The translations under genes were made by a program, and so were the position numbers. Below, piece after piece: positions 1 to 64,000 of a DNA stretch of 64,000 nucleotides (positions are counted from its first letter, which is position 1; each line of letters begins with the position of its first letter). The notes under the pieces are model-generated. The model did no database searches. It saw only the letters and a list, made by a program, of their open reading frames with translations, and was not told where the DNA came from. Origin of the DNA: Flavobacteriaceae bacterium LYZ1037 (lineage in GTDB: Bacteria; Bacteroidota; Bacteroidia; Flavobacteriales; Flavobacteriaceae). Location: assembly GCA_003144015.1 (NCBI GenBank), contig QFWS01000001.1:248001-312000 (forward strand), given 5' to 3'.

Positions 1-912
1 TTAATGATTCGTCCAATTAATTTTAGGATGAATGAGCAAACGGCTGTCAATAATTTTTTTCAGGAAGATTTAGATATTAAAAACACTGAAATTAATGCAA
101 AAGCACAAGAAGAGTTTGATGCTTTTGTTAATAAATTACGTGCTGTAGGTGTAAATGTGATTGTTGAAAATGATGATAAACTCATGGATACTCCAGACTC
201 TATATTTCCAAATAACTGGGTGAGTTTTCATGAAAATGGTAATGTAGGATTGTATCCAATGTTTGCAGAAAACAGAAGAAAAGAACGCCGTGATGAGGTT
301 TTTATTCGATTAGAGAAAGAAGGCTTTGTTATCAATAACATTATTGATTATACTAGTGCTGAAGAGGAAGGTGTATTTTTAGAAGGTACTGGAAGTTTGC
401 TTTTAGATCGTGTAAATAGTAAAGCTTATTGTGCCTTATCTCCAAGAGCAGATGAAGATTTGTTTATTGAGTTCTGTGAAGATTTTGAATATACGCCAGT
501 TATTTTTACAGCCTATCAAACAGTTGAAGGTAAAAGAGAAGCTATATATCATACCAATGTGATGATGTGTTTGGCCGAAGACTTTGCAGTTATTTGTTTA
601 GATTGTATTGATGATAAAAAAGAGCGTAAAAATGTATTAAAACATTTGAAAGAAGATGGTAAAGAAGTAATTGCTATTACGGAAGATCAAGTTGCTAATT
701 TTGCTGGAAATATGCTTCAAGTTAGAGGAGAAAATGATAAAAGATATCTAATTATGAGTGAGGCTGCCTATACATCTTTAACAAAAGCACAAATACAAGC
801 TATTGAAAAGCATTGCGATATCCTATCTAGTTCATTAGAAACAATTGAAACTTGTGGTGGAGGTAGTGCACGTTGTATGATGGCAGAAGTGTTCTTGCCA
901 AAGAATGATTAA
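1..912 (+). CDS. ctlX: Citrulline/arginine deiminase-type hydrolase CtlX, 5'-partial
   Basis: Guanidino-group-modifying enzyme of the amidinotransferase/arginine deiminase superfamily, CtlX subgroup, predicted cytosolic and acting on citrulline or arginine. Counting from the first Met (position 4), PNNW lies at residues 69-72, a catalytic-type His in HTNVMM at 183, and the nucleophilic Cys at 291 within GGGSARCMMAE close to the C-terminus, as usual in the superfamily. Positions 1-3 are an in-frame TTA (Leu). From memory, family members begin a few residues before an ILMIRP motif, so the true start probably lies left of the window and the Met at position 4 is internal. The stop overlaps the stop of the convergent histidine kinase by four bases. 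Family assignment is firm; whether the substrate is citrulline or arginine is inference. Confidence 0.85.
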   Translation, partial: LMIRPINFRMNEQTAVNNFFQEDLDIKNTEINAKAQEEFDAFVNKLRAVGVNVIVENDDKLMDTPDSIFPNNWVSFHENGNVGLYPMFAENRRKERRDEVFIRLEKEGFVINNIIDYTSAEEEGVFLEGTGSLLLDRVNSKAYCALSPRADEDLFIEFCEDFEYTPVIFTAYQTVEGKREAIYHTNVMMCLAEDFAVICLDCIDDKKERKNVLKHLKEDGKEVIAITEDQVANFAGNMLQVRGENDKRYLIMSEAAYTSLTKAQIQAIEKHCDILSSSLETIETCGGGSARCMMAEVFLPKND

Positions 913-2969
913 TTCTGTGGGTTAGATTTTGGTAATTCAACATAAAACGTAGTACCTACATTTAAATCGCTTTCAACCCAAATTTTACCAAGATTTAACT
1001 CTACCAACTCTTTACAAATTGTGAGTCCTAAACCAGTACCTTTTTCATTTTTTGTACCAATGGTTGTGTAAGAGGTGTTTTTAAATAACTTTTCCTGATT
1101 TTCTTTAGAGATTCCAACTCCAGTATCAGAGATGCTAATAATTGATTTACCATTGCTAATATGATTAGCGATGGTAATTGTATCCCCTTCTTTACTAAAT
1201 TTAATAGCATTGGTAAGTAGGTTTTGAATAATTATCTCGACCATACTTTTATCTGCATAGACAAAATCTCTCAATGTTTTATCTCTTAAAATAATGCCTT
1301 TCTTCTCCAGCTTTTGTTCCAGTAAATTCATTTTATCTTCAAACACTTCTTGTAAATCAAATAAACTAGGACTAGGTTCAAGAGACTGCATTTGAGACTT
1401 AGACCAGTTTAATAAGTTGAATAATAATAAGGACGCATTGTTAGCGTTTTCGCTTAATTCTGGAATTAAAGTTTTAAATTCTTCTTGTGTTAAAGATCCA
1501 TCTTTTAATAAATCTATAAAACCTTTTATGGACGTTAATGAATCTTTTAAATCGTGAGAGACTATAGAAAACAACCTGTCCTTAACTTTATTAATATCTT
1601 CAAGATGTTTGGTTTGTTCGAGAATAGCTTCATTTTGAATCTCAATGCGTTTGTTTTTCTCTTCGAGTTCTCGTGTGTATTTTAAACGACTATTTCTTTT
1701 TAAATAGATAAGTATTAAAAAAGTTGAAAGAATTGCTACAGCACCTAATAATGCGTAAAAAATAATACGTAATCTATCGAATTCTTCCTGATTATTTGAA
1801 GACTCCGTTAATTGATTAGATTTTAAAGAATTGTCAATCGCTTCTTCTGTTAACACATTGTCAATTAAATTAGTGTCTTCTGGTTCAGAATAAGTTTTTT
1901 TAGAAGCATTATTAATCTGACTTTGTAATTGATAATATTCGCGTTGCCAAACAAAAGCTCTATCAAATCTTCTATTGGTTGAATCTAAAGCCTTCATTAA
2001 GCCAAAATTCTTTAATTGCTCTTCTTTATCATCAATTGTACTAGCTATTTCTCTTGCTTCATTTAATTGTATCTCAGCATACTTTAAAAAGTTTCTTTGT
2101 AAATTCAAACTTCCAAGATTATTTAATGAAACTAAAATACCATGTTTATTGTTTAAGTTTCTATTAAGTCTTAAACCTTCAATCAAATATTCCAACGACT
2201 TATCAAAATCTTTAAACTGTAGATATTCTCCACCTAATTTAGGGAGTATTTCACCTCTTAAAGAATCGCTGTCAATAGGAATAAACCTTAAAACCCTTTC
2301 GTAATAATCAATAGATTTCCTATGTTCTTTTCTAATTGAATATAATTCGGCTAATATTTTTAAAGCTTCAATAGAACCATCACCATTATTAATTTGTCTT
2401 TCAATTTCTAAGGTTTTAGAATAATACTCTATGGCTTTATCAATGTCGTTGATGCTATAATAAGCTTTTGCAAGACACTCGTATGCAGAACGTAACTCAT
2501 ATTTTAAATTTCGTTTTTCGAATTCTTTTAAAGCTAATAGAGAATATTGAAGTCCTTTATTATAATTTCCTCTTTTTATCTCGTTTAAACCAATGTTGTT
2601 ATTAACTTTTGCAATATTTAATGTATCGTTTAAAATTATAAACAGCTCTTTAGCTTTTAAGAAATTATCCCTAGCATTGATATAATCGTCTTTATAAGCA
2701 TATATTAATGCCTTGTAAAAGGTCATTTCAGCGACACCATCTTGATAGTTTAATTTATTCGATAGTTTTTCAGTTTGTGAAATATATTTTAAAGCCTTAT
2801 TAAATTCCTTTTCATTATAAAGAGATTTAACAAGCAATAAGGATGTTTTTATTTTGGTAGTATCAGAATTTTGAAAAGCTAATTGTATGGTAAGACTATC
2901 TACTTCTTTGGTTTGGGAATAACCATTGAGCATAAGCATAAAAACGATAAAAGAAAATAGCTTCTTCAT
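909..2969 (-). CDS. TPR-repeat sensor histidine kinase
   Basis: Membrane-bound two-component sensor kinase of 686 residues. It has a signal peptide (residues 1-18, ending GYS|Q) and a periplasmic domain of TPR-type helical repeats from about 30 to 350. One transmembrane helix follows around 405-425, then a short coiled coil (about 430-465), a HisKA domain with phospho-acceptor His472 in SIVSHDLKDS, and an HATPase_c domain with N box (NLLTNAIKFS), G1 (DTGVGIS) and G2 (GTGLGL). All catalytic boxes are present, so it should be active. No response regulator lies next to it, so its partner is unknown. Such TPR kinases are common in Bacteroidota; the ligand is unknown. A direct repeat upstream (3203-3250) may be its control site. 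Confidence 0.9.
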   Translation of the reverse strand: MKKLFSFIVFMLMLNGYSQTKEVDSLTIQLAFQNSDTTKIKTSLLLVKSLYNEKEFNKALKYISQTEKLSNKLNYQDGVAEMTFYKALIYAYKDDYINARDNFLKAKELFIILNDTLNIAKVNNNIGLNEIKRGNYNKGLQYSLLALKEFEKRNLKYELRSAYECLAKAYYSINDIDKAIEYYSKTLEIERQINNGDGSIEALKILAELYSIRKEHRKSIDYYERVLRFIPIDSDSLRGEILPKLGGEYLQFKDFDKSLEYLIEGLRLNRNLNNKHGILVSLNNLGSLNLQRNFLKYAEIQLNEAREIASTIDDKEEQLKNFGLMKALDSTNRRFDRAFVWQREYYQLQSQINNASKKTYSEPEDTNLIDNVLTEEAIDNSLKSNQLTESSNNQEEFDRLRIIFYALLGAVAILSTFLILIYLKRNSRLKYTRELEEKNKRIEIQNEAILEQTKHLEDINKVKDRLFSIVSHDLKDSLTSIKGFIDLLKDGSLTQEEFKTLIPELSENANNASLLLFNLLNWSKSQMQSLEPSPSLFDLQEVFEDKMNLLEQKLEKKGIILRDKTLRDFVYADKSMVEIIIQNLLTNAIKFSKEGDTITIANHISNGKSIISISDTGVGISKENQEKLFKNTSYTTIGTKNEKGTGLGLTICKELVELNLGKIWVESDLNVGTTFYVELPKSNPQN

Positions 2970-3202
2970 ACATTTTTATTGCAGCAAAAGTATTAACTCA
3001 TCAATTAGTTAGGTATTGGTGAGTTAGTTTAAAACTTTAAACTACAATATATTAGTTAGTTTAAGAAAACCCATAGACTGGGACAATTAATAGCATTACC
3101 TAACAAAAGTTGTAAAAAGATATTTTATACACTAATTTCTAGGTTTTAATACCAATAAATTAGATGAAATGTTGGTTAAAATTTTGAAGTAAAAATGGGT
3201 TA

Positions 3203-3250
3203 TCGATGAAAGGCAAATAAGTAGGAAAAACGACACTTTTGTCGATGAAA
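3203..3250 (-). promoter_or_regulatory. Direct repeat TTTCATCGA x2, putative regulator site
   Basis: Read on the minus strand (toward the histidine kinase), the nonamer TTTCATCGA occurs at 3250-3242 and again at 3211-3203. The start-to-start spacing is 39 bp, close to four helical turns. Between them lies TTTTTCCTAC. Identical spaced nonamers 230-280 bp upstream of a sensor gene look like a pair of half-sites for a DNA-binding regulator. Which regulator, and whether it acts on the kinase or on argS, cannot be told from the sequence. Confidence 0.4.
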
Positions 3251-3391
3251 TGCACGTTTTGTTTTACATTATTTTTTTGTCTAAAGTATAATACTCTTTT
3301 CTGGAGGTGTCTTATTCTACTGAAGGCATTTTTGTTGAATCTAAAACTAATTTATACAACATTTTAAACAGCATACCTTTAATAAAAGTTT

Positions 3392-3399
3392 TATCTTTG
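3392..3399 (+). promoter_or_regulatory. -7 promoter element for argS
   Basis: TATCTTTG matches the Bacteroidota -7 consensus TAnnTTTG and lies 21 bp before the argS ATG. No good TTG-type -33 element is seen at 17-23 bp upstream. Confidence 0.5.
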
Positions 3400-3420
3400 C
3401 ATCCTTAAAAACCATAGATT

Positions 3421-5205
3421 ATGAGTCTTCAAGACATCTTATCAAAACACGTAATTGCTGCTGTAAAAGCTATTTATAATCAAGAACTACCAACGGTAGA
3501 GTTTCAGGCAACCAGAAAAGAATTTGCAGGAGATGTAACAGTTGTTATTTTTCCAATGCTTAGAACTGTTAAAGGGAACCCTGTTCAGATTGGAGAATCC
3601 ATTGGTCAATATCTTGTTGAGCATGTTGAAGAAGTTATTGGGTTTAATGTAATTAAAGGTTTTTTAAATGTTGAAATAAGTGATAGCTTTTATTTAGACT
3701 TTTTTAATAAGGTTGTTCCTAATGGCACCTTTGGATTTGCAAAACCTAAACCTGCAGACAAAGCTATTATGGTTGAATATTCTTCACCAAACACAAATAA
3801 ACCTTTACATCTTGGTCACGTTAGGAACAATTTATTAGGATACAGTGTTGCTGAAATTTTAAAAGCATCTGGTAAAAAAGTTTACAAAACTCAAATTGTA
3901 AACGATAGAGGGATTCATATTTGTAAAAGCATGTTGGCATGGGAACGTTTTGGTGAAAAAGAAACTCCCGAATCCTCAGGCCTTAAAGGCGATAAGTTAG
4001 TTGGTAATTATTATGTAAAATTTGATCAAGAATATAAAAAGGAAATTCAAAATTTAATTACTGAAGGGCAAACTGAAGAAGAAGCTAAAAAACATGCGCC
4101 TATATTAAAAGAAGCACAGCAAATGCTCTTAAAATGGGAAGCAGGAGATGATGATACAGTAGCGCTATGGAAAAAAATGAATCAATGGGTATATGATGGA
4201 TTCGATACAACTTATAAAAACTTAGGTGTCGATTTCGATAAATTATATTACGAAAGCCAGACCTATTTATTAGGAAAAGAATTTGTAAGCGAAGGTTTAA
4301 AAACAGGCGTTTTCTTTAAAAAAGAAGATGGTTCAGTTTGGTGCGATTTAACAGATGAAGGATTAGATGAAAAAATTGTACTGCGAAGCGATGGCACAGC
4401 CGTTTATATGACGCAAGATATTGGAACAGCCATACAGCGTGTCAAAGATTATCCAGATGTAGGAGGTATGGTCTACACAGTTGGTAACGAACAGGAATAT
4501 CATTTTCAAGTCTTGTTTTTAATTATAAAAAAATTAGGTTTCGAATGGGCTAAAAACTTATATCATTTAAGTTATGGTATGGTAGATTTGCCATCAGGTA
4601 AAATGAAGAGTCGTGAAGGAACCGTTGTTGATGCAGACGATTTAATTGAAGAAATGGCCAGCACAGCTGGAGATATTTCTCAAGAATTAGGAAAATTAGA
4701 CGGTTATACTGAAGAAGAAAAACAAGAGTTATATCGTGTGATTGGTTTAGGCGCTTTAAAATATTACATCCTGAAGGTAGACCCAAAGAAGCGTATTTTA
4801 TTCGATCCAAAAGAATCTATAGATTTTCAAGGGAATACAGGACCGTTTATTCAGTACACCTATGCTAGAATCCAATCCATTTTAAGAAAGGCTGATGTAG
4901 ATGTAACTGTTGTATTAAATCCAAAGGATGTTTCTTTGCATGAAAAAGAGAAAGAATTAATTAAACAAATTCAACTTTTTGTAGAAGTCATCCAAAATGC
5001 AGCAGACAATCATAGTCCAGCATTAATAGCAAACTATACGTACGATTTAGTAAAAGAATTTAACTCTTTCTACCAGAATGTATCCATTTTAGGAGCAGAT
5101 ACAGAAAACGAAAAACTATTAAGAATTCAACTGTCTCAAGTGGTGGCAAACATCATTAAAAATGCTTTTGGATTGTTAGGGATTCAAGTGCCTGAACGTA
5201 TGTAA
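3421..5205 (+). CDS. argS: Arginyl-tRNA synthetase
   Basis: Cytosolic class I aminoacyl-tRNA synthetase charging tRNA-Arg. The 594 residues are normal length. The ATP-binding HIGH signature is present as HLGH at 130-133 after SSPNTNKPL, and the KMSKS-equivalent as MKSREG from residue 395. The N-terminal about 110 residues fit the Arg_tRNA_synt_N (tRNA D-loop binding) domain, and the C-terminal about 120 residues fit the DALR anticodon-binding domain. It is monocistronic or co-transcribed with the small gene 44 bp downstream. No unusual features. Confidence 0.97.
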   Translation: MSLQDILSKHVIAAVKAIYNQELPTVEFQATRKEFAGDVTVVIFPMLRTVKGNPVQIGESIGQYLVEHVEEVIGFNVIKGFLNVEISDSFYLDFFNKVVPNGTFGFAKPKPADKAIMVEYSSPNTNKPLHLGHVRNNLLGYSVAEILKASGKKVYKTQIVNDRGIHICKSMLAWERFGEKETPESSGLKGDKLVGNYYVKFDQEYKKEIQNLITEGQTEEEAKKHAPILKEAQQMLLKWEAGDDDTVALWKKMNQWVYDGFDTTYKNLGVDFDKLYYESQTYLLGKEFVSEGLKTGVFFKKEDGSVWCDLTDEGLDEKIVLRSDGTAVYMTQDIGTAIQRVKDYPDVGGMVYTVGNEQEYHFQVLFLIIKKLGFEWAKNLYHLSYGMVDLPSGKMKSREGTVVDADDLIEEMASTAGDISQELGKLDGYTEEEKQELYRVIGLGALKYYILKVDPKKRILFDPKESIDFQGNTGPFIQYTYARIQSILRKADVDVTVVLNPKDVSLHEKEKELIKQIQLFVEVIQNAADNHSPALIANYTYDLVKEFNSFYQNVSILGADTENEKLLRIQLSQVVANIIKNAFGLLGIQVPERM

Positions 5206-5249
5206 TAATTTATTTGAAAAGATAATTTTTAATATAGTAGGAGGTTGTG

Positions 5250-5642
5250 ATGAAAATATTAAAGTTACCATATGGCAAAATTTTTATTCTTGAAGAAAAT
5301 ATAGCCGAAGTTATTATAGATGAGGGTGTTGTTATGGATGCCACAATGATAGACCATTACCATGAGGTTTTAAAGTCGAATTTAAAAGCACCGTTCTCGT
5401 TACTGGTGAATAAAAAACATTCTTATTCTTACGATTTTTATGCACAAAAAAACTTAGCGACCATTGGTGAAATTGTCTCTATGGCTGTTGTAGCGTATAA
5501 TCAAGTAGCTAGTATGACAACAGAAATTCTAGATAAATTACCTAGAAAAAGTGCCTGGAATTTAAAAATATTTTCAGATAGAGAGGAAGCTTTAAAATGG
5601 ATAGTACATGAGCAAAATAAAAATAAAGTCACTAAGAGTTAG
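5250..5642 (+). CDS. SpoIIAA/STAS-like small protein
   Basis: A 130-residue soluble protein with no signal peptide or membrane helix. The pattern of alternating strands and helices, with a conserved N-terminal LPYGKIFIL and a C-terminal FSDREEALKWI, resembles the SpoIIAA/STAS-like proteins frequent in flavobacteria. In those the final helix often reads EEALKWL. An in-frame GTG lies one codon earlier (5247), but ATG at 5250 is preferred because AGGAGG at 5239-5244 is placed five bases before it; such a strong Shine-Dalgarno is unusual here. The function is unknown; a regulatory or lipid-binding role is only inference from the fold. Confidence 0.7.
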   Translation: MKILKLPYGKIFILEENIAEVIIDEGVVMDATMIDHYHEVLKSNLKAPFSLLVNKKHSYSYDFYAQKNLATIGEIVSMAVVAYNQVASMTTEILDKLPRKSAWNLKIFSDREEALKWIVHEQNKNKVTKS

Positions 5643-5652
5643 AACGGATTTA

Positions 5653-6108
5653 TTATCTACTATTTTGTTTTATACCTTCATATACAACTATGCTTACAGC
5701 ATTAGCTAGATTTAAACTTCTTACATGTTCGCTAAATAAAGGGATTTTAAATAATTGATTTGAATGGCTTTCTATAATGGATTTTGGTAAACCAACAGAT
5801 TCTTTTCCAAAAACTAAAAAAAGATTGTCTTCAAACGTAATATCCCAATGGTTTTTTGTGCCATGACTAGATAAAAACACCATGTTCGCATTTTTATTAA
5901 TTTGGAGAAATTCTTCAACATTTTCATAGTAATAAACATTTAAATGCTTCCAATAATCTAAACCTGCACGTTTTAATCGACTATCGCTAATTTCAAAACC
6001 AAAAGGTTTTACCAAATGCAAATTAGATCCTGAAGCTAATGCAAGACGCCCAATGTTTCCTGTATTGTTTGGTATTTCTGGTTCTATGAGTACAATGTTT
6101 ATTGCCAT
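5653..6108 (-). CDS. trmL: tRNA (cytidine(34)-2'-O)-methyltransferase, TrmL family
   Basis: SPOUT-class RNA methyltransferase of 151 residues, normal size for TrmL, which 2'-O-methylates the wobble base of tRNA-Leu isoacceptors using SAM. Family signatures are visible: the N-terminal VLIEPEIPNNTGNIGRLA, the central FGKESVGLP with the Gly-rich knot loop, and the C-terminal RSLNLANAVSIVVYE that completes the trefoil knot. It ends convergently with the SpoIIAA-like gene and is followed 31 bp upstream by a small membrane protein gene on the same strand. Confidence 0.92.
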   Translation of the reverse strand: MAINIVLIEPEIPNNTGNIGRLALASGSNLHLVKPFGFEISDSRLKRAGLDYWKHLNVYYYENVEEFLQINKNANMVFLSSHGTKNHWDITFEDNLFLVFGKESVGLPKSIIESHSNQLFKIPLFSEHVRSLNLANAVSIVVYEGIKQNSR

Positions 6109-6139
6109 GTTAACTTACCTCTAAAGTGGGAATATATTT

Positions 6140-6367
6140 TTAATTTATACTTTTTGTCTTGGTTAATTTTATAAAAATTAATCGTAAAAGTAGCGCAAAT
6201 GGAAAACCATGTAAAATAATATCGAACCAATCCATAAATTGCATGCCATTAGCTCCACCTAAAACCCATTTTATCTTCCCAAGAATATGTGGTTCAGGGA
6301 AAAATGGAGCTAATCCTAATGTTAAACAAAGTAGAATTACAAACCTCCAGTCGTTTAGTACCTTCAT
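6140..6367 (-). CDS. Small two-helix membrane protein, conserved
   Basis: A 75-residue protein with hydrophobic segments at about 9-25 and 49-66 and a charged C-terminal tail (KLTKTKS). The motif PHILGKIKWVLGGANG between the helices recalls a small flavobacterial membrane family of unknown role. Its ATG overlaps the trpA stop codon by four bases, so it is probably translated as the last gene of the trp operon. A role in tryptophan metabolism is not implied by sequence. Confidence 0.65.
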   Translation of the reverse strand: MKVLNDWRFVILLCLTLGLAPFFPEPHILGKIKWVLGGANGMQFMDWFDIILHGFPFALLLRLIFIKLTKTKSIN

Positions 6368-7143
6368 GTTTTGTTAAGTATTGATTTTACAAAGCTATCT
6401 GTTTCTTTTACACCTTCTTTAGAAAGATGTTTTATAAAAGCACTTCCAATAATAGCTCCTTTCGCATAAGTAGTTGCTTGAGTAAAAGTTTCATTATTAG
6501 AAATTCCGAAGCCAATAATTTGAGGATTTTTAAGATTCATGTTTGAAATACGTTTAAAATAATTTGATTGCTCTTCTCCAAAACCAGATTGACTTCCAGT
6601 AACACTAGCACTACTTACCATATATATAAATCCATTAGAAATAGAATCGATAAAATGGATGCGTTCAACTGAAGTTTGTGGTGTAATCAAGAACACATTA
6701 ATCAAGCCAAATTTCTCAAATGTTGTTTTGTATTGCTCGTTATATACATCAACCGGTAAATCTGGGATAATGAGTCCGTCGATACCTATTTCAGCGCATT
6801 TTTTACAAAAAGCATCTATACCATACTGAAGCATTGGGTTAAAATACCCCATAATTATTAAAGGAATAGAAACAGATTTTCTAACATCTTTTAATTGGTT
6901 AAATAACACCTCGGTCGTCATGCCGTTTTTAAGAGCTTGGGTGGAACTTGCCTGAATGGTTGGGCCATCGGCAAGAGGATCGCTAAAAGGCAGGCCAATT
7001 TCTATCATATCAACACCACTTGCTTCTAAATTTTGAAGAATGGTTTCAGTATCATGAAGATTTGGATAACCAGCTGTAAAGTAAATAGATAGGAGTTTTT
7101 TGTCTTCTTGTAATTTCTGATTAATTCTGTTCATCATTTTCAA
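6364..7143 (-). CDS. trpA: Tryptophan synthase alpha subunit
   Basis: Cleaves indole-3-glycerol phosphate to indole and glyceraldehyde-3-phosphate; the indole passes to TrpB. The 259-residue TIM barrel carries the catalytic-Glu motif (DMIEIGLPFSDP) near residue 47 and the following DPLADGP loop with the catalytic Asp. The phosphate-binding region near GFGIS at the C-terminal end is also present. It ends the trp operon but is separated from trpB by an unrelated ORF with which it overlaps by 23 bp. The second in-frame Met codon, four bases downstream, is also a possible start. Confidence 0.96.
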   Translation of the reverse strand: MKMMNRINQKLQEDKKLLSIYFTAGYPNLHDTETILQNLEASGVDMIEIGLPFSDPLADGPTIQASSTQALKNGMTTEVLFNQLKDVRKSVSIPLIIMGYFNPMLQYGIDAFCKKCAEIGIDGLIIPDLPVDVYNEQYKTTFEKFGLINVFLITPQTSVERIHFIDSISNGFIYMVSSASVTGSQSGFGEEQSNYFKRISNMNLKNPQIIGFGISNNETFTQATTYAKGAIIGSAFIKHLSKEGVKETDSFVKSILNKT

Positions 7144-7687
7144 TTAATTTTAAAATATCATCTCTTTTAGCAGCTTCATTTATTTTTTTATTCAAGTTTC
7201 TAGTAGATTCAATATAATTACTCCATATTTCATCAAATCTTTTTTGCAAATTATTTGTGTTTTCATTCAAATAAACATCAACATCAGTGTTATGCATTTT
7301 GTGAGCAATTTCCGTTCTAAGTGAGTTTAGATCTCTAATTTTACTTATAAGTTTACCTTTATTTAAAAATGAAATATGATTTTCTAATGTTCTAAACACA
7401 ACCGAATAAGACTCATCATCTTTTATCTTCTTAAAATTCAGTTGATTCGGAAAGATTAAAAGTTGAGTTAATAAGTTACAGCGTATTATTAATTTCTTCA
7501 TTAACGCAATTGTGGTTTGATGGAATAAAACTACTGAAGCAATTTTATTTCCAATTTCATTACTATAAGATAATTGCATAGCTGTTGCAAATAATACGCT
7601 TTCTGAGTTGTTCTCTTCAGAATGTTCATGAATTAAATGCCCTTCAATATTTGTTAAATACTTCTTTAATTTTTCGATATATTCCAT
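7121..7687 (-). CDS. Unknown helical protein with Rx4H motif, inside the trp operon
   Basis: A 188-residue soluble, lysine- and asparagine-rich, probably all-helical protein with no signal or membrane segment. Residues 124-129 (R-TEIA-H, within LNSLRTEIAHKMH) match the Rx4-6H signature of HEPN-type helical domains, preceded by a helix rich in conserved-looking hydrophobics. This is motif-level evidence only, and MltR-like or other helical families have similar strings. Its ATG immediately precedes the trpB stop codon (the minus-strand order is trpB TAA adjacent to this ATG). It overlaps trpA by 23 bp, so it is translated within the operon. I do not recognise a function; see findings. Confidence 0.75.
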   Translation of the reverse strand: MEYIEKLKKYLTNIEGHLIHEHSEENNSESVLFATAMQLSYSNEIGNKIASVVLFHQTTIALMKKLIIRCNLLTQLLIFPNQLNFKKIKDDESYSVVFRTLENHISFLNKGKLISKIRDLNSLRTEIAHKMHNTDVDVYLNENTNNLQKRFDEIWSNYIESTRNLNKKINEAAKRDDILKLIENDEQN

Positions 7688-8869
7688 TTATAATTTGAAA
7701 TAGTTAATATATGTCTCTAAATCTTTATCACCACGACCAGATAAACTCAATACCACAACATCGTTAGGTTTAAATTTTTTCTGTTCAAAAACGGCTAATG
7801 CATGCGAACTTTCAATAGCAGGAATAATACCTTCTAGTTTGCAAAGTTCTAAACCAGCTTTCATAGCTTCATTATCTGTAATTGAGATAAATTGAGCACG
7901 ACCAGACTTATATAAATGGGCATGCATGGGTCCAACTCCTGGATAATCTAAACCAGCCGAAATGGAATATGGTTCCGTTATTTGCCCATCTTTAGTTTGC
8001 ATTAATAAGGTTTTACTTCCGTGTATAATACCTTCTTTTCCTAATACAGAAGTTGCAGCACTTTCGCCAGAATCAACACCAAGACCTGCGGCCTCAATAG
8101 CAATAAGTTTGACATCTGTGTCTTCTAAATAATGATAATAAGCACCAGCAGCATTACTGCCACCTCCAACGCAAGCAATTACGTAATCTGGTTTGGTTTT
8201 GCCTTCTTGTTCTTGTAATTGCCACTGTATTTCTTCTGAAATGACTGCTTGAAATCGAGCCACCATATCTGGATATGGATGAGGTCCTACAACGCTCCCA
8301 ATAATATAATGAGTGTCTACAGGGTTGTTAATCCAGTCCCTAATAGCTTCGTTTGTAGCATCTTTTAGTGTGCGACTTCCAGATAACGCAGGAACAACGG
8401 TTGCTCCTAACATCTTCATTCTGGCAACGTTTGGAGCCTGACGAGCTATATCAATTTCTCCCATATATACAATACACTCCAAGCCCATTAAGGCGCAAAC
8501 GGTTGCAGTGGCGACTCCATGTTGTCCTGCTCCAGTTTCTGCAATAATGCGTTTTTTGCCTAAACGTTGTGCCATTAAAATCTGACCAATGGTATTATTG
8601 ATTTTATGTGCTCCTGTATGGTTGAGGTCTTCTCTCTTTAAATAAATTTTTGTGTTGTACTTTTTACTTAAACGTTTGGCAAAATAGAGTGGTGAAGGTC
8701 TGCCAACATAGTCTTTTAAAAGCTGTTTAAACTCCTTTTGAAATTTGGGTTCAGCCATGACTTTTAAGTAGTTTTGACGTAGTTCTTCTACATTTGGGTA
8801 CAGCATTTCTGGAATATATGCACCTCCAAATTCTCCGTAATATCCTTTCTCGTTGATGTTGTAACTCAT
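7688..8869 (-). CDS. trpB: Tryptophan synthase beta subunit
   Basis: PLP enzyme condensing indole with serine to give tryptophan. The 393 residues are typical of TrpB1. The PLP lysine is Lys89 in [12 protein letters not shown], the substrate-binding loop is AETGAGQHG, and the phosphate-binding loop is [10 protein letters not shown]. The C-terminal LSGRGDKD serine contact is intact. It is encoded fifth-to-sixth in the operon, after a 72-bp gap from trpF that holds a strong inverted repeat (8894-8930). Confidence 0.98.
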
Positions 8870-8893
8870 AATTTTATGTTATCGAAATTACAT

Positions 8894-8930
8894 CGAGAAC
8901 TTTGTGAAACTTCTCAATACAAAGTTCTCG
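8894..8930. repeat. 12-bp-arm inverted repeat between trpF and trpB
   Basis: CGAGAACTTTGT (8894-8905) is perfectly complementary to ACAAAGTTCTCG (8919-8930) around a 13-base spacer. No T-tract follows on either strand, so it is not a standard intrinsic terminator. It would form a stable mRNA stem-loop between trpF and trpB. It could set differential mRNA stability, or be a decayed copy of the TATCGAGAAC intergenic repeat seen elsewhere in the window. Confidence 0.75.
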
Positions 8931-8941
8931 TTCCTTAAAGA

Positions 8942-9571
8942 TCACTTAAGGTGACTTAAGTTATTTTTAAATTCTTTTAATAATTGAATGTTTTTTAATC
9001 CAGATTCTATTTCAAATTGACTGTTTACGTCCAAAGCATCACAGTATTTTGATGCTTTACTTTTTTGAAATCGCTTGAGGTCTTCTACTTGGTCTAAACC
9101 AATACCACCACTTAAAAAGAAAGGTTTTGTCGATGGATACTGCTCTAATACAGACCAGTTAAATGTGTACCCATTTCCACCTGGTAATTTTCCTTTGGTG
9201 TCAAATAGAAAGTAATCGCAAACGTCTTCGTAAGGTGTTAAAATTGAAAAATCAAAAGTATTTTTAATAGAAAATACTTTAATAACTTTTACTCCTGAAG
9301 ATTTTAGCAACTGACATATTTCTGGAGATTCATGGCCATGTAACTGAATAATAGTTAATTTATGGGTTTCAATTTGACGTGAAATATATTCAACTTTTTC
9401 ATCTACAAAAACACCTACTTTTTCTATTTTATCTAAAATTTCAGGGATGGTTCCTTCAAAATGTCTTGCAGATGGTTCATGAAAAATAAAGCCTAGATAA
9501 TCTGGTTGCAACATGGCAACTTCAGTAATGTTATCCGGATATTTCATGCCACAGATTTTCAGTTTCATCAT
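8942..9571 (-). CDS. trpF: Phosphoribosylanthranilate isomerase
   Basis: Catalyses the Amadori rearrangement of phosphoribosylanthranilate to CdRP. The 209-residue TIM barrel starts with the hallmark KICGMKYPDNI (catalytic Cys near residue 7) and carries FDTKGKLPGGNG (catalytic Asp) and the phosphate-binding LSGGIGLDQ. The ATG overlaps the trpC stop codon by four bases, so the two are translationally coupled. Confidence 0.96.
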   Translation of the reverse strand: MMKLKICGMKYPDNITEVAMLQPDYLGFIFHEPSARHFEGTIPEILDKIEKVGVFVDEKVEYISRQIETHKLTIIQLHGHESPEICQLLKSSGVKVIKVFSIKNTFDFSILTPYEDVCDYFLFDTKGKLPGGNGYTFNWSVLEQYPSTKPFFLSGGIGLDQVEDLKRFQKSKASKYCDALDVNSQFEIESGLKNIQLLKEFKNNLSHLK

Positions 9572-10350
9572 CTAATTTTTTTTATAAACGCTTCAGCACT
9601 TTTACCTGCATCTTCAGTTTTCATGAAATTTTCACCAATTAGAAATCCTTTATACCCATAAGGTTGCAGTTCTTTAATAGCTTCAATAGAACTGATGCCA
9701 CTTTCAGATACTTTAATAAAGTCATTTGGAATAAGCTTGCTCAAAGCTTTGCTAATTTCTAAACTGACATCAAACGTCTTTAAATTTCTATTATTTACAC
9801 CTAGCATATCTATACTTGGCATGATAGATTTATGTAACTCTTCTTCATTATGAACTTCTAAAAGCACATCTAAATTCAAGCTTTTTGCTAATTCAGAAAA
9901 TAGTTTTATTTCTGCTTTAGAAAGTATGGCTGCAATGAGTAAAATAACATCAGCACCATAAGCTTTAGCTTCAATAATTTGATAGGCATCAATAATAAAT
10001 TCTTTTCTAAGCAGTGGTAAATTACAACTAGCACGAGCCGTTAATAAATCGTCTAAAGAACCTCCAAAATAATTAGCGTCTGTAAGTACAGACATGCCAC
10101 AAGCTCCAGCTTTTTCATAACCTCTAGCTACATCAAAAACATTTAAACTTTGATTGATAACCGATTTTGAAGGAGAACGACGTTTGTGTTCTGCTATAAT
10201 TCCAGTTGTGCTGTTTTTTAGCTTTTTAGCTAACGAAATGGTTTGTCTATTAAACAAAACCGATTGCTCTAATTGCGTTATAGGAATCAGTTGCTTTCTA
10301 TAATTGACTTCAATGCGTTTATCTGCTATTATTTTATCTAATATGTTCAT
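9568..10350 (-). CDS. trpC: Indole-3-glycerol phosphate synthase
   Basis: Closes the indole ring from CdRP, releasing CO2 and water. The 260-residue beta/alpha barrel has the IAEHKRRSPSK motif (catalytic Lys and Glu region), LLRKEFIID, LLEVHNEEEL, GVNNRNLKTFDV and the C-terminal VSESGI phosphate-binding segment, all intact. Not fused to trpF, unlike in enterobacteria. The start codon overlaps the trpD stop by one base. Confidence 0.96.
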   Translation of the reverse strand: MNILDKIIADKRIEVNYRKQLIPITQLEQSVLFNRQTISLAKKLKNSTTGIIAEHKRRSPSKSVINQSLNVFDVARGYEKAGACGMSVLTDANYFGGSLDDLLTARASCNLPLLRKEFIIDAYQIIEAKAYGADVILLIAAILSKAEIKLFSELAKSLNLDVLLEVHNEEELHKSIMPSIDMLGVNNRNLKTFDVSLEISKALSKLIPNDFIKVSESGISSIEAIKELQPYGYKGFLIGENFMKTEDAGKSAEAFIKKIR

Positions 10351-11345
10351 TAATTCTTGCTTAATTTCACTAGGGTTTTAAAGCTATTTAGAGCTTTTCC
10401 TCCCAAAAGGGATTCTTTCGCTAATTCAAAACTTTCTTCAACAGATTTATTTGTAACAGTTGCAATTGCCATTGCTGCATTGGCACAAACCACATTGTTT
10501 TGTGCTTGCGTACCTTGACCTTTAAGTATATGAGTAAATATTTTTGCAGATGAAGCTATAGAATCGCCACCATGTATATTGCTTTGATATAAAACTTCAA
10601 CACCAAAATCTTCAGGGTTTATCATGTATTCTGAAGCATTTCTAATCACTTTTGTTGGACCAGTAAGTGAAATTTCATCATACCCATCGAGTGCATGTAA
10701 AATGGTGTAATTTTTATCTGTGTTTTGGTATAAATAGCCATACATACGTAATAACTCTAAATTAAAAACGCCAACCATTTGATGTTTTGGAAACGATGGA
10801 TTGACCATTGGACCTAACATATTAAAAAAGGTTTTTATGCCTAAATCTCGTCTAATTGGAGCCACATTTTTCATGGCTGGATGAAATAAAGGTGCATGTA
10901 GTATACAAATACCTGCTTGATCTAAACTGCGTTTTAAAAAATCTGTATTGGAAGTGAATTTAACCCCTAAATGCTCCATAACATTAGATGATCCACAAGC
11001 CGAAGACACGCCATAATTTCCGTGTTTTGCTACATGAACTCCTGAGCCAGCTGTTACAAATGATGCTAAAGTGGAAATATTAAAAGTGTCTTTTCCGTCA
11101 CCTCCAGTTCCACATAAATCAACCGCATTATAATCTTTTAGATCTATGTGAACACACAATTCTAAAAGCGCATCCCTGAACCCGAATAATTCTTCAATTG
11201 TAATACTTCGCATCATAAAGACCGTTAAGAAAGAAGCTATCTGGCTTTGATTGTAATCTCCTTTAGAAATATTTACCAATACTTGTTTGGCTTCTTCGCT
11301 TGAGATGCTTTCTTGGTTTAGTAGTCTATTTAAAATATGTTTCAT
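10350..11345 (-). CDS. trpD: Anthranilate phosphoribosyltransferase
   Basis: Transfers the phosphoribosyl group of PRPP to anthranilate. The 331 residues match the family; signatures are DLCGTGGDGKDTFNIST (PRPP pyrophosphate loop), KHGNYGVSSACGS and PIRRDLGIKTFFNMLGPM. A stand-alone TrpD, not fused to the glutamine amidotransferase, which is the separate gene one base upstream. Confidence 0.96.
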   Translation of the reverse strand: MKHILNRLLNQESISSEEAKQVLVNISKGDYNQSQIASFLTVFMMRSITIEELFGFRDALLELCVHIDLKDYNAVDLCGTGGDGKDTFNISTLASFVTAGSGVHVAKHGNYGVSSACGSSNVMEHLGVKFTSNTDFLKRSLDQAGICILHAPLFHPAMKNVAPIRRDLGIKTFFNMLGPMVNPSFPKHQMVGVFNLELLRMYGYLYQNTDKNYTILHALDGYDEISLTGPTKVIRNASEYMINPEDFGVEVLYQSNIHGGDSIASSAKIFTHILKGQGTQAQNNVVCANAAMAIATVTNKSVEESFELAKESLLGGKALNSFKTLVKLSKN

Positions 11346-11346
11346 A

Positions 11347-11913
11347 TTAACTATTTATCCAGTTTTTTAAAATTTGTTTTCCATTAGGCGTTAGCACGGA
11401 TTCAGGATGATATTGTACACCTCTAACATCATAAAATCTATGTCGTAAAGACATAACCTGGCCATTTTTATCAAAAGATGTTGCTTCCAAATCTTCTGGC
11501 AATTTCGCATCAACAACCCACGAATGGTAGCGACCTACTTCAAAAGTTTTATCTAAGCCATTGAATAGGTTTTCATTATCAACACAAGTTGTAACTTTTG
11601 TTGCTACCCCGTGAAAAACAGTCTCTAAGTTGATTAATTTTCCTCCAAAAACTTCACCTATAGCTTGCTGACCTAAACAAACCCCTAGAATGCTTTTTGT
11701 AGGTGCATATCTTGCAATAATTTGTTTTAATAAACCAGCTTCGTCTGGTATTCCTGGACCAGGAGACAAGACTATTTTAGCGAATGCTTCCACATCATCT
11801 AAATGTAATTGATCGTTTCTTTTTACAGTTACATGACAGCCTAAATCTTCTAAATAATGAACCAGGTTGTAGGTAAAACTATCGTAATTATCAATAACTA
11901 ATACGTTTTTCAT
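11347..11913 (-). CDS. trpG: Anthranilate synthase glutamine amidotransferase subunit
   Basis: Class I glutamine amidotransferase supplying ammonia to TrpE. In 188 residues it shows the N-terminal VLVIDNYDSFTYNLV, the PGPGIP oxyanion motif, nucleophile Cys79 in GVCLGQQAIG, and the His-Glu pair in VQYHPESV. It may also serve PabB for folate synthesis, as in several bacteria with one pabA/trpG, but no pabB is in view. An 86-bp gap separates it from trpE. Confidence 0.95.
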   Translation of the reverse strand: MKNVLVIDNYDSFTYNLVHYLEDLGCHVTVKRNDQLHLDDVEAFAKIVLSPGPGIPDEAGLLKQIIARYAPTKSILGVCLGQQAIGEVFGGKLINLETVFHGVATKVTTCVDNENLFNGLDKTFEVGRYHSWVVDAKLPEDLEATSFDKNGQVMSLRHRFYDVRGVQYHPESVLTPNGKQILKNWINS

Positions 11914-11999
11914 CTGTTGATATTTATTTTTTATTAATGGTCAGATGGAATGTCTATATAAGTTTTCAAGATTAGAAAATTTTTATAGGCATTTCAAAG

Positions 12000-13403
12000 T
12001 TATATGTTTTCTGCGAGCTCAATAGCTTTGGTTAGTGCTCCTAATTTATTATAAACCTCTTGTAGCTCGTGTTCTGGGTTGGATTTAGACACCAATCCTG
12101 CACCAGCTTGCCAATGTAATTGATGGTTTTTACTTAAAAACGTTCTTATCATTATGGCATGATTAAAATTGCCGTTAAAGTCCATGAAACCAATGGCACC
12201 TCCATAAAAATCACGACTTGTTTTTTCGTATTTCTCAATAAGTTGCATGGCTTTGTGTTTTGGAGCTCCACTTAAAGTACCTGCAGGAAACGTATCTGCA
12301 ACTACTTGCATAGTGGTTGTATCTTTATGTTTGTTTCCAGTAACTTTACTAACTAAATGTATAACATGAGAGAAAAATTGTACTTCTCTGTATTTTTCAA
12401 CAACCACGTTACTTCCATGTCTGCTTAAATCGTTTCGAGCCAAATCTACTAGCATGACATGTTCTGCATTTTCCTTATCGTCTACAGCTAACTGTTTAGC
12501 AAGTTCTGCGTCTTTTTCATCATTCCCAGTCCGTTTAAATGTTCCTGCAATTGGATGTATTTCTGCTTTTTCTTTACTAATTACTAATTGTGCTTCTGGA
12601 GAACTTCCAAAGATTTTAAAATCACCATAATCGAAATAGAATAGGTATGGCGACGGGTTAATACTTCGTAAAGCCCTGTAAACATTAAACTCGTCTCCTT
12701 TAAATTGCTGTGAGAATTTTTTTGAAAGTACTAATTGAAAGACATCACCTCGTGCACAATGCTTTTTAGCTAAATCAACCTGTGTTTTATATTCTTCGTC
12801 AGTTAAGTTTGAGGTAGTATTACCTTGTGTTGAAAAATTAAAAGCAGCATAATTTTTAGATTTTATTAGTTGAAGGATATCTTCAATATTATTTTCAGTA
12901 TTAAAACAATGTGCAAAAACATAAGCTTCATTTTTAAAATGATTTATGGCTATAATATTTTGATAAACAGCATAATAAATATCTGGAATGTTTAAGTGAT
13001 TTTCTTTTTTAGAAATTTCAACATCTTCAAAATATCTAACTGCATCATAAGCGATGTACCCAAATATTCCGTTGTTTATAAATTTAAAATTTTCTTCAGA
13101 TTGTACTTTAAATCGTTTGGTGAATTTATGAATGACATCAGTAACACCTTTGTCGTTTCTTATTTTATTCTTAAAAACTGTTCCATCTGGAAAGGTTTGA
13201 GTAATTATTTCATCTTTAACTTTTAAAGAGGCTATTGGATTGCAACAGATATAAGAAAAGCTATTATCACTGGCATGATAATCGCTACTTTCTAGTAAGA
13301 TGCTATTTGGGAATTTATCACGTATTTTTAGATAGATACTTACAGGAGTAATTGTGTCTGCAAGTATCTTTTTATAATGTGTGTATAAACTGAATGTTTT
13401 CAT
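12000..13403 (-). CDS. trpE: Anthranilate synthase component I
   Basis: Converts chorismate to anthranilate with TrpG; the committed step. In 467 residues the N-terminal half holds the tryptophan feedback motif LLESS at 36-40, suggesting allosteric inhibition. The C-terminal chorismate-binding domain shows HPIAGTFKRTGN, ENAEHVMLVDLARNDLS, FPAGTLSGAPK and GAIGFMDF. First structural gene of the operon; the attenuator terminator ends about 10 bp before its ATG. Confidence 0.97.
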   Translation of the reverse strand: MKTFSLYTHYKKILADTITPVSIYLKIRDKFPNSILLESSDYHASDNSFSYICCNPIASLKVKDEIITQTFPDGTVFKNKIRNDKGVTDVIHKFTKRFKVQSEENFKFINNGIFGYIAYDAVRYFEDVEISKKENHLNIPDIYYAVYQNIIAINHFKNEAYVFAHCFNTENNIEDILQLIKSKNYAAFNFSTQGNTTSNLTDEEYKTQVDLAKKHCARGDVFQLVLSKKFSQQFKGDEFNVYRALRSINPSPYLFYFDYGDFKIFGSSPEAQLVISKEKAEIHPIAGTFKRTGNDEKDAELAKQLAVDDKENAEHVMLVDLARNDLSRHGSNVVVEKYREVQFFSHVIHLVSKVTGNKHKDTTTMQVVADTFPAGTLSGAPKHKAMQLIEKYEKTSRDFYGGAIGFMDFNGNFNHAIMIRTFLSKNHQLHWQAGAGLVSKSNPEHELQEVYNKLGALTKAIELAENI

Positions 13404-13411
13404 AAGTTTTT

Positions 13412-13449
13412 AAATAAAAAAAAAGGCTTGTCGTGAATGACAAGCCTTT
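13412..13449 (-). terminator. trp attenuator terminator
   Basis: On the minus strand the 11-bp perfect stem is AAAGGCTTGTC (13449-13439) paired with GACAAGCCTTT (13432-13422) around a six-base loop. A run of nine T's follows. It lies directly before trpE, so it would abort transcription before the structural genes. Its loop and 5' arm are also complementary to the leader segment 13488-13473, giving a competing antiterminator. Confidence 0.9.
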
Positions 13450-13472
13450 ATATGTTGAGTTTTAAATATACA

Positions 13473-13488
13473 AAAGGTTACTTCACGA
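13473..13488 (-). promoter_or_regulatory. trp antiterminator 5' strand
   Basis: On the minus strand TCGTGAA (13488-13482, spanning the leader stop codon) is complementary to TTCACGA (13437-13431, terminator loop). CCTTT (13477-13473) is complementary to AAAGG (13449-13445, terminator 5' arm). The two helices nest correctly and would exclude the terminator. A ribosome at the leader stop would mask the first strand. One stalled at the Trp codons, 19 or more bases upstream, would leave it free. Confidence 0.7.
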
Positions 13489-13539
13489 ATTAGAGTTTCG
13501 AAAGCACCACCACCAAGTATGATTTAAATTTGTGTTCAT
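13483..13539 (-). CDS. trpL: trp leader peptide
   Basis: An 18-codon ORF reading MNTNLNHTWWWCFRNSNS then TGA. Codons 9-11 are three consecutive TGG. It lies between the predicted trp promoter and the attenuator terminator, at 80 bp from trpE. Three adjacent Trp codons in so short an ORF are the diagnostic sign of a ribosome-mediated attenuator; the peptide itself probably has no other role. Confidence 0.92.
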   Translation of the reverse strand: MNTNLNHTWWWCFRNSNS

Positions 13540-13552
13540 TTTTTTAATTTAT

Positions 13553-13584
13553 CAAATATAAGATGATTTGTTAATTAAGCAAAA
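13553..13584 (-). promoter_or_regulatory. trp operon promoter, Bacteroidota type
   Basis: On the minus strand a TTTTG -33 element (13584-13580), a 19-bp spacer and a TATATTTG -7 element (13560-13553) match the TTTG-N19-TAnnTTTG consensus. Transcription would start about five bases downstream, leaving a very short 5' stretch before the leader peptide ATG at 13539. Confidence 0.8.
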
Positions 13585-13594
13585 TTTTAATAAA

Positions 13595-13623
13595 AAAACT
13601 ACCATTTAAAAAATGGTAGTTTT
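13595..13623. terminator. Terminator-like hairpin upstream of trp promoter
   Basis: AAAACTACCATTT and its complement flank a three-base loop, a 13-bp stem, with T-tracts on both strands (seven T's on the minus strand). It sits between two divergent genes, where no terminator is expected. It may insulate the trp promoter from read-through or end an unrecognised short transcript. Confidence 0.65.
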
Positions 13624-13783
13624 AAAGATTACTAATGTGAAATTTTCTTTAGTTAGCTATTAATCGAATCGTTTCAAGTAATCAATTTATAAATGTAATA
13701 AAATCAATGAAATAATGAAGCATAAATGTAATTATTTGTTAAAGATTGTTTTAAAACAATAAGTATTATTTAAATTTATTGAT

Positions 13784-14317
13784 ATGAAATATAAATTTGG
13801 TATTCTTTTTAGTTTGGTTTTCTTGTTTAATTGTAATCAGACAGTTAAAAATGATAAAGAAATAACGTACGTTGAAAACACTAATTCTATGGAAGACATT
13901 GAATTAGAAATTTTAGATTTTAAATCGTTTGAGCCATATCTTAACAAGGAAGACAATCAAGTCTATGTAATAAATTTTTGGGCTACATGGTGTGCACCTT
14001 GTGTTAAAGAGTTGCCAGCTTTTGAGAAGATACATGATAAATATAGAAATAAGAATGTTAAAGTAATATTGGTGAGTTTAGATTTTCCGAAGCAATATGA
14101 AAGTAAATTAGTTCCCTTTATAAAAGATCATAAGATACAATCTCAGGTGGTCGTCTTAAATGATACAGATTCTAATACATGGATTCCAAAAGTAAGTGAA
14201 GAATGGACTGGAGCCATCCCATCAACACTTATTTACTCTAGAAATAATAGGGAATTTTATGAAAAGTCCTTTAATTACAACGATTTAGAAACGGAAGTTG
14301 AACAATTTTTAAAATAA
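13784..14317 (+). CDS. TlpA-like thioredoxin-fold lipoprotein
   Basis: Predicted lipoprotein (177 residues; lipobox LFNC with Cys17) bearing a TlpA/ResA-type thioredoxin fold. The redox motif is WATWCAPC with Cys70 and Cys73, followed by KELPAFEKI. The cis-Pro loop (GAIPSTLIY) is also present. It probably acts in the periplasm as a thiol-disulfide reductant. It lies 6 bp before a second thioredoxin-fold gene, so the two form an operon ending at the 14941-14973 terminator. The partner substrate is unknown. Confidence 0.88.
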   Translation: MKYKFGILFSLVFLFNCNQTVKNDKEITYVENTNSMEDIELEILDFKSFEPYLNKEDNQVYVINFWATWCAPCVKELPAFEKIHDKYRNKNVKVILVSLDFPKQYESKLVPFIKDHKIQSQVVVLNDTDSNTWIPKVSEEWTGAIPSTLIYSRNNREFYEKSFNYNDLETEVEQFLK

Positions 14318-14323
14318 AAAACT

Positions 14324-14932
14324 ATGAAATTATTAAAAGTAAGCATTGTATTAATAGCTATAATTGCATTATCAGCATTTACAAGTTTAGATAGTCCAGG
14401 ATATAAGGTAGGAGATATTGCTACAGATTTTAATTTAGAGAATGTAGATGGTAACATGGTTTCTCTATCAAATTACCCTGAATCTAAGGGGTTTATTATC
14501 ATTTTTACTTGTAACACTTGCCCTTATGCCGTAGCCTATGAGGATAGAGTTGTAGCATTAAATAAAAAATATGCAGCTTTAGGATATCCTGTTATAGCAA
14601 TCATGCCAAACAGTCCAACTGCAAGCCCTGGAGACAATATGGATGCTATGAAAGCTAGAGCCAAAGCTAAAGGGTTTAATTTTCCATATTTGTTAGATAA
14701 GGGACAAAAAGTGTATCCAGAATATGGAGCTTCAAGAACACCACATGTCTATGTGTTACAAAAAACAAATAAAGGAAACCAGGTAAAATATATTGGAGCA
14801 ATTGATGATAATTATCAGCATCCAGAATCTGTAAATCAGAAATATGTTGAAAATGCAGTAGATGCTTTGCTTGCAGGGAAACCAATCCAAGAAACACATA
14901 CTAGAGCTATTGGCTGTACAATAAAAGTTTAA
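14324..14932 (+). CDS. AhpC/TSA-type thioredoxin-family protein, exported
   Basis: A 202-residue protein with an N-terminal signal or anchor segment (about 1-20). It is followed by a redoxin/AhpC-TSA domain (GDIATDFNLENVDG, typical of peroxiredoxin-like proteins). The motif is FTCNTCPYAVAYEDRV, with Cys63 and Cys66 as CxxC rather than a peroxiredoxin CP. The thioredoxin-family cis-Pro is in ASRTPHVYVL. Probably a periplasmic thiol oxidoreductase; function in detail unknown. Confidence 0.85.
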   Translation: MKLLKVSIVLIAIIALSAFTSLDSPGYKVGDIATDFNLENVDGNMVSLSNYPESKGFIIIFTCNTCPYAVAYEDRVVALNKKYAALGYPVIAIMPNSPTASPGDNMDAMKARAKAKGFNFPYLLDKGQKVYPEYGASRTPHVYVLQKTNKGNQVKYIGAIDDNYQHPESVNQKYVENAVDALLAGKPIQETHTRAIGCTIKV

Positions 14933-14940
14933 TAGAGTTA

Positions 14941-14973
14941 AAAAAAACCGAAGTTAAACACTTCGGTTTTTTT
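14941..14973 (+). terminator. Intrinsic terminator after thioredoxin pair
   Basis: ACCGAAG and CTTCGGT stems flanking TTAAACA, extended by A- and T-runs (seven T's on the plus strand). The A-run also allows use on the minus strand. Confidence 0.9.
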
Positions 14974-15025
14974 ATTAAATAAGAAACACTAATTTTGTGA
15001 CTTCAATAATTAAAGTAAAATATAC

Positions 15026-15340
15026 ATGGCAGACTTAGCTCAAGAACAATGGCAAAAAGAATTATTAGCAGATTCTAATGCTGTAATATTGGATGTAAGA
15101 ACCGAAGAAGAATTAGAAGAAGGTAGAATACCAAATGCAATCAATATAGACATCTATCAAGGTCAAGAATTTATTGATCAAATTGAAGCCTTAGATAAGA
15201 GTAAGAATTATTATGTGTATTGTCGTTCTGGAGGAAGAAGTGCTCAAGCATGTGCTATTATGAATCAGCTAGGTTATACTAATACGTTTAATCTTTTGGG
15301 AGGTTTTTGCGAATGGCAAGGCGATGTATCAAATAATTAA
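15026..15340 (+). CDS. Cytosolic single-domain rhodanese
   Basis: A 104-residue rhodanese without signal peptide. It has DVRTEEELEEGRIPNAINID, the CH2-type substrate helix region, and the active-site loop CRSGGRS with catalytic Cys66. Single-domain rhodaneses transfer sulfane sulfur. It is the first of two paralogous rhodanese genes; the second overlaps by only the start-site region and is a lipoprotein. Likely co-transcribed. Confidence 0.9.
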   Translation: MADLAQEQWQKELLADSNAVILDVRTEEELEEGRIPNAINIDIYQGQEFIDQIEALDKSKNYYVYCRSGGRSAQACAIMNQLGYTNTFNLLGGFCEWQGDVSNN

Positions 15341-15350
15341 TTTATATATC

Positions 15351-15749
15351 ATGAAACATATTTTGCTAAATTTAAGTTTGTTTTTATTAATTCTGTTTAC
15401 TGGTTGTAAAAATTCTGAGCAGACTAATGTTAATTTGGTAACGGTTGAAGAAATGGAAACTATTTTAGAAATGGATGGCGTTCAATTAATCGACGTAAGA
15501 ACACCCGAAGAGTATTCTGAAGGTTTTATTGAAGGCGCTCAAAATATTGATTTTTATTCAGATACTTTCGATCAAGATATCTTAAAGTTAGATAAAACGA
15601 AGCCAGTTGTTTTGTATTGTAAATCTGGTGGTAGAAGCGCAAAATGTTCAGAAAAGCTAATTGAAGCAGGTTTTATTAAAGTGTACGATTTAGATGGAGG
15701 AATAACCCAATGGAAACATAATGGATTGGGCGTCGACATTTTAAATTAA
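15351..15749 (+). CDS. Rhodanese lipoprotein
   Basis: A 132-residue rhodanese with a type II signal peptide (MKHILLN to FTGC, lipid Cys19). The loop CKSGGRS contains catalytic Cys90, and DVRTPEEYSEGFI is the N-terminal motif. An in-frame Met at 15324 would add nine residues inside the preceding gene and spoil the signal peptide, so I place the start at 15351. The 3' end overlaps the convergent regulator gene by nine bases. Probably periplasmic sulfane-sulfur handling; the substrate is unknown. Confidence 0.88.
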   Translation: MKHILLNLSLFLLILFTGCKNSEQTNVNLVTVEEMETILEMDGVQLIDVRTPEEYSEGFIEGAQNIDFYSDTFDQDILKLDKTKPVVLYCKSGGRSAKCSEKLIEAGFIKVYDLDGGITQWKHNGLGVDILN

Positions 15750-16625
15750 ATGTTTGTTTAGAAAATTTTGAAAAATTGCATGGTTACTTTCATATAATCT
15801 TGGAGGAGCTAAACTGTGTATTTCTTTTTGTAACACCTTGTCTTCCCAAACAATAAAAACACCCAAAAGCGCATTTATGTGGTAACTGTCATTTCTGGAA
15901 GTGTAAGAAGCATATGTGTAATCTCTTTTAAATTTTTTCAAAAAATGGATTAAACATGCAGCTAAATAAAAGAAGTTTTCATTGCAGTCACCACTCATAT
16001 TATAAGAATAAAACACAGGATTTTTGTACTTTCTGTAATCAATTAAGTCGTTTACAGTAATATCGTTTTCAGTGATTGTTCTTTTTCTAATTTTATTATA
16101 GAATCTTTTCGAAATGGGCAAAAACACCAAATGCCCAGAATAATAACCTGATGTGTCAAAAATAATTTGATTTATTTCTGGAAGTAATTCGGTAGCTTTC
16201 AAAATAACTTCTTTCGAAATAGGCTTGATTACATGTTGTTGTAATTTTGAATACCTTAAAATTTCTTCTAAATCTGAATTATATTTTATAGTTCTCAACC
16301 TATTTGTTTCCGTATGAATGTCTATAATCCAGTTTGGATCGGGTAATTCTTTAGAAATATTACTTAAAGAGTATCTTCTTACATTAAAATCGTAATAAGT
16401 AGGTATGGAAACTGGAGCATTTAAATTTCTAATAACTTGATAAGGTATAAAAGTAATGTCTACCATTTCTTCTTCCTTATCAGGTTTTAGTAATGTTTCA
16501 TTTTTCTCCCATCTAATAATGGTTCTAATATCTACATCGAATTTCGAGGCTAAATCAGCTTGAGATATTTTGCTAAATTCTCTAAAATCTATTAGTAAGG
16601 CACCTATAGACGAGTACTTTTTCAT
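15741..16625 (-). CDS. XRE-type HTH regulator with a GNAT-like C-terminal domain
   Basis: A 294-residue soluble protein. Residues about 12-45 form an XRE/HTH domain (SQADLASKFDVDIRTIIRWEKN). The remainder (about 100-290) has segments such as GHLVFLPISKRFYNKI and YASYTSRNDSYH, similar in layout to the acetyltransferase-like domain found in some flavobacterial regulators; I regard that as tentative. It is divergently oriented to the small-gene cluster at 16757, with a 131-bp shared region holding a CATACAA direct repeat, so it may control that cluster and itself. Target and ligand are unknown. Confidence 0.7.
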   Translation of the reverse strand: MKKYSSIGALLIDFREFSKISQADLASKFDVDIRTIIRWEKNETLLKPDKEEEMVDITFIPYQVIRNLNAPVSIPTYYDFNVRRYSLSNISKELPDPNWIIDIHTETNRLRTIKYNSDLEEILRYSKLQQHVIKPISKEVILKATELLPEINQIIFDTSGYYSGHLVFLPISKRFYNKIRKRTITENDITVNDLIDYRKYKNPVFYSYNMSGDCNENFFYLAACLIHFLKKFKRDYTYASYTSRNDSYHINALLGVFIVWEDKVLQKEIHSLAPPRLYESNHAIFQNFLNKHLI

Positions 16626-16687
16626 TCTATTATTAGTTGGTTATTCGGTTGATTTCTTAGTAAAAGTAACTTTTTTTATTTACATGA

Positions 16688-16704
16688 CATACAACGTCAT
16701 ACAA
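16688..16704. promoter_or_regulatory. CATACAA direct repeat, candidate operator
   Basis: CATACAA occurs at 16688-16694 and 16698-16704, exactly one helical turn (10 bp) apart. It lies between the XRE-type regulator (start 16625, minus) and the small-gene cluster (start 16757, plus). The first copy also belongs to an ATGAC/GTCAT inverted pair at 16684-16700. This is a plausible operator for the divergent regulator, on position alone. Confidence 0.4.
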
Positions 16705-16722
16705 TGCCTCGACAACAGAAAT

Positions 16723-16730
16723 TACTTTTG
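16723..16730 (+). promoter_or_regulatory. -7-type element of small-gene cluster
   Basis: TACTTTTG fits TAnnTTTG and lies 27 bp before the ATG at 16757. No clear -33 TTG at the usual spacing. Confidence 0.4.
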
Positions 16731-16756
16731 CAGTATAATAGTACATTCAATAACAG

Positions 16757-16978
16757 ATGAGTATTCAAAACAATGACAATGAGAGTAACACATACTCAAA
16801 AATTAAAATGGATAAGGAGCAATTTGCTTTCCATCTGTTAGAAAGAACGATAGATGATTGTACCAGAAGTATTCAAACTATTGATGCTGCAATGGCGTGT
16901 TTACAAGAACTAAATAACTTGTTGCTTACATACTCTATTTGGAAAACAAAAAACATAAATAAATACAACAAGAAGTAA
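16757..16978 (+). CDS. Small protein of unknown function (cluster gene 1)
   Basis: A 73-residue soluble protein with a basic C-terminus (KTKNINKYNKK) and a helical central part including LLERTIDDCTRSIQTIDAAMACLQEL. No recognised family, signal or membrane segment. It is the first of three closely spaced genes (17 and 6 bp gaps) downstream of the -7 element and the CATACAA repeat, which supports it being expressed. Function unknown. Confidence 0.55.
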   Translation: MSIQNNDNESNTYSKIKMDKEQFAFHLLERTIDDCTRSIQTIDAAMACLQELNNLLLTYSIWKTKNINKYNKK

Positions 16979-16994
16979 TTAAAGGATTATTAAA

Positions 16995-17234
16995 ATGATT
17001 CAAACCAAAATCTTATTTATAGAACAAGATGTTGAAAGGAATTCTCCAGAGAATTCAGAATTGTTAGTTGCTGTAAGGAGTATAAAAAAACTGCTTAATC
17101 AAATAGATTTTCAAGCCGAAGTCGTGCCTTTAGAAAGCACAAAAAAACTTTCAAATTTACTAGAATCTTTAAAGAATGAACCCCTTAGTAATTCTGAACG
17201 TTTACTAGTAAAAAAACTAGTTAAATTTAAATAA
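16995..17234 (+). CDS. Small protein of unknown function (cluster gene 2)
   Basis: A 79-residue soluble protein, lysine- and leucine-rich. It has a strand-helix-strand feel at the N-terminus (KILFIEQDV, then VRSIKKLLNQIDFQAEVV), loosely like a shortened receiver-fold fragment. It lacks a clear phosphate-accepting Asp context, so I do not call it a response regulator. It follows gene 1 by 16 bp and precedes a lipoprotein gene by 6 bp. Not recognised. Confidence 0.55.
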   Translation: MIQTKILFIEQDVERNSPENSELLVAVRSIKKLLNQIDFQAEVVPLESTKKLSNLLESLKNEPLSNSERLLVKKLVKFK

Positions 17235-17240
17235 GAAGTA

Positions 17241-17768
17241 ATGACAAAAAAGTTAGTAGTATGTTTAAATTTAGGGTTGTTTTTAATGACTTGTTTTGTT
17301 ATAGTAAATTGTAACTCAAACAAAAACACAAATAATGAAAGTGGTTATATTAATGAGGTAGATACCCTTTATGAATTAAAAACTAATAAAATTCTATCAA
17401 TAGAGAGAACTTTTTTTAGAAAAAAACCTACCATACATCATGGACTTATAGAATTAAAGCAACCAAAAGGAGAATCCTATGTTATTTTTTTAATTAAAAA
17501 AGAGGGGTCTAAAGAATTCTCATTGTTTGTAATAGAAGACTTTAATGAGTTTTTAAAAAACGCAAATCTTTTAATGCATAATAAACACCTTGACTTTTTT
17601 ATAGATGTAGACGATTTAAAATCCACATCTATGAGGAGAAGTATGTCTTTTGAAAAAGGAATATTTATTAGAAAAGAAACAAATAATTCAGCAGGAACCA
17701 TTCTCGATTTATCAGAAGAAAGTGTTAATCAAATGCAAGAGGCTTATACCAAGTATCTTAATGAATAA
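17241..17768 (+). CDS. Predicted lipoprotein of unknown function (cluster gene 3)
   Basis: A 175-residue protein with a hydrophobic leader and a lipobox-like IVNC at residues 25-28, then a short Asn-rich linker. The mature part, about 140 residues, is mixed and charged, with no family I recognise. It ends the three-gene cluster; a 182-bp gap with a perfect palindrome follows. Envelope location is supported by the leader; function unknown. Confidence 0.6.
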   Translation: MTKKLVVCLNLGLFLMTCFVIVNCNSNKNTNNESGYINEVDTLYELKTNKILSIERTFFRKKPTIHHGLIELKQPKGESYVIFLIKKEGSKEFSLFVIEDFNEFLKNANLLMHNKHLDFFIDVDDLKSTSMRRSMSFEKGIFIRKETNNSAGTILDLSEESVNQMQEAYTKYLNE

Positions 17769-17864
17769 ACTAAGTAAAAATTACATAAAGGATACGTTCA
17801 ACTAATTTTTTGTCTCTTAATCTGTTCTTTTGTAAGACTTTATTTCAATTTGCTTAAATTTAAG

Positions 17865-17878
17865 TAATTACGTAATTA
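17865..17878. promoter_or_regulatory. 14-bp perfect palindrome upstream of small membrane protein gene
   Basis: TAATTACGTAATTA is a perfect 14-bp palindrome, 73 bp upstream of the next gene. Its position and symmetry suit a dimeric regulator site, but AT-rich palindromes also arise by chance. Confidence 0.35.
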
Positions 17879-17950
17879 AATGATTCTTTCCCAAATCTTA
17901 AATACAATAAACGTAAGTAGTATTTTTTATTAACTAAAAAAATAATTATT

Positions 17951-18211
17951 ATGATGAACGGATTTATAATTTTATCAATTTTAGCGGGAATGTTCCTATT
18001 TTTTTACTGGTATTCCTATTCTACAGTAGCTTCAGAAGATAAAAAACGTCAAGCTATTTGGGAGAAAAAACGTCAGCGTGAAATGGCATTTAATGATAGA
18101 ATGAGAGAAAGAGCAGAATTAAGACGTCAAAAATTTGAAAAGTTTATGCAACGAAGTAAAGAAATTCAACAAGAACTTATGAGATTAAATAAAACAAAGC
18201 AATTGCAATAG
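17951..18211 (+). CDS. Small membrane-anchored coiled-coil protein
   Basis: An 86-residue protein. Residues about 4-21 form one membrane helix (GFIILSILAGMFLFFYW), and the rest is highly charged Lys/Arg/Glu-rich helix (EKKRQREMAFNDRMRERAELRRQKFEKF), probably a cytosolic coiled coil. It may be a membrane scaffold or regulator; not recognised. Monocistronic: a palindrome lies upstream and a terminator at 18237-18271. Confidence 0.6.
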   Translation: MMNGFIILSILAGMFLFFYWYSYSTVASEDKKRQAIWEKKRQREMAFNDRMRERAELRRQKFEKFMQRSKEIQQELMRLNKTKQLQ

Positions 18212-18236
18212 TATTAGTCTACCATTTGCTTCAATG

Positions 18237-18271
18237 AAAAACTCCAAAAACATTAATGTTTTTGGAGTTTT
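18237..18271 (+). terminator. Intrinsic terminator
   Basis: An ACTCCAAAAACAT arm is followed after two bases by its complement ATGTTTTTGGAGT, then a T-run on the plus strand (six T's). The A-run on the 5' side makes it usable from both directions. Confidence 0.9.
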
Positions 18272-18380
18272 TTGTTAATCATAAAAGGTTGGAGAATATG
18301 CATATGTGCATGGGTTTACTTTGAAAGATATAATGGATAACAAAATAATTATCCCTAAAACTATCCCCTTTAAACACAAA

Positions 18381-18407
18381 ACCCTGTATATCAGTTATAT
18401 ACAGGGT
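18381..18407 (-). terminator. tmRNA terminator
   Basis: An 11-bp perfect stem, ACCCTGTATAT / ATATACAGGGT, around a five-base loop lies 6 bp beyond the tmRNA 3' end on the minus strand. TTTTGTGTTT follows. Confidence 0.8.
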
Positions 18408-18413
18408 TAAAAG

Positions 18414-18805
18414 TGGAGTCGGAGAGAATCGAACTCTCGTCCAAACAAGTAACCAAAGAGCTTTCTACACGTGTATTCTTTTCTTGGTTTTTCGATTGTA
18501 AGCTGGTTAAAGACAACCTACTTACAACTTATCTTCTTTAGTTTCAAAAGTAAATCGAAGCACTTTACTTTCTATATTAACATTTACGATGCCTCTTGTA
18601 GAACGCCGTTAATCAAGGCTTTCAGGAGACATTTAGCTTGTACACCTTGTGTACCTAGGCCAATCCTACTATAATTCGGATTAGGCAGCTAAAGCGTAGT
18701 TATTCTCGCCGTTTAAAAGTTTGACCTAGCCTTTTACGTGTTTCAAAGTCATTACACGACGTGCTTACCGTTTAATTAATCTCGCTGTCAAAACCAGTCG
18801 ACCCC
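18414..18805 (-). ncRNA. ssrA: Transfer-messenger RNA (tmRNA)
   Basis: About 392 nt on the minus strand. The 5' end GGGGTCGACTGGTTTTGACAG and the 3' end ...GAGAGTTCGATTCTCTCCGACTCCA form the tRNA-like acceptor and T-arm; CCA is not fully encoded. The tag reading frame at 18710-18681 reads GENNYALAA then TAA, with Ala-Ala at its end as required for proteolysis. It acts with SmpB to rescue stalled ribosomes. One-piece form, with typical pseudoknot-rich interior between. Confidence 0.97.
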
Positions 18806-18854
18806 AATTAAAATCACTATCTTTTTTTTTAAAGGAAAGCGAAGTTACTAAAAA

Positions 18855-18868
18855 AAGTTGTGCAACTT
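18855..18868. repeat. Short inverted repeat upstream of ssrA
   Basis: AAGTTG TG CAACTT, a perfect 6-bp-arm inverted repeat 50 bp upstream of the tmRNA 5' end. It overlaps the region expected to hold the ssrA promoter. A role is not established. Confidence 0.4.
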
Positions 18869-18966
18869 CATAAATCCATGTATTTTCGTGCAAATTCTAT
18901 ACCAAATGTAAATGTGTCAGATAATACAATTTGCATTATCTATAACCCATAAATAGTTTGTTTGTA

Positions 18967-20175
18967 ATGAGTATCAAATTCGCCATCATAAAAGAACGAA
19001 AAAATCCACCAGATAGACGTGTGGTATTTTCACCAGAAAAATTAGCTGAGGCTAGAAGACAATTTCCAGAAGCTGTTTTTAAAGTGGAATCTAGCAATAT
19101 AAGAGTTTTTTCAGATCAAGCATATAGGAAGTTAGGTTTTGAAGTGACCAATGATGTTAGTGATTGCGATGTGATGTTAGGCGTTAAAGAAGTACCTATT
19201 GATGCCTTAATTCCTAATAAAAAATATTTCTATTTTTCGCATACTATTAAAAAACAACCTTATAATAGAAAGTTGCTTGTGGCCATGCTTGATAAAAACA
19301 TTGAAATGTTCGATCATGAAACCATCGTAAAGAAAAGCAATGCTAGATTAATTGGATTTGGTCGCTATGCTGGGTTGGTAGGTGCTTATAATGGTTTTAG
19401 AGCTTTAGGTTTAAGAGATGGACTGTTTAACTTGCCAAAAGTAGAAACACTTGCAGATTTAGATGCCGTTAAAGCTGAGTTAAATAAAATTACGCTCCCT
19501 AATATTAAGATAGTATTAACTGGAACCGGTAAAGTGGCCCAAGGAGCAAAAGAAATTCTTGACCATTTAAAAATTAAGGAAGTAAGTGATGCATTGTATT
19601 TATCCTGTCAATTTACAGAACCTGTTTATTGCATGGCAGATGTTATGGAATACAACATACGTAAAGATGGTAAAGTAGGAAAAAAGCAAGAGTTCTATAA
19701 AGACCCAAGTGGGTACGAAAGTAATTTTATGCCTTATGCTAAACAAACTGATTATTTTATAGCAGGACATTTTTATGGCAATAATGCACCTTATCTTTTT
19801 ACTAGAGAAGACGCTAAACATCAAGATTTTAGAATTAATTTGATAGCAGACATTAGTTGCGATGTCGATGGTCCTGTGGCTTCAACAATTAGAGCATCTA
19901 CTATTGCGGATCCGTTTTATGGATATGATGCAAAAACTGAAAGTGAAGTGTCTTTTAATGCTAAAGGAGCTATAACAGTTATGGCTGTCGATAATTTGCC
20001 TTGCGAATTACCTAAAGATGCAAGTGAAGGTTTTGGAGATATGTTTTTAGAAAATGTGATTCCTGCTTTTTTTAATAACGATGAACGTGGCATTCTAAAA
20101 CGAGCTAAAATTACTGAAAACGGACAACTTACTGAAAGATTCTCATACCTACAAGATTATGTAGATGGGAAATAA
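18967..20175 (+). CDS. Saccharopine/alanine dehydrogenase-like NAD(P) oxidoreductase
   Basis: A 402-residue enzyme of the alanine dehydrogenase/PNT superfamily resembling LYS1-type saccharopine dehydrogenase. An N-terminal AlaDh_PNT_N-like domain (about 1-130, with IKERKNPPDRRVVFSP) precedes a Rossmann segment with the glycine motif TGTGKVAQGA, around residue 180-190. A C-terminal lobe follows, with DISCDVDGPVAST typical of the family. Annotated start positions at a TTG (18958) are possible, but ATG at 18967 fits the MSIKFAIIKE start. Substrate not certain; lysine or glutamate-type amino acid metabolism is inference. Confidence 0.82.
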   Translation: MSIKFAIIKERKNPPDRRVVFSPEKLAEARRQFPEAVFKVESSNIRVFSDQAYRKLGFEVTNDVSDCDVMLGVKEVPIDALIPNKKYFYFSHTIKKQPYNRKLLVAMLDKNIEMFDHETIVKKSNARLIGFGRYAGLVGAYNGFRALGLRDGLFNLPKVETLADLDAVKAELNKITLPNIKIVLTGTGKVAQGAKEILDHLKIKEVSDALYLSCQFTEPVYCMADVMEYNIRKDGKVGKKQEFYKDPSGYESNFMPYAKQTDYFIAGHFYGNNAPYLFTREDAKHQDFRINLIADISCDVDGPVASTIRASTIADPFYGYDAKTESEVSFNAKGAITVMAVDNLPCELPKDASEGFGDMFLENVIPAFFNNDERGILKRAKITENGQLTERFSYLQDYVDGK

Positions 20176-20192
20176 TTTTAAACATTTCTAAA

Positions 20193-20975
20193 ATGAATAA
20201 AACGGCTTTAGTAACAGGAGGCGCTTCGGGGTTAGGATTTGAGTTTGCACTATTATTAGCTAAAGATGCTCATGACTTAGTTTTAATAGACATTGATGCA
20301 GAAAAGCTCAAGGAAGCAAAACAAACCATAGAATCTGACTTTCCAGTACAAGTTCAAGTGTTAACTAAAGATTTAAGTTTAAGTAATGTTTCAGAAGAAA
20401 TCATGGCAGAATTGAACTTCAGGTCTATAGATGTCTTGATTAATAATGCTGGTTTTGGATTGTTTGGTACTTTTTGGGAAACCAATTGGAAACGCGAAGA
20501 ACAAATGCTGCATTTACATATAATAACAACAACACACTTAACCAAACTGGTTTTAAAAGACATGGTAGCCAGAGGTTCTGGTAAAATATTGAATTTATCT
20601 TCTTTAGCTGCTTTCCAGCCTGGCCCTTTAATGTCTTTGTATTATGCGACTAAAGGGTATATTTTGTCTTTTTCAGAAGCTATAGCATGCGAGTTAAAAG
20701 GAACTGGAGTTACGGTTACAGCTTTATGTCCTGGACCTACAAAAACATCGTTTCAAAAAGTAGTAGCTAATGATAGTTCTGAAAATAAAATATCTTTCAA
20801 TATGGCATGCGCCAAAGAAGTGGCAGTATATGGTTATAAAGCCATGAATAAAGGAAAGGTTTATGCTATTCCTGGAAGATTTAATAAATTATTGGCAACA
20901 TTGCCACGCTTCATGCCAAGAAATTCTGCAGCAAATATTGTTCGTAAAATTCAAGAGAAGAATAGAGAAGATTAA
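20193..20975 (+). CDS. Short-chain dehydrogenase/reductase
   Basis: A 260-residue classical SDR. Rossmann motif TGGASGLG at 8-15, NNAG at 84-87, catalytic Ser136-137 in NLSS and the YxxxK pair at Tyr150-Lys154 (YYATKG). The C-terminal CPGPTKTSF is the cofactor-loop motif. It follows the dehydrogenase by 17 bp and is probably co-transcribed. The substrate is unknown. It ends immediately before the convergent DUF2809 gene. Confidence 0.88.
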   Translation: MNKTALVTGGASGLGFEFALLLAKDAHDLVLIDIDAEKLKEAKQTIESDFPVQVQVLTKDLSLSNVSEEIMAELNFRSIDVLINNAGFGLFGTFWETNWKREEQMLHLHIITTTHLTKLVLKDMVARGSGKILNLSSLAAFQPGPLMSLYYATKGYILSFSEAIACELKGTGVTVTALCPGPTKTSFQKVVANDSSENKISFNMACAKEVAVYGYKAMNKGKVYAIPGRFNKLLATLPRFMPRNSAANIVRKIQEKNRED

Positions 20976-21371
20976 TTAGTTTTTATTACCAATCTTTTCA
21001 ATTATTAAAACCGTAATGATACCTAAAGTATAAGCAACCAGATCTGAAGTTTGGAATGTGCTTCCCAAAACAAGTTTTGCAATTGTGTTATTTTGAAGAT
21101 TTAAATGATATAATAGATTTCCCATTTGTAAAAATTCGATAGAAAAGGAAATAATGAGTACACTAATAGCTGCTATCAAAGGTTTTATTGATAAAAAGCT
21201 TTTAATGAAACAATACATTAAAAGAACTATTAAGAAATCGCCAAATGTATGGCGTATAAACCCAGTTTTTAAATAGATAGCTATTAGTGCTTCGGTTATA
21301 AAAAGAAGAACAAATAATATAAAATATGTTTTGTTGAATTGTAATTTCAATTTAATACAGTTGTTTTGCAT
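20976..21371 (-). CDS. DUF2809 integral membrane protein
   Basis: A 131-residue protein with about four membrane helices and the family pattern FIRHTFGDFL, FSIEFLQMGN, LGSTFQTSDLVAYTLGI. This pattern is typical of DUF2809 (YjgA-like small membrane proteins). It begins four bases after the stop of the last DUF6090 gene, so it is probably the last gene of that seven-gene transcription unit. Function unknown. Confidence 0.8.
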   Translation of the reverse strand: MQNNCIKLKLQFNKTYFILFVLLFITEALIAIYLKTGFIRHTFGDFLIVLLMYCFIKSFLSIKPLIAAISVLIISFSIEFLQMGNLLYHLNLQNNTIAKLVLGSTFQTSDLVAYTLGIITVLIIEKIGNKN

Positions 21372-21375
21372 TTAG

Positions 21376-22146
21376 TTAATCGCCATCAATATTACTTTCA
21401 ATTAATTTAAGAGTACTTTTTAAAAATTTCATAATAGACTCTTCATTTGTAGTCACAAAAGATTGATTCATATAATAATCAAATAACATCCCGTCAATTT
21501 CAAGACTCTTTAAAAACTCCATATAATTAGATTTTGGCACCTGAATAGGTTTAGTTAAAATTTCTCTTGCATAGTCTTTCCGATCCATAAAAGTATCTTG
21601 ATTTCTTATAGGTAATAATTTATTGACTAAAGAAGGCATGTTATGAATCCAATAGTTTCTTCTTATAATTTGATCTTCTTTATAATCATTTAATTCGCCT
21701 GTCCATTGATTCAATTGGTATCGTAATTTTGGATCTCTTATCAGTTCCAAACTCCCAGATGAGCTAATATCATTGTAAACACCTAATCTAGCATCAAATG
21801 TTGCGAAATTATAAGCCTGACCCATTAAACTATCTATGGTTCGCGTTTCAAAGTCTACGTTTTCATCAAAATTTAAAAGTGTTTTTATGGCATTTATAGA
21901 GCCTAGATTTATTTGATGGTCGAATTCTAGTTCTTTAATGTTTTGTTTAAATTCTTCTTGAAGGCTTAATAAAATTTGTTGCTCTTTGGCAATGTCTTTT
22001 CGGTTTTCGTTCCAATTGTTAATCTGTAGTGCAATTAATATACCAATTACTACAAGGATTATTTCGCCAATGGCGTATTTAAGGTACCTAGATGTTTTTC
22101 TTGTTTCCATAAGGTTTCGTCTAATATGTCTAAAAAATTTAATCAT
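21376..22146 (-). CDS. DUF6090 family membrane protein, copy 1
   Basis: A 256-residue protein starting with the shared anchor MIKFFRHIRRN, then a helix near 25-45 (YAIGEIILVVIGILIALQINNWNE). An extracytoplasmic-looking domain of about 200 helix-rich residues follows. The most downstream paralogue. The first 50 residues are nearly identical to the five neighbours; the rest is different. Between it and copy 2 is an inverted repeat (22153-22170). Function unknown. Confidence 0.88.
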   Translation of the reverse strand: MIKFFRHIRRNLMETRKTSRYLKYAIGEIILVVIGILIALQINNWNENRKDIAKEQQILLSLQEEFKQNIKELEFDHQINLGSINAIKTLLNFDENVDFETRTIDSLMGQAYNFATFDARLGVYNDISSSGSLELIRDPKLRYQLNQWTGELNDYKEDQIIRRNYWIHNMPSLVNKLLPIRNQDTFMDRKDYAREILTKPIQVPKSNYMEFLKSLEIDGMLFDYYMNQSFVTTNEESIMKFLKSTLKLIESNIDGD

Positions 22147-22152
22147 ATTTAT

Positions 22153-22170
22153 TTCCCGAGAAAGCGGGAA
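22153..22170. repeat. Short inverted repeat TTCCCG/CGGGAA
   Basis: TTCCCG AGAAAG CGGGAA lies between copies 1 and 2 of the DUF6090 array, immediately upstream of copy 1's ATG. It resembles short flavobacterial intergenic inverted repeats. A hairpin so close to a start codon could alter translation, but that is inference. Confidence 0.45.
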
Positions 22171-22179
22171 TATTGTTTG

Positions 22180-22950
22180 TTATTTATCCTTATCTAATTC
22201 ATCATCTATTAAAGAAATTAGTTTATTAAGATGCTCTTCAAGTTGTGGATATTGCCACTTTAGAAGATTAAACACAGAACCAGAATATCCATAAAGGTTG
22301 TTTTCAAATTCTTTTAGTTTTAGTAAGGGTATGTTACTTGTTTGTTTTCTTGCTTTTGGAAAGTTAAGCGAATCATTAAGATTTAGATCATCGAAAACCA
22401 GTCTTAGACTACCATAACGCCTATTGAAATCAGCAGATTTTTTATAGATTTCTTCAACACTTTGTTCTTGGCTTTTAATGATTTCTACTAAAGCTTCAAA
22501 TCCCATGAGATTATTACGGATATTATCATTAGAGATGTTTTTTAGTTCACCTGTGGTTTTAAGTTCAGATAATACATTGTTTTCATATTTAAATTGATTT
22601 GTAAAAAAAAATACTTCAGAATATACTTGTGAGAAGTATTGCTCTGAAATGGTATCGTGGTCTGAGTCTATAAGTTCAATTAGTTTACGTTGTCCTTCAA
22701 ATGTATTATGAGTATTTTTTTTAGAAATTTTTATGGCATTTAGATTATTAATAGCTTCTTTTTTAAGTAATACCAGATATTTCTCTTGATTTATATGTGT
22801 CTTTCTATTCTCATTCCAGTTATTAATTTGAAGCGCGATTAGAATACCTATTACTACAAGAATAATTTCGCCAATGGCGTATTTGAAGTACTTGGTTGTT
22901 TTATTTTGATTCATGAGATCGTATCTAATTTTTCGGAAGAATTTAATCAT
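22180..22950 (-). CDS. DUF6090 family membrane protein, copy 2
   Basis: A 256-residue protein. It starts MIKFFRKIRYDL with a single membrane helix in YAIGEIILVVIGIL, then a long helical domain without recognised motif. Its start overlaps the copy 3 stop by four bases (ATGA). Its first 58 coding bases are identical to copy 3, while the downstream sequence is not related, indicating recent exchange or conversion at the 5' end. Function unknown. Confidence 0.88.
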   Translation of the reverse strand: MIKFFRKIRYDLMNQNKTTKYFKYAIGEIILVVIGILIALQINNWNENRKTHINQEKYLVLLKKEAINNLNAIKISKKNTHNTFEGQRKLIELIDSDHDTISEQYFSQVYSEVFFFTNQFKYENNVLSELKTTGELKNISNDNIRNNLMGFEALVEIIKSQEQSVEEIYKKSADFNRRYGSLRLVFDDLNLNDSLNFPKARKQTSNIPLLKLKEFENNLYGYSGSVFNLLKWQYPQLEEHLNKLISLIDDELDKDK

Positions 22951-23690
22951 TTTAATTTTTTAAGTTTAGCCAACAGGTCGATTGTTTTTTCTAATACTAA
23001 GGGTAAATAACCTAGAGATAATCTATACGAGTCTCCTTTGGACATAACTAAAGCATTAAACTCGGTAGCATGATCTCTTAATGAAATTTGTTCCCAAATA
23101 ATAGTGGCAGCATTCGTGCCATTTACAATTAAATTAGATTGAAAAGGGAGTGGATATTTTCTGCCATAGTTGTCCAAGTTGTTACTGTAACTTTCCATAG
23201 TAAGATTTTGGGCATTTAAAGCATTTTCTTGAAGATTATGTAAAGCATTTAATTCATTAATAATTTCGCTATCAAATAAGCTAATATCACCTGTAGCATT
23301 AAGAACTTGATAGGTGTCACTATTATAATCTCCGTGAATTGAGATATAATAAGCATATTCATATCTCGCAATTTTTAATATGGTATCTAAAGCTTTTGTT
23401 GCCTTAGAGACTCGTTTCTCAAAATTACTTATAGCTGTTGAATCATTTTTAATTTCAAGAATTTTCCTATTAATATTGATGCTATCTTTTTTCAGGTCTT
23501 CAATTAAATTGTTTTTGTAATTATTAAGCGATACGCTATTTTTTCTGCCTTCATTCCAATTATTAATCTGAAGTGCGATTAAAATACCTATAACCACGAG
23601 AATAATTTCTCCAATGGCATATTTGAAGTACCTGGTTGTTTTATTTTGATTCATGAGATCGTATCTAATTTTTCGGAAGAATTTAATCAT
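22947..23690 (-). CDS. DUF6090 family membrane protein, copy 3
   Basis: A 247-residue protein with the shared N-terminal anchor and single helix, followed by a divergent helical domain. Its first 58 coding bases are identical to copy 2 (22893-22950 versus 23633-23690). Its start overlaps the copy 4 stop by four bases, so it is translationally coupled. Function unknown. Confidence 0.88.
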   Translation of the reverse strand: MIKFFRKIRYDLMNQNKTTRYFKYAIGEIILVVIGILIALQINNWNEGRKNSVSLNNYKNNLIEDLKKDSININRKILEIKNDSTAISNFEKRVSKATKALDTILKIARYEYAYYISIHGDYNSDTYQVLNATGDISLFDSEIINELNALHNLQENALNAQNLTMESYSNNLDNYGRKYPLPFQSNLIVNGTNAATIIWEQISLRDHATEFNALVMSKGDSYRLSLGYLPLVLEKTIDLLAKLKKLK

Positions 23691-24379
23691 TGTAATTTTT
23701 TCAGTAATCTATTAACTTCTATTTCTGTTTCATCTAAAATTTTATTATACCAGTTTAATTGAATGTAATGAAAATATAAGTTGTCTAACATTGTAGTATA
23801 TGATGCATTATTTACATTATTGAACGATTTTATTCTTCTATTATGAATATAGTTTTCACTTAATTTACTCCATCTGTCGTCTACAATTTTGCCATTATCT
23901 ACAAGTCTACCATAATTAGAACCATATAGTTTAATAATATTTTGAATGATATTTTTCTGACTATAGGTATTAATTTCATTTCCAGCTAGTGCAGATTTAA
24001 AAGCGCCTGAAACTGGGTAAAATGTACGTTGTCCAGAAAAAAGATAAATAGCCATTAATGAATCTATTTGTGTTTTATTGTTATCATAATCTTTTAAAAA
24101 CTTATTATTTAAAAGGTTATAAGCTTCAATTTTAGGTTTTGTGCTGGCTTGTACATGTTTAATAAATATTAGATCTTGATTAAGATCTTTTGTTATACTT
24201 TTAAAGAATTCTTTTTCTGCTAAAGCATGTTTTCTGTTTTCATTCCAAGTATTTATCTGAAGAGCAATAAGAATCCCTATAACCACAAGTACAATCTCGC
24301 CTATGGCGTATTTAAAGTACTTACTTGTCCTATTTTCTATAATGAGGTTTTGACGGATTTTTCGGAAGAATTTAATCAT
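23687..24379 (-). CDS. DUF6090 family membrane protein, copy 4
   Basis: The shortest copy, 230 residues. Anchor MIKFFRKIRQNL and a helix YAIGEIVLVVIGIL are as in its neighbours; the rest has its own sequence with no recognisable motif. It is separated from copy 5 by six bases. Function unknown. Confidence 0.88.
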   Translation of the reverse strand: MIKFFRKIRQNLIIENRTSKYFKYAIGEIVLVVIGILIALQINTWNENRKHALAEKEFFKSITKDLNQDLIFIKHVQASTKPKIEAYNLLNNKFLKDYDNNKTQIDSLMAIYLFSGQRTFYPVSGAFKSALAGNEINTYSQKNIIQNIIKLYGSNYGRLVDNGKIVDDRWSKLSENYIHNRRIKSFNNVNNASYTTMLDNLYFHYIQLNWYNKILDETEIEVNRLLKKLQ

Positions 24380-24385
24380 AAAACG

Positions 24386-25117
24386 CTAGTTGTTTTTTGG
24401 TTTTGTTAACTCGATAATATTATCTAGAGCTTCTTGTACTTGTTGTAATTCACCACTACTGTATAAGATTTGATTAATAAAATCGTATCTGCTTTTTACT
24501 AAATATTCAAATTCTAAGGTTTGTAATACTTCAAAATTATTTCGCTCATCTTTAAAGTTAAGGTTAAAATCAAAATGTTTAGAAAAATAGGGATCATATT
24601 GTTCCCAAATATGTGCTCTGGAACGCAGTTCTTCTTCTTGATAATCTATAACCAAATCGTTCCAAGATATCAATAAATCGCGTAGGGTTTCATTTTTAAT
24701 AATATCAAAAGAAGAGGTGCTAGCAAGGGCATTGATGCTGGTTTGATAAGGATTAAACGTATGTCCTCCATAAGATTCCCATAAATAAACAGATAATGAA
24801 TCTAAAACTGCTGGTTCTGGTTTTGAAAGTATTGGGAAAAGATTTATGATTTTGCTACAATTACTATGAACTTTTTTATGCAAACCAACGACTGAGTCTA
24901 GCTGTTTCTTATTCTGTTTAAATTCTTTATGAATGTCTGCTAAGATGGCCGTTTCCTTGTTAGAATTTATACGTTCTTCATTCCAGTTGTTAATTTGTAG
25001 TGCGATTAAAATACCTATCACCACAAGCACAATTTCGCCAATAGCATATTTAAAGTATCTGGATGTTTTGTTTTCCATAATGAGTGATTTACGAATATGT
25101 CGGAAGAATTTAATCAT
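24386..25117 (-). CDS. DUF6090 family membrane protein, copy 5
   Basis: A 243-residue protein, anchor MIKFFRHIRKSL, helix YAIGEIVLVVIGIL, then a divergent domain. Its start overlaps the copy 6 stop by eight bases. Function unknown. Confidence 0.88.
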   Translation of the reverse strand: MIKFFRHIRKSLIMENKTSRYFKYAIGEIVLVVIGILIALQINNWNEERINSNKETAILADIHKEFKQNKKQLDSVVGLHKKVHSNCSKIINLFPILSKPEPAVLDSLSVYLWESYGGHTFNPYQTSINALASTSSFDIIKNETLRDLLISWNDLVIDYQEEELRSRAHIWEQYDPYFSKHFDFNLNFKDERNNFEVLQTLEFEYLVKSRYDFINQILYSSGELQQVQEALDNIIELTKPKNN

Positions 25118-25886
25118 TTTCTATGGGCTTTAATTCCTCATCAATTATTGCTAATATTTCAGTAATTCGATTCATTAAATCCTTTTGAATGCTATGTCGT
25201 AAATCTTCTAATTGCGTTTTATTATACAAATGACCAAAAAAGGCTTTTTGTTTAAATAAGAATTTTATGGCTTCAGCTTCTTTATCAGCATCTGAATTTT
25301 GTTGCAATCCAATACGATTCCTTAACTGTGGAACAGATAATGTCAGTAATATGGGTTCAGCAATTATTTGTAACCTATGTAGGAGAAACATACTAGTTTC
25401 CTGATCTTCAAACCCAGCATTTAGAATGGAGAAATATTCTGCTAGCAATCTATTAAGTTCTCCATTTTTAATTAAATCTGAATCTCCAGTATTTATTAAA
25501 GCGTCATAAGCACCAGTAACTAATTCGGCTCTATACCAGGAAAAAGCACCATATTCTACAAACATTTTTATAGAATCGTTAATTGGCATGGGGATTTTGT
25601 CTTCATAAATAGAAATTAAAGAAATACTTCGTGACAACGCATTTTTCTGCATCATGAGGGTATGTTGAAGTCGTTTTTCGGATTCTTTAAAATCGGATTT
25701 TAAGGACTGTAAAATGACATTTTCTTGATTTGCCCTTTTGCGCTCTTCATTCCAATTATTTATTTGTAATGCAATGAGAATACCAATCACCACAAGTACA
25801 ATTTCGCCAATGGCGTATTTAAAGTATTTGGATGTTTTATTCTGTATAAGAAGATTTTGTCTAATACGACGAAAGAATTTCAGCAT
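25110..25886 (-). CDS. DUF6090 family membrane protein, copy 6 (operon-proximal)
   Basis: A 258-residue protein starting MLKFFRRIRQNL, the first gene of the array in transcription order. It has the anchor helix (YAIGEIVLVVIGIL) and a C-terminal helical domain that is unlike the others. No clear promoter was identified in the 110 bp upstream. Function unknown. Confidence 0.88.
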   Translation of the reverse strand: MLKFFRRIRQNLLIQNKTSKYFKYAIGEIVLVVIGILIALQINNWNEERKRANQENVILQSLKSDFKESEKRLQHTLMMQKNALSRSISLISIYEDKIPMPINDSIKMFVEYGAFSWYRAELVTGAYDALINTGDSDLIKNGELNRLLAEYFSILNAGFEDQETSMFLLHRLQIIAEPILLTLSVPQLRNRIGLQQNSDADKEAEAIKFLFKQKAFFGHLYNKTQLEDLRHSIQKDLMNRITEILAIIDEELKPIEND

Positions 25887-25997
25887 AAATAATGGTTGGT
25901 TTATTATTTAGGTTAAATAGAAATTTAAGGCTACAAATTCTTAGAGATTAGTAATTTACTAATTTAATTTATATTTGAAAGGTTATTTATATGAAAC

Positions 25998-26360
25998 ATG
26001 AAACCAGCAGAAGCTTATATATTAAATCAACAGGAGCCCTTTCGGTCTATCATGATGCATCTGCAAGCTGTAATAGAGTACACATTACCAGTTGTCGAAT
26101 TAAAATATAAATGGAAATTGCCTTGTTATTATATAGGGAAGAGACCCATTTGCTACATCAACCAAAGTAAAGATTATGTGGATGTGGGTTTTTGGCATTC
26201 AGCCCATTTATCTAAAAAGTTTGATAGTTATTTAGTTAGTGAAAACCGGAAAATAGTGAAATCGCTTCGCTATAAAACCTTAGAGGAAGTTGATGATGAT
26301 GTCCTTATCGCAATTCTTAAAGAAGTCAAATTGCACAAAGACAAATCCTTTTGGAAATAG
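25998..26360 (+). CDS. DUF1801 (YdhG-like) protein
   Basis: A 120-residue soluble protein. The pattern VELKYKWKLPCYYIGKRPICYI followed by VDVGFWHSAHL and a C-terminal KSLRYKTLEEVDDD is that of DUF1801/YdhG_co proteins, related to iron-sulfur chaperone frataxin-like folds. Function unknown. It is convergent with kdsA; the stops are six bases apart. Confidence 0.8.
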   Translation: MKPAEAYILNQQEPFRSIMMHLQAVIEYTLPVVELKYKWKLPCYYIGKRPICYINQSKDYVDVGFWHSAHLSKKFDSYLVSENRKIVKSLRYKTLEEVDDDVLIAILKEVKLHKDKSFWK

Positions 26361-26366
26361 TGTGTT

Positions 26367-27185
26367 TTATAAAGTGTTTACAACCTTTCTAATGGCAACC
26401 AGATTGGTTAATAAGTCTTCCAAATTATCTAAATGTAGCATGTTGGCGCCATCACTTTTTGCATTTGCTGGGTCGAAATGAGTTTCTATAAATAAGCCAT
26501 CTACATTGTTAACTACTCCAGCTCTAGCAATGGTTTCAATCATATCTGGTCTGCCTCCTGTAACACCAATACTTTGGTTTGGTTGCTGTAAAGAATGCGT
26601 AACATCTAGAACAGTAGGAGCATAGTGTCTCATGGTTGGAATGCCACGAAAATCGACTATCATATCTTGGTAGCCAAACATAGTGCCTCTGTCTGTAATC
26701 CAAACCTTTTCATTTCCAGCATCTTTTACTTTTTGTACCGCATGTTTCATGGCTTCAGGACTCATAAATTGTCCTTTTTTAAGGTTCACTACTTTTCCAG
26801 TTTGAGCAGCAGCTACAACCAAATCAGTCTGGCGTACCAAAAAAGCTGGAATTTGAAGCACATCTACATATTCGGCAGCCATAGCAGCATCGGAAATTTC
26901 GTGAATATCTGTAACAGTAGGAACATTAAAGGTGTTTGATACTTTCTGTAGAATCTTAAGTGCTTTTTCGTCACCAATGCCAGTAAAACTATCAATGCGA
27001 CTTCTGTTTGCTTTTTTAAAGCTTCCTTTAAAAATATAAGGAATTTCTAGCTTATTGGTTATGGTAATTACTTTTTCAGCGATACGCAAAGCCATGTCTT
27101 CACCTTCAATAGCACAAGGTCCAGCTAAAAGGAAAAAGTTATTAGAATTGGTGTGCTTTATTTTAGGGATTTCATTAAGATTCAT
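26367..27185 (-). CDS. kdsA: 3-deoxy-8-phosphooctulonate (KDO-8-P) synthase
   Basis: Condenses phosphoenolpyruvate with arabinose-5-phosphate to KDO-8-P for lipopolysaccharide. The 272-residue TIM barrel is standard length. Motifs include LLAGPCAIEGEDMA, KGSFKKANRSRIDSF (the phosphate-binding KANRSS-type loop), VDVLQIPAFLVRQTDL, and VTGGRPDMIETIARAG. Metal-type: an Asn (in the FKKAN region) versus Cys distinction is not resolved here. It probably has its own promoter (TATCTTTG at 27206-27213, minus) and a separate upstream gene. Supports a Gram-negative outer membrane. Confidence 0.96.
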   Translation of the reverse strand: MNLNEIPKIKHTNSNNFFLLAGPCAIEGEDMALRIAEKVITITNKLEIPYIFKGSFKKANRSRIDSFTGIGDEKALKILQKVSNTFNVPTVTDIHEISDAAMAAEYVDVLQIPAFLVRQTDLVVAAAQTGKVVNLKKGQFMSPEAMKHAVQKVKDAGNEKVWITDRGTMFGYQDMIVDFRGIPTMRHYAPTVLDVTHSLQQPNQSIGVTGGRPDMIETIARAGVVNNVDGLFIETHFDPANAKSDGANMLHLDNLEDLLTNLVAIRKVVNTL

Positions 27186-27205
27186 TTGCTTAAAATTTTA
27201 AGCCA

Positions 27206-27213
27206 CAAAGATA
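27206..27213 (-). promoter_or_regulatory. -7-type element for kdsA
   Basis: On the minus strand TATCTTTG (27213-27206) is an exact TAnnTTTG match, about 20 bp before the kdsA ATG. It overlaps the gap after the preceding gene, so kdsA may be transcribed independently. No clear -33 was found. Confidence 0.45.
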
Positions 27214-27219
27214 ATCAAT

Positions 27220-27579
27220 TTAGAATGCTTTTTTCATACTATTTCTAATCATCCAGAGAGACATGATAAAGTTTGTAAACACAAACAAGCCACCTAAAAG
27301 AATAAAACTTTTAACAGTTTCAGAAAAAGAAACAATATTAAAGATGTCTCCTAAATAAGCTAAAATCAAATAAGAGGATAAACAAACAAAAATAATTCCA
27401 AGCGAGAAATTAAGTCGTTTACTAGGTTTTACTAATTGCCATATAAATGGAATAGCAATAAGTAATATAGGGTAAGCACTAATGCCATTATTTTTATTGA
27501 CATCTGTAAACCAGTAAGCAACAGAAGCAATAAAATAAAGGTAAGGTATAAATTTTGAGTATTTACTAATCAGTTTCAT
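27220..27579 (-). CDS. Small four-helix membrane protein
   Basis: A 119-residue protein with four hydrophobic segments (about 11-25, 39-50, 58-76 and 88-108). No recognised motif. It lies 34 bp upstream of kdsA on the same strand. Function unknown. Confidence 0.6.
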   Translation of the reverse strand: MKLISKYSKFIPYLYFIASVAYWFTDVNKNNGISAYPILLIAIPFIWQLVKPSKRLNFSLGIIFVCLSSYLILAYLGDIFNIVSFSETVKSFILLGGLFVFTNFIMSLWMIRNSMKKAF

Positions 27580-27772
27580 CTTTTAAAATTTAGGGTTAAT
27601 ACCTGTTTTTATTAAGATGTAAATTGCCTATTGTGGTTAATTCCTGGCTAGTTTGGCTATTTACTATTAATCAATTATTAAACGAAAGATACTGACAGAA
27701 ATTATATTTTAATGCAACTATAACATTTACTTAACATAGTTTTAAAATGATAATAGTGTTTCATTAAGGATA

Positions 27773-28792
27773 TTAATTTTTCATTATTGTAAACTCCGTG
27801 ATATCACAATCGTTACAATACCAAACTTGAATAAAGTATATGTAGTTAATATTATCAATTATATTGGCGTTTGTTTGAGCTACACTTGTTTGTGTAAACT
27901 CAGTATGCGTGCCAGTAGGCGTGTCGGAGCCATCAATTCTGTAGATTGGTAATAAAGAATTTTCGTTGTATGTGTATTTATTGGCTCTATACAATCCAGC
28001 AAAAGTAGTATTGTGAACGCCAGTACTGCCAGTTGTATTATTGTCCTTTAATAATGCCTTGATGCCTGAAAGAATGGTGCCATCTGGAAATTGAATACCT
28101 TTTCGTAATCGAGTGTAATCTGTAAATGTTTTAACAGTAGACAATTCAAACCTATTGAATGTTATTGTTTGAGGAATAGTTTCTGTAATGACTTTACCAG
28201 TTGCATCTACTTTAAGTGCCCCATTATTATTACCTGCATATTGAGGTAGATATACCTCTCCATCTTTTATTTCTAAAACACTACCAGTTATTCCAGTTTC
28301 AGTGATTCTTAGTTTGTCTCCTGAAGAACTATAATTTAAATCAAATTTCGTACTAGTTCCATCTTTGAGAATAAGTCTGTTTGCTGAAGATGCTGTGCCT
28401 GAAAAATTAGCATAATCAGAATGTAATGCATAAGGTGCTGACATGAATTCTGTGGTTCCCATATCAACAAAACCCGAACCAGTATCTACCTGAACATTTA
28501 GATAGTGCTCAAATCTTTCCCATTGAATATCACTAAAAACATCACTTGTAGTTCCTTGACCTATATTTAATATTACGAGTCCGTTAGCGTCTGTATTAGT
28601 GGTATGTGTTTCGCTATATACTAAGTTTTGACTTGTAGATGCAAGGATGTTAAACTGAACATCAACACTTGTATTAACCAAGACATTTCCAAGATTGTCT
28701 TTTATTATTGCCTTATAATTTATTCCGTCGGTTTGCGTAAATACATTCGTTAAAGTGAATAGAGTTATTAGAAGTAGAAATTTAAATTTCAT
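27773..28792 (-). CDS. Secreted protein of unknown function
   Basis: A 339-residue protein with a signal peptide (MKFKFLLLITLFTL, cleavage near residue 19). The N-terminal part (INYKAIIKDNLGNVLVNTSVDVQFNIL, ETHTTNTDANGLVILNIGQG, EFMSAPYALHS) resembles the repeat-like N-terminal domain seen in many flavobacterial secreted proteins. The C-terminal about 80 residues contain RANKYTYNENSLLPIYRIDG and two Cys (YCNDC). A tail-fibre or cell-surface type is possible but I do not assign a function. No sorting domain is seen. It is divergent from typA. Confidence 0.6.
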   Translation of the reverse strand: MKFKFLLLITLFTLTNVFTQTDGINYKAIIKDNLGNVLVNTSVDVQFNILASTSQNLVYSETHTTNTDANGLVILNIGQGTTSDVFSDIQWERFEHYLNVQVDTGSGFVDMGTTEFMSAPYALHSDYANFSGTASSANRLILKDGTSTKFDLNYSSSGDKLRITETGITGSVLEIKDGEVYLPQYAGNNNGALKVDATGKVITETIPQTITFNRFELSTVKTFTDYTRLRKGIQFPDGTILSGIKALLKDNNTTGSTGVHNTTFAGLYRANKYTYNENSLLPIYRIDGSDTPTGTHTEFTQTSVAQTNANIIDNINYIYFIQVWYCNDCDITEFTIMKN

Positions 28793-28923
28793 GTTTAAAA
28801 TTTTTTAATTGTTTTGTAAATTTAGTATAAATTTTTAATTATCAGCATTTTATAAAAAACAAAGAGTCTCAATTAGATATGAAATCTTGTCGATTATCAT
28901 ATACAACCTATTAAAATAAAACG

Positions 28924-28931
28924 TAACTTTG
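28924..28931 (+). promoter_or_regulatory. -7 promoter element for typA
   Basis: TAACTTTG matches TAnnTTTG, 23 bp upstream of the typA ATG. Confidence 0.5.
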
Positions 28932-28954
28932 CACGCTCAAAATAAAGCACCTAT

Positions 28955-30754
28955 ATGGCTAATATTAAAAACATTGCAATTATTGCACACGTCGATCATG
29001 GTAAAACAACCTTGGTAGATAAAATTATGTATCACTGTCAACTATTTAGAGAAAACCAAAATACTGGTGATTTAATTCTAGATAACAACGATTTAGAACG
29101 TGAAAGAGGTATTACAATTACTTCTAAAAACGTATCTGTAGTTTATAAAGACACAAAAATAAATATTATTGATACTCCTGGTCACGCCGATTTTGGTGGA
29201 GAAGTAGAGCGTGTATTAAATATGGCTGATGGTGTATTGCTATTGGTTGATGCTTTTGAAGGACCTATGCCTCAAACGCGTTTTGTATTACAAAAAGCAA
29301 TTGATTTAGGTTTAAAACCATGTGTGGTTATAAATAAAGTGGATAAAGAAAACTGTACACCTGATGAAGTACATGAAAAAGTTTTCGATTTAATGTTTGA
29401 ATTAGGTGCTGAAGAATGGCAACTAGATTTTCCAACGGTTTATGGTTCTGCAAAGAACAACTGGATGAGTGATGATTGGAAAGATGAAACAGAAAATATT
29501 GAACCATTATTAGATATGGTTATTGAACATATTCCAGCTCCTAAAATTCCTGAAGGAAATACGCAAATGTTAATTACATCTTTAGACTTTTCGTCTTTTA
29601 CAGGTCGTATTGCCATTGGACGTTTAACTCGTGGAGCTTTAAAAGTAGGACAAAACATTTCTTTAGTAAAAAGAGATGGTAAAATTGTAAAAAATAAAAT
29701 TAAAGAACTTCATATTTTTGAAGGGGTAGGTCGTTTAAAGGTTGATGAAGTTCAAACTGGTGATATTTGTGCGATTGTTGGACTAGAAGGATTTGAAATT
29801 GGAGATACAGTTGCCGATTTTGAAAACCCAGAAGGGCTTAAGACCATCGCAATTGACGAACCAACAATGAGTATGTTGTTTACAATTAACGATTCGCCTT
29901 TCTTTGGAAAAGATGGAAAGTTTGTAACATCTAGACATATCAAAGATCGTTTAACAAAAGAACTAGAGAAAAATCTAGCTTTACGTGTTAATGAAACTGA
30001 TAGTGCTGATAAATTTATTGTTTTTGGACGTGGTGTTTTACACTTGTCGGTTTTAATTGAAACCATGCGTCGTGAAGGTTACGAGCTTCAAATAGGTCAA
30101 CCACAAGTAATCATTAAAGAAATTGATGGTGTAAAATGTGAGCCAGTGGAAGAAATGACAATTGATTTACCTGAAACGGTTTCTGGTAAAGCCATCGAAA
30201 TGGTAACAATGCGTAAAGGTGAAATGTTAAGCATGGAAGCTAAAGGAGATAGAATGGTGTGTCAATTTATGGTGCCTTCTAGAGGGATTATAGGTTTACG
30301 TAACCAGTTATTAACAGCTACTGCAGGTGAGGCTATTATGGCTCATAGGTTTAAAGAATACCAACCTTTAAAAGGTGGTATCCCAGAGCGTCAAAATGGT
30401 TCTTTAGTATCTATGGAAAAAGGACAAGCTATTCCTTATTCTATCGATAAATTACAAGATAGAGGGAAGTTTTTTGTAGATCCAGGTGAAGATATTTACG
30501 AAGGTCAGGTTATTGGTGAAAACTCTCGTGGAGACGATATGGCAGTAAACGTAACCAAAACAAAAAAATTGAGTAACGTACGTAGTTCTGGAGCAGATGA
30601 TAAAGCAAAAATTGTACCTGCTATTAAGTTCTCTTTAGAAGAAGCTTTAGAATATATTCAAAAAGATGAGTATGTTGAGGTTACTCCAAATTTCTTGCGT
30701 TTGCGTAAAATATACTTAACTGAAGTGGAGCGTAAAAGAAATAAAAGTATTTAA
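28955..30754 (+). CDS. typA: Ribosome-associated GTPase TypA/BipA
   Basis: A translational GTPase of 599 residues, normal length, binding ribosomes and affecting stress and cold adaptation. G1 AHVDHGKTTLV at about residue 9, G2 region RGITI, G3 DTPGHADFGGE, and G4 NKVDK are intact. The C-terminal domain with VPSRGIIGLRNQLLTATAG is characteristic of BipA. A 3' terminator follows at 30780-30813. Confidence 0.97.
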   Translation: MANIKNIAIIAHVDHGKTTLVDKIMYHCQLFRENQNTGDLILDNNDLERERGITITSKNVSVVYKDTKINIIDTPGHADFGGEVERVLNMADGVLLLVDAFEGPMPQTRFVLQKAIDLGLKPCVVINKVDKENCTPDEVHEKVFDLMFELGAEEWQLDFPTVYGSAKNNWMSDDWKDETENIEPLLDMVIEHIPAPKIPEGNTQMLITSLDFSSFTGRIAIGRLTRGALKVGQNISLVKRDGKIVKNKIKELHIFEGVGRLKVDEVQTGDICAIVGLEGFEIGDTVADFENPEGLKTIAIDEPTMSMLFTINDSPFFGKDGKFVTSRHIKDRLTKELEKNLALRVNETDSADKFIVFGRGVLHLSVLIETMRREGYELQIGQPQVIIKEIDGVKCEPVEEMTIDLPETVSGKAIEMVTMRKGEMLSMEAKGDRMVCQFMVPSRGIIGLRNQLLTATAGEAIMAHRFKEYQPLKGGIPERQNGSLVSMEKGQAIPYSIDKLQDRGKFFVDPGEDIYEGQVIGENSRGDDMAVNVTKTKKLSNVRSSGADDKAKIVPAIKFSLEEALEYIQKDEYVEVTPNFLRLRKIYLTEVERKRNKSI

Positions 30755-30779
30755 TTATTGTAATTAAACGAATATTTTA

Positions 30780-30813
30780 AAAGAGGAATCCTATTTTTGG
30801 ATTCCTCTTTTTT
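30780..30813 (+). terminator. Intrinsic terminator after typA
   Basis: AAGAGGAATCC, TATTTTT loop, GGATTCCTCTT with six T's following. It is a strong perfect-stem terminator 26 bp after the typA stop. Confidence 0.92.
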
Positions 30814-30836
30814 AATTTTAAAACAATGTAATAATT

Positions 30837-31391
30837 ATGAAATTTTTAGATAGGTTTTTAAGAGATTGGCGTATTCAAAAGTGTATGCCATTTGTTAGAA
30901 CCAACGATAAAGTTTTAGATATAGGTTGTTTTGATGGTCATCTTTTTGAAAAATTAAAATTTAAGTCAATTCAAAATAGTATCGGATTAGATCCATTATT
31001 AACTGAAATAATAGAAAAGGATAACTATACTTTAATTCCTGGTGTGTTTCCAGACAATCTACCAGCAAATAAGAAATTTAATTGCATCATCATGCTTGCA
31101 GTTATTGAACATATCCCTAGAGAAACCCAAAAGCAGATCAACGAAGATTTTTATAAAGTGTTAGAAAAAGAAGGCAGAGTAATTATTACAGTACCTTCTC
31201 CATTTGTAGACCACATATTATGGATTCTAGCAAAACTGCGTTTAATCGATGGTATGTCGTTAGATGAGCATTATGGATTTAAAATTGAAGAACTACCTCA
31301 ATTATTTGAGTCTCATAAATACAAACTAGTAAAACAAAAAAAATTTCAACTGGGATTGAATAATTTATTTGTTTTTGAAAAATTAAGCTAA
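30837..31391 (+). CDS. Class I SAM-dependent methyltransferase
   Basis: A 184-residue methyltransferase. SAM motif I is VLDIGCFDGHLFEKL near residues 26-40, with an acidic residue in GLDPL after beta-2 and a post-I IIMLAVIEHIP. Typical of small type 11 methyltransferases. It begins the glycan-associated region and may methylate a sugar or lipid precursor; substrate unknown. Confidence 0.82.
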   Translation: MKFLDRFLRDWRIQKCMPFVRTNDKVLDIGCFDGHLFEKLKFKSIQNSIGLDPLLTEIIEKDNYTLIPGVFPDNLPANKKFNCIIMLAVIEHIPRETQKQINEDFYKVLEKEGRVIITVPSPFVDHILWILAKLRLIDGMSLDEHYGFKIEELPQLFESHKYKLVKQKKFQLGLNNLFVFEKLS

Positions 31392-31414
31392 TTTTTAAAT
31401 ATCAATATTAGATT

Positions 31415-31660
31415 ATGGAATTATTCGGAATTACAGTAACAGAGTATGTTGGTTATTTTGCATCTTTAATGGTGCTTTTATCATTTACAATGAAGGATGT
31501 TAAAAAACTGCGTTTAGTAAATATAACAGGATGTATATTGTTTATAATTTATGGATATTTAATGCCAACTTTCAGAATAGGATTACCAATTATAATAGCA
31601 AATGCAGCCATTGCAATTGTAAATAGTTACTATCTTTTTAAAATAAAAAAAACGGCTTAA
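31415..31660 (+). CDS. Small YgjV/SemiSWEET-like membrane protein
   Basis: An 81-residue protein with three hydrophobic segments and the motif GYFASLMVLLSFTMKDVKKLR...GCILFIIYGYLMPT. This matches the YgjV-type (Imp-YgjV) small membrane family, loosely like a half SWEET transporter. The match is by pattern only. It is 23 bp downstream of the methyltransferase and convergent with the GT2 gene, sharing four bases at the stops. Confidence 0.6.
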   Translation: MELFGITVTEYVGYFASLMVLLSFTMKDVKKLRLVNITGCILFIIYGYLMPTFRIGLPIIIANAAIAIVNSYYLFKIKKTA

Positions 31661-32814
31661 GTTTTATTTTTCAATCCTAAAATGCTAAAAAACAAACTAA
31701 AGAATATAATTTGCATCCCTAAAAGTAATGTAAATACGGCAGGGATTACAATTCTTAATGTTTCTGAAGGGTTTAGTTCTCCAAAATTTGAATGCTTCCA
31801 TATGTTGAGTCCAAAATAGCTTAATATAATGCCAAGAATAAGAAACAATATCCCAACTATTAAACCAGTTTCTAAGTTTAAAAATTTAAACAATTTATTG
31901 TAACGATTGCTTTTTGGGAGTAACTTGTTTTCTACAGCATAAATTTTAGTAAGTGCATAAAACACTATAAATTGGAAACCAATAAGCACCAAACTAGATG
32001 TGTAAAGTAACGTATGAATATCTAATTGAATCGAATTAATAACAACTGGTTGACTAATAATTATTATTGAAGTAATAAACCCTAGTAATATTAAAAAAAC
32101 ACCAGGTATTAAAAATAACCATTGCGGACTATATAATAATAAAAATCTTAAATGCCTCCAGCCATCTCTCCAGGTATTTAAATGAGGATCCCTCGTTCTA
32201 CCATCTGGTTTTAAGGTTGTTGGAACCTCGGTTATAGTTAAGCCATTGAGTTTAGATTTTACAATCATTTCGGATGCAAACTCCATTCCAGTGGTTTTTA
32301 AATCCATCTTATAATATGCTTCTCTACTAAACCCTCTTAATCCACAATGAAAATCACCAATATCTATTTTGTAAAACAAACGCCCTAAAAAGGACAATAC
32401 AGGATTTCCTAAATATTTGTGTAAAAATGGCATAGCACCTTTAGCAACACCACCTTTAAAACGATTTCCCATCACCAAATCATTTCCAGCTCTAAGTTCT
32501 TTTAAAAAAGGGGAAAGTGCTTCAAAATTATAGCTATCATCAGCATCCGCCATAATAATATATGCTCCAGATGCAGCTTCAATACCTCCTCTTAATGCAC
32601 TGCCATAGCCTTTTTCTTTTACAGGAATAACTTTAGCATTCAAGTTTTTTGCAATGTCTTGTGAGCCGTCTGTACTGCCATTGTCAGCAATTATAATTTC
32701 ACCCTCAACGTTATTGGTCTCTAAAAAACGTGTTGCTTTTATAATACAAATGGCTAAAGTTTCTGCTTCGTTTAAGCATGGCATAACGATAGATAATTCA
32801 AGCTTTTTTTCCAT
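31657..32814 (-). CDS. Membrane-bound GT2 glycosyltransferase, DPM1-like
   Basis: A 385-residue family 2 glycosyltransferase. The N-terminal GT-A domain has MPCLNEAETLA, IADNGSTDGS and the MADADDSY DxD-type motif at about residues 95-105. C-terminal sequence has several membrane helices (from about residue 230 on). Dolichol/undecaprenyl-phosphate mannosyltransferase-like enzymes have this layout, so it may make a lipid-linked sugar donor. It overlaps the upstream membrane protein gene by 17 bp, forming an operon. Confidence 0.85.
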   Translation of the reverse strand: MEKKLELSIVMPCLNEAETLAICIIKATRFLETNNVEGEIIIADNGSTDGSQDIAKNLNAKVIPVKEKGYGSALRGGIEAASGAYIIMADADDSYNFEALSPFLKELRAGNDLVMGNRFKGGVAKGAMPFLHKYLGNPVLSFLGRLFYKIDIGDFHCGLRGFSREAYYKMDLKTTGMEFASEMIVKSKLNGLTITEVPTTLKPDGRTRDPHLNTWRDGWRHLRFLLLYSPQWLFLIPGVFLILLGFITSIIIISQPVVINSIQLDIHTLLYTSSLVLIGFQFIVFYALTKIYAVENKLLPKSNRYNKLFKFLNLETGLIVGILFLILGIILSYFGLNIWKHSNFGELNPSETLRIVIPAVFTLLLGMQIIFFSLFFSILGLKNKT

Positions 32815-34075
32815 GCTTTATTAATTTAAATATGAGAACAATTATTATGAAAAATAAGAAATAATTATAAAATAGATATCTTATAATAGAGTGACTTGCA
32901 AAAGCAACAATCATGGCATTAGATAGTATTAAAGAAGCTAAAAAGAATAGATATACATACAATTTATTATCTGAGAGGATGCTTTTTATACAACTAAAAA
33001 AGAAAACAAAAACGATAAAAAACAACAAGAATTCCGATTTAAAACTATGAGTTAAATTGCTGTAATAAAGCTTTATCCAGTTTTTAAAATTGTTCTTTAC
33101 AAGTATGGGATATATGTTTTTGCTAGTTTTTTCTATTGCAATTCTAGCATCTACAATGTTGTAACCCTTGTCTAAATAGTATTGAGTACCTCTATCATGC
33201 AAGGTGTAATTACATAATTTTGAGACGTTATTATGAAAATGTTTATAATCTTCCTTTGGGGTTGCTCTATTTTTACTAGATAATAACCAATTGTTTTCAG
33301 TTAAAAACGCATGACAATCTTTAAAAATTTCTTTATCGTCATCGGTTACGATAAATTGAATGTCTGAAGCTTTACTAACATATAATGCAGCACCTGAAGC
33401 ACTAATAAAGGAAAAAGGTGTTGAAACAAATTTGCCATCTTTTAATATATGATAGCTTTTATCCATTACTGTTGTAATAAAAGGAATAAGTAATAGCAAT
33501 ACGAATTTTTTTAAATGTATGATTTTAAAAACTGAAGCCTTGTTTTTTAAAATATACATGACTGCCACTATAATGGGAAGGATGATAAATTGCCCTCGCG
33601 TTAGTGTTAATAGGACATAACTTATAAGAAGAAGTATAAATGACTTTCTATGATTTCTATTTAAGAAATCAAGTGCAAATGTTAAAAAAAACAAGTAAAA
33701 CGGATAACTTAATCCTTCAGAACAAATATTATTTGCAATATATAATGGCCCAAAAAAAGGGAATAATAAGATAATTACAATTAAGACCTTTGAAAGATAA
33801 TTTAGTTGAAAGACTTCGGTGAATTTTTTAGCTGTAAAATGCACAGCCACTAGCCCAAGCAATAATTGAATTCCAACAGTAACCAAATCGAAATAATCTT
33901 GAAATACAAATTTTAAGAAATTTGTAAAAATAGGATAAACAGGATATCTATAAATTGCTGCATTTAAATAGCTGGCTGTGTCAGGAGTATAGATAGCATC
34001 TTGAAAAATTAGAAATATGAAACTAAAGAAGTACATTCCATAAACAACAATGTCCTTAAGTTTAATGTCTTTCAA
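32798..34075 (-). CDS. Polytopic membrane protein, possible GT-C glycosyltransferase
   Basis: A 425-residue protein with about ten or eleven membrane helices and a large hydrophilic loop around residues 210-320. The early loop after the first helix contains DAIYTPDTASYLNAA, resembling the acidic first-loop signature of GT-C (PMT/ArnT-like) transferases. It overlaps the adjacent DPM1-like gene, whose product could supply its lipid-linked donor. This functional pairing is inference; no family was firmly recognised. Confidence 0.6.
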   Translation of the reverse strand: MKDIKLKDIVVYGMYFFSFIFLIFQDAIYTPDTASYLNAAIYRYPVYPIFTNFLKFVFQDYFDLVTVGIQLLLGLVAVHFTAKKFTEVFQLNYLSKVLIVIILLFPFFGPLYIANNICSEGLSYPFYLFFLTFALDFLNRNHRKSFILLLISYVLLTLTRGQFIILPIIVAVMYILKNKASVFKIIHLKKFVLLLLIPFITTVMDKSYHILKDGKFVSTPFSFISASGAALYVSKASDIQFIVTDDDKEIFKDCHAFLTENNWLLSSKNRATPKEDYKHFHNNVSKLCNYTLHDRGTQYYLDKGYNIVDARIAIEKTSKNIYPILVKNNFKNWIKLYYSNLTHSFKSEFLLFFIVFVFFFSCIKSILSDNKLYVYLFFLASLILSNAMIVAFASHSIIRYLFYNYFLFFIIIVLIFKLIKHGKKA

Positions 34076-34266
34076 TTTTAATTGGATTTATTTTTCACAA
34101 AATAAATGAATAATTATTAATATTAGGTATTTATTAAAACTTCTTAAAAAATAGCTGGTTAGTAAACATTTGTGTTTTAATTTCATTTAAGGCTTGACTA
34201 TTAGAAACCTATTATTTTTTACTTATAAAAAGAAATTAAGTTTACTATATTTACAAAAATTTCAAT

Positions 34267-34476
34267 ATGACCTTTCTTTATTTCGATCCAGCAATGGGAG
34301 CCATGATTGTTCAAGCTATTGTAGCTGCAATAGCAGGCGTTTTGTTGTTTTCTAAAAATTTACTTTTAAAAGTAAAGGTGTTTTTAGGAATAGTAAAGCC
34401 CAAAGAAGAAGACTTATTTGACGATATAGATATAGAGAAGTCTGAAATAGAAAAGAAAGATTCTAGTGACTCATAA
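34267..34476 (+). CDS. Small membrane protein of polysaccharide loci
   Basis: A 69-residue protein. FLYFDPAMGAMIVQAIVAAIAGVLLFSKNL, a hydrophobic N-terminal part followed by an acidic tail (EEDLFDDIDIEKSEIEKKD). Small proteins with a DPGTGAMIVQA-type start are seen near polysaccharide biosynthesis genes; here it has DPAMGAM. It overlaps the next gene by 11 bp, so they are coupled. Confidence 0.6.
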   Translation: MTFLYFDPAMGAMIVQAIVAAIAGVLLFSKNLLLKVKVFLGIVKPKEEDLFDDIDIEKSEIEKKDSSDS

Positions 34477-35851
34477 AAAAGCACATCCAGCTTCGTTTAG
34501 AGATCCTTCTGGTTTTATGTTTGTTGAAGAAGGTGTGTTCAAGCGACAAATAAATCCAATTTATTTTAAACAGTATTTAGCTCTTAAAGATTCAGGGTTT
34601 TTTGACAAACTATTTCAAAAAGAAGTGTTAATTCCACATGAAGAATTATCTTATTCTTCAGAACAAATAATAATTCAGCCAGAACAAATTCCGTTTATTA
34701 CTTACCCATACGAGTGGTGTTTTAATCAATATAAAGAAACGGCTTTGTTAACGCTTAAGCTTCAAAAGTTTAGTTTGGAACATGGTTTTTCTTTAAAAGA
34801 TGCTTCTGCTTTTAATGTAACTTTTCATCATGGGAAAGCAATTTTTATAGATACATTATCTTTCGATTTCTATATTGAAAATTCACCATGGAGAGCTTAT
34901 AAACAATTTGTGTCTCATTTTTTAGGGCCCTTACTTATGGCTCATTATCATGGTGCACAATCTTTAAAACTGATGAGCAATTATATGGATGGTATTCCGT
35001 TAAATATGATTGCTTCCATGATGCCATTTAAATCGAAATTAAATCCATTTTTATATTCAAATATTCATTTGTTAGCTAAGTTTGAGGGTAAATATAATGA
35101 GGATTATAAAGGCGAATCTAAAATCAAGTCATTATCCAAAAAAGCACAATTAAATATCATACAAAGTTTGTATGATATTATTAAAAAGCTATCATTAAAA
35201 GAACATTCTGAATGGGGAGACTATTACAATAAAACAAATTATTCTGATGCAGCATTTAATTTAAAATCGGATATTATTAATGCATGGATCTCTAAATTAA
35301 ATACCAAAACGGTTATAGATATTGGGGGTAACGATGGCACTTTTGTTAGAAGAATCACGTCTGATATTGAACATGCATTGGTATGCGATATTGATAATAA
35401 CGCTGTCGATTTTAACTATAAAACTATAAAAAAAAATAAGGAACATTTTATGTTGCCTTTTGTATTAGATGTTTTAAACCCAACAGCATCCATTGGGTTT
35501 AATAATGTAGAACGAGATTCGTTTATTGAGAGAATTGTAAAATATCAACCAGATGTTACTTTGGCTTTGGCTGTAATACATCATATGTCTTTGTCTGGAA
35601 ATATATCCTTTGAGATGTCTGCACAATTTTTTGCTAAATTTTCTAAACATCTTATTATTGAGTTTCCTAAAAGAGAGGACTCTTGGGTACAAAGACTCTT
35701 AAATAATAAAGCCGATTTTAAAGATTATTTTGGGTTTTATAATATCGATAATTTTGAAAAAGCTTATCTAAACTATTTTGAAATTATTGAAAAACAATCC
35801 ATTGAAAACTCAGAAAGAGTCATGTATTTATTAAAAACAAGACATGATTAA
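34466..35851 (+). CDS. NoeA-like SAM-dependent methyltransferase
   Basis: A 461-residue protein starting with GTG. The N-terminal two-thirds hold conserved blocks such as SFRDPSGFMFVEEG, TYPYEWCFNQYKETALLTL and HHGKAIFIDTLSFD. These recur in the NoeA-type nodulation methyltransferase family. The C-terminal SAM domain has VIDIGGNDGTF. It lies in a plus-strand cluster 34.2-40.8 kb and probably methylates a glycan or lipid intermediate. The start overlaps the preceding gene. Confidence 0.78.
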   Translation: MTHKKAHPASFRDPSGFMFVEEGVFKRQINPIYFKQYLALKDSGFFDKLFQKEVLIPHEELSYSSEQIIIQPEQIPFITYPYEWCFNQYKETALLTLKLQKFSLEHGFSLKDASAFNVTFHHGKAIFIDTLSFDFYIENSPWRAYKQFVSHFLGPLLMAHYHGAQSLKLMSNYMDGIPLNMIASMMPFKSKLNPFLYSNIHLLAKFEGKYNEDYKGESKIKSLSKKAQLNIIQSLYDIIKKLSLKEHSEWGDYYNKTNYSDAAFNLKSDIINAWISKLNTKTVIDIGGNDGTFVRRITSDIEHALVCDIDNNAVDFNYKTIKKNKEHFMLPFVLDVLNPTASIGFNNVERDSFIERIVKYQPDVTLALAVIHHMSLSGNISFEMSAQFFAKFSKHLIIEFPKREDSWVQRLLNNKADFKDYFGFYNIDNFEKAYLNYFEIIEKQSIENSERVMYLLKTRHD

Positions 35852-37340
35852 AACCATTAATAAGATGCGGTCTGGAATTATGTCATTTATTAGTAATGAT
35901 AAAGAATATCCAATAATAGCAGCTGTTTCAGCTGGATTGTATCCGCTTTTATATTACTATAACTCCAATTTCACTTTAGTGAACTCTTGGAGCCAATTCT
36001 TGTTTTTTGTTATTACTTATTTACTTATACCAAGTGGCGTTTTTCTGGGAGTTTTTCTGTTTTTTAAACGAGTTACACCACTGCAAAAATTTAAGAAATT
36101 TGCGCTTCCAGTGTTAAATTTCATGACTTTTGTGTTTTTAATTATTATTAGCACATATGGCTTTAGTTGGAAGGTTATAGCAGTTTCATTAATAATTGCT
36201 ATTGCTTTAGCCATTCTGCTACAAAAACATTTCAAAAAAGTTGTTGTTTTTCAGCTATTAATGACTTTAATTGTTGCAACTAAATTAGTGCCAGATGTTT
36301 ATAGACATCTTACTTACTCATCCAAATGGATGGAAATAAGCGATGATATTGAAAATGTAAATTTTAAAAAGAAGCCAAATATTTATGTTATTCAACCAGA
36401 TGGTTACACTAGTTTTTCAGAATTAAAAAAGAAAACATACAATTTCGATAATTCAAATTTTCAGCAATTTTTAACTGCAAGCGGGTTTAAGTTATACAAC
36501 GATTTTAGAAGTAATTATACCACAACATTAAGCTCTAATAGCTCTATGTTTGCTATGAAACATCACTATTATAATAACAATAAGAGTAAGCCTAATGAGT
36601 TGTATAATACGCGAAAAATTATCATTGGAGATAATCCTGTAGTATCCATTTTTAAAAACAATCAGTATAAAACATTTTTAATGCTTGATGTTTCTTATTT
36701 GTTGGTAAATAGATCTCCAATTTTATATGATTATAGCAACATAGATTATAGCGAAATTCCTTATTTAGACAGAGGTTTTAGTATTAAAAAAGACCCTTTA
36801 ATAGATTTGGAGCGCATTATTGAAAGTAATTTAGAAACCAATAACTTTTTCTTTATAGAAAAAATGCTTCCCATGCATATAACAAACGATTACAGTGATT
36901 CTAAGGGAATAGAAGGCGAACGAAATATCTATTTAGAACAACTTAAACAAGCCAATGATTGGTTAACGAATGTCGTTCAGATAATTACTAAGAAAGATCC
37001 GGGAGGTATTATAATAATTGCTGCAGATCATGGTGGGTTTGTTGGCATGGAGTCTACACAAGAAAGTAACCTGAAACAAGTTGATGATGCGTTGGTTACA
37101 TCGGTATTTTCAACAATCTTAGCTATTAAATGGCCAGAAAATATAGCACCATATTTTGATAATAAGTTAAAAACAAATGTCAATCTGTTTAGGATCTTGT
37201 TTTCTTACTTAAGTGATGATACAAGTTATTTAAAAACTTTAGAAGTTGATAAAAGTTATACTCTAATAAAAGAGGGAGCTCCTGTTGGAATCTACGAAGT
37301 TATAAACGAAAATGGTGATGTTGTTTTTAATCAGCATTAA
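35844..37340 (+). CDS. Sulfatase/alkaline phosphatase-superfamily membrane protein
   Basis: A 498-residue protein with about four or five N-terminal membrane helices (to residue 145), then a large soluble domain. PNIYVIQPDGYTS near residue 180 is the metal-binding and nucleophile region (PDGYTS; Thr/Ser candidate), with IIIAADHGGFVG near residue 390 as the second metal site. It resembles LTA synthase/PetA-type phosphotransferases or a phosphoglycerol/ethanolamine transferase. It overlaps the NoeA-like gene by eight bases. The transferred group is unknown. Confidence 0.72.
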   Translation: MIKTINKMRSGIMSFISNDKEYPIIAAVSAGLYPLLYYYNSNFTLVNSWSQFLFFVITYLLIPSGVFLGVFLFFKRVTPLQKFKKFALPVLNFMTFVFLIIISTYGFSWKVIAVSLIIAIALAILLQKHFKKVVVFQLLMTLIVATKLVPDVYRHLTYSSKWMEISDDIENVNFKKKPNIYVIQPDGYTSFSELKKKTYNFDNSNFQQFLTASGFKLYNDFRSNYTTTLSSNSSMFAMKHHYYNNNKSKPNELYNTRKIIIGDNPVVSIFKNNQYKTFLMLDVSYLLVNRSPILYDYSNIDYSEIPYLDRGFSIKKDPLIDLERIIESNLETNNFFFIEKMLPMHITNDYSDSKGIEGERNIYLEQLKQANDWLTNVVQIITKKDPGGIIIIAADHGGFVGMESTQESNLKQVDDALVTSVFSTILAIKWPENIAPYFDNKLKTNVNLFRILFSYLSDDTSYLKTLEVDKSYTLIKEGAPVGIYEVINENGDVVFNQH

Positions 37341-37371
37341 AATTAGTATTTTCAGCACGAATTAAATACAA

Positions 37372-38352
37372 ATGAAGGTTTTCTCAGTTAAAAAATATGG
37401 TCCAGAATATAAATCACAATGGAATGATTTTCTAAAACATTCTAAAAACGGGACATTTTTATGTCATCGTGATTTTATGGAATATCATCAGGATCGATTT
37501 GAAGATGCCTCGTTTTTAATTTTTCAAGATGAAAAATTGGTTGCTATTTTTCCAGCCAATAGGAAGAATGAGCTAATTTATTCGCATCAAGGTCTTACTT
37601 ATGGAGGATTAATTGTTGGAAAAGAAGCGTCGTTTAAAATGGTTTTAAACACCTTTAAAAGCTTGCTAGAAACTTGTGAGTCTTTTGGGATGCATGAAAT
37701 GATTATCAAACCAACGCCAAGAATCTATCATACACATCCAAGCGATGAAATGGATTATCTGCTTTTTAAACTTCAAGCCGAATTAATTAGAAGAGATTTA
37801 ACCTTAGCAATTAATACAGCTCAACCAATAGACATTAGCGCATCTAATAGAAAAAGAGGGTTGAAAAAAGCACAAAAAAATAACCTGCTTGTTAAAGAAG
37901 AATCTGATTTTAATTTGTTTTGGAACCAAATACTAATTCCAAACTTAAAAGCACAACATGGTGTTGAACCTGTTCATACTTTAGAAGATATAACAAAATT
38001 ACAATCAAATTTCCCAAATAATATTAGACAATTTAACGTTTATAAAGACAATACCATTGTGGCTGGAACAACCGTTTTTGAAACAGAGACAGTGGCACAT
38101 GCACAATATATTTCGGCTAATAATAACAAACAAGAATTAGGTAGTTTAGATATACTGTTCCATGAATTAATACATGAAGTTTATAAAGATAAAGCCTTTT
38201 TCGATTTTGGTATTAGTAACGAAAATCAAGGCAAACAAATAAATTCAGGGTTGCAATCTTGGAAAGAATCGTTTGGAGCTAGAAGTATATCGCATGATTT
38301 TTATAGTGTTTTTACTAAAAATCATAGCTTTTTAAACGATGTTTTAATATGA
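37372..38352 (+). CDS. FemAB/GNAT-like N-acyltransferase
   Basis: A 326-residue soluble protein with a double-GNAT/FemAB type layout. N-terminal GTFLCHRDFMEYHQ and the C-terminal GNAT_acetyltransf_6-like block VAGTTVFETETVAHAQYISANN...ELGSLDILFHELI. It lies directly upstream of an FdtB-like aminotransferase (4-base overlap) and may acylate the amino sugar made by that enzyme. That role is inference from order. Confidence 0.7.
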   Translation: MKVFSVKKYGPEYKSQWNDFLKHSKNGTFLCHRDFMEYHQDRFEDASFLIFQDEKLVAIFPANRKNELIYSHQGLTYGGLIVGKEASFKMVLNTFKSLLETCESFGMHEMIIKPTPRIYHTHPSDEMDYLLFKLQAELIRRDLTLAINTAQPIDISASNRKRGLKKAQKNNLLVKEESDFNLFWNQILIPNLKAQHGVEPVHTLEDITKLQSNFPNNIRQFNVYKDNTIVAGTTVFETETVAHAQYISANNNKQELGSLDILFHELIHEVYKDKAFFDFGISNENQGKQINSGLQSWKESFGARSISHDFYSVFTKNHSFLNDVLI

Positions 38353-39449
38353 TAAAGTTTCTAGACTTATATAATATCAACAAAAGATTTGAACCTGAAT
38401 TTCAAAAGAAATTTCAACAGTTTTTAGATTCAAGTCATTATATCTTAGGGAAAGAAGTTACTACTTTCGAAACAGATTTTGCGTCATATTGTGGAACCAA
38501 TTACTGTGTCGGGACTAGTAATGGGTTAGACGCTTTAACGTTAATTTTTAAAGCATACATCCTTTTAGGAAAACTGCAAGAAGGCGATCATGTATTAATA
38601 CCAGCAAACACCTTTTTTGCAAGTGTGTTGTCTGTTTTAAATTCTAGATTGGTTCCTGTCTTTATTGAACCAGAGATTGAAACGTTTAATATCTCAATCC
38701 AAGAAATAGAAAAAAAGTATACGTCTCAAGTTAAAGCTATAATGCCAGTACATTTATATGGGCAATTAGCTAATATGGAAACTATCAATGCCTTTGCAAA
38801 AAAATATGAGTTATTAGTAATTGAAGATGCTGCTCAAGCCCATGGAGCCGAAAACAATTCTGGTATTAAAGCAGGTAACTTAAGTCATGCAGCTGCTTTT
38901 AGTTTTTATCCAAGTAAAAATTTAGGTGCTTTAGGTGATGGAGGAGCAGTAACCACAAACGATGCTGTTTTAGCAGAAACCATTAATAAATTACATAATT
39001 ATGGTTCTGAAAAAAAATACGAACATAGCCTGATTGGTTGTAATAACCGCTTAGACGAAATTCAAGCCATGTTTTTAAACATTAAACTAAAACAGTTAAA
39101 TGCAGATAATTTAATAAGACAAGAAATAGCCAAAAGATATTTATCTGAAATTAAAAACGATAACATTGTATTGCCTTTTTATAATAACACTAAAGACCAT
39201 GTGTTTCATGTTTTTGTAGTTAGGGTAGAAGATAGAAATAATTTTGTGTCTTATTTAAAAAAGCATCATATTGAGACTTTAATTCATTATCCAATACCAC
39301 CTCATAAACAAGAAGCTTTATTGTATTTTAATAATTTAAGCTTACCTATTACCGAAAAAATTCATGAAACTGTAGTTAGTATTCCTATAAGTCCGATATT
39401 AACAGACCTTGAAGTAAATCATGTAATAAAAATATTAAATGCTTATTAA
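38349..39449 (+). CDS. DegT/DnrJ/EryC1/StrS aminotransferase, FdtB/QdtB-like
   Basis: PLP-dependent sugar aminotransferase of 366 residues; predicted to install the 3-amino group on a dTDP-3-keto-6-deoxyhexose. The PLP lysine is Lys190 in SFYPSKNLGALGDGG. Other signatures are GTSNGLDAL, IPANTFFASV, IEDAAQAHGAE and HYPIPPHKQEAL; the last is typical of the FdtB/QdtB subgroup. Together with the FdtA-like cupin at 42769 it points to a dTDP-Fuc3N or Qui3N pathway. Confidence 0.85.
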   Translation: MIKFLDLYNINKRFEPEFQKKFQQFLDSSHYILGKEVTTFETDFASYCGTNYCVGTSNGLDALTLIFKAYILLGKLQEGDHVLIPANTFFASVLSVLNSRLVPVFIEPEIETFNISIQEIEKKYTSQVKAIMPVHLYGQLANMETINAFAKKYELLVIEDAAQAHGAENNSGIKAGNLSHAAAFSFYPSKNLGALGDGGAVTTNDAVLAETINKLHNYGSEKKYEHSLIGCNNRLDEIQAMFLNIKLKQLNADNLIRQEIAKRYLSEIKNDNIVLPFYNNTKDHVFHVFVVRVEDRNNFVSYLKKHHIETLIHYPIPPHKQEALLYFNNLSLPITEKIHETVVSIPISPILTDLEVNHVIKILNAY

Positions 39450-40766
39450 TTGAAAAGATTAATTAAATACATAAACAATAACGTTTTAGTTAAAGTGGCT
39501 TCTTTAAATTCTGCGTCTCTAGTTACCAAAATTGTTGGTGGTCTTTTAACATCCAATGCTATTGCACATTTTATAGGAGCAGAAGGATTAGCCCTAATTG
39601 GAAATTTACGAAATTTTGTTGGCTCTTTACAGTCTATTGCTACGCTTGGTTTATATAATGGCGTTGTTAAATACATTGCAGAATTTAAAAACAATACCGT
39701 TGAGTTAAGCAAAACTATTTCTACATCTTTTTACTTGGGTTTTATTTCAACTGTTTTAGTGTCCTTTGGTTGTTATTTTAATGCAGAAAGCATCAACAAT
39801 CTAATTTTTCCTTTATATAACGATTATGCTTACGTGATTAGAATTTTTGCTATAGCATTACCATTTTACACATTGAATTTGTTCACTTTTTCAATATTGA
39901 ATGGCTTTTCAAAGTTTAAAATTCTTATTATCATTAATATTATTGGTCAGATTTTAGGCGTAGGTGTTACATTAATATTAATCTATAAGAATAGAATTGA
40001 TGGCGCTTTAATCTCGGTAGTAATTTCAGAATCATTAATATTTTTAATAACCATTGTTGGTATTGTTAATCAACGAAGCTTAATTCCATTAATAAAAGTT
40101 GGTAGTTTTAGTATAGAAAAAGTTAAAAAGCTTAGTTCCTTTTCAATTATGGCATTGTTTTCTGCTATAGTTTTGCCATTAGTCGCTATTGCTATTAGGT
40201 CTTATATTATAGATAATGTAGGCTTTAAAGAAGCTGGTTTTTGGGAAGCTATGAACCGGATTTCTAAGTATTATTTAATGTTTGTTAGTTCTTTATTAAC
40301 CCTATATATTTTGCCTAGATTATCTGAAATAGATAATGCTAAAGATTTTAGAAATGAAGTGTTTAATTTCTATAAAACCATCATTCCAATCTTTGGAACT
40401 GGACTAATAATTATATACTTTTTAAGAACCTATATTATTACCATTGTTTTTTCTAGTGAGTTTAATCCAGTGGAAGACTTATTTCTATGGCAGCTTTTAG
40501 GCGACTTTGTTAAAGTGCTTTCCATTGTAATTGCTTATCAATTTTTAGCTAAAAAAATGTTTTGGCATTATATTATTACTGAAGCTTTTTCGGTGATTAT
40601 AATGTATGCAACCAGTGTGTATTTTATTGATATTTATGGCGTAAAAGGCGCAACCATAGCACATTTTGTGTCTTATGTGATGTATTATGGTGTGATATTG
40701 TTAATTTTTAGTTCTTCGCTTTTTGGAGTGATTCCTGAAAAAGACGATTTAGATGCTATCGATTAG
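39450..40766 (+). CDS. Wzx-type polysaccharide flippase / O-antigen translocase
   Basis: A 438-residue MATE/MOP-like polytopic protein with about 12 helices and conserved LNSASLVTKIVGGLLTSNAIAHFIGAEGLALIGNLRNF. It exports lipid-linked repeat units. It starts at TTG, one base after the preceding stop (TAA TTG), with no better ATG at the N-terminus. Proteins of this family are annotated O-antigen translocase. Convergent with a glycosyltransferase with 11 bases of overlap. Confidence 0.87.
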   Translation: MKRLIKYINNNVLVKVASLNSASLVTKIVGGLLTSNAIAHFIGAEGLALIGNLRNFVGSLQSIATLGLYNGVVKYIAEFKNNTVELSKTISTSFYLGFISTVLVSFGCYFNAESINNLIFPLYNDYAYVIRIFAIALPFYTLNLFTFSILNGFSKFKILIIINIIGQILGVGVTLILIYKNRIDGALISVVISESLIFLITIVGIVNQRSLIPLIKVGSFSIEKVKKLSSFSIMALFSAIVLPLVAIAIRSYIIDNVGFKEAGFWEAMNRISKYYLMFVSSLLTLYILPRLSEIDNAKDFRNEVFNFYKTIIPIFGTGLIIIYFLRTYIITIVFSSEFNPVEDLFLWQLLGDFVKVLSIVIAYQFLAKKMFWHYIITEAFSVIIMYATSVYFIDIYGVKGATIAHFVSYVMYYGVILLIFSSSLFGVIPEKDDLDAID

Positions 40767-41907
40767 AATGTTTTTTCCAAAGGTGTAAATACTTTGTAGC
40801 TGTTTGTATGTAGTGATGTTCTTTTTCGATAAATGCTCGAGCATTTTTTGAAATCTCTATGAGTTTATTTGGGTTTTCTATCAACCGTTCTAAATTTTCA
40901 ACTATTTGAGACACGTTTGGTAAGGCATTGATGGCAACTGTATTTTCTTCTAGTTGATAATAATCTAACCATGCTTTTTCGGCTCCTGTAAAAACCACTT
41001 TCCCTTTTGCCATAGCCTCCAAGGCATTATAACCTTGGTCAAAACTATACACTTGGTCTAAGACAACATGTGCCTGATTATATACATTTATATACTCTTT
41101 GTAAGGTAAATTGTATGTGGTGTGAATGGCTACCTTGTCTGGATATTTTTTCTGAATAATCTCTAGAGCTTCGTCAAAAAAATCATTCCCTTTTTTAATT
41201 TTGGACAAGGTATTTATCCCATGAAAAATATGGATTTTATCTTTAATCTGTAAAGGCTCAAACAGAATTTTGTCTGTATTTATTGGGTTTGGAATCATGC
41301 CTAAATAGGCCTCGTTATTTCGTAAAGGAATATGATAATCGATGTCTGATGCAATGACTCCACAACTATGTTTGTAAATAAAACTGTGAAGCTTTTTATA
41401 GGCTGGAGTCACATATTTTAAACAATAATGAAATTGCTTTTTTAATGATTTATTATTTAAATAAGGCGATAAAACAGAATAGGCCTCTTTTTCTTTGAGA
41501 TAATGATTAATTGTCACATAATCGTCGCCACAAGACAGTAAAAACAAATGTTTATTTTGTTTTATTAATGTCTTTAATAAAGGCGTTTGTATTGTTGGGT
41601 GAATGGAAAGAGCATCTTCGTTTATTAATTGAACCACATCAAAATTATGAAGCTTTTTTAAAGCTTTTTTAAACTTATATGCCACTTCAAAATCTGCAAT
41701 GTCAAAATTGGTTACTTTATGAATGACTTTTCTAAAGAACAACAAAACGGGTTGATTAGATATTTTAATAGATAGGTCTATATCTGCAGGGAACTGCTTA
41801 AATAAGTCTCCGTTTCCAACCAAAACAACGTCGTGACCTAGTTCTTGTAAACCTTCCTTTAGCGAATTATGTAATCGACTAAATTCTCCAATTAAAAGTA
41901 TTTGCAT
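40756..41907 (-). CDS. Glycosyltransferase family 4-like
   Basis: A 383-residue GT-B glycosyltransferase. N-terminal MQILLIGEFSRLHNSLKEGL; the C-terminal donor-binding half has YINVYNQAHVVLDQVYSFDQGYNALEAMAKGKVVFTG, typical of GT1/GT4 acidic-loop EAMA. A longer ORF upstream begins at TTG (41949), which lacks support and would overlap the divergent gene, so ATG at 41907 is used. Polysaccharide assembly role. Confidence 0.78.
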   Translation of the reverse strand: MQILLIGEFSRLHNSLKEGLQELGHDVVLVGNGDLFKQFPADIDLSIKISNQPVLLFFRKVIHKVTNFDIADFEVAYKFKKALKKLHNFDVVQLINEDALSIHPTIQTPLLKTLIKQNKHLFLLSCGDDYVTINHYLKEKEAYSVLSPYLNNKSLKKQFHYCLKYVTPAYKKLHSFIYKHSCGVIASDIDYHIPLRNNEAYLGMIPNPINTDKILFEPLQIKDKIHIFHGINTLSKIKKGNDFFDEALEIIQKKYPDKVAIHTTYNLPYKEYINVYNQAHVVLDQVYSFDQGYNALEAMAKGKVVFTGAEKAWLDYYQLEENTVAINALPNVSQIVENLERLIENPNKLIEISKNARAFIEKEHHYIQTATKYLHLWKKHSNR

Positions 41908-41948
41908 GCTTATTTTGATACCTTTGTTATCCAAAGATACTCGTTTCA

Positions 41949-42779
41949 ATGAACATTTCAGAAAAAACTAAAATTCCCTTAGAAATTCTTGTGGCTACAA
42001 CCAACAGAACCACATTGGATTTTCTTTATAATATGTTTAAAAACAATGTACTGGAAAATTATCACATCTTGATTGTTAATCAAACCAAGGAAGAAAAATT
42101 ATTACATGCTGAAACTCCAAACATTCGTGTGATTAATTCGTTTGAAACAGGTTTAAGTAAAAGTAGAAATTTAGCCTTAAAAAATGCTATTGGAGATATC
42201 TGTTTATTGGCTGATGATGATGTAGTATATTTAGAGCATTTTGAAAAAACAATTTTAGAACGTTATAATAAATTATCAGATGCAGATATTTTAACCTTTA
42301 AAACACTTACTTCAGAAAAGAAACCATACAGTAATTATCCAAATCAAATAACAAGTTTAAATAGGTTTTATAGAAAAGTACTATCAATAGAAATATCTTT
42401 TAAAAGAGAATCTCTTATAAATAACAATGTTGCATTCAATGAGCTTTTTGGTTTGGGAAGTGTTTTTCAAGATGGAGAAAACAGATTATTTTTTGAGGAT
42501 GTTTTTAAAAAGAAACAAATAAAAGCGTATTTTTCGCCAGATTATATTGTAATGCATGAACCTTCAAGCTCTAGTGACGACGTGGCTTCAGATAGATTTA
42601 TCTTTGCTAGAAGTGCTTTGAATTATAAATTACATGGCACGTTTGTCTGGTTTTATGTATTTAGATTAATAGCATCTTTGGTAAGAAAAGGATTGATTAA
42701 CTTAAATGAGATATCATCAAAAATTAAAATGGCCAATCAAGGAATAAAAACCTATAAAGAATTGAAACATGGAAAGTAG
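41949..42779 (+). CDS. GT2-family glycosyltransferase
   Basis: A 276-residue protein. A GT-A domain with VATTNRTTLDFL, the LSKSRNLALKNAIGDICLLADDDVVY motif (DxD at DDD), and a C-terminal helix region. A small GT2 enzyme acting on nucleotide-sugar donors in glycan assembly. It overlaps the cupin gene by 11 bases. Confidence 0.82.
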   Translation: MNISEKTKIPLEILVATTNRTTLDFLYNMFKNNVLENYHILIVNQTKEEKLLHAETPNIRVINSFETGLSKSRNLALKNAIGDICLLADDDVVYLEHFEKTILERYNKLSDADILTFKTLTSEKKPYSNYPNQITSLNRFYRKVLSIEISFKRESLINNNVAFNELFGLGSVFQDGENRLFFEDVFKKKQIKAYFSPDYIVMHEPSSSSDDVASDRFIFARSALNYKLHGTFVWFYVFRLIASLVRKGLINLNEISSKIKMANQGIKTYKELKHGK

Positions 42780-43191
42780 TAAAACAACGATAGATCTTAT
42801 TAAGATATTAGACATTCCTAAAATTGAAGATAAAAAAGGAAGAGGGAACTTATCTGTTATTGAAAAAGATTGTATTCCATTTTCGGTAAAACGTGTTTAT
42901 TATTTGTACGATGTGCCTAGTGATGCCTACAGAGGAGGACATGCTCATAAAAATTTATACCAGTTTTTAATTGCTTTAAGTGGCAGTTTCGATGTGGTTT
43001 TAGACGATGGAAATCAGAAGAAAACAATAACGCTAAACAAACCAAATAAAGGCTTGTTAATACCTAAAGGCATTTGGCGTGAATTGGAAAACTTCTCTTC
43101 AGGTTCTGTCTGTTTAGTATTGGCATCTGAGGAATTTGATGAAGAAGATTATATTAGAAAATACAAACAGTTTTTAGCGTTTAAAGACTAG
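42769..43191 (+). CDS. FdtA/QdtA-type cupin, dTDP-4-keto-6-deoxyhexose 3,4-ketoisomerase
   Basis: A 140-residue cupin. RGNLSVIEKDCIPFSVKRVYYLYDVP, RGGHAHKNLYQFLIALSG and LLIPKGIWRELENFS match the FdtA/WxcM-like ketoisomerases; the HAHK pair provides the catalytic His. It converts dTDP-4-keto-6-deoxyglucose to the 3-keto isomer for the aminotransferase. FdtA (fucose) versus QdtA (quinovose) cannot be told from this. Confidence 0.86.
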   Translation: MESSKTTIDLIKILDIPKIEDKKGRGNLSVIEKDCIPFSVKRVYYLYDVPSDAYRGGHAHKNLYQFLIALSGSFDVVLDDGNQKKTITLNKPNKGLLIPKGIWRELENFSSGSVCLVLASEEFDEEDYIRKYKQFLAFKD

Positions 43192-44108
43192 AAATAATTC
43201 TTTTTGTGTGTTAATTGATTGTAGATAGACACTACAATTTTGGTAATAGGTAACGGAAGATTAAGTAGGGTTTTTTGTTTGAAATTTAATTTATGGAAAT
43301 CGATATTTTCTTTCAGTTTTTTATAATTTTCTACATCACCAACTAGTCTATATTTTAAAGCTGAAGAGAATTTGTTTTTATTAATATATTCATTAAAAAA
43401 AGTAGATTTATCTAAAGAAGTATATTTAGAAAAATCAATAGATTGAAATTTTTTTCTGTTAGATTTTGTTAGCCCATTTTCTACAACTACATGTGTTGCT
43501 AATGGTTTGTTCAAAAATACAACAGCATATTTTAGACCTATCCTAATCCAGTAATCAGTATCTTCACTTGTACTAAGAGATTCATTAAATTTACCAATAA
43601 CAGTTATAGCTTCTTTTTTGAAAACAGAACTTGCACAATGTAAAATCGAATGATCTAAACTATATTGAAAATAGTCTAATACGGCAACTTCATTTATTTT
43701 TAGAAGAAGGTTGCAATAGGTAGCTAAATATGATTCTTTTTTAGTTTTTATCTTTAATGCCGTTGCGAAAATGTGTTCTTCTGGATACGTATTAATAAGC
43801 TTGAGTATTGACTCTAAGAATATGTTTTTCCAAATATCATCTGCATCTAAAAAAGTTAAAAACTTTCCTGATGCTTTAGAAATACCATAATTTCTAGCCG
43901 ACGATACTCCTTCATTTACTTTTGTAAAAATAGTTATTCTTTCATCATTAAAATCACTTATAACGTTCAGGCTATTATCTGTTGACCCATCATTTACAAT
44001 AAGTATTTCAAAATCAGAAAAACTTTGACTAAGAACACTTTGTAGGGTATTCTTAATGTGTTTTTCTTTATTAAATAAAGGAATGATTATTGAAAAAAAC
44101 GGGTTCAT
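43188..44108 (-). CDS. GT2-family glycosyltransferase
   Basis: A 306-residue GT-A enzyme, with FSIIIPLFNKEKHI, ILIVNDGSTDNS, ARNYGISKASGKFLTFLDADDIW (DxD-type motif DAD) and a C-terminal extension. One base before the adjacent GT2 gene on the same strand, so the two are an operon. The cupin gene overlaps by four bases at the 3' ends. Confidence 0.88.
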   Translation of the reverse strand: MNPFFSIIIPLFNKEKHIKNTLQSVLSQSFSDFEILIVNDGSTDNSLNVISDFNDERITIFTKVNEGVSSARNYGISKASGKFLTFLDADDIWKNIFLESILKLINTYPEEHIFATALKIKTKKESYLATYCNLLLKINEVAVLDYFQYSLDHSILHCASSVFKKEAITVIGKFNESLSTSEDTDYWIRIGLKYAVVFLNKPLATHVVVENGLTKSNRKKFQSIDFSKYTSLDKSTFFNEYINKNKFSSALKYRLVGDVENYKKLKENIDFHKLNFKQKTLLNLPLPITKIVVSIYNQLTHKKNYF

Positions 44109-44109
44109 A

Positions 44110-44994
44110 CTATTTATTTATCCTGCAAAAATAACCTAATCTGTATAAATCGAAGAGTAATAAATTAGGGTTTTCATGAGTTAGGTTCTTTTTTATTTTA
44201 GAATCAAAAAGTGCCATAAATTTTCCATAAAGTTGCTCTATATAGAAAAATTTAAGCCAGCCATAAGCTTTTAATAAACTAATATCATTATTAGTTATCC
44301 GTTTGGTAACATACAAATGATGAAGGGTTACCATAGCATGCTCTGTTTTTTTTAAAAATTCAGGATTCTCGTCTAAACCAAAATGGTACACTTGGTTATT
44401 AATATGTAATATTTTAAATTGATGCTTTTTTAACAAAGCACCTAACAAATAATCCATGCCATAACTATTTTTTGTGTTGTTTTTTATAAGCTCTAAATAA
44501 ACAGGTTTTTTCATTAAAAAATTTGCTGAAATTATCACCTTATAAGGGGTTTGGTTTCTTAGATTAGCATCTACTTCTTCACGTTGTTTTCCAAAAGTAA
44601 ATCGCAAAGATTTATTTTTAGAATAAGATGCTTCTTGATAAGCAAAACCACCAAAAATGGCATCAAGTTTTATATTAATTACTTCAAGATACTTGGATAA
44701 AAAATCGTCACTTTTTGGCAATACATCTGCATCAACAAATAATAACCAGCTGTACTTTGCTTGCTGCGCTAAAAAAAGCCTACTAGCCGTTCTTCCAACA
44801 TTCTTTTTTGCTTCTATAAACTTACAATTGGTTAGATTGTTAATTTTTTGATTCTCAATATTTAAATGCGAAAAAGAACCGTCATCTACACAAATGAGTT
44901 CAAAAGCTATATTTGCTTTTAATGCTTGTTTCTCAAGCTGTAAAGCTAATGGATATGCATTGTAATGATATGTGGGAATTAATATAGATAACAT
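44110..44994 (-). CDS. GT2-family glycosyltransferase
   Basis: A 294-residue GT-A enzyme with MLSILIPTYHYN, LICVDDGSF and WLLFVDADVLPKSDDF (DxD). First gene of the two-gene minus-strand operon. Acts in polysaccharide assembly; the donor and acceptor are unknown. Confidence 0.85.
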   Translation of the reverse strand: MLSILIPTYHYNAYPLALQLEKQALKANIAFELICVDDGSFSHLNIENQKINNLTNCKFIEAKKNVGRTASRLFLAQQAKYSWLLFVDADVLPKSDDFLSKYLEVINIKLDAIFGGFAYQEASYSKNKSLRFTFGKQREEVDANLRNQTPYKVIISANFLMKKPVYLELIKNNTKNSYGMDYLLGALLKKHQFKILHINNQVYHFGLDENPEFLKKTEHAMVTLHHLYVTKRITNNDISLLKAYGWLKFFYIEQLYGKFMALFDSKIKKNLTHENPNLLLFDLYRLGYFCRINK

Positions 44995-45079
44995 GAATTT
45001 TGGTTCATTTGTTCAAATCTAAACAATAAAATCAATTTATATTAATGTTGATCATTTTAAGTTTAAAAGAATTGACAAA

Positions 45080-45176
45080 CGTCTGTTCTAGTGATTTTGA
45101 GGTGCGAAAAATTATTTCGAGAACTATTTTTTAATTTAAACTCAAATTCTCGATACAAAATTCATTCAAATTGACG
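45080..45176. repeat. Imperfect inverted-repeat element (TCGAGAAC family)
   Basis: The left arm has GTTCTAGTGATTTTGA and ends TTTCGAGAAC (45080-45124). The right arm, on the opposite strand, reads CGTCAATTTGAATGA followed by TGTATCGAGAATT (45176-45145). A similar unit is at 56488-56536. These look like copies of a flavobacterial intergenic repeat with consensus GTTCGAGTGATT ... TATCGAGAAC. Confidence 0.6.
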
Positions 45177-45251
45177 AATTTTAAAAAGCGCAAAACAGGT
45201 TATAAACCATTTTAAATGTTCTATTGGTATGGTAATTGTATTTTTGAGTGT

Positions 45252-46841
45252 ATGAAAAAAATCTATTTATCAAGTTTGATATTTTTTGTCATACTTTTTG
45301 GGTATTCGCAAAAAGAATTTCATGTGTTTCCAGAATCTCATTCAATGACTCCTGGGAAACCATCAGGAAATGGGTCCATGAATCAACCTTGGGATTTACA
45401 AACAGCTTTAAATCAGTCTTCTGATAGTGTTAATGGAGATGATATTATCTGGCTTCATGAAGGTGTTTATAATGGTCGTTATTATAGCAAATTGAATAGT
45501 ACAATCAGTAATAAGTATATTACAGTGTCTTCATTTTTAAACGAATGGGCTGTTTTAAATGGAAACATTATTTCAAATCAAACAGCAGTATTAACTGTTA
45601 CTGGCAGTGGTGTTATTTATAAAAATTTTGAAATTACTTGGTTAGGTGAGTTTTCTAGAAATAGTAAAGATGCAAGTTTTCAAAAATCGGATGGTGTAAG
45701 TCATTTAAATGGGAAAGATTGTAAATTCTTAAACCTAATGATACATAACAATCCAGGTTCTGGGTTTGGCTCATGGAAAAGAACGAGCAACGCCATTATA
45801 GAAAACTGTATCATTTATAATAATGGATTTATGACTTCCAGAAGAGGAAGTGGCGTAGGGATGTATGTTCAAAATGAAAGTGATGAAGAAAGATTGATTA
45901 AAAACAATGTTATTTTTAATAATTACTATAAAGGAATCGAGGTTTGGTCTGCAAGTACACACTCTAAAGTAGCTATAGTTAAAAATGTGACTTTAGATAA
46001 TAATGTTATTTTTAATAGTGGATTAATTTCAGGTAGCTTTAAAGACAATTTAATAATTGCCACAGATGATGTTTTAGGAATTAACATAGCAAAAAACATT
46101 ACAGTTAGTAATAATATATTTTATCACAACACAACCTTATCTAAAGCTATCGAGAATTCTGACGCACCTTCTCTTACTTTAGGATTTAATGAGAAATCTC
46201 CAATAGAGAATATAACTATTAATAACAATATTATAATAGGTAGAAAAGATGCGCTAAGAGTGTTAAGTGCAAAATCTTTGACCTTTAAAAATAACATGGT
46301 TTATAGTGGATATGCGCGATTTTTTAAACCGGTTTTAAAGCATATAAATAATAAGTCTTGGGAATTTGAAAAGAACACCTACTATACTAGAAATTCAAAA
46401 CCCATTCGAATACAAGGTGAAATAGATTATTCTATTCAACAATGGCAAGCTATTTATGGACTAGGAAGACTTAGTCAATGGAAGTATTTTAAAGAATTTG
46501 ATGCCGATCAAGTTCCGAAAATAACAAAAATCAACACCCAAGAAAACACTTATAGAGTGGTACTCTTTAATAAAGAACTTGAAGATGTTATGGTTGATTT
46601 TTATGAATACAACCTTCCTGAAAATAGCAATTACATCATTAAGGATGTTGAAAATTATAAACATATTTTAGATTCTGGAACTTTAGCTGAAACGAGTAAA
46701 ATTAAAATTCCAATGAATGTGACACGTGATAAAATGAAATCTTACAACAACTTTGGAGTTTATGATATTGAATTTAAAAAAAATGAAACTATTGAAACTA
46801 AAGATTTTCTGGAAAGATTCTTAAATTGGTTAGGAATTTAA
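45252..46841 (+). CDS. Secreted right-handed beta-helix protein
   Basis: A 529-residue protein with a signal peptide (MKKIYLSSLIFFVILFGYSQ). After it comes HVFPESHSMTPGKPSGNGSMNQPWDLQTAL, typical of pectate-lyase-like/chitinase-adjacent beta-helix starts, then repeated N-rich rungs (NNVIFNNY, NNVIFNSG, NNIFYHN, NNIIIG). Probably binds or cleaves a polysaccharide; no catalytic residues confidently placed. The ATG at 45216 would add 12 residues; 45252 gives the signal peptide. Confidence 0.75.
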   Translation: MKKIYLSSLIFFVILFGYSQKEFHVFPESHSMTPGKPSGNGSMNQPWDLQTALNQSSDSVNGDDIIWLHEGVYNGRYYSKLNSTISNKYITVSSFLNEWAVLNGNIISNQTAVLTVTGSGVIYKNFEITWLGEFSRNSKDASFQKSDGVSHLNGKDCKFLNLMIHNNPGSGFGSWKRTSNAIIENCIIYNNGFMTSRRGSGVGMYVQNESDEERLIKNNVIFNNYYKGIEVWSASTHSKVAIVKNVTLDNNVIFNSGLISGSFKDNLIIATDDVLGINIAKNITVSNNIFYHNTTLSKAIENSDAPSLTLGFNEKSPIENITINNNIIIGRKDALRVLSAKSLTFKNNMVYSGYARFFKPVLKHINNKSWEFEKNTYYTRNSKPIRIQGEIDYSIQQWQAIYGLGRLSQWKYFKEFDADQVPKITKINTQENTYRVVLFNKELEDVMVDFYEYNLPENSNYIIKDVENYKHILDSGTLAETSKIKIPMNVTRDKMKSYNNFGVYDIEFKKNETIETKDFLERFLNWLGI

Positions 46842-46903
46842 ATGGAATGATGTTCAAAGTTTACAAAAAGCATATATTTACAAACAACTTCTAACCAAAA
46901 CCC

Positions 46904-48334
46904 ATGCTATTTAATACCATAGATTTTGCCATTTTTATGCCAATAATCTTTCTATTGTATTGGTTTGTATTCTATAAAAACATAAAAACTCAGAATGTTT
47001 TTCTAGTTATAGCTAGTTATTTCTTTTATGCATGTTGGGATTGGCGTTTTTTGGGCCTCATTTTTTTAAGCTCATTAGTAGATTATGTGGTTGGCCTTTA
47101 TTTGGTAAAAACAGATAATAAAACAAAAAGGAAAAGTCTCCTGCTAACTAGTTTGATTGTTAATCTTGGAGTTTTAGGGTTTTTTAAATATTACAATTTT
47201 TTTCTAGAATCTTTTCAAGAGGTATTCTCTCTTTTTGGAAGATCTTTAGAGTCAAGCACATTACATATTTTACTCCCAGTTGGTATTAGTTTTTATACCT
47301 TTCAAACCTTAAGCTATACCATAGACATTTATAGAAAGAGGCTAGAACCAACATCTAATGTGGTGTCCTTTTTTGCTTTTGTTAGTTTCTTTCCACAATT
47401 GGTTGCTGGACCTATTGAAAGAGCGTCCAATTTACTGCCTCAATTTGAAAGAAAAAGACACTTTAATTATGCTAAAAGTATCGATGGATTACGCTTAATC
47501 CTCCTCGGACTTTTTAAAAAAATGGTGATTGCAGACAACTGTGCTTTAGCAGTAAACGAAATTTTTACATATTATCCCGAATATAGTGGCAGCACCTTGT
47601 TTTTTGGTGCTTTCTTTTTTGCTTTTCAAATTTATGGCGATTTCTCTGGATATTCAGATATTGCTATTGGCTCTGCCAGGCTATTAGGATTCGATTTAAT
47701 GCAGAATTTTAATTCACCTTATTTATCAAGAAATCTTGGAGAATTTTGGAGACGCTGGCATATCTCTTTAAGTACCTGGTTTCGAGATTACGTGTATATT
47801 CCATTAGGTGGTAGCCAAGTGTCTAAAACAAAATGGATACGTAATATTTTTATTGTTTTTCTATTAAGTGGTTTGTGGCATGGAGCTAATTGGACTTTTA
47901 TTATTTGGGGATTTATTCATGCTCTATTTTTTCTGCCACTAATTTTTAAAAGTAGTAATGCCAAGTTTAAAGATGTCGCTGATAATAATAAGTTACTGCC
48001 TTCAATTAAAACAGTCTTTCAAATAGGTTCCACTTTTCTAGTAGTACTTTTAGCTTGGGTATTTTTTAGAGCCGAAAACATTACTCATGCATTTCTATAT
48101 TTGAATGGTATGTTCGACATGTCGTTATTTTCATTCCCAACGGTATCAAGAGGCTTGGTCTTATTTCTTGTTGTTTATATGCTTTTTGAATGGCTTCAAA
48201 GAGATAAAAAGCACCTTTTAGAAATAGATTTTATTCGCTCTAAACCTTTACGTATTGCTATATATTATTGTTTGGTGTTTATTATATTTTATTTTGCAGG
48301 AGATACACAACCGTTTATATATTTTCAGTTTTAA
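46904..48334 (+). CDS. MBOAT-family O-acyltransferase (AlgI-like)
   Basis: A 476-residue polytopic protein. YRKRLEPTSNVVSFFAFVSFFPQLVAGPIERA, FWRRWHISLSTWFRDYVYIPLGGS, and catalytic His326 in SGLWHGANWTFIIWG are hallmarks of AlgI/DltB-type MBOAT proteins that move acyl (usually acetyl) groups across the inner membrane for polysaccharide decoration. TAATG overlap with the next gene, an SGNH-type partner. Confidence 0.9.
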   Translation: MLFNTIDFAIFMPIIFLLYWFVFYKNIKTQNVFLVIASYFFYACWDWRFLGLIFLSSLVDYVVGLYLVKTDNKTKRKSLLLTSLIVNLGVLGFFKYYNFFLESFQEVFSLFGRSLESSTLHILLPVGISFYTFQTLSYTIDIYRKRLEPTSNVVSFFAFVSFFPQLVAGPIERASNLLPQFERKRHFNYAKSIDGLRLILLGLFKKMVIADNCALAVNEIFTYYPEYSGSTLFFGAFFFAFQIYGDFSGYSDIAIGSARLLGFDLMQNFNSPYLSRNLGEFWRRWHISLSTWFRDYVYIPLGGSQVSKTKWIRNIFIVFLLSGLWHGANWTFIIWGFIHALFFLPLIFKSSNAKFKDVADNNKLLPSIKTVFQIGSTFLVVLLAWVFFRAENITHAFLYLNGMFDMSLFSFPTVSRGLVLFLVVYMLFEWLQRDKKHLLEIDFIRSKPLRIAIYYCLVFIIFYFAGDTQPFIYFQF

Positions 48335-49251
48335 TGAAGAAATTGTTATCACATATAAGTCTGTTCTTAATTCCAATTCTAGTAATTTGGATATTAGCTG
48401 AGGTGTTTTACAGAACGGTTCCAAATAACTATACCTATAAACACAAGCAAATTTCAAATAATACGGATATTGAAGTTCTTATCTTAGGAGATTCTCATAC
48501 GTTTTATGGTATTAATCCAGAGTTTTTATCTCTTAAAGCTTATAATTTGTCAAATGTTAGTCAGACTATTTATTTCGATAAATTATTATTTGAAAAGCAT
48601 ATCAAACAGTTGTCAAAATTAAAATACCTTATTTTGGCAGTAGATTATACCACGTTGAGCCAGGCTGATAATACCCAAGAAGATATCTGGAGAAAATATT
48701 TTTATGAGTCTCAAATGGATTTAGATGTGCCTTTAATTAAATGGTACAATCCTAAAAAATATAGTTTAGCATTAACTAGAAAATTTGATAAAACTTGGCA
48801 AACATGTGAAGAATATCATAATAAAGGAACTTTAATAGGTTGTGATGCCAATGGTTGGGGAAACACCTATCTAAGTACTGTAGACTCCGTTGAGATGAAT
48901 CGTTTGGCACATGTAGTAGCTAAAAAACATGAAGATGGCTCTTTAGATTTTAGTTTAAATACTGAAAGGATTCAACAAATGATAGATTTGTGTCAATCAA
49001 AAAATATTCAAGTGTTATTAGTAAATATGCCATCTGTTCCAGAATATGTATCTGTATTAAATGCTGAAAAATGGCAGAAAATAGATGCTGTTTGTCAACT
49101 TTTAGAAACCAATAATAGTAACGTTACTAGAATAGATTTATTAGAAGATAAACGGTTTGTGTTAAAAGATTTTCAAGATGCCGATCATCTAAACGCTGAT
49201 GGAGCTAAAAAGTGTTCTTTGGTTATCGACCAATATTTAAACAAGTTGTAA
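48334..49251 (+). CDS. SGNH-domain protein partnering the MBOAT protein
   Basis: A 305-residue protein with a single N-terminal membrane helix (about 8-24) and an AlgJ/DltD-type SGNH fold. The nucleophile motif is GDSHTFYG (Ser54) and the C-terminal DADHLN supplies the catalytic Asp-x-x-His. It likely completes periplasmic acyl transfer to the glycan. Longer versions starting at 48268 lie inside the MBOAT gene; ATG at 48334 (TAATG) is preferred. Confidence 0.8.
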   Translation: MKKLLSHISLFLIPILVIWILAEVFYRTVPNNYTYKHKQISNNTDIEVLILGDSHTFYGINPEFLSLKAYNLSNVSQTIYFDKLLFEKHIKQLSKLKYLILAVDYTTLSQADNTQEDIWRKYFYESQMDLDVPLIKWYNPKKYSLALTRKFDKTWQTCEEYHNKGTLIGCDANGWGNTYLSTVDSVEMNRLAHVVAKKHEDGSLDFSLNTERIQQMIDLCQSKNIQVLLVNMPSVPEYVSVLNAEKWQKIDAVCQLLETNNSNVTRIDLLEDKRFVLKDFQDADHLNADGAKKCSLVIDQYLNKL

Positions 49252-49277
49252 AAAATGATTAATATTGTTAGCAACAA

Positions 49278-49733
49278 ATGAGATTTTATAAAAACTTTAT
49301 TGTGTTTTGGGCTGTATTCTATTTTGCTGTTGCCATTATAGGGAGAGTCTATACGTACAAAAAAGAAATCTTCCCTTTTTTTAGATGGTCATTATATTCT
49401 AAAACACCAAATAAACTGGTGTATCCTTATGTTTTAGTGAATAAAGTGGGTGATTCTGTATTGCCAAAACCAACCAATATTCTAGACTTATATTCAGTAC
49501 ATGATTTAGCACTTACAGATTTAAAATTAATGGTAAATAATTTTTATTATGATATTGAAGCTTTTCCTGGAAATAAAAATGCATATCAAGGTGTTTTTCT
49601 AAATGTATTACCCAAAGATAGCGAGTTTACCTTGTATATTAAGGAGCTAGACTTAAGTGTTGAAGATTATAAAGAGACAGAAAAGCATCATCAGGTTTTA
49701 AATGTGAAAAACAATAAAATAAACCCTAATTGA
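49278..49733 (+). CDS. Small membrane-anchored protein of unknown function
   Basis: A 151-residue protein with an N-terminal membrane helix (about 7-22) and a soluble part containing FPFFRWSLYSKTPNKLVYPYVLVNKVGDSV. Not recognised. It sits between the SGNH-like and HTTM-like genes with a four-base overlap downstream, so it probably belongs to this acylation cluster. Confidence 0.55.
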   Translation: MRFYKNFIVFWAVFYFAVAIIGRVYTYKKEIFPFFRWSLYSKTPNKLVYPYVLVNKVGDSVLPKPTNILDLYSVHDLALTDLKLMVNNFYYDIEAFPGNKNAYQGVFLNVLPKDSEFTLYIKELDLSVEDYKETEKHHQVLNVKNNKINPN

Positions 49734-50680
49734 AAGAAATAACTAAATTTCATTTTTTTTGGAAAAATGCTAATGGGAAATGGCCCCTATTTAGTAAACC
49801 TAAAGATGTTCTTTATAGTGAGATAATGACCATTGTAAAGTTTTCTTATTTGTTTTTTCTATTTGCTTTGTTTGTGCAGTTATTTGCTGATAAGCACGAT
49901 GCAAATATGAAAATGATTGATCCATTGTGGCCAATGGTAGTCTTCAAAAATATCTCTGCAGGATACTTAACTCTTTTTTTTCAGATTAACTTGTTCATTT
50001 CATTTATTTGGTTGTGTATTAAACCAAATCAAAAGTTTTTCAAAGTTTATGCATTTATTATTTACTTCCTTTACATTGCTTTTAATAATTCGTTTGGTAA
50101 AATAAATCATGGGTCTCATTTAAGTTTAATGATCTTGTTTTGTTATATGTTTATCCCAACAAACAGGAAAGATAAATATCAAGAAAAAACGATATTAACT
50201 TTCGCTACAGCTCAGTTCTTTTTATTAATGGCATATAGCTTGTCTGGTGCATGGAAATTATTTTGGGGCATTGTAGAGTTTTTTAATAAAGATGTAAGCT
50301 TGTTTTCACCATATTCCTTCAGAAATGTCATTATTGAACAATATCAATATGTCGATCCTACGTTAATCGGAGCTTGGTTTCTAGAACATTATTATATTGG
50401 ATGGGTTATGTATTTAGCTGTGGTTTATATTGAAATATGTTCAGTTTTTATTTTATTTAAACCAAACTTACATAAAATCTGGGGAGTTTTATTATTAAGT
50501 TTACATCTTGGAATTCATTTTATTCTTAGAGTAAATATGTTTAGTGCACCACTTTATATTGGTGTACTGTTTTTGATGTCTCCATTTTATTTAAAGACAG
50601 ATTTTAAAACGACATTATTAAGTTTACCTGGGGTTTTTGAAACTAGATTACTGTTTCAAAAAATAAGAAAAAAGAATTAG
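49730..50680 (+). CDS. HTTM-like polytopic membrane protein
   Basis: A 316-residue protein with about six or more membrane helices; starts with TTG overlapping the previous stop. FFWKNANGKWPLFSKPKD, HGSHLSLMILFCYMFIPT, and YSLSGAWKLFWGI resemble the HTTM/vitamin K-dependent carboxylase-like membrane family. No gamma-carboxylase function is implied. End of the MBOAT cluster; convergent with ftsE by four bases. Confidence 0.6.
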   Translation: MKEITKFHFFWKNANGKWPLFSKPKDVLYSEIMTIVKFSYLFFLFALFVQLFADKHDANMKMIDPLWPMVVFKNISAGYLTLFFQINLFISFIWLCIKPNQKFFKVYAFIIYFLYIAFNNSFGKINHGSHLSLMILFCYMFIPTNRKDKYQEKTILTFATAQFFLLMAYSLSGAWKLFWGIVEFFNKDVSLFSPYSFRNVIIEQYQYVDPTLIGAWFLEHYYIGWVMYLAVVYIEICSVFILFKPNLHKIWGVLLLSLHLGIHFILRVNMFSAPLYIGVLFLMSPFYLKTDFKTTLLSLPGVFETRLLFQKIRKKN

Positions 50681-51366
50681 GTAGTTGCTTTTCGTTGTAC
50701 AACTTCATATACTTGATTATCGTCGCATTTAAGAGTTTTACTTGGGTATTTTAAGAGTAATGCATAATCGTGAGTTGCCATTAATATGGTATTCCCATTT
50801 TTATTAATCTCTTGTAACACTTCCATAACCTCAATACTGGTTTGTGGATCTAGATTCCCTGTAGGCTCATCAGCAAGAATAAGTTCTGGGTTGTTTAATA
50901 AAGCTCTAGCAATGGCAACGCGTTGTTGTTCGCCTCCAGAAAGTTCGTGTGGATATTTAAAACCTTTAGTTTTCATGCCTACTTTATCTAAAACTTCTTC
51001 AACACGTGTATTCATGTCGCTTTTGTTTTTCCAACCAGTTGCTTTCAATACAAAAAACAGATTATCGTTGATGGTTCTGTCGGTTAGAAGTTTAAAATCT
51101 TGAAAAACAACGCCTAATTTTCGTCTTAAAAAAGGAATGTCTTTTTCTTTAAGAGTTCTTAAATTAAAATCAACAATGCTTCCTTCACCTTTAGTCAGTG
51201 GTAAATCGGCATAAAGTGTTTTCATAAAACTACTTTTACCTGTTCCGGTTTTACCAATTAAATAAACAAAATCTCCTTTGTTTATTTCAACATTAACATC
51301 TGAAAGAACAAGACTTTCCCCTTGAAAAATAGAAACATCTTTTAATTGTAAAACAGAATTCGACAT
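50677..51366 (-). CDS. ftsE: Cell division ATP-binding protein FtsE
   Basis: A 229-residue ABC ATPase with Walker [12 protein letters not shown] at about 37-47, signature [15 protein letters not shown] and Walker [14 protein letters not shown]. The 229-residue single-domain size and the adjacent family pattern point to FtsE; no ftsX is next to it in this window, so it could be a lone FtsE as in other flavobacteria. Confidence 0.85.
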
Positions 51367-51551
51367 AAAGTTATGTGGGTTTTAAGAATTGTAAATGTAT
51401 TACTAAAATGTTTAATGTTCAAAATTCCAAGTTTAAAGTTTTCATAATGTAACTGCCAATAGAATACAGTTTAATTAGTACTAAATAAGACTTTTTATAA
51501 GTCTGTTTATAATTATAACATAATTCTAACGTTATAAAATGGAGATTAAAT

Positions 51552-51559
51552 TATCTTTG
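51552..51559 (+). promoter_or_regulatory. -7 promoter element for TPR/barrel operon
   Basis: TATCTTTG matches TAnnTTTG, 24 bp before the ATG at 51583. No good TTG at 17-23 bp upstream. Confidence 0.45.
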
Positions 51560-51582
51560 ATTTTAAATGAAAAAACGCCTTT

Positions 51583-54500
51583 ATGAGTATCCATAAATTA
51601 TTAATTTTCTTTATTGCCTGTAGCTTTAATTTAAGTGTTTTTAGTCAGGAATCTGCAGCATATACGAATCCGTTAGTCGATTACCAAAAAGCTTTAAATT
51701 TATATGACAATCAGCAGTATTTAGCGGCTCAGTCTTTATTTACACAGATTCAAAAAACTGCAGAAACAGACGTTTTACAATCCGATTGTGCTTTCTATAT
51801 AGCTAATTGTGCCGTACGTTTAAATCAGTTAAATGCCGACCAACTCATGGAAGATTTTGTTGCTAATTACCCAACAAGCACCAAACGTAATACAGCTTTT
51901 GTAGATGTAGCAGATTATTACTTTGCTAATGGAAAATATGCTTATGCAAAAAAGTGGTACGATAAAGTAGATGAAAGCTCCTTAGCTAGAAATGAACAAG
52001 AAAGGTTTAATTTCAATAATGGGTATGTAGCGTTTTCAACCAAGAACTATAAAGATGCTAAGACCTATTTGTCTCGTGTAGAAAACTCTCAAAAATACGG
52101 GTCGCAAGCAAAATATTATATTGGGTTTATGGCTTATGAAAGCGACGATTACGATCAAGCCAATCAGTATTTCGATCAAGTTAGTGATAATGAAAAATAC
52201 AGAGAAAAGCTATCTTATTATCAAGCAGATTTAAACTTTAAATTAGGGAAGTTTGAGGAAGCTATTAAATTAGCCAAAGAGCAATTGCCAAATAGTGATA
52301 GAAACGAAGTTTCCGAACTCAATAAAATAATTGGAGAAAGTTATTTTAATCTTGAAAAATACGCCGAAGCTATTCCGTATTTATCAGAATATCAAGGTCG
52401 AAGAGGTAAATGGAATAACACGGATTATTACCAATTGGGTTATGCGTATTATAAACAAGGTGATTTTGAAAATGCCATTTCAGAATTTAATAAAATAATT
52501 GGAGGCAATAATGCCGTGGCTCAAAATGCCTATTATCATTTAGGCGAGAGTTATGTAGAATTAGACAAAAAGCAGGAAGCATTAAATGCATTTCGCAATG
52601 CCTCACAAATGGATTTTAATTTAAAAATTCAGGAAGATGCTTGGTTAAATTATGCGAAAATTAGTTATGAAATTGGCAATCCCTACCAATCTGTACCACA
52701 GGTTTTAACGAGTTATTTAGATGCTTACCCAAACTCAGGGTATAAAGAAGAGATAGAAACTCTTTTAATCGATTCGTACATTACCTCAAAAAATTATCAA
52801 GAGGCTTTAAAATTATTAAAAGGAAAGAACAGTTTCGAAAATAAAGTTGCTTATCAAAAAGTGGCTTTTTATAGAGGTCTAGAACTTTATAACGATGGGA
52901 ATTATCAAGATGCCTTAGAAATGTTTTCAAATTCAATTAAAGAACCTAGAGATCCAATTTATACTGCAAGAGCCACTTTTTGGAAAGCTGAAACAAATTA
53001 CAATCTAACAAATTATGAAGAAGCTTTAATTGGTTTCAAACAATTTCAGCAACAAACGAATGCAACAGAAACTCCCGAATACAAAAACATAGATTATAAT
53101 TTAGCTTATACTTATTTTAAGCAGAAAAGCTATTTACAAGCTATCCAAAATTATAAGAAATTTATAGCCAATCAGCAAGATGATGTCATTCGTTTAAACG
53201 ACGCGTATTTAAGACTTGGTGATGCATATTTTGTATCAAGTCAATATGCTGAAGCTATTCAAGCTTATGATGAAGCGATAAAAATTAATAAGATTGATTC
53301 CGATTACGCATTTTTTCAACAAGCCATCAGTTATGGTTACGAAGGAAAAGCAACTAAAAAAATAGCAGAATTAGAAACTTTTCTTCAAAACTATTCAAAA
53401 TCTACTTTGCGTGATGATGCCATGTTTGAATTAGGCAACTCTTATGTTAAAGCCAATGAAGATGTAAAAGCATTAAAAATGTACGACAAGCTTCAGACAG
53501 ATTATAGAATGAGTACGTTTGTTCCAAGATCATTGTTACGTCAAGGGTTAATTCATTATAATAAAAGCGATAATGAACAGGCTTTAAGTAAATTTAAATC
53601 TGTAGCCAAAGATTATCCAGGAACTGCCGAAGCCAATCAAGCCGTTGCTTCTGCACGTTTAATCTATATCGATTTAGGTCGTGTAAACGATTATGCTACT
53701 TGGGTAAGAACTTTAGATTATGTAGAAGTTACTGATGCCGATTTGGATAATACAACCTATGAATCGGCTGAAAAAAAATATATCGATAGTAAAACAGACG
53801 ATGCTATCAAGCAATTTAATAGCTATTTAAGTCAGTTTCCAAAAGGCCTGCATGCCTTACAAGCTCATTTTTATCTAGCACAATTGTACTACAAAAAAGA
53901 TTTAAAAGACAATGCTGCACCACATTATCAATATGTTGCAGATGCTTCGCCTAGCGAATTTACAGAAGAGTCACTTTCTAAAGTGTCACAAATTTATCTT
54001 GAAAAGAAACGTTGGATAGAAGCCATTCCTACATTAAAACGTTTAGAAGTAGAAGCCAGTTTTCCACAGAATATCATTTTTGCACAATCTAATTTAATGA
54101 AAGCTTACTATCAGCTAAATAAATACACTGAAGCAGTTGGTTATGCTGAAAAGGTATTAAATCATGGTGTGTTAGATAATAAAATTAAAAGTGATGCACA
54201 CTTAATAATTGCTCGTTCTGCTATAAAAATGGGAGATGAAACTCGAGCAAAAACAGCTTTTGCTGAAGTAGAAAAGACAGCTACAGGCGAAGCTGCTGCA
54301 GAGGCCTTGTACTACAATGCTTATTTTAAAAATAAGGAAGGTGCTTTTGAAGCGTCGAATGCAACAACACAACGTTTGGCAAAAGATTTTTCTAGTTACA
54401 AATATTTTAGTGCTAAAGGTCTCGTGTTGATGGCAAAGAATTATTATCAATTAGATGAAGCATTTCAAGCCACTTATATTTTAGAAAGTGTTATAGAAAA

Positions 54501-54606
54501 CTTTAAAGAATTTGAAGATGTGGTTACAACAGCTCAAGAAGAATTAACTAAAATTAAAGCTGAACAAGCTAAAACAAATTCATCTGTTTTACCCGAAGAA
54601 GATTAA
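51583..54606 (+). CDS. Large exported TPR-repeat protein
   Basis: A 1007-residue protein with a signal peptide (MSIHKLLIFFIACSFNLSVFSQ) and TPR repeats across the length (repeated A-x-Y-x2-A and Y-x2-G motifs). These suit protein-protein interaction in the periplasm or at the outer membrane. It is followed 41 bp later by an outer-membrane barrel gene. A YbgF/BamD-like assembly role is possible but unproven. Confidence 0.8.
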   Translation: MSIHKLLIFFIACSFNLSVFSQESAAYTNPLVDYQKALNLYDNQQYLAAQSLFTQIQKTAETDVLQSDCAFYIANCAVRLNQLNADQLMEDFVANYPTSTKRNTAFVDVADYYFANGKYAYAKKWYDKVDESSLARNEQERFNFNNGYVAFSTKNYKDAKTYLSRVENSQKYGSQAKYYIGFMAYESDDYDQANQYFDQVSDNEKYREKLSYYQADLNFKLGKFEEAIKLAKEQLPNSDRNEVSELNKIIGESYFNLEKYAEAIPYLSEYQGRRGKWNNTDYYQLGYAYYKQGDFENAISEFNKIIGGNNAVAQNAYYHLGESYVELDKKQEALNAFRNASQMDFNLKIQEDAWLNYAKISYEIGNPYQSVPQVLTSYLDAYPNSGYKEEIETLLIDSYITSKNYQEALKLLKGKNSFENKVAYQKVAFYRGLELYNDGNYQDALEMFSNSIKEPRDPIYTARATFWKAETNYNLTNYEEALIGFKQFQQQTNATETPEYKNIDYNLAYTYFKQKSYLQAIQNYKKFIANQQDDVIRLNDAYLRLGDAYFVSSQYAEAIQAYDEAIKINKIDSDYAFFQQAISYGYEGKATKKIAELETFLQNYSKSTLRDDAMFELGNSYVKANEDVKALKMYDKLQTDYRMSTFVPRSLLRQGLIHYNKSDNEQALSKFKSVAKDYPGTAEANQAVASARLIYIDLGRVNDYATWVRTLDYVEVTDADLDNTTYESAEKKYIDSKTDDAIKQFNSYLSQFPKGLHALQAHFYLAQLYYKKDLKDNAAPHYQYVADASPSEFTEESLSKVSQIYLEKKRWIEAIPTLKRLEVEASFPQNIIFAQSNLMKAYYQLNKYTEAVGYAEKVLNHGVLDNKIKSDAHLIIARSAIKMGDETRAKTAFAEVEKTATGEAAAEALYYNAYFKNKEGAFEASNATTQRLAKDFSSYKYFSAKGLVLMAKNYYQLDEAFQATYILESVIENFKEFEDVVTTAQEELTKIKAEQAKTNSSVLPEED

Positions 54607-54647
54607 TCAAAATTCATCAAACGTAAATCAAAAATAAAATAAAATCT

Positions 54648-56381
54648 ATGCGAAAGCACATTCATAAAATTAGTATCCTCTTAATAACCTTAAGTGTTTC
54701 TATTTCTTGGTCTCAGGAAAGAGATAACGATACTATAAAAACAGATGTTATTAACGTTGTTAAACCATATACGCCAACAATTTCAGATGCGTTTAAGGTG
54801 AAAGAGTCTCCAACTATAGACGACGATGAAACTACCACTAAAAAGGAAGTTGAATATAATATTTTTTCTTTTCCAGTAGCATCGACATTTACACCAGCAA
54901 AAGGAAAGGCAGCAGTGGTTGATAAAGAAAAACCAATGGAGTTATTCGATAATTACGCATCCCTTGGTTTTGGTAGTTATACTACGGTTTTAGGAGACGT
55001 ATATTTAAATCATTCTTTAAGTAAGACAGACAACATTGGAGGTTCTGTTAGACATCATTCCTCTCAAGGAGGAATCGACGATGTTTTATTAGACGATTAT
55101 TTTTACGACACTAAGTTGAATGTTAATTTTTCAAGAAAAGAGCGCGATTTAAGTTGGAATGTAGAAGGTGGTTTTAAACATCAAATCTTTAATTGGTATG
55201 GCTTGCCACAACCTTATTATGATGTCACCTCACCTGAAACGCAATTAGGTGTTAGTCATACGTTTTACGGAGGAAATCTTGGTGGAGATATTGCATTCCA
55301 GGATACTTATATTAAGTCTGCAAGTGTGATGTTTAGACATTTTGGTGACGACCAAGGTTCAGGAGAAAATCGATTTTCTGCAGATGTTGCAGCAGATATC
55401 CCTATTGCAGATATAGAAATTTCAATCAAAGTTATGTTTGATTATTTGGGTGGTTCTTTTGATAGATATTACAACGTCGATGCCGAGAATAAATACGGAA
55501 ACTTTAATATTGGTTTAGCACCAACATATCGATTAGTTCAAGACGATTTAACTTTAGATTTAGGAGTCTCTTTATTTTATTTAAATGATACTGAAGCTAG
55601 CGAAAGTAAGTTTTACATTTATCCAAACATAGCAGCCTCTTATCGAGTGGTTGACGAGGTATTAATTGCCTATGGAGGCATCAAAGGAGGTTTGATTCAA
55701 AACACCTACGAGAATTTTGCTGAAGAAAACAAGTTTGTCTCTCCAACCTTATTAGTTGCTCCAACAGACCAACAATATCATGCCTATGTTGGATTGAAAG
55801 GAAAAGTCTCAAACAATGTCAGCTATAATATAAAAGGAGCTTATTTTGCTGAAAGTGACAAAGCATTATTTAGACATAATGAAATCCAATTTATCAGTCC
55901 AGACGAAAATTATCAGTTTGGGAATTCTTTTTCTGTAGTTTATGATGATGTTTCAACGTTTAATGTTGGAGGAGAAATAAGTGTCGATATCAGCCGTAAT
56001 TTTAAACTAGGTCTTAATGCCGATTTCTTTGCTTACAGCACAGATAATGAAAGTGAAGCATGGAACTTACCGAGCATTACAGGTTCTTTATTTATGGATT
56101 ATCAGATTGATTCTCATTGGTATGCAGGAGCTAGCTTGTTTTATGTTGGCGAACGTAAAGATCGAGTGTATGAAACCACATTCCCTGTAGTATCTTTCGG
56201 CGCTACAACCTTAGATAGTTATTTTGATGCGAATACACATGTTGGTTACCATATAAACGATCGTTTTTCAGTGTTTGTGAAAGCCAATAATATTGCAAAC
56301 CAAAATTACCAACGTTGGTTAAATTATCCAGTTCAAAGTATTCAAATTTTGGCAGGAGCTACTTATAAATTTGACTTTTAA
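54648..56381 (+). CDS. Outer-membrane beta-barrel protein (TonB-dependent-receptor-like)
   Basis: A 577-residue protein with a signal peptide (about 1-22), an N-terminal VVKPYTPTISDAFKVKESPTI segment, and a region of alternating aromatic strands that ends in a terminal Phe (TYKFDF), as expected for a barrel. It lacks an obvious TonB box or plug domain, so the name is loose. The substrate is unknown. It forms an operon with the TPR protein and ends before a terminator at 56448. Confidence 0.75.
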   Translation: MRKHIHKISILLITLSVSISWSQERDNDTIKTDVINVVKPYTPTISDAFKVKESPTIDDDETTTKKEVEYNIFSFPVASTFTPAKGKAAVVDKEKPMELFDNYASLGFGSYTTVLGDVYLNHSLSKTDNIGGSVRHHSSQGGIDDVLLDDYFYDTKLNVNFSRKERDLSWNVEGGFKHQIFNWYGLPQPYYDVTSPETQLGVSHTFYGGNLGGDIAFQDTYIKSASVMFRHFGDDQGSGENRFSADVAADIPIADIEISIKVMFDYLGGSFDRYYNVDAENKYGNFNIGLAPTYRLVQDDLTLDLGVSLFYLNDTEASESKFYIYPNIAASYRVVDEVLIAYGGIKGGLIQNTYENFAEENKFVSPTLLVAPTDQQYHAYVGLKGKVSNNVSYNIKGAYFAESDKALFRHNEIQFISPDENYQFGNSFSVVYDDVSTFNVGGEISVDISRNFKLGLNADFFAYSTDNESEAWNLPSITGSLFMDYQIDSHWYAGASLFYVGERKDRVYETTFPVVSFGATTLDSYFDANTHVGYHINDRFSVFVKANNIANQNYQRWLNYPVQSIQILAGATYKFDF

Positions 56382-56389
56382 ATAAAAAT

Positions 56390-56421
56390 GTCATTGCGAG
56401 GAGTCAATGACGAGGCAATCT
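56390..56421. repeat. REP-like repeat with inverted motif
   Basis: GTCATTGCGAGGAG ... GACGAGGCAATCT resembles the common REP-type sequence GTCATTGCGAGGARC/GACGAAGCAATCT of many bacterial genomes. It lies just after the barrel gene stop. Confidence 0.6.
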
Positions 56422-56447
56422 TTTCAACAATTCTAATTCTTCATTTT

Positions 56448-56471
56448 AAAGCGTTCTATTTTGAACGCTTT
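56448..56471 (+). terminator. Intrinsic terminator
   Basis: AAAGCGTTC, loop TATTTT, GAACGCTTT with a T-rich tail (TTATTATTTTT). Terminates the TPR/barrel operon. Confidence 0.85.
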
Positions 56472-56487
56472 TATTATTTTTGTCTAA

Positions 56488-56536
56488 CGTTAGTTCGAGT
56501 GATTCTAATATTTTTTGCCACATTGGTATCGAGAAC
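56488..56536 (+). repeat. Copy of the TCGAGAAC-family intergenic repeat
   Basis: GTTAGTTCGAGTGATT ... TGGTATCGAGAAC, matching the left arm of 45080-45124 in its outer blocks with a four-base longer middle. Confidence 0.55.
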
Positions 56537-56551
56537 AAATCTTATAGTTTT

Positions 56552-58174
56552 ATGAAAAAGTTATTATTCATTTTCGTTTTAATCTTCATTCTTTCATGTA
56601 GTAAGGAAAAGCAACATGTTGATGCTATTGTTATCAATGCCAAGGTTTATACCGTAAATTCAAACTTCGAAATAGCTGAAGCTTTTGCTATTAAAGATGG
56701 TAAGTTTTTCCAAATTGGAACTTCCGTCGACCTTAAAAACACGTTCGAAACAGACACCATTATAGATGCAAAAGGTAAAACCATTCTTCCAGGATTTATA
56801 GATGCACATTGCCACATGTATGGCATGGGAATGAATATGCAGCAAGTCGATTTATTTGGAACCACCAGTTTTGATGATGTGATGAAACGCGTATTAGATT
56901 TTCAAAATGAAAAGCAAACAGAATTTATAATAGGAAGAGGTTGGGACCAAAACGATTGGGAAGACAAAAGCTATCCCAATAAAAAATTATTAGATGCGCT
57001 ATTTCCAGATACTCCTGTAGCTTTATCACGAGTTGATGGACATGCTATGTTATGTAATCAAGCAGCATTAGACTTAGTTAGCATAACAAAAAATTCTAAG
57101 TTTGAAGGTGGCGAGGTCGTTGTTGAAAATGGCGAATTAACAGGTGTTTTAATTGATAGACCTGCAGAAATGGTAGAAGCTGTTTTTCCAGAACCTACAA
57201 GGCAAGATCAAATAAATGCTTTGTTAGATGCGCAAAAAGTGTGTATGAATCTGGGTTTAACTACGGTTTCAGATGCAGGATTACATAGAAATATCATAGA
57301 ACTTATAGACAGCTTACAACAAACCGAAGATTTAAAAATAAGAGTGTATGCGATGATTAGTAATACCAAAGAAAATTTGGATTACTATTTACCGAAAGGC
57401 AAAATTAAAACAGATAAACTGAATGTTCAATCTGTAAAAGTGTATTCAGATGGTGCTTTAGGATCTCGTGGTGCAGCCTTAAAAGCGTCCTATTCAGATA
57501 TGGAAAATCATTTTGGTGCTATGGTTATTGGTTTGGATGAATTAGAAAGTTTAGCAAAACGAATTGAAGCTGCCAACTTTCAAATGAATACACATGCTAT
57601 TGGAGATTCGGCTAATAGCGTTGTTTTAAAAACGTACGAAAAAACACTTCAGGGTAAACATGATAGACGCTGGAGAGTAGAGCATGCGCAAGTAATTACA
57701 GATGATGATTTCGATTATTTTAAAAACGAGAATATTATACCTTCAGTACAGCCAACACATGCCACAAGCGATATGTATTGGGCTGAAGATAGATTAGGCT
57801 CCGAAAGAATAAAAGGAGCTTATGCTTTTAAAACACTTTTAAATGCAGGTGGAAAGATTGCTTTAGGAACAGATTTTCCAGCAGAAAAAGTAAACCCTAT
57901 TGCAACATTTTATGCAGCAGTTTCAAGACAAGATGTTGCAGGTTTTCCAAAAGATGGTTTTAATATAGAAGATGGTTTAACGAGAGAAGAAACCATAAGA
58001 GGCATGACCATTTGGGCTGCTTATGCAAATTTTGAAGACAACGAAAAAGGGAGTATTGAAGTTGGAAAATTTGCAGATTTTATCATATTAGATCAAGACA
58101 TCATGACTATTGATGTGAAGAAAATTCCAACAACTAAAGTTCAACAGACATTTATTGGAGGAAAAATAAATTAA
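56552..58174 (+). CDS. YtcJ-like amidohydrolase lipoprotein
   Basis: A 540-residue lipoprotein (lipobox LSCS, Cys16) with an amidohydrolase (metal-dependent hydrolase) fold. N-terminal DAIVINAKVYTVN, PGFIDAHCHMYG (HxH metal site), central DGHAM and NTHAIGD (metal ligands), and a C-terminal FADFIILDQD. Family YtcJ-like; acts on an unknown amide or ester substrate. The start at 56480 would lack the signal peptide and precede the lipoprotein Met; the chosen start is 56552. Confidence 0.87.
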   Translation: MKKLLFIFVLIFILSCSKEKQHVDAIVINAKVYTVNSNFEIAEAFAIKDGKFFQIGTSVDLKNTFETDTIIDAKGKTILPGFIDAHCHMYGMGMNMQQVDLFGTTSFDDVMKRVLDFQNEKQTEFIIGRGWDQNDWEDKSYPNKKLLDALFPDTPVALSRVDGHAMLCNQAALDLVSITKNSKFEGGEVVVENGELTGVLIDRPAEMVEAVFPEPTRQDQINALLDAQKVCMNLGLTTVSDAGLHRNIIELIDSLQQTEDLKIRVYAMISNTKENLDYYLPKGKIKTDKLNVQSVKVYSDGALGSRGAALKASYSDMENHFGAMVIGLDELESLAKRIEAANFQMNTHAIGDSANSVVLKTYEKTLQGKHDRRWRVEHAQVITDDDFDYFKNENIIPSVQPTHATSDMYWAEDRLGSERIKGAYAFKTLLNAGGKIALGTDFPAEKVNPIATFYAAVSRQDVAGFPKDGFNIEDGLTREETIRGMTIWAAYANFEDNEKGSIEVGKFADFIILDQDIMTIDVKKIPTTKVQQTFIGGKIN

Positions 58175-58177
58175 GTT

Positions 58178-58876
58178 TTAATAGAGTTTCGCTAAATAAT
58201 CAAAATGTTTACCATCCATTACCTTTTCGCATTGTAATCCAACACTTTCGCAAGCAAGTTTTAAAGTGTCAAAATCAAGATAAAGCCATTTCATTGGTTC
58301 TTCATGGTCCTTTTTATAGCTTAAATAATAATCTAATTCGCCATAATAATTAGCATTGGTATCTATCCAAAGGCCTCCATCTTCATCTTGGTACATGTAT
58401 TTGATATCTGAGGAATCAATTAAAATCTGACCTTTTGGATTTAAAAGCGATTTTAAATGTTTCAAATACTTTGATACGTTTTTTAGCTCTTGAAAAATTC
58501 CTGTACCATTCATTAAAAGTAAAATGGTGTCAAATGTCTCAGTTTCATCTAAAATATCTAAAACCTCAGTATTTAAAACGCCACGTTTTTTAGCAACTTC
58601 AATAGCTCCTTTTGAGATGTCTATGGCTTTGACTTCAAACTCTTTTTCTTGTAAATACAAGCTATGACTACCAGAACCACAACCAACATCTAAGGTTTTT
58701 CCTTTTGAAAGTTTTAAGGCTTTTTGTTCCAGTTTTGGCATCTCTTTGAAGTCTCTAAAGAGATAGGGAAGAGGTAATTCATCTTCATCTGAAATATTGG
58801 TTGAGGTTATTAAGTCTTCCGTATAATTATCATTTTGATAATCTAACAAAGCTTTTCCGAATAGGTCTTTTTTCAT
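58178..58876 (-). CDS. Class I SAM-dependent methyltransferase
   Basis: A 232-residue type 11-like methyltransferase. MKKDLFGKALLDYQN at the N-terminus, SAM motif I TLDVGCGSGSHSLYL near residue 68. An upstream extension exists but overlaps the next gene's start region and a repeat, so ATG at 58876 is used. Substrate unknown. It ends convergently with the amidohydrolase, three bases apart. Confidence 0.82.
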   Translation of the reverse strand: MKKDLFGKALLDYQNDNYTEDLITSTNISDEDELPLPYLFRDFKEMPKLEQKALKLSKGKTLDVGCGSGSHSLYLQEKEFEVKAIDISKGAIEVAKKRGVLNTEVLDILDETETFDTILLLMNGTGIFQELKNVSKYLKHLKSLLNPKGQILIDSSDIKYMYQDEDGGLWIDTNANYYGELDYYLSYKKDHEEPMKWLYLDFDTLKLACESVGLQCEKVMDGKHFDYLAKLY

Positions 58877-58890
58877 ATTTGTTATGTGCC

Positions 58891-58952
58891 ATATTGAGCG
58901 CAGTCGAAACATCTTTATTATTTTTAGATTCTTCGCTTCGCTCTGAATGACA
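58891..58952. repeat. Intergenic inverted repeat with GAGCG/CGCTC motifs
   Basis: TTGAGCGCAGTCGAA and TTCTTCGCTTCGCTCTGAATGACA form an imperfect inverted repeat over 62 bp between the divergent methyltransferase and YkgJ-type genes. It matches the usual flavobacterial repeat ATTGAGCGCAGTCGAAA ... TTCGCTCTGAATGACA. Confidence 0.65.
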
Positions 58953-58960
58953 AGTTTTAG

Positions 58961-58968
58961 TACTTTTG
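58961..58968 (+). promoter_or_regulatory. -7-type element just before YkgJ gene
   Basis: TACTTTTG ends five bases before the ATG at 58973, which would make the transcript nearly leaderless. It follows directly after the inverted repeat. Confidence 0.4.
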
Positions 58969-58972
58969 CAGT

Positions 58973-59467
58973 ATGCAAGACATCATTAATAATCTTCCAA
59001 AGCTCGCCAAAGATAAGCATAAGGAAAATAAAACTTTCTTTACAAAGCTTAAAAAGAAACCACCAAAGCAGTTAGATTATGTGATGCAGGAATTACACGA
59101 AGAAGAATTTAATAGAACAGATTGTTTAGAATGTGCTAATTGTTGCAAGACAACTGGTCCTTTGTTTACTGATAAAGATGTGGTGCGTATTGCCAAGCAT
59201 TTTAAAATGAAGCAACAGCAATTTATAGATACTTACTTACGTGTTGATGAGGATAAAGATTATGTGCTGCAATCTGTTCCTTGTACATTTTTAGGCGCAG
59301 ATAATTATTGTTCCATCTACGATGTTAGACCAAAAGCCTGTAGCGAATTTCCACATACTGATAGGAAAAAGTTTCAGCAAATCTCTAATTTAACTTTAAA
59401 GAATGTTGCTATTTGTCCAGCCGCATTTAATATTGTTGAAGAAATGAAAAAGCGACTCAAGCTTTAA
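58973..59467 (+). CDS. YkgJ-family cysteine-cluster protein
   Basis: A 164-residue soluble protein with the YkgJ/CxxCxxxCC metal-cluster pattern: DCLECANCCKTTGP, CTFLGADNYCSIYDVRPKACSEFP and a later CPAAF. The eight or so Cys probably bind zinc or Fe-S. Function not known. Divergent from the methyltransferase across the 58891 repeat. Confidence 0.88.
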   Translation: MQDIINNLPKLAKDKHKENKTFFTKLKKKPPKQLDYVMQELHEEEFNRTDCLECANCCKTTGPLFTDKDVVRIAKHFKMKQQQFIDTYLRVDEDKDYVLQSVPCTFLGADNYCSIYDVRPKACSEFPHTDRKKFQQISNLTLKNVAICPAAFNIVEEMKKRLKL

Positions 59468-59507
59468 GACATAAAATACTTTCTTTTTGTATATTTAGTC
59501 AAAATAT

Positions 59508-60359
59508 TTGTCCTTGGAATCTATAGTTACATATTTCGAAACCATCCCAACACTCCATAGAGGATTACTTTTAGCAGGAGGAATAACTTTTTTCTGGATG
59601 CTGGAAGGTGCCTTTCCACTTTTTAAATTCAATTATAAAAAATGGCAACATGCTTGGCCTAATTTCTTTTTTACATTAACAACTATATTAATAAACTTTG
59701 GTTTAGCTTTTATTTTATTGCTATCTGCAGATTGGGTTAAAGAAAATAATTTTGGTATCATAAATTGGTTGCCAGACATGTCAATATGGTTATATGTTGT
59801 ATTGGGAGTCTTGCTATTAGACTTTTTTGGTGCTTATTTAGCACATTATGTAGAACATAAGGTAAAACCTTTATGGATGATACATTTGGTACATCATACA
59901 GACCACAAAGTAGATACAACCACAGGCAATAGGCATCATCCAATAGAGAGTGTTATTCGTTTTATGTTTACCTTATTAGGTGTGTTTATTGTTGGGACAC
60001 CAATCGCTATTGTGTTTATTTATCAATCTTTGTCTGTTATTTTTACACAATTAACACACGCAAATATAAAGTTGCCTAAAAAAGTAGATAAGATAATTAG
60101 CTATGTGTTTATTTCTCCAGATATGCATAAAATTCATCATCATTATGTCTTACCTTATACAGACTCTAATTATGGTAATATCTTTTCTATTTGGGACAGG
60201 TTGTTTGGTACTTATATGAGTTTAGATAGAGAGAAATTGGTCTATGGTGTGGATGTTTTTCCTGATGAAATTAAAAATGGAAAGATTGGAGAGTTGCTTA
60301 AACAACCATTTCAAAATTACCAAAAACCAACAATTATTCCTGAAAAAGAGATCTCCTAA
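59508..60359 (+). CDS. Sterol desaturase/fatty acid hydroxylase-family protein
   Basis: A 283-residue membrane protein with about four helices, starting with TTG. The diiron His clusters are intact: HYVEH at 113-117, HLVHHTDH at 126-133, RHHP at 142-145, and HKIHHHY near 207. An oxidative lipid or carotenoid modification is plausible; the substrate is unknown. Confidence 0.85.
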   Translation: MSLESIVTYFETIPTLHRGLLLAGGITFFWMLEGAFPLFKFNYKKWQHAWPNFFFTLTTILINFGLAFILLLSADWVKENNFGIINWLPDMSIWLYVVLGVLLLDFFGAYLAHYVEHKVKPLWMIHLVHHTDHKVDTTTGNRHHPIESVIRFMFTLLGVFIVGTPIAIVFIYQSLSVIFTQLTHANIKLPKKVDKIISYVFISPDMHKIHHHYVLPYTDSNYGNIFSIWDRLFGTYMSLDREKLVYGVDVFPDEIKNGKIGELLKQPFQNYQKPTIIPEKEIS

Positions 60360-60533
60360 TCTCATGATTTTGAACAGTTTTCAACAGGTTATTAACAATT
60401 TATTACGCTTCTTCTGATTTTTTGGTAGTTTATGGAATATTTGCCGTAAAAAATAGAAATTCAATTAGATTTACCTGAGGATTAATTAGTTACTGTTGAG
60501 TTCAAGGATTGTAGAACTTAATAGTATTTTTTT

Positions 60534-60893
60534 TTGAAAACATTTTTACTGACACTTAGCATTAGTATTTTTTCTAATTCTATTTTTTCGCAAACAGTTT
60601 TTGCAAAAATTGAAAAAAATAGAAATTTAAAGGCAAATACTCTTTTTCACGAATTAAATACGTCAAAAGATACCTTATTACTTAAAAGTGATACCAAAAT
60701 CACACATATCTATTCTATAAACTCTAAATATAAAAGAGAGTTAGATGAGTATTTGAATGAAACAGATTTACAAATTTCGCTAAGAAAATTATCCCGAGGA
60801 AAACATGTCATGGTGGTTGATCAATCACCTAAGAAAATTATTTTTGTTATCCATGTTTATGGTCCTTTTCCTATTGCTTCTATTGATAATTAG
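60534..60893 (+). CDS. Secreted small protein, paralogue 1
   Basis: A 119-residue protein with a signal peptide (MKTFLLTLSISIFSNSIFS, starting at a TTG). The core SKDTLLLKSDTKITHIYSI...KIIFVIHV aligns with the next gene's SGDTLFLKSTFTLNKIEII...KSIIFKV, so the two are paralogues. The function is unknown. Confidence 0.55.
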   Translation: MKTFLLTLSISIFSNSIFSQTVFAKIEKNRNLKANTLFHELNTSKDTLLLKSDTKITHIYSINSKYKRELDEYLNETDLQISLRKLSRGKHVMVVDQSPKKIIFVIHVYGPFPIASIDN

Positions 60894-61135
60894 AAGCTTA
60901 ATTCTTTTCTATATTATTTAGTTTTCAGTGCTTTATGTCTTAAAATAGCTGTCTTCTAATGACTTAAATTATCGATTAAATGTATGCGAAAATCGGTTAG
61001 TCTATTTTAATTATAGACTTATCGAATATATGGGGTTTTGATTGTTTTGACACTTATTTTGTGCTAAATTAATATTGTTCAACAAAGAATTGATTATAGC
61101 CTAAAACTCATTTGTTAAACAAAATCATAGATAGT

Positions 61136-61924
61136 ATGAAGACCCTAAAATTTACTATATTTATGTTTTTAGTTGTTGCTTTTTTTAATACTTCTTACAG
61201 TCAAGAAGTTGTTTATTCAGCAATTTTTAAAAATGTAAATAAAACAGCCAAAAGTTTAAATCATTATTTAAATAAGTCTGGCGACACACTTTTTCTTAAA
61301 AGTACTTTCACTCTTAATAAAATTGAGATTATTGGAGATTCTGGTTTAAAGAATTTTCCTGTTCACGATTCCACCAAAGAACTTCGTATTCCTTTAAACG
61401 ATCTTCCTCTTGGAGATTATACCATTGTTGTTATGCATACTGAAGGACGTGATGACACCACTATTTATAGAAAAAGTATCATTTTTAAAGTGTCTAGATT
61501 GGTACCTATAGATTTTGGTATGAAAAATGGTATGAATCAACTGCAATCTAATTACAATCTGGCTGGAGGACAAATTCCAATTTTGGATCTTAGTGAAAAT
61601 AAAATTATTAAAGATTTTCCAAAACCAGTTGGTTTGGCTAGTAATTTAGATGAGAAAGAAGAGATCAATGTCGATTCAAACAAACTGGCATCAAGAGAAA
61701 CTGAAAAAAGTATCGGGTCGCTTTCCTCAATAAATATAGATGCTTCAGGGAAGAAAAATCCTTTAAGAGGAAATATCATTTCTAAGTCTATTAAAAAGCA
61801 TGGAAACACAATAGAATACAAGCCTTATAACTTAACAGATATGAGACAAGGTCAATATGTTATTCAGTCTAGAGAAGATTATAGACGAAACAACTTAAGA
61901 CCAAATGGCAGACGCTACGATTAA
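61136..61924 (+). CDS. Secreted protein, paralogue 2, longer
   Basis: A 262-residue protein with a signal peptide (MKTLKFTIFMFLVVAFFNTSYS). An earlier TTG start at 61112 would add eight residues before this leader, so 61136 is preferred. The N-terminal part matches paralogue 1; the C-terminal half adds about 130 extra residues (TDMRQGQYVIQSRED, basic RRNNLRPNGRRYD end). Function unknown. Preceded by a 218-bp gap with no gene seen. Confidence 0.6.
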   Translation: MKTLKFTIFMFLVVAFFNTSYSQEVVYSAIFKNVNKTAKSLNHYLNKSGDTLFLKSTFTLNKIEIIGDSGLKNFPVHDSTKELRIPLNDLPLGDYTIVVMHTEGRDDTTIYRKSIIFKVSRLVPIDFGMKNGMNQLQSNYNLAGGQIPILDLSENKIIKDFPKPVGLASNLDEKEEINVDSNKLASRETEKSIGSLSSINIDASGKKNPLRGNIISKSIKKHGNTIEYKPYNLTDMRQGQYVIQSREDYRRNNLRPNGRRYD

Positions 61925-61925
61925 T

Positions 61926-63179
61926 TTACGGATACAATAAATACAATTGTCTAATTTTTCTAAATGCTTCAAGATCTTTTTGCCAAGTAGCTTTAATATC
62001 TTTTTCGCTTAAACCAGCTTCAATTTGTTGTTGTAATTTAGTTGTTCCTGCATGTTTAGTAAAATTTGCTGTATTGAACACTTTAGTTTTATCTGTAGCA
62101 TTGTTATAAGCTTTTATAACCCACTTTAAGGAGACTTGTCCATACAAAGTATTGTTTTCTAAATTTTCACCATAACAGAGTTCATCTTTATGTTTTGGGT
62201 TTTTAGCACCAAAATTCTCTTTGGGTGTATAAGTGAAAGGAAATACCTTTTTGTTTAAGAATGGCGCTCCATAACGTTGAAATTGAAATTCTGTACCTCG
62301 ACCTGCATTGATGTTTGTTCCTTCAAAAAGACCTAGACTAGGATAAAGTTTAATAGCTTGATCGTTTGGTAAATTTGGTGATGGTCTAATTGGAACATGA
62401 TAAAACCGGTCATGAGTATAATTTTTAACTGGAATAATAGTTATATCGCATTGTGCCTTATTTTCCAACCATTTTTCACCATTAAGCATTTGAGCAAATT
62501 CGCCAATGGTTAAACCGTGTACCAACGGAATTGGATGCAGGCCAAGAAAACTCTTGTTCTCAATTTCTAGAGTAGGTCCATCTACATAATGCCCATTTGG
62601 ATTTGGTCTATCTAAAATAAGTAATGGGATATTTGCTTCAGCACAAGACTCCATGATATAATGCAGTGTAGAAATATACGTGTAAAAACGAACACCAACA
62701 TCTTGGATATCGAAAACTATGATATCAAGATCTTCTAAATCTGCCATAGTCGCTTTTCTGTTTTTTCCATAAAGCGAAATGATGGGCAGACCTGTTTTAA
62801 TGTCTTTGCCACTTTCAACTAATTCTCCAGCATCAGCAGCACCTCTAAAACCATGCTCAGGAGAAAGTACTTTTTTGACATCGATATTTAATGCGACTAA
62901 AGAATCTACTAGATGCGTATATCTTGTTTGTTCAGTGTTTTTAAAAATAACACTTGTCAAATTAGCTACAACGCCAACACGTTTTCCTTTTAGAAGTGGT
63001 ATGTATTTCTCGGTTTGATTGGCTCCAATAATAATTTGATTGTCATCGAGAGGAGTTTGCGATGTGGCAATGACTTCATTGTTATGCCCACCTTCAGCAT
63101 TCGAAAAGTTTCCACAAGAAAGGAGTATTAAAACAAATAATAAAACTGTATTTTTGAGGTGAATAAATTTTAATTGCAT
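61926..63179 (-). CDS. namZ: NamZ-type exo-beta-N-acetylmuramidase lipoprotein (DUF1343)
   Basis: A 417-residue lipoprotein (from the second of two adjacent Met; signal ending LLSC, with the lipobox Cys). DUF1343/NamZ family signatures: LKGKRVGVVANLTSV, KVLSPEHGFRGAADAGE, VFDIQDVGVRFYTYI, LLILDRPNPNGHYVDGP, GTNINAGRGTEFQFQRYGAPF. Releases terminal MurNAc from peptidoglycan fragments. Longer upstream ORF extensions run into a divergent gene and are not used. The start is two or four bases from the divergent permease start. Confidence 0.88.
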   Translation of the reverse strand: MQLKFIHLKNTVLLFVLILLSCGNFSNAEGGHNNEVIATSQTPLDDNQIIIGANQTEKYIPLLKGKRVGVVANLTSVIFKNTEQTRYTHLVDSLVALNIDVKKVLSPEHGFRGAADAGELVESGKDIKTGLPIISLYGKNRKATMADLEDLDIIVFDIQDVGVRFYTYISTLHYIMESCAEANIPLLILDRPNPNGHYVDGPTLEIENKSFLGLHPIPLVHGLTIGEFAQMLNGEKWLENKAQCDITIIPVKNYTHDRFYHVPIRPSPNLPNDQAIKLYPSLGLFEGTNINAGRGTEFQFQRYGAPFLNKKVFPFTYTPKENFGAKNPKHKDELCYGENLENNTLYGQVSLKWVIKAYNNATDKTKVFNTANFTKHAGTTKLQQQIEAGLSEKDIKATWQKDLEAFRKIRQLYLLYP

Positions 63180-63182
63180 CAT

Positions 63183-64000
63183 TTGAAATTCGAATATTTT
63201 ATAGCTAAACGCATTATTGATAGTAAAGCGTATAAAAGTAGTGTTTCGGCACCAATAATAAAAATTGGTATCGCTGCTATAGCTATTGGAATTATTGTGA
63301 TGATGATTGCTATAGCTACTGGAATTGGACTCCAGCAAAAAATAAGAGAAAAAGTGGTTGCTTTTAATGGCGACATTATTATTTCTAATTTTGATAGTAA
63401 TAATTCTCAGGAGAGTGGGAATCCTGTGTCTATGGATCAGGATTTTTATCCAGAATTCAAATCGGTTGATGGGATCAGTCATATTCAAGCGGTAGCTTCA
63501 AAATTTGGAATTATTAGAACCGAAACAGACTTTGAAGCCATAATATTAAAAGGTGTAGGTGCTGATTATAATTGGGTGCTTTTCAAAGATTTTTTAAAAG
63601 AAGGAAGGCTCCCAGATTATACAAAAAAACGAAATGAAGAGGTTTTAATTTCAGAATATTTAGCTAATAGGTTAGGCTTTAAGTTAGACGATTCGTTTAC
63701 AGCGTTATTTAGAAAAGAAGACCCAAACAAACCACCAAGCATGATTACTTACAATATTGTAGGTATTTATAATTCTGGCTTTAAAGATTTTGACGAAACT
63801 TATGTAATAGGAGATTTGCGTCACTTACAACGTTTAAACAAATGGGATTCTGATCAAGCTGGACATTTTGAGGTTTTTGTAGATGATTATAGCAAATTAA
63901 ACAAGACCTATAATAGCGTCTATAATAATACGCCATCCATGTTAAATGTGACAACAGTTGAGCAAAAATTTGGATCTATTTTCGAATGGATTAAAATTTT
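63183..64000 (+). CDS. ABC transporter permease, LolE/FtsX-like, 3'-partial
   Basis: Starts at TTG (63183) and reads KFEYFIAKRIIDSKAYKS, then a membrane helix (IKIGIAAIAIGIIVMMIAIA), then the large extracytoplasmic MacB-PCD-like domain with ADYNWVLFKDFLKEGRLP and EEVLISEYLANRLG. The sequence runs open to the end of the window with no stop, so it is a partial gene. It resembles the LolC/LolE and FtsX permease family of lipoprotein release or cell division. The start is head-to-head and almost abutting namZ. Confidence 0.83.
   Translation, partial: MKFEYFIAKRIIDSKAYKSSVSAPIIKIGIAAIAIGIIVMMIAIATGIGLQQKIREKVVAFNGDIIISNFDSNNSQESGNPVSMDQDFYPEFKSVDGISHIQAVASKFGIIRTETDFEAIILKGVGADYNWVLFKDFLKEGRLPDYTKKRNEEVLISEYLANRLGFKLDDSFTALFRKEDPNKPPSMITYNIVGIYNSGFKDFDETYVIGDLRHLQRLNKWDSDQAGHFEVFVDDYSKLNKTYNSVYNNTPSMLNVTTVEQKFGSIFEWIKI

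Follow-up and report, generated by a model that had tools for sequence, protein, structure and literature searches.

In E. coli trpL, the leader ORF holds two consecutive Trp codons, the RNA strands pair by a 1:2 / 2:3 / 3:4 logic, and the stop codon lies near or in strand 2. In the Bacteroidetes, the element Bacteroid-trp (Rfam RF01692) was listed in a 2010 survey of candidate structured RNAs (PMC2864571), a Bacteroid-Trp RNA upstream of the F. psychrophilum trp operon has been discussed as an E. coli-like attenuator (PMC6414381), and the transcriptome of that species gave strong hints that amino-acid operons are preceded by leader-peptide attenuators (PMC9723704). To judge from every sign in the sequence, trp attenuation of the classical ribosome-mediated kind appears to operate in Bacteroidota. 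The trp locus described here, in which promoter, leader, antiterminator and terminator can all be read, lends itself well to a test, because a literature search found no direct experiment on the Bacteroid-trp family.

The 64,000-nucleotide stretch of the Flavobacteriaceae bacterium LYZ1037 genome that was analysed (the window) contains a typical member of this catalogued family upstream of trpE (Table 1). The covariance model, applied to a 301-nt region, matches with E = 4e-7 and a score above the curated gathering cut-off of 49 bits, and the element has the expected position upstream of trp genes and a short ORF with consecutive UGG codons. Further RF01692-like matches in the same genome fall below the cut-off (best 29.8 bits) and were taken as chance. 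The novelty implied by the preliminary description of this DNA is thus absent, the family having been published in 2010 (PMC2864571) and interpreted by comparison with E. coli in a later paper (PMC6414381).

Table 1. Features of the trp leader and operon (window coordinates)
Feature	Position	Strand	Details
Rfam RF01692 Bacteroid-trp match	13439..13559	-	59.7 bits, model positions 1-131 of 131
Promoter-like site, Bacteroidota sigma-A type	13553..13584	-	TTTTG-N19-TATATTTG
TTTTG element	13584-13580	-	19-nt spacer, then TAnnTTTG box
TAnnTTTG box TATATTTG	13560-13553	-	read from sequence
Inferred leader RNA	13416..13548	-	predicted start ~13548 to end of terminator T run
Leader ORF MNTNLNHTWWWCFRNSNS	13483..13539	-	18 codons + UGA; WW(W) conserved in relatives
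Leader ATG	13539	-	start of leader ORF
Three consecutive putative regulatory Trp codons (TGG/UGG)	13515-13507	-	within leader ORF
Leader UGA stop	13485-13483	-	inside strand 2
Strand 2 (antiterminator 5' side) UCGUGAAGUAACCUUU	13473..13488	-	holds leader stop codon
Strand 3 (terminator 5' arm + loop) AAAGGCUUGUCAUUCACGA	13431..13449	-	predicted to pair with strand 2
Intrinsic terminator	13416..13449	-	11-bp stem, loop AUUCAC, nine T; covariation
trpE	12000..13403	-	ATG at 13403; first operon gene
trpEGDCFB-orf-trpA operon	6364-13403	-	complete trp gene order

The nearest trpE found outside its own genome is that of Bizionia arctica (89% identical), which places this flavobacterium in or close to Bizionia. 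Between trpB and trpA lies an orphan ORF of 188 aa (7121-7687, minus strand) that overlaps trpA by a few bases and has no NCBIfam or Pfam match. Elsewhere in the window, the minus strand also carries a tmRNA gene (18411-18805; Rfam RF00023, 143 bits).

Direct reading of the minus strand bears out the anatomy first proposed, nearly base for base: the promoter, the 18-codon ORF with three consecutive TGG codons (ATG AAC ACA AAT TTA AAT CAT ACT TGG TGG TGG TGC TTT CGA AAC TCT AAT TCG TGA), the perfect 11-bp terminator stem with nine T, and the leader stop codon inside the antiterminator strand. The TGG triplet run TGGTGGTGG occurs only once in the window, where 0.07 occurrences are expected. The terminator stem joins 13449-13439 to 13432-13422 in 11 perfect pairs around a 6-nt loop (13438-13433), and the last T of its run is at 13416. 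UCGUGAA (13488-13482) is complementary to UUCACGA of the terminator loop and 3' arm, and CCUUU to AAAGG in the terminator 5' arm; both pairings had been noted in the preliminary description and are present, with the refinement that they belong to a more extended predicted antiterminator. By sequence, predicted folds and comparative pairing, the antiterminator and the intrinsic terminator are mutually exclusive, as expected of an attenuator. Folding of the minus-strand RNA, proposed earlier as a check, gives a leader that folds far better than its shuffles (z = -4.1).

Just upstream of the trp promoter, on the same strand, is a candidate small RNA or terminated transcript (13590-13685), in which a stem GAUUACU/AGUAAUC is followed by a 13-bp terminator-like hairpin and a T run (z = -4.3). 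It has no Rfam match; similar sequence is found in three of seven congeners, adjoining the trp leader in two of those.

Taken together, the Rfam match, the complete trp gene order, the conservation, the covariation and the folding favour a ribosome-mediated attenuator, and the element is very probably a member of the Bacteroid-trp family that controls transcription of the trp operon in this way. From the sequence, its conservation and its predicted folding, we infer ribosome stalling, coupling and termination as follows. A ribosome would load on the leader ATG close to the RNA 5' end. With charged tRNA-Trp scarce, it would stall at the three UGG codons and leave strand 2 free to pair with the terminator 5' arm and loop, so that RNA polymerase would read into trpE; with Trp plentiful, it would reach the UGA in strand 2 and cover that strand, and the terminator would form.

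Folding of the RNA outside the ribosome is consistent with this scheme. With the ribosome at Trp1-3 and strand 3 just made, the antiterminator has a predicted probability of about 0.95, whereas with the ribosome at the stop codon the model gives no antiterminator and a terminator probability of 0.96, in line with the original proposal that a ribosome finishing the peptide favours the terminator. In the model, a ribosome at the stop codon covers the antiterminator strand and a ribosome stalled at Trp does not. At equilibrium, the full-length RNA favours the terminator in every case, with P about 0.96 even when the ribosome is stalled. Since this holds once strand 4 is present, readthrough would need the antiterminator to have formed first, and antitermination would have to be kinetic. 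The finished RNA without a ribosome is predicted to form an upstream hairpin and the terminator.

Comparative genomics indicates that the arrangement is well conserved in relatives. RF01692 matches at E <= 0.001 were found in 30 of 60 genomes of relatives (own included) and, at the same threshold, in 42 of 395 genomes of the phylum, mostly from the same family. Usable flavobacterial trpE loci, gathered by trpE protein search without recourse to the RNA model, numbered 78; a leader ORF containing WW precedes trpE in 73 of them, in nearly every case together with a terminator, and the same search found no such ORF upstream of the other 5. (An automatic leader search had overlooked L015 and L056; these two were read manually.) The leader stop codon is in strand 2, or within about 10 nt of it, in nearly all loci, and the rest of the peptide, apart from WWW, differs greatly from one relative to another. 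Loss of the Trp codons or of the pairing in relatives had been named beforehand as grounds for abandoning the attenuator; the Trp codons, the stop position, the terminator and the antiterminator all proved to be conserved. In one genome of the same order, trpE is preceded by a tandem pair of Trp leader attenuators (L029:96-360), with leaders MQKINTIWWWQSKL and MLNNKINNWWWPVLTQYAGQSCYNII and a terminator after each; Salmonella mgtCBR is a known case of attenuators in tandem (PMC3641672).

Alignment of the trpE upstream region across flavobacteria, likewise suggested at the outset, supports both structures. For the terminator, 98.3% of cells are paired among 79 distinct sequences, and 8 of its 11 pairs show double changes; none of 500 shuffles is as good and no slid version comes near. 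The antiterminator core UCGUGA:UCACGA has 95.6% of cells paired, versus 4-53% for slid versions, and double changes at four of its six pairs. Because the slid controls reach similar double-change counts, the covariation evidence for the antiterminator appears modest, and its strong part lies in the retained complementarity. An alignment-free comparison puts the strand 2:3 duplex of the window at -12.6 kcal/mol, where shuffles average -5.3 and 0 of 200 are as good; among the loci covered by this comparison (L001-L028 without L015), some are less extreme than the window. Three sequences (L015, L017 and L029) are imperfectly registered in the alignment used for pairing (A2), and a swap test was therefore added, in which the loops of eight diverged-loop sequences were paired with their own and with canonical strands 2. 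Its outcome is mixed: for L028 and L036, the native strand 2 suits the loop better than every canonical one does; for L056, L031 and the second L029 attenuator, it suits the loop better than most canonical strands do; and for L015, L115 and the first L029 attenuator, it does not beat the canonical strands.

Translation initiation in Bacteroidota does not use Shine-Dalgarno pairing. Here the TAnnTTTG box precedes the leader ATG by 13 nt and, if it occupies the positions -12 to -5 that were mapped for F. psychrophilum (PMC9723704), predicts a 5' UTR of ~9 nt, so that the claim of a leader ATG only a few bases from the transcript start holds as a prediction. Of 126 distinct leaders, the one described here among them, 124 have an exact box ahead of their ATG. 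The box-to-ATG distance is 5 or less, corresponding to a predicted UTR of 0-1 nt, in 20 of these 124 (about 16%), a count in which the relatives are not phylogenetically independent, the starts are predicted from the box, and one or two leaders depend on choosing an upstream in-frame ATG. For comparison, leaderless mRNAs make up 5.5% genome-wide in F. psychrophilum (PMC9723704), and 3.7% of UTRs in Bacteroides thetaiotaomicron are under 10 nt (PMC7366714). A systematic use of ultra-short or absent 5' UTRs by flavobacterial trp leaders, which would let ribosomes load at the RNA end fast enough for attenuation without a Shine-Dalgarno sequence, is a tentative and rather doubtful generalization. 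Leaderless trp leaders were rejected as a new idea, having already been reported in Sinorhizobium; since the trp leader ORF of Sinorhizobium meliloti is known to begin at the RNA 5' end (PMC7298713), the short leader UTR counts as a detail, not as a novel type of system.

TRAP and T-box control share the same anatomy, a terminator/antiterminator pair upstream of trpE, and Trp might instead be sensed by an RNA-binding protein or directly by the RNA, as in TRAP, T-box or riboswitch systems, with the small ORF incidental. The UGG run and the stop-codon position, however, are conserved while other codons drift, and these candidates were rejected because no T-box (RF00230) or riboswitch family matched at gathering score within the window and no (G/U)AG repeat array was seen in the leader; such sensing is extremely unlikely. 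In S. meliloti, terminated leader RNAs with the start codon at the 5' end act in trans (PMC7298713), but the variation outside WWW, which gives no hint of a conserved function for the peptide, makes it very improbable that the leader peptide or a short terminated RNA acts here mainly in trans like peTrpL/rnTrpL, whether with or instead of attenuation. AT-rich intergenic DNA readily gives hairpins, and another lies just upstream of this locus; a chance arrangement, or a plain constitutive terminator without regulation, is nevertheless already disfavoured by the conservation, and in view of the Rfam match, the fold z-score and the covariation its probability is negligible. The ribosome-mediated trp attenuator, as first proposed, is supported by the anatomy, the Rfam assignment and the comparative data.

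With E. coli trpL the locus shares consecutive Trp codons, the three-way pairing logic and a stop codon near or in strand 2, but it has three Trp codons instead of two, a Bacteroidota promoter, and an ATG ~9 nt from the predicted 5' end with no evident Shine-Dalgarno sequence; no sequence relation is claimed. S. meliloti trpL (PMC7298713), from another phylum, likewise has its Trp leader ORF at or near the RNA 5' end, although no 5' UTR precedes it there and one of ~9 nt is predicted here. The F. psychrophilum Trp leader (PMC6414381) is also a Bacteroid-Trp RNA before a flavobacterial trp operon, in a different species. From RF01692 Bacteroid-trp itself nothing essential differs: the full-length match, the phylum, the position before trp genes and the leader ORF with its UGG run are alike, and the Rfam model, which stops within the terminator 5' arm, is without the antiterminator and the terminator, both of which are examined in the present analysis.
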